12,343 nt of DNA from an uncultured Eubacteriales bacterium (GTDB lineage Bacteria; Bacillota; Clostridia; UMGS1840). A program made the position numbers and the translations under genes. Position 1 is the first letter of the stretch. Each line of letters starts with the position of its first letter. The notes below the pieces were generated by a model. It was given only the letters and a program-made list of their open reading frames with translations. It was not told the origin of the DNA and searched no databases. Below, one piece after another: positions 1 to 12,343 of this stretch. The stretch lies in NCBI GenBank assembly GCA_900555525.1, contig USLP01000017.1, positions 1 to 12,343 on the forward strand, given 5' to 3'.

Positions 1-30
1 CGGCACATAAAATTCAAGTGAATAGTGAAA

Positions 31-70
31 AAGTAATAAGTAATAAGTAATAAGTAATAAGTAATAAGTA
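31..70. repeat. 7-bp tandem repeat (about 5.7 copies)
   Basis: Units of AAGTAAT are repeated head to tail without mismatch for 40 bases. The tract lies just past the terminator that ends the minus-strand tRNA unit and is not in any convincing gene. It looks like a simple-sequence (slippage) tract; a role cannot be seen. Confidence 0.9.
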
Positions 71-107
71 AAAAATCGGCAAGCACAAATGTACTTGCCG
101 ATTTTTT
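70..107 (-). terminator. Rho-independent terminator of the tRNA-Gln unit (possibly bidirectional)
   Basis: A 13-bp perfect stem (71-83 with 94-106, core ATCGGCAAG/CTTGCCGAT) has a 10-nt loop. Read on the minus strand it starts directly after the tRNA CCA end and is followed by six T residues. The plus strand also ends in a T run, so it may stop transcription from both sides. Confidence 0.85.
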
Positions 108-181
108 TGGCAGGGATAGCAGGATTCGAACCTACGATATCGGAGTCAGAGTCCGAGGCCTTACCGCTTGGCGATATCCCT
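108..181 (-). tRNA. tRNA-Gln (anticodon CTG)
   Basis: Read on the minus strand, the 7-bp acceptor stem pairs AGGGATA with TATCCCT, followed by discriminator G and an encoded CCA. The D arm is GCC/GGC, the anticodon stem TCGGA/TCCGA encloses loop CTCTGAC with anticodon CTG at loop positions 3-5, and the T arm contains GGTTCGAATCC. The anticodon CUG reads glutamine codon CAG. The gene is 74 nt including CCA. It has its own promoter 35-63 bases upstream and its own terminator, so it is a single-gene unit downstream of uppP. Confidence 0.95.
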
Positions 182-187
182 ATATAT

Positions 188-211
188 GAGTGCTTAAATG
201 TTTAAGCACTC
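188..211 (-). other. Perfect inverted repeat in the tRNA-Gln 5' leader
   Basis: An 11-bp perfect stem (188-198 with 201-211, GAGTGCTTAAA/TTTAAGCACTC) is separated by two bases. It fills the stretch between the predicted transcription start of the tRNA (about 209) and the tRNA itself, leaving six bases to the mature 5' end. It may be a leader hairpin that helps pre-tRNA processing or folding, or a DNA operator at the start site. No function is proven by sequence. Confidence 0.6.
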
Positions 212-215
212 GACT

Positions 216-244
216 ATTATATACTATTTTTCTTATTTTGTCAA
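216..244 (-). promoter_or_regulatory. Sigma-A promoter of tRNA-Gln
   Basis: On the minus strand TTGACA (239-244) and TATAAT (216-221) are separated by exactly 17 bases, a perfect match to the vegetative consensus, as expected for a stable RNA gene. Transcription should start near 209. Confidence 0.9.
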
Positions 245-253
245 TACTTTTTT

Positions 254-276
254 AGAAATTTTTTCAAAAAATTTCT
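254..276 (-). terminator. Weak terminator-like hairpin after uppP
   Basis: An 11-bp perfect, very AT-rich inverted repeat (254-264 with 266-276) has a one-base centre. It sits eight bases past the uppP stop and before the tRNA promoter. It lacks a T run on the minus strand after the stem, so termination is likely but probably leaky. Confidence 0.45.
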
Positions 277-283
277 GCGTTTT

Positions 284-1093
284 TTAAACTATCATGAAAT
301 ATGCTAAAACTATTATACCCAAAATTATGCGGTAATATCCGAAACATTTGAAATCATGCTTTTTAACGAAGTCCATGAGGAACTTTATTGAAATCATGGA
401 AACTATGTATGCAACAACCATTCCGACAAGAAGCGTAGCCATGTTTGACGCTGTTATCAAATCAAGATTGCCTGCAATTTTCAAAATACTTACGCCGACC
501 ATAACGGGTATTGCGAGGAAAAACGAAAATTCTGCGGCAACGCTTCTCGAACAGCCGAGCATTATAGCCCCCAAAATCGTTGCGCCCGACCTTGACGTAC
601 CGGGAACAATCGACAGAACCTGGAACATACCGATTAAAAGAGCAGTTTTGTATGTCATTGATTTCATATCGTTTACGGTTGAAGTTTTGTTGAGATTTTC
701 CGTAATTATAAACAGTATACCGTATATAATAAGCGTGGAGGCGATAACATACGGATTTTCGAAATGCTCCATGTAGTTGTCGAGAAGCAGTCCGAAAACG
801 CCTGCCGGAACGCAAGCCGCAATAACCTTAAACCACATATCCCACGTATCCTTTTTCTCCTGTGAGCTTTTGCGCGGCGAAAACGGATTGAGTTTTCCGA
901 AAAACATTGTAACAACCGCCAAAATAGCGCCGAACTGAATTACATAAAGGTATAAGTCGGAGGTGAGAAAGCCATCCGTTTTCATAAACGAATTTACGAG
1001 AATCATATGACCCGTACTAGATATCGGGAGCCATTCCGTCAATCCCTCGACGATACCCAAAAAAATAGATTTTAAAATTTCTGCAAAATTCAT
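284..1093 (-). CDS. uppP: Undecaprenyl-diphosphatase (UppP/BacA family)
   Basis: This integral membrane enzyme dephosphorylates undecaprenyl diphosphate to recycle the lipid carrier for peptidoglycan and other wall polymers; overexpression is known to give bacitracin resistance. The 269-aa product has the usual family length and is almost wholly hydrophobic, with about eight likely membrane segments. The family motifs are present: E16-x3-E20 followed by PISSTGH with S26 and H29, and PGTSRSGAT at 164-172 with R168, matching the catalytic residues of E. coli UppP. The start at 1093 is supported by a GAAAGGA ribosome binding site (about 1104-1110). A promoter lies directly upstream and the gene is transcribed alone, divergent from the M14 peptidase gene. 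No truncation or odd residue is seen. Confidence 0.96.
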   Translation of the reverse strand: MNFAEILKSIFLGIVEGLTEWLPISSTGHMILVNSFMKTDGFLTSDLYLYVIQFGAILAVVTMFFGKLNPFSPRKSSQEKKDTWDMWFKVIAACVPAGVFGLLLDNYMEHFENPYVIASTLIIYGILFIITENLNKTSTVNDMKSMTYKTALLIGMFQVLSIVPGTSRSGATILGAIMLGCSRSVAAEFSFFLAIPVMVGVSILKIAGNLDLITASNMATLLVGMVVAYIVSMISIKFLMDFVKKHDFKCFGYYRIILGIIVLAYFMIV

Positions 1094-1125
1094 GATTTTA
1101 ATATCCTTTCCGAAAATATATCTAA

Positions 1126-1154
1126 ATTATAGCCTATTTCTCCCAAAAAATCAA
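1126..1154 (-). promoter_or_regulatory. Sigma-A type promoter of uppP
   Basis: On the minus strand TTGATT (1149-1154) and TATAAT (1126-1131) have a 17-base spacer, about 32 bases before the uppP start codon. The -10 is perfect and the -35 matches four of six positions. Confidence 0.7.
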
Positions 1155-1201
1155 TAGCAAATACGAAAATTAACAAAAAATTAATATTTGGAAATATTGA
1201 T

Positions 1202-1230
1202 TTGCCAAAATTTATCATACGGCATAATAT
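1202..1230 (+). promoter_or_regulatory. Candidate promoter of the M14 peptidase gene
   Basis: TTGCCA (1202-1207) and TAATAT (1225-1230) are 17 bases apart; an alternative -10 is CATAAT at 1223-1228. The gene is divergent from uppP, so a promoter must lie here, but the match is moderate and a sporulation sigma factor cannot be excluded. Confidence 0.4.
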
Positions 1231-1254
1231 AAATATGAGGAGGTATGAAAAAAT

Positions 1255-2535
1255 ATGATTACAATAAAAAGAAACGACAATAACCCGTATGTTTCGTATG
1301 CAAGGCTTGCGCTGGAGAGAATGGGCTACGAAACCGACGAAACAAACAGCTATTTCGGCGAAACGCTCGAAAAGCTTATTATGAGCGTGCAAACGGAAAA
1401 CGGAATATCGCCCGACGGAATTGTCGGCGAAAGGACATGGGACGTTTTTACACCATATCTAAAGGGTTATACAACGGAAATTATAAAGCCGACAATGACG
1501 TTTTATAAGCTTGCCGAAAAATACAAGACAACCATCGGGCGTATCAAAACGGCAAACCCTGAAATAAACGAAAGCAATCTTACGATAGGTCAGCGGATAG
1601 TTATTCCGTTTGGCTTTTCAATCGTTCCGACAAACATAGCGTATACATACGAGCTGTCGTCGATTTTGACGGACGGACTTTCCGTGCGTTATCCGTTCAT
1701 CGTTGCGGGAAGCGCAGGTCAGAGCGTAATGGGGCATGAACTTGACTTCATAACTATCGGAACAGGCACAACGCACGTATTTTATAACGCTTCGCACCAT
1801 GCGAACGAATGGATAACAACCCCCCTTTTGTTTAAGTTTATCGAGGATTACTGCGAAGCGTATGCCACCAATGGGGAGATAGGCGGACTTTCCGCCGAAA
1901 GGCTGTATAACGGTAAACGTCTTACCGTGATTCCGCTTGTCAACCCCGACGGAGTTGATTTGGTAAACGGAGCGATAGCGGAAAATTCTGTTTATTATGA
2001 GGGAGCCAAGATTATATCGGAGAAATATCCGTCGATACCGTTTCCAAACGGCTGGAAAGCAAATATTTTGGGAACGGATTTAAACCTAAACTATCCCGCA
2101 GGCTGGGAAAATGCAAAGAAAATCAAATATTCTCAAGGCTATACCACGCCTGCGCCGAGAGATTACGTGGGTACTGCGCCGCTGAGCGCACCCGAAAGCG
2201 GCGCTGTCTATCGGTTTACGCAGAAAAATAACTTTTCTCTAACCTTGTCATATCATACGCAGGGAGAGGTTATATACTGGAAATATCTTGACTGTAATCC
2301 GCCCCGTGCGCTTGACATCGGCAGGGAATTAAGCCGTGTTTCGGGGTATGCGCTTGAACTTACGCCGAGTGAATCGGGCTATGCGGGCTATAAGGACTGG
2401 TTTATATATTATTACGATTTGCCGGGTTATACCGTGGAGGTCGGAAAAGGCGAAAATCCGCTTCCGATTACGCAGTTTGAAAAAATTTATGCGGATAATC
2501 TTCCGCTTCTTGTAACTGCTCTCGATATGGCATAA
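1255..2535 (+). CDS. M14-family gamma-D-glutamyl-meso-diaminopimelate peptidase with PG-binding and LysM modules
   Basis: Three modules are visible. Residues about 8-70 form a peptidoglycan-binding type 1 domain (NGISPDGIVGERTWD). Residues about 77-119 form a LysM repeat (YKLAEKYKTT...NLTIGQRIVIP). Residues about 128-426 are a zinc carboxypeptidase fold, with ligands H182 and E185 (HHANE) and H334 (SYHTQ) and general base E395 (TVEVGKGE). The DLNLNYP motif (275-281) has Leu where carboxypeptidase A has its substrate-carboxylate Arg, as in the Lysinibacillus endopeptidase I/YqgT group that cuts the gamma-D-Glu-mDAP bond of muropeptides. There is no signal peptide, also true of that group, suggesting action on cytoplasmic or mother-cell muropeptides, perhaps in recycling or sporulation. 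The start is set by GAGGAGG at 1237-1243. An earlier ATG at 1245 is in another frame. Confidence 0.9.
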   Translation: MITIKRNDNNPYVSYARLALERMGYETDETNSYFGETLEKLIMSVQTENGISPDGIVGERTWDVFTPYLKGYTTEIIKPTMTFYKLAEKYKTTIGRIKTANPEINESNLTIGQRIVIPFGFSIVPTNIAYTYELSSILTDGLSVRYPFIVAGSAGQSVMGHELDFITIGTGTTHVFYNASHHANEWITTPLLFKFIEDYCEAYATNGEIGGLSAERLYNGKRLTVIPLVNPDGVDLVNGAIAENSVYYEGAKIISEKYPSIPFPNGWKANILGTDLNLNYPAGWENAKKIKYSQGYTTPAPRDYVGTAPLSAPESGAVYRFTQKNNFSLTLSYHTQGEVIYWKYLDCNPPRALDIGRELSRVSGYALELTPSESGYAGYKDWFIYYYDLPGYTVEVGKGENPLPITQFEKIYADNLPLLVTALDMA

Positions 2536-2560
2536 TTTTACTGAATTTTCGGCGTGATAC

Positions 2561-2589
2561 TTGACAAAAAATGAAAATAGGGGTATAAT
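2561..2589 (+). promoter_or_regulatory. Sigma-A promoter of the COG0523 GTPase operon
   Basis: TTGACA (2561-2566) and TATAAT (2584-2589) are separated by 17 bases, a perfect consensus. Transcription should start near 2596, inside the left arm of the adjacent palindrome. Such a strong promoter for a metal-homeostasis gene implies that control is by repression or at the leader. Confidence 0.88.
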
Positions 2590-2593
2590 AAAT

Positions 2594-2623
2594 AGGCATA
2601 AGAGGCATATGCTTCTTATGCCT
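2594..2623 (+). promoter_or_regulatory. 30-bp palindrome at the transcription start (operator or 5' stem-loop)
   Basis: Arms 2594-2606 and 2611-2623 pair over 13 bp (AGGCATAAGAGGC with GCTTCTTATGCCT, one G-T pair) around an ATAT centre. It begins five bases after the -10 box and covers about +1 to +28. As DNA it could bind a dimeric repressor such as a metalloregulator; as RNA it would form a hairpin at the very 5' end. It does not match the Bacillus Zur box, so the regulator is unknown. Confidence 0.65.
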
Positions 2624-2632
2624 AAAAATGAA

Positions 2633-2673
2633 GGGAGGAAGGAAAAGCCGAAAATCGGTTTTCCCGAACAGGA
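2633..2673 (+). promoter_or_regulatory. Strong Shine-Dalgarno separated from the start codon by a hairpin
   Basis: GGGAGGAAGG (2633-2642) is a strong ribosome binding site but lies over 30 bases before ATG 2674. Between them 2641-2651 pairs with 2655-2664 (GGAAAA/TTTTCC and CCGA/TCGG, with one bulged G). Folding it would bring the Shine-Dalgarno to about 11 bases from the start. The nearer AGGA touches the ATG and is too close to work. No other in-frame start codon exists after the stop at 2629. Confidence 0.6.
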
Positions 2674-3735
2674 ATGACTAAAGTAGATATTTTTTCAGGA
2701 TTTTTGGGAGCAGGCAAAACCACTCTTATAAAAAAACTTATCAATGAGGTTTATAAAGGCGAAAAACTCGTCCTTATAGAAAATGAATTTGGTGAAATAG
2801 GTATTGACGGCGGATTTTTGAAAGACGCGGGAATAGAAATAACGGAAATGAATTCGGGCTGTATTTGCTGCAGTTTGGTAGGCGACTTCGGAAAGGCGCT
2901 CAATAAGGTTGTGGAGGAATACGCTCCCGAAAGAATTTTGATAGAGCCGTCGGGCGTAGGAAAATTGAGCGATGTTGCAAAGGCTGTTGAAAACGCTCAC
3001 TGCGACGGCTTGGTTATAACCGGCAAAACAACGGTATGCGACGCGAAAAAATGCAAAATGTATGCGTCAAATTTCGGAGAATTTTATAACGACCAGATAG
3101 AAAATGCAACAACAATCATTTTGAGCCATACGGACGGCATAAGCGAAGCAAAGCTTGAAACGGCTGTAAAAACCGTTAAGGGCATAAACCCTCATGCGGT
3201 TTTGGTAACAACTCCGCTTTCGCTTCTTACGGGCGAACAGCTCAAAAACGCAATCTCGGCTTCCGATACGCTTTCAAACAGCATGAAGGAACTTTCCGAA
3301 AAAGAAGAAATCTGCCCCGAATGCGGTCATCATCATGACCACGACCATGAACATGAACACGAACATCACCATGAACATGAGGAGCATGAACATCATCACG
3401 ACCATGACGGTCATTGTTGTTGCGGTCATGACCACGACCACGAGCATCATCACCACGCAGACGAAGTGTTCACAAGCTGGGGAACGGAAACGACAAGAAA
3501 ATTCACGGCTGATGAAATCGAAAATGCGCTTTCGGAGCTTATAAACGAAAAGAAATACGGCATAATTCTGCGTGCAAAGGGAATTGTCGAAGGTACGGAC
3601 GGCAAATGGATTCATTTTGACTATATCCCCGGAGAACCCGACATACGAAACGGCTCTGCGGGAATTATCGGCAGAATCTGCGTTATAGGCTCAAAAATAA
3701 ACGAAGAAGAAATCAAGAAGCTGTTTAACGTATAA
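2674..3735 (+). CDS. COG0523 (CobW/G3E) metal-chaperone GTPase with His/Cys-rich segment
   Basis: G3E P-loop GTPases of this class load or traffic metals such as zinc. Walker A is SGFLGAGKTT (8-17), the hallmark metal-binding CxCC is GCICC (C63, C65, C66), and EPSGVGK (91-97) occupies the Walker B region; the usual NKxD base-recognition motif is replaced by SHTDG (151-155). Residues 211-262 form a His-rich linker with 24 His plus CPEC (214-217) and CCC (248-250), a likely metal store or sensor. The C-terminal CobW domain spans about 270-353. Length (353 aa) is normal for the family. The next gene follows after 22 bases with its own GGAAAGG site, so the two are cotranscribed. Zinc is the best guess; cobalt, nickel or iron are possible. 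Confidence 0.93.
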   Translation: MTKVDIFSGFLGAGKTTLIKKLINEVYKGEKLVLIENEFGEIGIDGGFLKDAGIEITEMNSGCICCSLVGDFGKALNKVVEEYAPERILIEPSGVGKLSDVAKAVENAHCDGLVITGKTTVCDAKKCKMYASNFGEFYNDQIENATTIILSHTDGISEAKLETAVKTVKGINPHAVLVTTPLSLLTGEQLKNAISASDTLSNSMKELSEKEEICPECGHHHDHDHEHEHEHHHEHEEHEHHHDHDGHCCCGHDHDHEHHHHADEVFTSWGTETTRKFTADEIENALSELINEKKYGIILRAKGIVEGTDGKWIHFDYIPGEPDIRNGSAGIIGRICVIGSKINEEEIKKLFNV

Positions 3736-3757
3736 GCACGGAAAGGACTGATAATTT

Positions 3758-4705
3758 ATGGAAATACCCGTTTATCTTTTTACGGGATTTTTGGAAGCCG
3801 GAAAAACGAAATGTATACAGGAAACCATGGAAAGCTCCGAGTTTAACACGGGTGAAAAAACGCTTATAATACAATGCGAATCGGGCGAAGAGGAGCTTGA
3901 TTTTTCCAAATTCCCGATAAATGACCGCTCCGTTTTGGAGGTTTTGGAAAGCGAAGCGGAGCTTAACGCAAAAACGCTTAAAAAACTAAACGCAAAGCAC
4001 CACCCGAAAACGGTTTTGATTGAATATAACGGTATGTGGCAGCTGGACGAGCTTTATAATGCCCTCCCCGAAGAATGGTTTGTTTATCAAGAGATTTTCC
4101 TCGCCGACTGCACAACGTTTTTAATGTATAATAAAAATAACGGTATGAGAGGCCTTGTGGTGGACAAGCTGAAAAGCTGTGAGCTTGTTGTGTTTAACCG
4201 TGCGGACGGAACGGAAAAACGAGACGAATTTCATAAAATCGTGCGTGCCACAAGCCGAAAAACAAGTATTTTGTATGAAGACCTTGAGGGCAATACGGAA
4301 TATGACGAAACAAAAGACCCTCTGCCGTTTGATATAAATGCCGACGTTATAGAAATTTCGGACAGGGATTATGCGATATGGTACAGAGATTTTTCGGAGG
4401 ACGAAAGCAAATATTACGGCAAAAAGCTGAAAATAAAAGGCGTTGTCGGAATAAAAAATCTTCCGCCCGACGTGTGCGTTTTCGGACGCTATATAATGAC
4501 GTGCTGTATCGAAGATACGGAGTTTAAAGGCTTTGTCTGCAAATGCCCCAAAGGAACATTGCTCCGAAACAAAGAATGGGTTATAATTACCGCAACACTC
4601 AAAAACGAGTACAATGACCTTTACGAAGCCAAAGGTCCCGTCATGTATGCCGAAAAAATCGAGCATACCTCCGCCCCCGAAGAAGAGGTAGCAACATTCT
4701 TTTAA
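3758..4705 (+). CDS. Degenerate COG0523 GTPase fused to a DUF1980/TIGR03943-like domain
   Basis: The N-terminal half (about 1-190) resembles the preceding GTPase: Walker A TGFLEAGKT (9-17), IEYNG (88-92) where EPSG would be, and NRAD (147-150) as an NKxD variant. The CxCC metal motif is absent; QCESGEEE follows strand 2 instead. The C-terminal part (about 198-315) resembles the DUF1980 domain of B. subtilis YcgQ, including YYGKKLKIKGVV, GRYIMTCCI with paired C249-C250, and EWVIITATL. YcgQ-type proteins normally pair with a YcgR-type membrane permease, and none is seen here. I infer a soluble partner of the upstream GTPase, perhaps handing metal to or gating a transporter encoded elsewhere. 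There is no signal peptide. The gene ends directly before a strong terminator. Confidence 0.8.
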   Translation: MEIPVYLFTGFLEAGKTKCIQETMESSEFNTGEKTLIIQCESGEEELDFSKFPINDRSVLEVLESEAELNAKTLKKLNAKHHPKTVLIEYNGMWQLDELYNALPEEWFVYQEIFLADCTTFLMYNKNNGMRGLVVDKLKSCELVVFNRADGTEKRDEFHKIVRATSRKTSILYEDLEGNTEYDETKDPLPFDINADVIEISDRDYAIWYRDFSEDESKYYGKKLKIKGVVGIKNLPPDVCVFGRYIMTCCIEDTEFKGFVCKCPKGTLLRNKEWVIITATLKNEYNDLYEAKGPVMYAEKIEHTSAPEEEVATFF

Positions 4706-4706
4706 T

Positions 4707-4733
4707 GAAAATTCCCCTTTTTGGGGGATTTTT
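4707..4733 (+). terminator. Rho-independent terminator of the GTPase operon
   Basis: A 10-bp stem (4708-4717 with 4723-4732, core TTCCCC/GGGGGA with one G-T pair) and a T5 loop ends in a T run, starting two bases after the stop codon. It closes the two-gene metal operon and separates it from the agr-like locus. Confidence 0.88.
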
Positions 4734-4796
4734 AGTATCGCACGTTTTTTTGCATAAATCACGCTGTAAAATTTGATATCACAGGAGGGCATTTAT

Positions 4797-5483
4797 ATGA
4801 AAATAGCAATTTGCGACGACGAAGAAATATTTATTGACAGACTTAAAAATTTAATAACAGACAAAGAAGCGCAAATACACATTTTCCTTTCGGGAGAAGA
4901 GCTGATTAATTCCGACATTGATTTTGATATTGTCTTACTGGATATTGAAATGCCCGGGACAGACGGCTTGAGCGTAGCTTCGCAACTGTACCGGAAAAAC
5001 AGAAAGACATTGCTTTTATTTATTACTTCGCATAGAGAATATTCCACAAAAGGCTATGAGTTCAGAGCTTTTAGATATGTTTTGAAATCCGAACCCGACG
5101 ATTTTGTTAAGAGAAATATTCAAGATGCGATTAATGAATATAAAAATTATGATTTTTATATAACCGTAAGCTATAAAGGCGAATATGCTAAAATTTTATC
5201 CGCACAGATTATTTATATAGAAGCGTTCGGGCATACGATAACCATACATACTGCCGATAAGGCTTATATCGGAAAAAATAAATTCAAAGATATATGCAGG
5301 CTTCTTGAAGAACACGGATTTGTACAATGCCATAAAAGCTATATTGTTAATATGCGGTATATAAAAACCATTGAAAAAAACTCATGTGTAAATATGACAA
5401 ACGAAATAAAACTGCCAATCGGACGAAAATACAGTGCAAATACAACAGAAGCATATTTGAAGTTTATAGACAGGAGAATTTAA
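4797..5483 (+). CDS. agrA: AgrA-like LytTR response regulator
   Basis: The 228-aa protein has a CheY-like receiver (1-115) with acidic pocket D7-D8, phosphoacceptor D49 in LLDIEMPG, T77 and K97. A LytTR DNA-binding domain follows (about 120-228), with YIEAFGH, the conserved QCHKSYIVNMRYI and LPIGRKY. LytTR regulators of the AgrA/ComE type bind pairs of direct repeats near promoters. The start at 4797 is chosen for AGGAGGG at 4783-4789; an in-frame ATG at 4773 has no such site and would add eight residues before the normal MKIAICDD start. The sensor kinase gene begins two bases after the stop codon. The candidate target is the direct repeat at 6744-6779. No clear promoter is visible in the 60 bases after the upstream terminator. 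Confidence 0.93.
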   Translation: MKIAICDDEEIFIDRLKNLITDKEAQIHIFLSGEELINSDIDFDIVLLDIEMPGTDGLSVASQLYRKNRKTLLLFITSHREYSTKGYEFRAFRYVLKSEPDDFVKRNIQDAINEYKNYDFYITVSYKGEYAKILSAQIIYIEAFGHTITIHTADKAYIGKNKFKDICRLLEEHGFVQCHKSYIVNMRYIKTIEKNSCVNMTNEIKLPIGRKYSANTTEAYLKFIDRRI

Positions 5484-5484
5484 T

Positions 5485-6762
5485 ATGAAAGGTATAATAG
5501 AATTTGTTTCTTGTATTTTGGATATAGTTATAGTATTTATATATTTTGACGGTGTGCTTGAACGCAAGAAAAATATAGGCAATTTGTTTTTTGTATATTT
5601 TTGTGCCATGATAGCGGTAAATTTTGTAAGAACAAATTTGTTTTTATCTTTTCGGATAAATATACTTGTTTCCATTGTAATATTGTTATTAACGGCATTA
5701 CTGTGTTTTGACGGCTCGTTTGCGAGAAAATTGTTTTTTATAGCCGTGAATGCAATTTCGATTATGATTTCGGAAATACTGACTGCAATATTTCTTTCAA
5801 CATTCTTAAAGATTGAATATGATGACGGCTTTACAATGCGGTATTTGGGGATTGCATTTTCTACAACACTTTTGTTTGTGTTAAACCTGTTTACAATTTA
5901 CATTGCAAGAAAAAAATACAAGAGCCTGCCTGTAAAATATAATATACTTATGATATTATGCCCTGTATTCAGCTTATATATTTTGATACTTTTGGATTCA
6001 TATATTGCGCAAGCTTCAAACCATAACTATTTCATGTCATTTATTGCCGTATTGGGGTTAGGGTACATAAATATAATGGTATTCGACTTTTTTGATTATT
6101 ACGAAAAAGGCTTGAAAGCGCAAACTCTTGATATAATCTTGAAATCAAATGAAGAAAATTATAAGCTTTTGGAAGAAAACGAAAAGGAGCTTCATATATT
6201 AAGACATGATATTTTAAAATACATGGCAGAAATGAAAGAAATGCTGAAAGCGGGAAAATCCGAAGCCGCCGAACAATATGCCGAAGATATAAATAATATC
6301 GTTTTCAATCATACCTCGGTTTCGCGTACGGGTAATTTGGTTTTAGATACAATTTTAAATATTGAAAATAAAAAGGCTGTTGCTCTGGGAATAAAATATG
6401 ATGTTAAGCTGAATATTTCAGAGAATATAAATATATTGTCAATTGACTTAAGCAGGGTATTGTATAACGCAATAGACAACGCTATTGAAGCGTGCGAAAA
6501 AGTAAAGGATAAGTATATTTTAGTGTCAATAACCTCTGATGAGAAAATGCTGAAAATAATTATAGAAAACACATCGCCTTATGTGGAAATAAAGGATAAC
6601 AAAATAAAAACAACAAAATCGGATAACATAAGGCATGGATATGGTATCAAAAGCATAAAAAGCGCTTTGAAAAATAATGACGGCTTAATTTCGCTGGATT
6701 ATCAAAACGGAATATTTATATGCAGAATAATTATGAAAAATGATGTCGTTTGTGAAAAATAA
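5485..6762 (+). CDS. agrC: AgrC-like GHKL sensor histidine kinase
   Basis: The 425-aa product starts with about six hydrophobic segments (residues 3-205), as in AgrC sensors that bind a cyclic peptide outside the cell. A coiled linker follows (about 208-240). The phosphoacceptor is H241 in LRHDILKYM, typical of the family. The ATPase domain has an N box YNAIDNAIEA (327-336) and a GYGIKSI glycine box (385-391) of HATPase_c_5/GHKL type. It sits one base after agrA with AGGAG at 5472-5476, so translation is probably coupled. Its 3' end holds the first half of a direct repeat that is probably the operator for agrB, and no terminator separates it from agrB. The ligand is inferred to be the product of the agrD gene downstream. 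Confidence 0.92.
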   Translation: MKGIIEFVSCILDIVIVFIYFDGVLERKKNIGNLFFVYFCAMIAVNFVRTNLFLSFRINILVSIVILLLTALLCFDGSFARKLFFIAVNAISIMISEILTAIFLSTFLKIEYDDGFTMRYLGIAFSTTLLFVLNLFTIYIARKKYKSLPVKYNILMILCPVFSLYILILLDSYIAQASNHNYFMSFIAVLGLGYINIMVFDFFDYYEKGLKAQTLDIILKSNEENYKLLEENEKELHILRHDILKYMAEMKEMLKAGKSEAAEQYAEDINNIVFNHTSVSRTGNLVLDTILNIENKKAVALGIKYDVKLNISENINILSIDLSRVLYNAIDNAIEACEKVKDKYILVSITSDEKMLKIIIENTSPYVEIKDNKIKTTKSDNIRHGYGIKSIKSALKNNDGLISLDYQNGIFICRIIMKNDVVCEK

Positions 6763-6779
6763 TTGTCGTTCGTGCAAAA
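6744..6779 (+). promoter_or_regulatory. Candidate AgrA/LytTR operator: 16-bp direct repeat, 20-bp period
   Basis: TGTCGTTTGTGAAAAA (6744-6759) and TGTCGTTCGTGCAAAA (6764-6779) match at 14 of 16 positions and lie 20 bases apart, two helical turns. The second copy ends three bases before a -35 element. LytTR activators such as AgrA and ComE use two direct repeats with a similar two-turn spacing next to the -35. The first copy overlaps the end of agrC. The bases do not match the S. aureus AgrA site, so binding is inferred from geometry and context. Confidence 0.65.
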
Positions 6780-6782
6780 CAC

Positions 6783-6811
6783 TTGAATTTTAATGAAAAA
6801 TATGTTAGACT
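6783..6811 (+). promoter_or_regulatory. Internal promoter for agrB-agrD with extended -10
   Basis: TTGAAT (6783-6788) and TAGACT (6806-6811) are 17 bases apart, with TG at 6803-6804 giving an extended -10. Transcription should begin near 6818, about 16 bases before the agrB ATG, leaving the Shine-Dalgarno intact but omitting most of the left arm of the start-codon hairpin. Confidence 0.6.
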
Positions 6812-6840
6812 ATCATCAAGAGGAGGGGACTTGATGATAG
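6810..6840 (+). promoter_or_regulatory. Inverted repeat enclosing the agrB Shine-Dalgarno and start codon
   Basis: CTATCATCAAG (6810-6820) pairs perfectly over 11 bp with CTTGATGATAG (6830-6840). The 9-nt loop is AGGAGGGGA, the Shine-Dalgarno, and the right arm contains the ATG (6834-6836). In read-through mRNA from agrAC this hairpin should limit initiation. In mRNA from the internal promoter the left arm is almost entirely missing. Confidence 0.7.
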
Positions 6841-7433
6841 CGACAATTTCAAGAAAATTATCATTGACTTTATTGAAAAGTAATGCTATCAATCAAGAAG
6901 AATTAAATGTTTATGCATATGGCATACAGCTTTTAATTTTAAGTATTATTGATTGGAGCATTACTTTTTTATTGGTATTTTTGATAGGTGAGATTTATCT
7001 GTCCGCAACATACTTTTTTGTATTCTTTATATTGCGCAGACATTGCGGAGGTTATCATGCCGAAACGCATATACAATGTATAATAGTTTCAAATATTGTT
7101 TATGTTTTATCTGTGCTGATATCGGCAAATATACGTTATGAAAATTTTACAATACCGCTATTTCTCGGAGAGCTTATAAATTTAATTATATTACATAAGC
7201 TTTCTCCGATAGAACACCCCAATAAACCGATAACAAAATCGGAAATTATGAGGCATAAAAAGCTGGGACGAATTTTAAATATGCTTTTCAGCATAGCTGC
7301 GATTGGTATTAATTCAATAGGTATAAGCCGATTTGCTTGCATTATTCTTACGGCGCAATTAAGTGTAAGCATTGCGGTTGTTTTACAAAAAATAAAAAAT
7401 CAAAAAAGAAAGGAGGAAAAAACAGATGAGTAA
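6834..7433 (+). CDS. agrB: AgrB-like accessory gene regulator membrane protease
   Basis: AgrB is a membrane cysteine protease that cuts the C-terminal part of AgrD and forms its thiolactone. The 199-aa protein has several hydrophobic segments and the family signature RRHCGGYHAETHIQC, placing the catalytic pair at H75 and C82, the same spacing of seven as H77/C84 in S. aureus AgrB. The start at 6834 follows AGGAGGGG (6821-6828) with five bases between. An upstream in-frame TTG at 6783 is rejected because it lies on the -35 element. The C-terminus is basic (KNQKRKEEK), and the gene overlaps agrD by eight bases. Expression probably depends on both the internal promoter and the start-codon hairpin. 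Confidence 0.93.
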   Translation: MIATISRKLSLTLLKSNAINQEELNVYAYGIQLLILSIIDWSITFLLVFLIGEIYLSATYFFVFFILRRHCGGYHAETHIQCIIVSNIVYVLSVLISANIRYENFTIPLFLGELINLIILHKLSPIEHPNKPITKSEIMRHKKLGRILNMLFSIAAIGINSIGISRFACIILTAQLSVSIAVVLQKIKNQKRKEEKTDE

Positions 7434-7566
7434 ATGGAAGTTTACCGCACAATCCCTTTTATGTGCAATTGCCTTTTTTATGGCGGCAAATTCAGTAGGT
7501 ACAATGTGCATGGGAAGATACTATCAGCCCGAAGAACCCAAAGAAATGCTGAAATTTAAAAAATAG
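7426..7566 (+). CDS. agrD: AgrD-like autoinducing peptide precursor (46 aa)
   Basis: This small ORF has AGGAGG (7411-7416) nine bases before ATG and overlaps the agrB stop. It has the three-part AgrD plan: a basic, amphipathic N-terminus (SKWKFTAQSLLCAIAFFMA), a core with a central Cys (C28), and a charged tail containing PEEPKEM that resembles the S. aureus tail PEVPKEL. Aligning PKE to S. aureus AgrD puts the AgrB cut after Y32. This gives a five-residue ring C28-M29-G30-R31-Y32, the ring size of staphylococcal autoinducing peptides. A cut after Y33 (six-residue ring) is also possible. The N-terminal cut, within about residues 22-27, cannot be fixed. Identification rests on position after agrB and on layout, not on close sequence identity. 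Confidence 0.85.
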   Translation: MSKWKFTAQSLLCAIAFFMAANSVGTMCMGRYYQPEEPKEMLKFKK

Positions 7567-7604
7567 GTATTAGTAAGGAAAAAGCACCCAAGGAGGCGGT
7601 TCCG

Positions 7605-7676
7605 ATGTTCATTTATAAGCAGTCGGCAGAGTATTTGTCGGTACTGCTGAAAAACAATAATTGCTGTGCAACATAA
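7605..7676 (+). CDS. Possible 23-aa peptide with a CysCys C-terminus
   Basis: An ORF of 23 codons starts at ATG 7605 with a perfect AGGAGG (7591-7596) eight bases upstream. The product begins MFIYKQSAEYLSVLL and ends KNNNCCAT. It follows agrD by 38 bases with no terminator, so it should be on the same transcript. It has no signal peptide and matches no family I know. It might be a second signalling or regulatory peptide of the agr locus or a leader peptide; it might also be chance. The strong ribosome binding site is the main argument for translation. Confidence 0.4.
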   Translation: MFIYKQSAEYLSVLLKNNNCCAT

Positions 7677-7856
7677 ATATTGTTAAAAATATGATTATAA
7701 CACAAGGCTTACAGGGTTACTGCTTGAATGATGAAATATTTTGTAGTTTATAGTCATTGATAACGTATTATATAAAGTGTAGCAATAATGTAAAAGTATT
7801 TGTAAAATACATAGAAATCAACGATACGAAATATGTAATAAGAAAGGACTACTATT

Positions 7857-8306
7857 ATGAAAAAATTCAGTAAAATTATAGCAACATGTTTAATGGCAGT
7901 TATGTTATTTTCAGTTATGAGTATCAATGCTTTTGCAACAACAAATGAAATCTACACATCAACTAATGTAAAAAGAAGAACGGTTACACCGTCCACTACA
8001 GTTGTGTTAAACCCAAATGCTTCATCACAAATTATACCTTGGTCTATATACAGCGGAATGGGATACTGGAAAATTCATTTAATGAATGACACAAGCAGTG
8101 TAATGACAGTACGTATTTTTAAAAATTCTCCGCAAGGAACGCCTATTTATACAGGATACGTTATGCCAAATTCTTCATTGCCTATGTACGGCGAATCGGC
8201 ATTATCAAGCGGAGCATATTATGTTACTGTTTCAACAAACGGCAGCGTTAATTTAAACGGTACTCTTTATTATAAATTTGCCACTGCTTACGATGAACTG
8301 TTTTAA
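7857..8306 (+). CDS. Secreted protein of unknown function (149 aa)
   Basis: I do not recognise the family. Residues 1-27 form a clear Sec signal peptide with a basic start (MKKFSKI), hydrophobic core and NAFA cleavage site, leaving a mature protein of about 122 residues without Cys. The mature part is rich in Ser, Thr, Asn, Tyr and Gly with alternating hydrophobic residues (GYWKIHLMNDTSSVMTVRIF, GAYYVTVSTNGSVNL), suggesting a small all-beta sandwich like many extracellular binding domains. AAAGGA (7843-7848) supports the start. It lies 180 bases after the 23-aa ORF in an AT-rich gap with no convincing promoter or AgrA-like repeat. Its position behind agrBD makes it a candidate output of the quorum system, by inference only. 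Confidence 0.75.
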   Translation: MKKFSKIIATCLMAVMLFSVMSINAFATTNEIYTSTNVKRRTVTPSTTVVLNPNASSQIIPWSIYSGMGYWKIHLMNDTSSVMTVRIFKNSPQGTPIYTGYVMPNSSLPMYGESALSSGAYYVTVSTNGSVNLNGTLYYKFATAYDELF

Positions 8307-8366
8307 CAAGTATTTCTGCAATTCAGCAACATTGCAATAATTTGATGTAAAGAGGATTGAACGATT

Positions 8367-9017
8367 ATGAAAAAATTTTTTATAAGCTGTGCTTTGGCGG
8401 TTTGCGTTTTTGCTTCAAATGTGAGCGCATTTGCGGCGGAGGACGATTTTTCATCAAAAATAAATGAACTTAAGGGATATAACATAATTAAGGGTGATGA
8501 AAACGGCGATTTGCACTTGGAGGATAATTTAACAAGAGCAGAAACGGTTACGATTATATGCAGACTTTTGAATCTCAAAACCGATAATGTCGTGTCGGGA
8601 TTTACTGATGTTCCGAGCGATTTTTGGGCGGCAGGATATATAACGGCGGCATATGATAACGGACTTGTTGAAGGATGCGGAAACGGAATTTTCAATCCGA
8701 ACGGCAAGGTAACATATTCCGAAGCGGTGAAAATGATTTTATCTGCAATGGGCTATATGCCGAAAGCCAAAGAGCTCGGCGGCTATCCTGATGGATATAT
8801 CGATACCGCAAAGGAAATCGGATTGACTGACGGCAATATTGAAAATCCTGCGGAAATAATAAAAAGAAAAGACGTAATGGAGCTGGTTTATAAGTCATTG
8901 GATATTCCGATTATGCAGGTTACATCGTTCGGAATCGGTACGGAATATAAAATCATGGACGGTAACAACGGAAATCCGCTTATAACGCTTCGTAAAGTAA
9001 TAGAAGAGGCAAAATAA
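8367..9017 (+). CDS. Secreted S-layer homology (SLH) domain protein
   Basis: A Sec signal peptide (1-23, cleavage near AFA-AEDD) is followed by three SLH-type repeats, at about 28-70 (LTRAETVTIICRLL), 79-130 (FTDVPSDFWAAGYITAAYDNGLVEG, then VTYSEAVKMILSAMGY) and 140-180 (GYIDTAKEIGLTDG...RKDVMELVYKSL). Three SLH repeats normally bind pyruvylated secondary wall polymer and hold a protein on the cell surface. Here almost nothing else is attached; the last 35 residues are not a known domain, so it may be a minimal wall-bound protein. The start is supported by AGAGGA at 8351-8356. It is 60 bases after the previous secreted protein with no terminator between, so the two are probably cotranscribed. 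Confidence 0.88.
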   Translation: MKKFFISCALAVCVFASNVSAFAAEDDFSSKINELKGYNIIKGDENGDLHLEDNLTRAETVTIICRLLNLKTDNVVSGFTDVPSDFWAAGYITAAYDNGLVEGCGNGIFNPNGKVTYSEAVKMILSAMGYMPKAKELGGYPDGYIDTAKEIGLTDGNIENPAEIIKRKDVMELVYKSLDIPIMQVTSFGIGTEYKIMDGNNGNPLITLRKVIEEAK

Positions 9018-9024
9018 AAGTTTA

Positions 9025-9066
9025 TAATTTAAATGCGTCCTTGTACTGTAGGACGCATTTAAAATT
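9025..9066 (+). terminator. Terminator hairpin after the SLH gene
   Basis: AAATGCGTCC (9031-9040) pairs perfectly with GGACGCATTT (9051-9060), and the stem extends into flanking AATT/AATT bases, with a 10-nt loop. It starts a few bases after the stop. The downstream tract is AT-rich rather than a pure T run. It closes the agr-surface protein region. Confidence 0.7.
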
Positions 9067-9078
9067 ATTAATTTCCCA

Positions 9079-9109
9079 TTGTAGGGGCGCGTCTCTCGTG
9101 TCCGCCCGT
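9079..9109. repeat. GC-rich imperfect palindrome, possible dispersed repeat remnant
   Basis: TTGTAGGGGCG...CGCCCGTC stands out by high GC in AT-rich surroundings; GGGCG (9085-9089) can pair with CGCCC (9103-9107). From memory, GTAGGGGCG...CGCCC elements occur as dispersed intergenic palindromes in Clostridia; this may be a decayed copy. No second copy lies in the window. Confidence 0.4.
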
Positions 9110-9145
9110 CTGTAGGTTTGTGCGAACGTTTGTGCGCACGCATTT

Positions 9146-9229
9146 TTACATCTCGTTTTTCAGTTTTAAATATACGTCTATGCTTCCTGTCATTGTAAAT
9201 ATTTCCCAGTAAAAATCTTTTTCGTTCAT
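9146..9229 (-). CDS. yqzL: YqzL-like microprotein (27 aa)
   Basis: On the minus strand, ATG 9229 begins a 27-aa product whose core DFYWEIFTMTGSIDVYLKLK matches the short YqzL family pattern of an aromatic Trp-x-x-Phe, then TG-S-I-D-x-YL. Family members are about 40-50 aa and their function is unknown. In B. subtilis yqzL lies near era and recO; here it stands alone between oppositely directed genes. GAAAGG lies 11 bases before ATG 9229. An in-frame ATG at 9238 would add three residues but is only two bases from that site, so 9229 is preferred. The product is shorter than usual and ends early after the conserved core, so it could be a trimmed or decaying copy. Confidence 0.7.
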   Translation of the reverse strand: MNEKDFYWEIFTMTGSIDVYLKLKNEM

Positions 9230-9336
9230 ATATCCCATATCCTTTCAGCGTTATAAAATTATTTTTTCCCGAGTGGCTTTTCTTATAACAAATTTTGAAA
9301 TTTTACATATATTGTTACTAAAGAGAGGTGATAAAT

Positions 9337-9399
9337 ATGATGAGAAACAATACATCGTTATTATTCTTCATTCTTGTCTTTTTAATATTATTTTATTAA
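9337..9399 (+). CDS. Possible 20-aa hydrophobic membrane peptide
   Basis: The ORF starts at a double ATG (9337 and 9340) after AGAGAGGTG (9322-9330) with good spacing. It encodes MMRNNTS followed by an unbroken 13-residue hydrophobic stretch rich in Leu and Phe. It would be a single-span membrane peptide with a short polar N-terminus. Very short hydrophobic peptides of this kind are common in spore-forming Firmicutes, but no family is recognised. A longer frame across the same bases (9273-9467) has no ribosome binding site. Confidence 0.45.
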   Translation: MMRNNTSLLFFILVFLILFY

Positions 9400-9421
9400 C
9401 AGACCGTAACATAATAGTAGA

Positions 9422-9474
9422 GACTGCGTCATATACTGATACAAAGAACAGCGATTTTCGTATGTGATGCAGTC
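9422..9474 (+). terminator. 15-bp hairpin, likely terminator or leader structure
   Basis: GACTGCGTCATATAC (9422-9436) pairs with GTATGTGATGCAGTC (9460-9474) over 15 bp with two G-T pairs and a 23-nt loop. It is followed by GGATTTTATTTG, so it could terminate the small peptide transcript. It also lies 40 bases before the next start codon and could be a leader element. Confidence 0.5.
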
Positions 9475-9516
9475 GGATTTTATTTGTAAAAATTTTTTTG
9501 TAAAGGAGAGACTGCT

Positions 9517-9771
9517 ATGGAAAATATTAACAAAGAAGCTTTAAGCAAGCTTTTTTCGGGAGTGCCTAAGGATAAACTCGAAAAAGCGATGAAAACCGCC
9601 GAGACTTTGGCAAAAGACCCAAACGTAAAAAATTCGTTTTCAAAAATATCCGATGCAAAAATCCGTTCTATGCTGTCAGCTATGAACGACGGAGACAAAC
9701 GCCGTTTGGCGTCGCTTATTGCAAATTCCGACAACGGAAACGTTATAGATTTGATAAAAAACTTAAAATAA
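9517..9771 (+). CDS. Uncharacterised small helical protein (84 aa)
   Basis: The product is soluble, charged and almost certainly all-helical (MENINKEALSKLF, then KDKLEKAMKTAETLAKDP), with no signal peptide, membrane segment or Cys. AAAGGAGA (9502-9509) gives a well-spaced start. No known motif is recognised. It heads a tight three-gene run, 25 bases before the next gene, whose product has a similar opening (EIDKESIANMLG against ENINKEALSKLF), hinting at a distant relationship. Codon use looks like that of the neighbours. Function is unknown; association with membrane or spore structures is only suggested by the third gene of the set. Confidence 0.7.
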   Translation: MENINKEALSKLFSGVPKDKLEKAMKTAETLAKDPNVKNSFSKISDAKIRSMLSAMNDGDKRRLASLIANSDNGNVIDLIKNLK

Positions 9772-9796
9772 CAGCGATGTACGGGAGGTAAGAAAA

Positions 9797-10132
9797 GTGG
9801 CTGAAATCGATAAAGAGAGCATTGCGAATATGCTTGGCAGTATACTGGGCGAAGACAAAAAGGACACGGTTAATTCGCTTTTGGATTCGCTCGGAGGTTC
9901 AGAAACGCAAAATTCACCTCAAAATAATTCGGAACTTTTGGATTCTGCCGAAATAATGGCAAAAATGACAAAGGTTTTGGGAAAGCTCAACAATACGAAA
10001 AACAACAGGGATTTTGCGCTTCTTTACGCAATACGTCCGTTTATGAGAGCGGGCAGGCAGGGTAAAATCGACACCTGCTTAAAAATGTTACAGGCAGTAA
10101 CCGTCATAAACGAAATAAAAAAAGAAGGATAG
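9797..10132 (+). CDS. Uncharacterised small helical protein (111 aa), GTG start
   Basis: Translation is assigned to GTG 9797 after GGGAGGT (9783-9789). The N-terminal 35 residues look helical (EIDKESIANMLGSILG...VNSLLDSLGG), residues 36-47 are a Ser/Asn/Gln-rich linker, and the C-terminal half is helical and basic (RDFALLYAIRPFMRAGRQGK, then IDTCLKMLQAVTVINEIKK). It has one Cys and no membrane segment. I do not recognise the family. It lies between the 84-aa gene and the hydrophobic-tailed 95-aa gene with gaps of 25 and 11 bases, so the three are probably made together. Confidence 0.7.
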   Translation: MAEIDKESIANMLGSILGEDKKDTVNSLLDSLGGSETQNSPQNNSELLDSAEIMAKMTKVLGKLNNTKNNRDFALLYAIRPFMRAGRQGKIDTCLKMLQAVTVINEIKKEG

Positions 10133-10143
10133 GGTGAAGTTTT

Positions 10144-10431
10144 GTGTATCAGTCTTTTCCGCAAAAAAACATAAACAGGAGCAACAGCGCCATGCCGATT
10201 ATAAAGGAGCCGCCGCATGAAAAATGCGCCCCTAAAAAGCCGCCCGGCGAACAGCCGTGCGCTTGCCCACCAAAACCGCAGCAGGAGAGCTGTGCGGCGA
10301 TTCCGCAGAACATTTTCGGCTCTTTAAAGGCAGATGACCTTGTTATTATAGGCATACTTTTGATTCTCCTTTATGAGGGAACGAACGATATGCTGATAAT
10401 CGCTATTTTGGGAATAATTTTGTTTTTTTAA
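10144..10431 (+). CDS. Uncharacterised Pro/Cys-rich protein with hydrophobic C-terminal tail (95 aa)
   Basis: Start GTG 10144 follows a purine-rich GGATAGGGTGAAG (10126-10138) that overlaps the previous stop. The N-terminal 55 residues are polar, Pro-rich and contain four Cys (PPHEKCAPKKPPGEQPCACPPKPQQ is the core region). The C-terminal part, after KADDLVII, forms two short hydrophobic segments (about 66-77 and 83-95) split by EGTND, ending in ILFF at the stop. The DDLxxIxxLLLLYEG pattern is one I recall from small uncharacterised proteins of spore-forming Clostridia, but no function is established. A tail-anchored or hairpin membrane association is likely. No strong terminator follows; a 9-bp inverted repeat lies at 10486-10518. 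Confidence 0.7.
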   Translation: MYQSFPQKNINRSNSAMPIIKEPPHEKCAPKKPPGEQPCACPPKPQQESCAAIPQNIFGSLKADDLVIIGILLILLYEGTNDMLIIAILGIILFF

Positions 10432-10485
10432 CCTTTTTTCAATTGAATAAACAAAAGCTTTTTTGTACATAATTATATAAGACGC

Positions 10486-10518
10486 TTGAAAAACGATTTT
10501 TTTGATTTTGTTTTTCAA
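10486..10518 (+). other. 9-bp inverted repeat between small-protein genes
   Basis: TTGAAAAAC (10486-10494) pairs with GTTTTTCAA (10510-10518) around a T-rich 15-nt centre. It could be a weak terminator for the preceding three genes or a control element for the DUF1540 gene. A TATAAT at 10530-10535 with TTGTTT 16 bases upstream looks like a promoter, but its start point would fall on the Shine-Dalgarno at 10540-10545. TTGAAT at 10443 with a -10 near 10466-10473 is an alternative promoter. Confidence 0.35.
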
Positions 10519-10553
10519 ATGTCAAAGTATATAATTTTTGGAGGTAATTTATA

Positions 10554-10715
10554 ATGGGTTACGAAAACAAATCAATCAAATGTTCTGTTAATGCCTGCCG
10601 TCATCACTGCGACGGAAGAGATTACTGTTCTTTGGAATGTATCTCGGTAGGAACGCATGAATGTGATCCCACAAAGGATCAATGCACGGACTGCCTTTCT
10701 TTTGAAAAGAAATAA
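10554..10715 (+). CDS. DUF1540 Cys-rich small protein (53 aa)
   Basis: This short ORF has GGAGGT (10540-10545) eight bases before ATG. The product fits the DUF1540 pattern: IKCSVNAC near the N-terminus, then YCSLECISVG, and TDCLSFE at the end. Eight Cys (10, 15, 19, 25, 29, 37, 44, 47) and two His (17, 18) suggest binding of zinc or another metal; the family's role is unknown. It is found widely in Clostridia and Bacilli. The gene stands alone, convergent with asnB, and is closed by a strong terminator. Confidence 0.88.
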   Translation: MGYENKSIKCSVNACRHHCDGRDYCSLECISVGTHECDPTKDQCTDCLSFEKK

Positions 10716-10730
10716 GGCATAAAAACGGCA

Positions 10731-10766
10731 AAAACGGCAATGTGAAAATTTTCGCATTGCCGTTTT
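10731..10766 (+). terminator. Strong terminator after the DUF1540 gene
   Basis: AAAACGGCAATG plus flanking bases (10731-10748) pairs with 10749-10766 in an almost loopless 18-base palindrome with one G-T pair, ending in CGTTTT. The left arm is preceded by a partial direct copy of itself (AAAAACGGC at 10721). Confidence 0.85.
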
Positions 10767-10768
10767 AA

Positions 10769-10807
10769 ATACGAAAACAGCCGCCGCATGACGGCTGTTT
10801 TTCGTAT
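10769..10807 (-). terminator. Terminator of asnB
   Basis: ATACGAAAACAGCCG (10769-10783) pairs with CGGCTGTTTTTCGTAT (10792-10807), one bulged base, 8-nt loop. Read on the minus strand it abuts the asnB stop and ends CTGTTTTCGTATTT. It stands next to the DUF1540 terminator, so the two convergent genes are insulated. Confidence 0.82.
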
Positions 10808-12343
10808 TATACTATCTCGACATTGTACTCTGTGAGCCAGCAGTCAAACTGAATAAGCCATGCTATAAGCTGAGGCTTTGACATAAGCTGACCGAACCAC
10901 GTAACGGATTTTGCGCCCAAAAGCTCTGAAAGTTTCTTTTTATCGATAAACTCGGAAATTCTGTCGGTTTTGTTTTTGAGCCGTTTTTCGAGCATTTCGG
11001 TAACGATTTTTTCGTAAAGCGGATTGTGCGTTTTGGGATATGGGCTTTTCTTGCGGTACAGTATTTTGTCGGGCAGATATTCGCGCATAGCGTTTCGTAA
11101 AAGTGCTTTTTCAACGCCGTTTTCAAACTTTATTTCCCACGGAACGTTATAAACGTATTCCAAAATTCTGTGGTCGGCAAAAGGCACACGCACCTCAAGA
11201 CCGCTCGCCATGCTCATTCTGTCCTTTCGTTCCAAAAGCGACGTCATGAAGTAATCAACACAAAGCACAGTCGCTATTCTCGATGTTTTCATAGCGTCGG
11301 AATCCTCTTCAAGTACGGGACATTCGTTCACCGTATTTTTGTATATCTGCGAAATATAGTCATATCCCTCCTTGGGACGTGCAAAATCCTCACGGAAAAG
11401 ATTAATTCTCGCAAAAGGCTCATGAATCCACGGGAAGAAATCACGGTAAAGCATTTCGGGACGGTAAAACCACGGATAACCGCCGAAAATTTCGTCGGAG
11501 CATTCGCCCGACAGCGCAGTTGTGTGTTCCTCCTTTACACGTCTGCAAAAATACAAAAGCGACGAATCTATATCAGCCTGACCGGGCAGGTCGCGCGCAA
11601 GCGTTGCGTCGATAAGATATTGGGCAACGGCTTTTGTCGGCGCAGTGAGAACGGTATGGTCGGTTTTGAGATAATCGGCTAAATATACCGCAAATTCATC
11701 ATCGCCCTTCGGCTGAAAAAGAGAGCTTTTGAAATTCTTTTTGTTGCCCTCGTATTCAAAAGAGTAGGTCGATAAGGTTTTTCCTTCTTTTTTGTATGTT
11801 TGGGCGGCAATGCTCGTGATTACCGAGGAATCAAGACCTCCCGATAAGAACGTACAAAGCGGTACATCGGATATAAGCTGACGGTTTACAGCGTCCGTCA
11901 TAAGATATTTGACGTGCTGCGCCGCTTCCTCCGCCGTTTCTTTAAAGGGTTTCGCTTTAAGCTCCCAGTATTTGCGTAAAAACAAGCCGTTTTTGTTGAA
12001 ATATCCGCAGTAGGCAGGTTTTATCTCGCTTACGTTTCGGAAAACTCCGCTTCCGCCGAGCGTAACGGGCGTTAAAAACAGTAATTGCCATATGCCGTAT
12101 TTGTCAACCTGTGCGGTTATTTTCGGGTGTTTTAAAATCGCCTTTACTTCAGACGCAAAAATAAAGCTTGTTCCCGAAACAGCATAGAAAAAGGGCTTTA
12201 TTCCGAAACGGTCTCTCGCAAGAAACAAGCGTTTCTTGTCCTCGTCATATACCGCAAACGCAAAAATGCCGTTCAAAATTTCGGGGCATTTATCCCCATA
12301 AATTATATATGAATACAAAACAACCTCCGTATCGCAGGCGGGG
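10807..12343 (-). CDS. asnB: Asparagine synthetase B, glutamine-hydrolysing (N-terminus beyond window)
   Basis: The enzyme makes asparagine from aspartate, ATP and glutamine-derived ammonia. The open frame continues to the right edge; the codons there read PACDTEVVLYSYIIYGDKCP, which fits the middle of the class II glutaminase domain, so the real start with catalytic Cys2 is missing. A TTG at 12318 is therefore not the start. Visible glutaminase residues include LNGIFAFAVYDEDKKRLFLA and RDRFGIKPFFYA. The ATP-binding motif is LSGGLDSSVI, and the synthetase domain holds ALSGECSDEIFGGYPWF and SGLEVRVPFADHRILEY. About 511 residues are present; the family is commonly 600-630, so about 80-120 are lost to the window edge. 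The gene is read alone towards its own terminator. Confidence 0.95.
   Translation of the reverse strand, partial: PACDTEVVLYSYIIYGDKCPEILNGIFAFAVYDEDKKRLFLARDRFGIKPFFYAVSGTSFIFASEVKAILKHPKITAQVDKYGIWQLLFLTPVTLGGSGVFRNVSEIKPAYCGYFNKNGLFLRKYWELKAKPFKETAEEAAQHVKYLMTDAVNRQLISDVPLCTFLSGGLDSSVITSIAAQTYKKEGKTLSTYSFEYEGNKKNFKSSLFQPKGDDEFAVYLADYLKTDHTVLTAPTKAVAQYLIDATLARDLPGQADIDSSLLYFCRRVKEEHTTALSGECSDEIFGGYPWFYRPEMLYRDFFPWIHEPFARINLFREDFARPKEGYDYISQIYKNTVNECPVLEEDSDAMKTSRIATVLCVDYFMTSLLERKDRMSMASGLEVRVPFADHRILEYVYNVPWEIKFENGVEKALLRNAMREYLPDKILYRKKSPYPKTHNPLYEKIVTEMLEKRLKNKTDRISEFIDKKKLSELLGAKSVTWFGQLMSKPQLIAWLIQFDCWLTEYNVEIV

What the first reader, a model, noticed from the sequence alone, without database searches (positions are those of the whole stretch)
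7426..7566. Overlooked AgrD pre-peptide with a predicted new autoinducing peptide
A 46-codon ORF overlapping agrB has the AgrD plan: amphipathic N-terminus, core Cys28 and acidic PEEPKEM tail. Aligning the tail to S. aureus PEVPKEL predicts a five-residue thiolactone ring Cys-Met-Gly-Arg-Tyr with a short N-terminal extension. I know of no described signal with this ring. Seen: ORF, Shine-Dalgarno, Cys, tail. Known: AgrB cyclises AgrD on a conserved Cys. Inferred: exact cut sites.
Basis: partly seen in the sequence, partly recalled or inferred. Interest (0 to 1): 0.72.

Follow-up and report, generated by a model that had tools for sequence, protein, structure and literature searches.

The report
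Quorum-signal precursor (AgrD) with basic ring
The small gene is a genuine precursor of a cyclic bacterial signalling peptide inside a complete, ordinary agr quorum-sensing operon; only the predicted ring (Cys-Met-Gly-Arg-Tyr, with an unusual positive charge) looks new.

Summary
The ORF at 7426-7566 is real and is an AgrD precursor. It matches the NCBIfam AgrD model TIGR04223 at 35.3 bits (cut-off 19), overlaps an AgrB gene by 8 nt, and is last in an operon agrA-agrC-agrB-agrD. Eleven database relatives and an ortholog in genome G200 keep Cys28, Tyr32-Tyr33-Gln34 and Pro38. The ring Cys28-Tyr32 is well supported: 30 of 30 AgrDs read from a class sample carry [YH][QE]PxxP, and 28 of 30 have Cys or Ser exactly five residues before it, the register of a clostridial pentapeptide confirmed by LC-MS/MS (PMC5322536). 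The string CMGRY is in no paper of the library searched. None of those 30 AgrDs and none of 20 tabulated AIPs has Lys/Arg in the ring, though a few other AgrDs fetched here do. 'Overlooked' is unsupported: a 98% identical predicted protein is in the database. Amphipathicity of the leader was not confirmed. AgrDs over cut-off occur in 76 of 291 sampled genomes. Verdict: new member of a known kind. Leads: tandem LytTR-like sites before agrB, and an acidic AgrC loop that might read the ring charge (post hoc).

The parts
7426..7566 (+). agrD: 46-aa AIP precursor; leader about 1-27, predicted ring Cys28-Tyr32 (CMGRY), tail Tyr33-Lys46
   Evidence: TIGR04223 E 8.7e-9, over cut-off; homologues; ring register
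7507..7521 (+). codons 28-32, predicted thiolactone macrocycle Cys-Met-Gly-Arg-Tyr
   Evidence: C28 and Y32 invariant in 12 rows, R31 in 11 of 12; position -5 from [YH][QE]PxxP is C/S in 28 of 30 class AgrDs; coordinates checked
6834..7433 (+). agrB: membrane protease that cuts and cyclises AgrD; His75 and Cys82 in GGYHAETHIQC
   Evidence: PF04647 E 1.9e-33; His and Cys seven residues apart, kept in 6 of 6 AgrBs aligned
5485..6762 (+). agrC-like sensor kinase, GHKL ATPase domain; about seven membrane segments by hydropathy
   Evidence: PF14501 E 8.6e-22; weak AgrC hit NF046015 E 1.8e-4, below cut-off; hydropathy and alignment
4797..5483 (+). agrA-like response regulator with LytTR DNA-binding domain
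   Evidence: PF00072 E 1.2e-14 and PF04397 E 1.1e-18; NF046049 AgrA E 5.2e-7, below cut-off
6745..6774 (+). tandem half-sites GTCGTTTGTG / GTCGTTCGTG, period 20, candidate AgrA (LytTR) operator 89 bp before agrB
   Evidence: direct repeat; only pair scoring 17 or more of 20 in the window; similar pairs 90-106 bp upstream of agrB in some related loci
6783..6811 (+). candidate agrBD promoter TTGAAT-17-TAGACT (8 of 12 consensus matches)
   Evidence: read from sequence; below the 9-of-12 threshold of the scan, which did not list it
7410..7416 (+). Shine-Dalgarno AAGGAGG of agrD
   Evidence: sequence
7857..8306 (+). 149-aa predicted secreted protein, possible agr output (not shown)
   Evidence: no Pfam match; small secreted genes follow agr in other loci, but mature parts not shown homologous to this one
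8367..9017 (+). 216-aa S-layer-homology (SLH) protein, possible agr output (not shown)
   Evidence: PF00395 E 3.4e-13; SLH genes also follow agr in L036 and L091, but SLH relatives occur in 70 of 70 genomes searched
9028..9063 (+). terminator-like hairpin after the SLH gene
   Evidence: 14-pair stem with 5 G-C pairs; its 10-base tail ATTATTAATT is only partly T

Best explanation
The ORF is agrD of a complete agr operon (agrA-agrC-agrB-agrD, one strand) in an unnamed bacterium whose agr relatives lie in the class Clostridia. AgrB cuts AgrD after Tyr32, and the Cys28 thiol takes over the carbonyl to close a 16-membered thiolactone ring Cys-Met-Gly-Arg-Tyr. A second protease removes the leader (cut site unknown; N-terminal tail 0 to about 6 residues) and the signal is exported. 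It binds the AgrC membrane sensor, AgrC phosphorylates the LytTR regulator AgrA, and AgrA activates the agrBD promoter through the tandem sites at 6745-6774, closing an autoinduction loop. Shown here: gene identity, operon, conserved residues, ring register by comparison. Inferred: all chemistry, cut sites and regulation. Targets may include the secreted and SLH genes downstream (weak).
For: TIGR04223 over cut-off. AgrB PF04647 E 1.9e-33, GHKL kinase and LytTR regulator on the same strand. 11 homologues keep C28, Y32, Y33, Q34, P38, K39. Orthologous agrACBD in G200 with AgrD CLGRY|YQP: AgrB 50%, AgrC 51%, AgrA 45%, AgrD 59% identity. More distant agr loci share gene order and the C-x4-YQP register. 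Register in 28 of 30 class AgrDs. LC-MS/MS-confirmed pentapeptide with the same spacing in C. thermocellum (passages); five-residue rings are the commonest form (passages of PMC4916163). AgrB His75-Cys82 kept in 6 of 6 AgrBs. Tandem LytTR-like sites.
Against: No product, transcript or genetic data. Six-residue rings are documented in some Clostridium, so CMGRYY is not excluded. PMC12312760 Table 1 gives C. botulinum AIP-1 as ACYW[CVYQP], a ring that contains YQP and breaks the register used here. One of 30 class AgrDs has Cys at -6 and one has Thr at -5; the 30 are the best-scoring genomes and several are near-identical, so they are not independent. AgrC and AgrA fall far short of the cut-offs of the AgrC and AgrA equivalog models. 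The operator motif was defined from the window and G200, and most of the other 41 agrB places scored do not show it.
Confidence: 0.9

Rival explanations
1. Same AgrD and same system, but another ring: for example six residues, Cys28-Tyr33 (CMGRYY), with cleavage before Gln34.
For: Six-residue rings exist in C. acetobutylicum and are predicted in its relatives (passages). A published table puts YQP inside the C. botulinum AIP-1 ring. Tyr33 is as conserved as Tyr32.
Against: The conserved Tyr before the tail is the first residue after the ring in the LC-MS/MS-confirmed C. thermocellum AgrD. In 28 of 30 class AgrDs a five-residue ring would end just before it.
Confidence: 0.06
2. AgrBD makes a cyclic peptide that is not a quorum signal but, for example, acts on growth or on competitors.
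For: The C. thermocellum cyclic pentapeptide limits growth when added, and its agrD is not in an apparent agr operon (passages).
Against: Here a receptor-type kinase and a LytTR regulator are in the same operon.
Confidence: 0.04
3. A chance or non-functional ORF next to agrB.
For: Short ORFs are common: 115 ORFs of 30 aa or more in the window.
Against: Profile match 16 bits over cut-off, conserved homologues, coding-type substitution pattern 16/9/29, strong Shine-Dalgarno and overlap with agrB.
Confidence: 0.005

Closest known systems
AgrD of Clostridium thermocellum, Clo1313_2818 (passages of PMC5322536)
   Same: Five-residue ring, Tyr right after the ring, conserved Pro five residues after that Tyr
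   Different: Ser lactone instead of Cys thiolactone; its agrD is not in an apparent agr operon; ring sequence differs
AgrD of Clostridium perfringens (ring CLWFT)
   Same: Clostridial AgrD with a five-residue ring starting at Cys
   Different: No basic residue in the ring; listed as agrBD without adjoining agrC-agrA
Staphylococcus aureus agrBDCA
   Same: Same four functions and presumably the same chemistry
   Different: Gene order here A-C-B-D; ring CMGRY instead of CDFIM, CSSLF, CDFLL or CYFIM; no RNA family but one tRNA reached Rfam's gathering score in the window
   Same: Orthologous operon, AgrD ring CLGRY, same order
   Different: Followed directly by a second agrACBD with a Cys-less AgrD (SAGGA|YQPEEPK); no SLH hit in the 15 kb fetched

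Membership tests
AgrD (TIGR04223) | profile score over curated cut-off (19 bits) | tested here: met
   35.3 bits, E 8.7e-9
AgrD (TIGR04223) | encoded next to agrB | tested here: met
   8-nt overlap with an AgrB gene, PF04647 E 1.9e-33
AgrD (TIGR04223) | conserved Cys or Ser nucleophile in register with the PxxP tail | tested here: met
   C28 invariant in 12 rows; register as in 28 of 30 class AgrDs
AgrD (TIGR04223) | amphipathic N-terminal helix | tested here: inconclusive
   hydrophobic moment not above shuffles; hydrophobic segment 10-29; a moment is a crude test and no known AgrD was run as a control
AgrD (TIGR04223) | charged C-terminal tail | tested here: met
   3 acidic and 4 basic of 14 residues
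AgrD (TIGR04223) | processed to a secreted cyclic peptide | not testable with these tools
   needs mass spectrometry
AgrB (PF04647) | family match and His/Cys catalytic pair | tested here: met
   H75 and C82 seven apart, kept in 6 of 6 AgrBs; equivalence to S. aureus His77/Cys84 is recalled
AgrC/AgrA-like two-component pair | GHKL kinase with multi-pass sensor plus LytTR regulator | tested here: met
   hydropathy
NCBIfam equivalogs AgrC (NF046015) and AgrA (NF046049) | score over the equivalog cut-off | tested here: not met
   20.8 of 500 bits and 29.5 of 400 bits; so they are agr-like, not members of these two models

The most novel reading that the evidence does not exclude
The window belongs to a lineage of agr systems whose thiolactone ring carries a positive charge (C-[MLV]-[GR]-[RK]-[YF]). 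A matching acidic second extracellular loop of AgrC (IEYDDGF in the window and G200, GGDD with CLGKF) reads it, so that specificity is set by charge rather than by the usual hydrophobic patch; the natural CMGRY/CMRRY pair would be two pherotypes.
Probability: 0.15. Interest if true: 0.5.

Novelty: new member of a known kind. Interest (0 to 1): 0.28.

Why it matters
It adds one concrete, synthesisable candidate signal (CMGRY thiolactone, calculated [M+H]+ 611.24 without tail) with its presumed receptor in the same operon. If the Arg-containing ring is made and sensed, it tests whether the hydrophobic-ring rule drawn from staphylococcal AIPs (recalled) holds in Clostridia.

Tried and rejected
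Secreted-plus-SLH output module. Small secreted genes follow agr on the same strand in L036, L091, L098 and L118, with SLH genes next to them in L036 and L091. I gave this up as evidence. The mature part of the window's 149-aa protein has no convincing match to the others (best E 0.034 in a six-sequence database). No match at E 0.01 in 5 of 5 related genomes; in a class sample 9 of 196 genomes matched at E 0.01, the best G174 (2.3e-9, residues 45-143, not followed up), G200 not among them. SLH hits lie in 9 of 43 agr loci, only 3 of them (window included) in this arrangement, and SLH relatives occur in 70 of 70 genomes. It stays a lead.

Charge matching of ring and AgrC loop. The loop was chosen after seeing six AgrCs. 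Of 43 agrB places, 24 were dropped (8 with no AgrC within 3.5 kb on the same strand, 15 more with no AgrD by my pattern, and L109, whose pattern hit was not an AgrD), leaving 19. Of these, 5 of 5 with a basic ring have a net-negative loop against 6 of 14 without. The most acidic loop (net -6, L110) goes with an uncharged ring. The systems are related, the loop alignment is rough, and basic rings are not confined to one lineage (CAWKA, CIWKA; SRGYS, SRSGS).

Operator motif GTCGTTYRYG. Defined from the window and the two G200 loci, so these are no tests. Of 41 other agrB places scored, four score 15-16 of 20: L088, L036, L092, L101 (shuffle fractions 0, 0.005, 0.04, 0.07), the pair lying 104, 90, 90 and 106 bp before agrB. 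Six score 14: L038 (0.02; 101 bp), L089 (0.05; 105 bp; its printed coordinate was wrong because the contig ends there), and L096, L098, L110, L117 (0.075-0.21; 120-186 bp). The other 31 score 13 or less, including G020 and G047 (L034, L035).

Phage link: no relative in viral contigs with AgrB or with the AgrD alignment, although AgrB matches a phage protein family, phrog_10353, at 8.9e-13. The 23-codon ORF after agrD has no family match. The host could not be named: no genome is held for the window, and the closest genome, G200, is unnamed. Paper searches gave no paper on this lineage that I recognised in their listings; they cover openly licensed papers only, without supplements.

Full report
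OBSERVATION. The ORF at 7426-7566 (+) exists as described: 46 codons from ATG, AAGGAGG nine bases upstream, and an 8-nt overlap with the 3' end of agrB. It passes the NCBI AgrD model TIGR04223 at 35.3 bits against a cut-off of 19. Pfam has no match for it. By hydrophobic moment the N-terminus is not more amphipathic than its own shuffles. The segment PEEPKEM is acidic, but the whole tail has 3 acidic and 4 basic residues.

SURROUNDINGS. The genes run agrA (LytTR regulator, 4797-5483), agrC (GHKL kinase with about seven membrane segments, 5485-6762), agrB (6834-7433) and agrD, all on the + strand. AgrC and AgrA are far below the cut-offs of the AgrC and AgrA equivalog models, so they are agr-like by domain and context. 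AgrB has His75 and Cys82 in GGYHAETHIQC, kept in 6 of 6 AgrBs aligned; that this is the S. aureus His77/Cys84 pair is recalled. Only a tRNA reached Rfam's gathering score in the window.

HOMOLOGUES. A search of about 5.8 billion proteins gave 4 relatives, and a second with their alignment gave 11 in all. In the 12-row alignment C28, Y32, Y33, Q34, P38 and K39 are invariant; R31 is kept in 11 of 12 (Ile in P0006) and G30 in 11 of 12 (Arg in P0001, otherwise identical to the window over 46 residues). Among 391 genomes drawn from the class of G004, 15 matched the AgrD alignment at E 1e-5, one strongly: G200, E 8.5e-25, the next 1.2e-11. Its AgrD has CLGRY|YQPEVP with His in place of Lys39; AgrB is 50%, AgrC 51% and AgrA 45% identical. 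More distant agr loci have CGGTY|YQP, CMFSV|YQP, CLGKF|YQP, CAWKA|YQP and CVYCY|HQP.

RING REGISTER. TIGR04223 matches over cut-off occur in 76 of 291 genomes of a class sample. For the 30 genomes whose best match came back as a locus, I read the AgrD frame: 30 of 30 have [YH][QE]PxxP, and five residues before it stands Cys in 20, Ser in 8, Thr in 1 and Trp in 1 (that one has Cys at -6). These 30 are the best-scoring of the 76, and several are near-identical, so they lean to the family consensus. In passages of PMC5322536, the C. thermocellum AgrD has the ring S25-F29, Y30 next and a conserved P35, confirmed by LC-MS/MS with a synthetic standard. The window has C28-Y32, Y33 and P38: the same spacing. 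Passages of PMC4916163 say that most known AIPs have five-residue rings, with six in C. acetobutylicum and nine in E. faecalis; the Listeria AIP was identified there as tailless CFMFV. Against this, Table 1 of PMC12312760 (section 3 read) gives C. botulinum AIP-1 as ACYW[CVYQP], with YQP inside the ring. The five-residue ring CMGRY is still the best call; the N-terminal cut is open.

NOVELTY. No paper in the library searched holds CMGRY or CVGRY as a string, and the one with CLGRY is about plant peptides (listing only; a hyphenated or drawn sequence would be missed, and so would supplements). Table 1 of PMC12312760 lists 20 AIPs, none with Lys or Arg in the ring; nor has any of the 30 class AgrDs. 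Basic rings are not unique to the window's lineage, however: CAWKA and CIWKA and the Ser rings SRGYS and SRSGS turned up in fetched loci. So the ring sequence is new within these searches and its charge uncommon, but the system is of a known and common kind. The word 'overlooked' is unsupported: P0001 is in the database already.

REGULATION. A direct repeat GTCGTTTGTG/GTCGTTCGTG with period 20 lies at 6745-6774, starting 89 bp before agrB, followed by TTGAAT-17-TAGACT. G200 has comparable pairs 91 and 98 bp before its two agrB genes. Among 41 other agrB places, four score 15-16 of 20 with the pair 90-106 bp before agrB, two of the six scoring 14 lie at 101 and 105 bp, and the rest are at chance or elsewhere. 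It is a candidate AgrA operator, not a proven one.

OUTPUT. A 149-aa secreted protein and a 216-aa SLH protein follow, before a hairpin at 9028-9063. Two other agr loci (L036, L091) have small secreted genes followed by SLH genes, but homology of the secreted protein is not shown and SLH genes are everywhere. There is precedent for an agr-controlled effector immediately downstream of agr (CA_C0082 in C. acetobutylicum, passages of PMC10301443).

NOVEL READING. The predicted second extracellular loop of AgrC is IEYDDGF in both window and G200. Over 19 AgrC/AgrD pairs, 5 of 5 with a basic ring have a net-negative loop against 6 of 14 others. This is post hoc, from related sequences, and the most acidic loop belongs to an uncharged ring: a lead only.

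Noticed in passing
window 7605-7676 (+): 23-codon ORF MFIYKQSAEYLSVLLKNNNCCAT with a strong Shine-Dalgarno (AAGGAGG) just after agrD; no family match.
   Followed up: partly
L056 5029-5187 (-): Second agrACBD in tandem, with a Cys-less AgrD, LASAGGA|YQPEEPK; Ser at the nucleophile position suggests a lactone ring SAGGA.
   Followed up: partly
L091, L092, L089, L107: AgrDs with small polar Ser rings (SHAGT, STGGA, SRGYS, SRSGS) before YQP/HQP/YEP, a possible group of lactone signals.
   Followed up: no
L098, L108, L110, L111, L112, L113, L118: AgrD-like ORFs with [TA]NS..N|GQPxxP, Asn before GQP and the nucleophile position often unclear.
   Followed up: no
P0001: Near-identical AgrD (98%) differing only by Gly30 to Arg inside the ring (CMRRY), a natural ring variant.
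   Followed up: no
window 2674-3735 and 3758-4705 (+): Two CobW-type GTPases in tandem, the first with a long His-rich stretch, the second fused to DUF1980_C.
   Followed up: no
window 9517-10431 (+): Three small ORFs in a row (84, 111, 95 aa); no Pfam family reached its curated cut-off.
   Followed up: no
L036, L091, L098, L118 downstream of agr: Secreted proteins of 158-209 aa placed right after agr genes, some with SLH genes; similar signal peptides, divergent mature parts.
   Followed up: partly
G174:C32 3020-5994 (L123, L132, L133): Three adjacent matches to the window's 149-aa secreted protein, best E 2.3e-9; context not examined.
   Followed up: no
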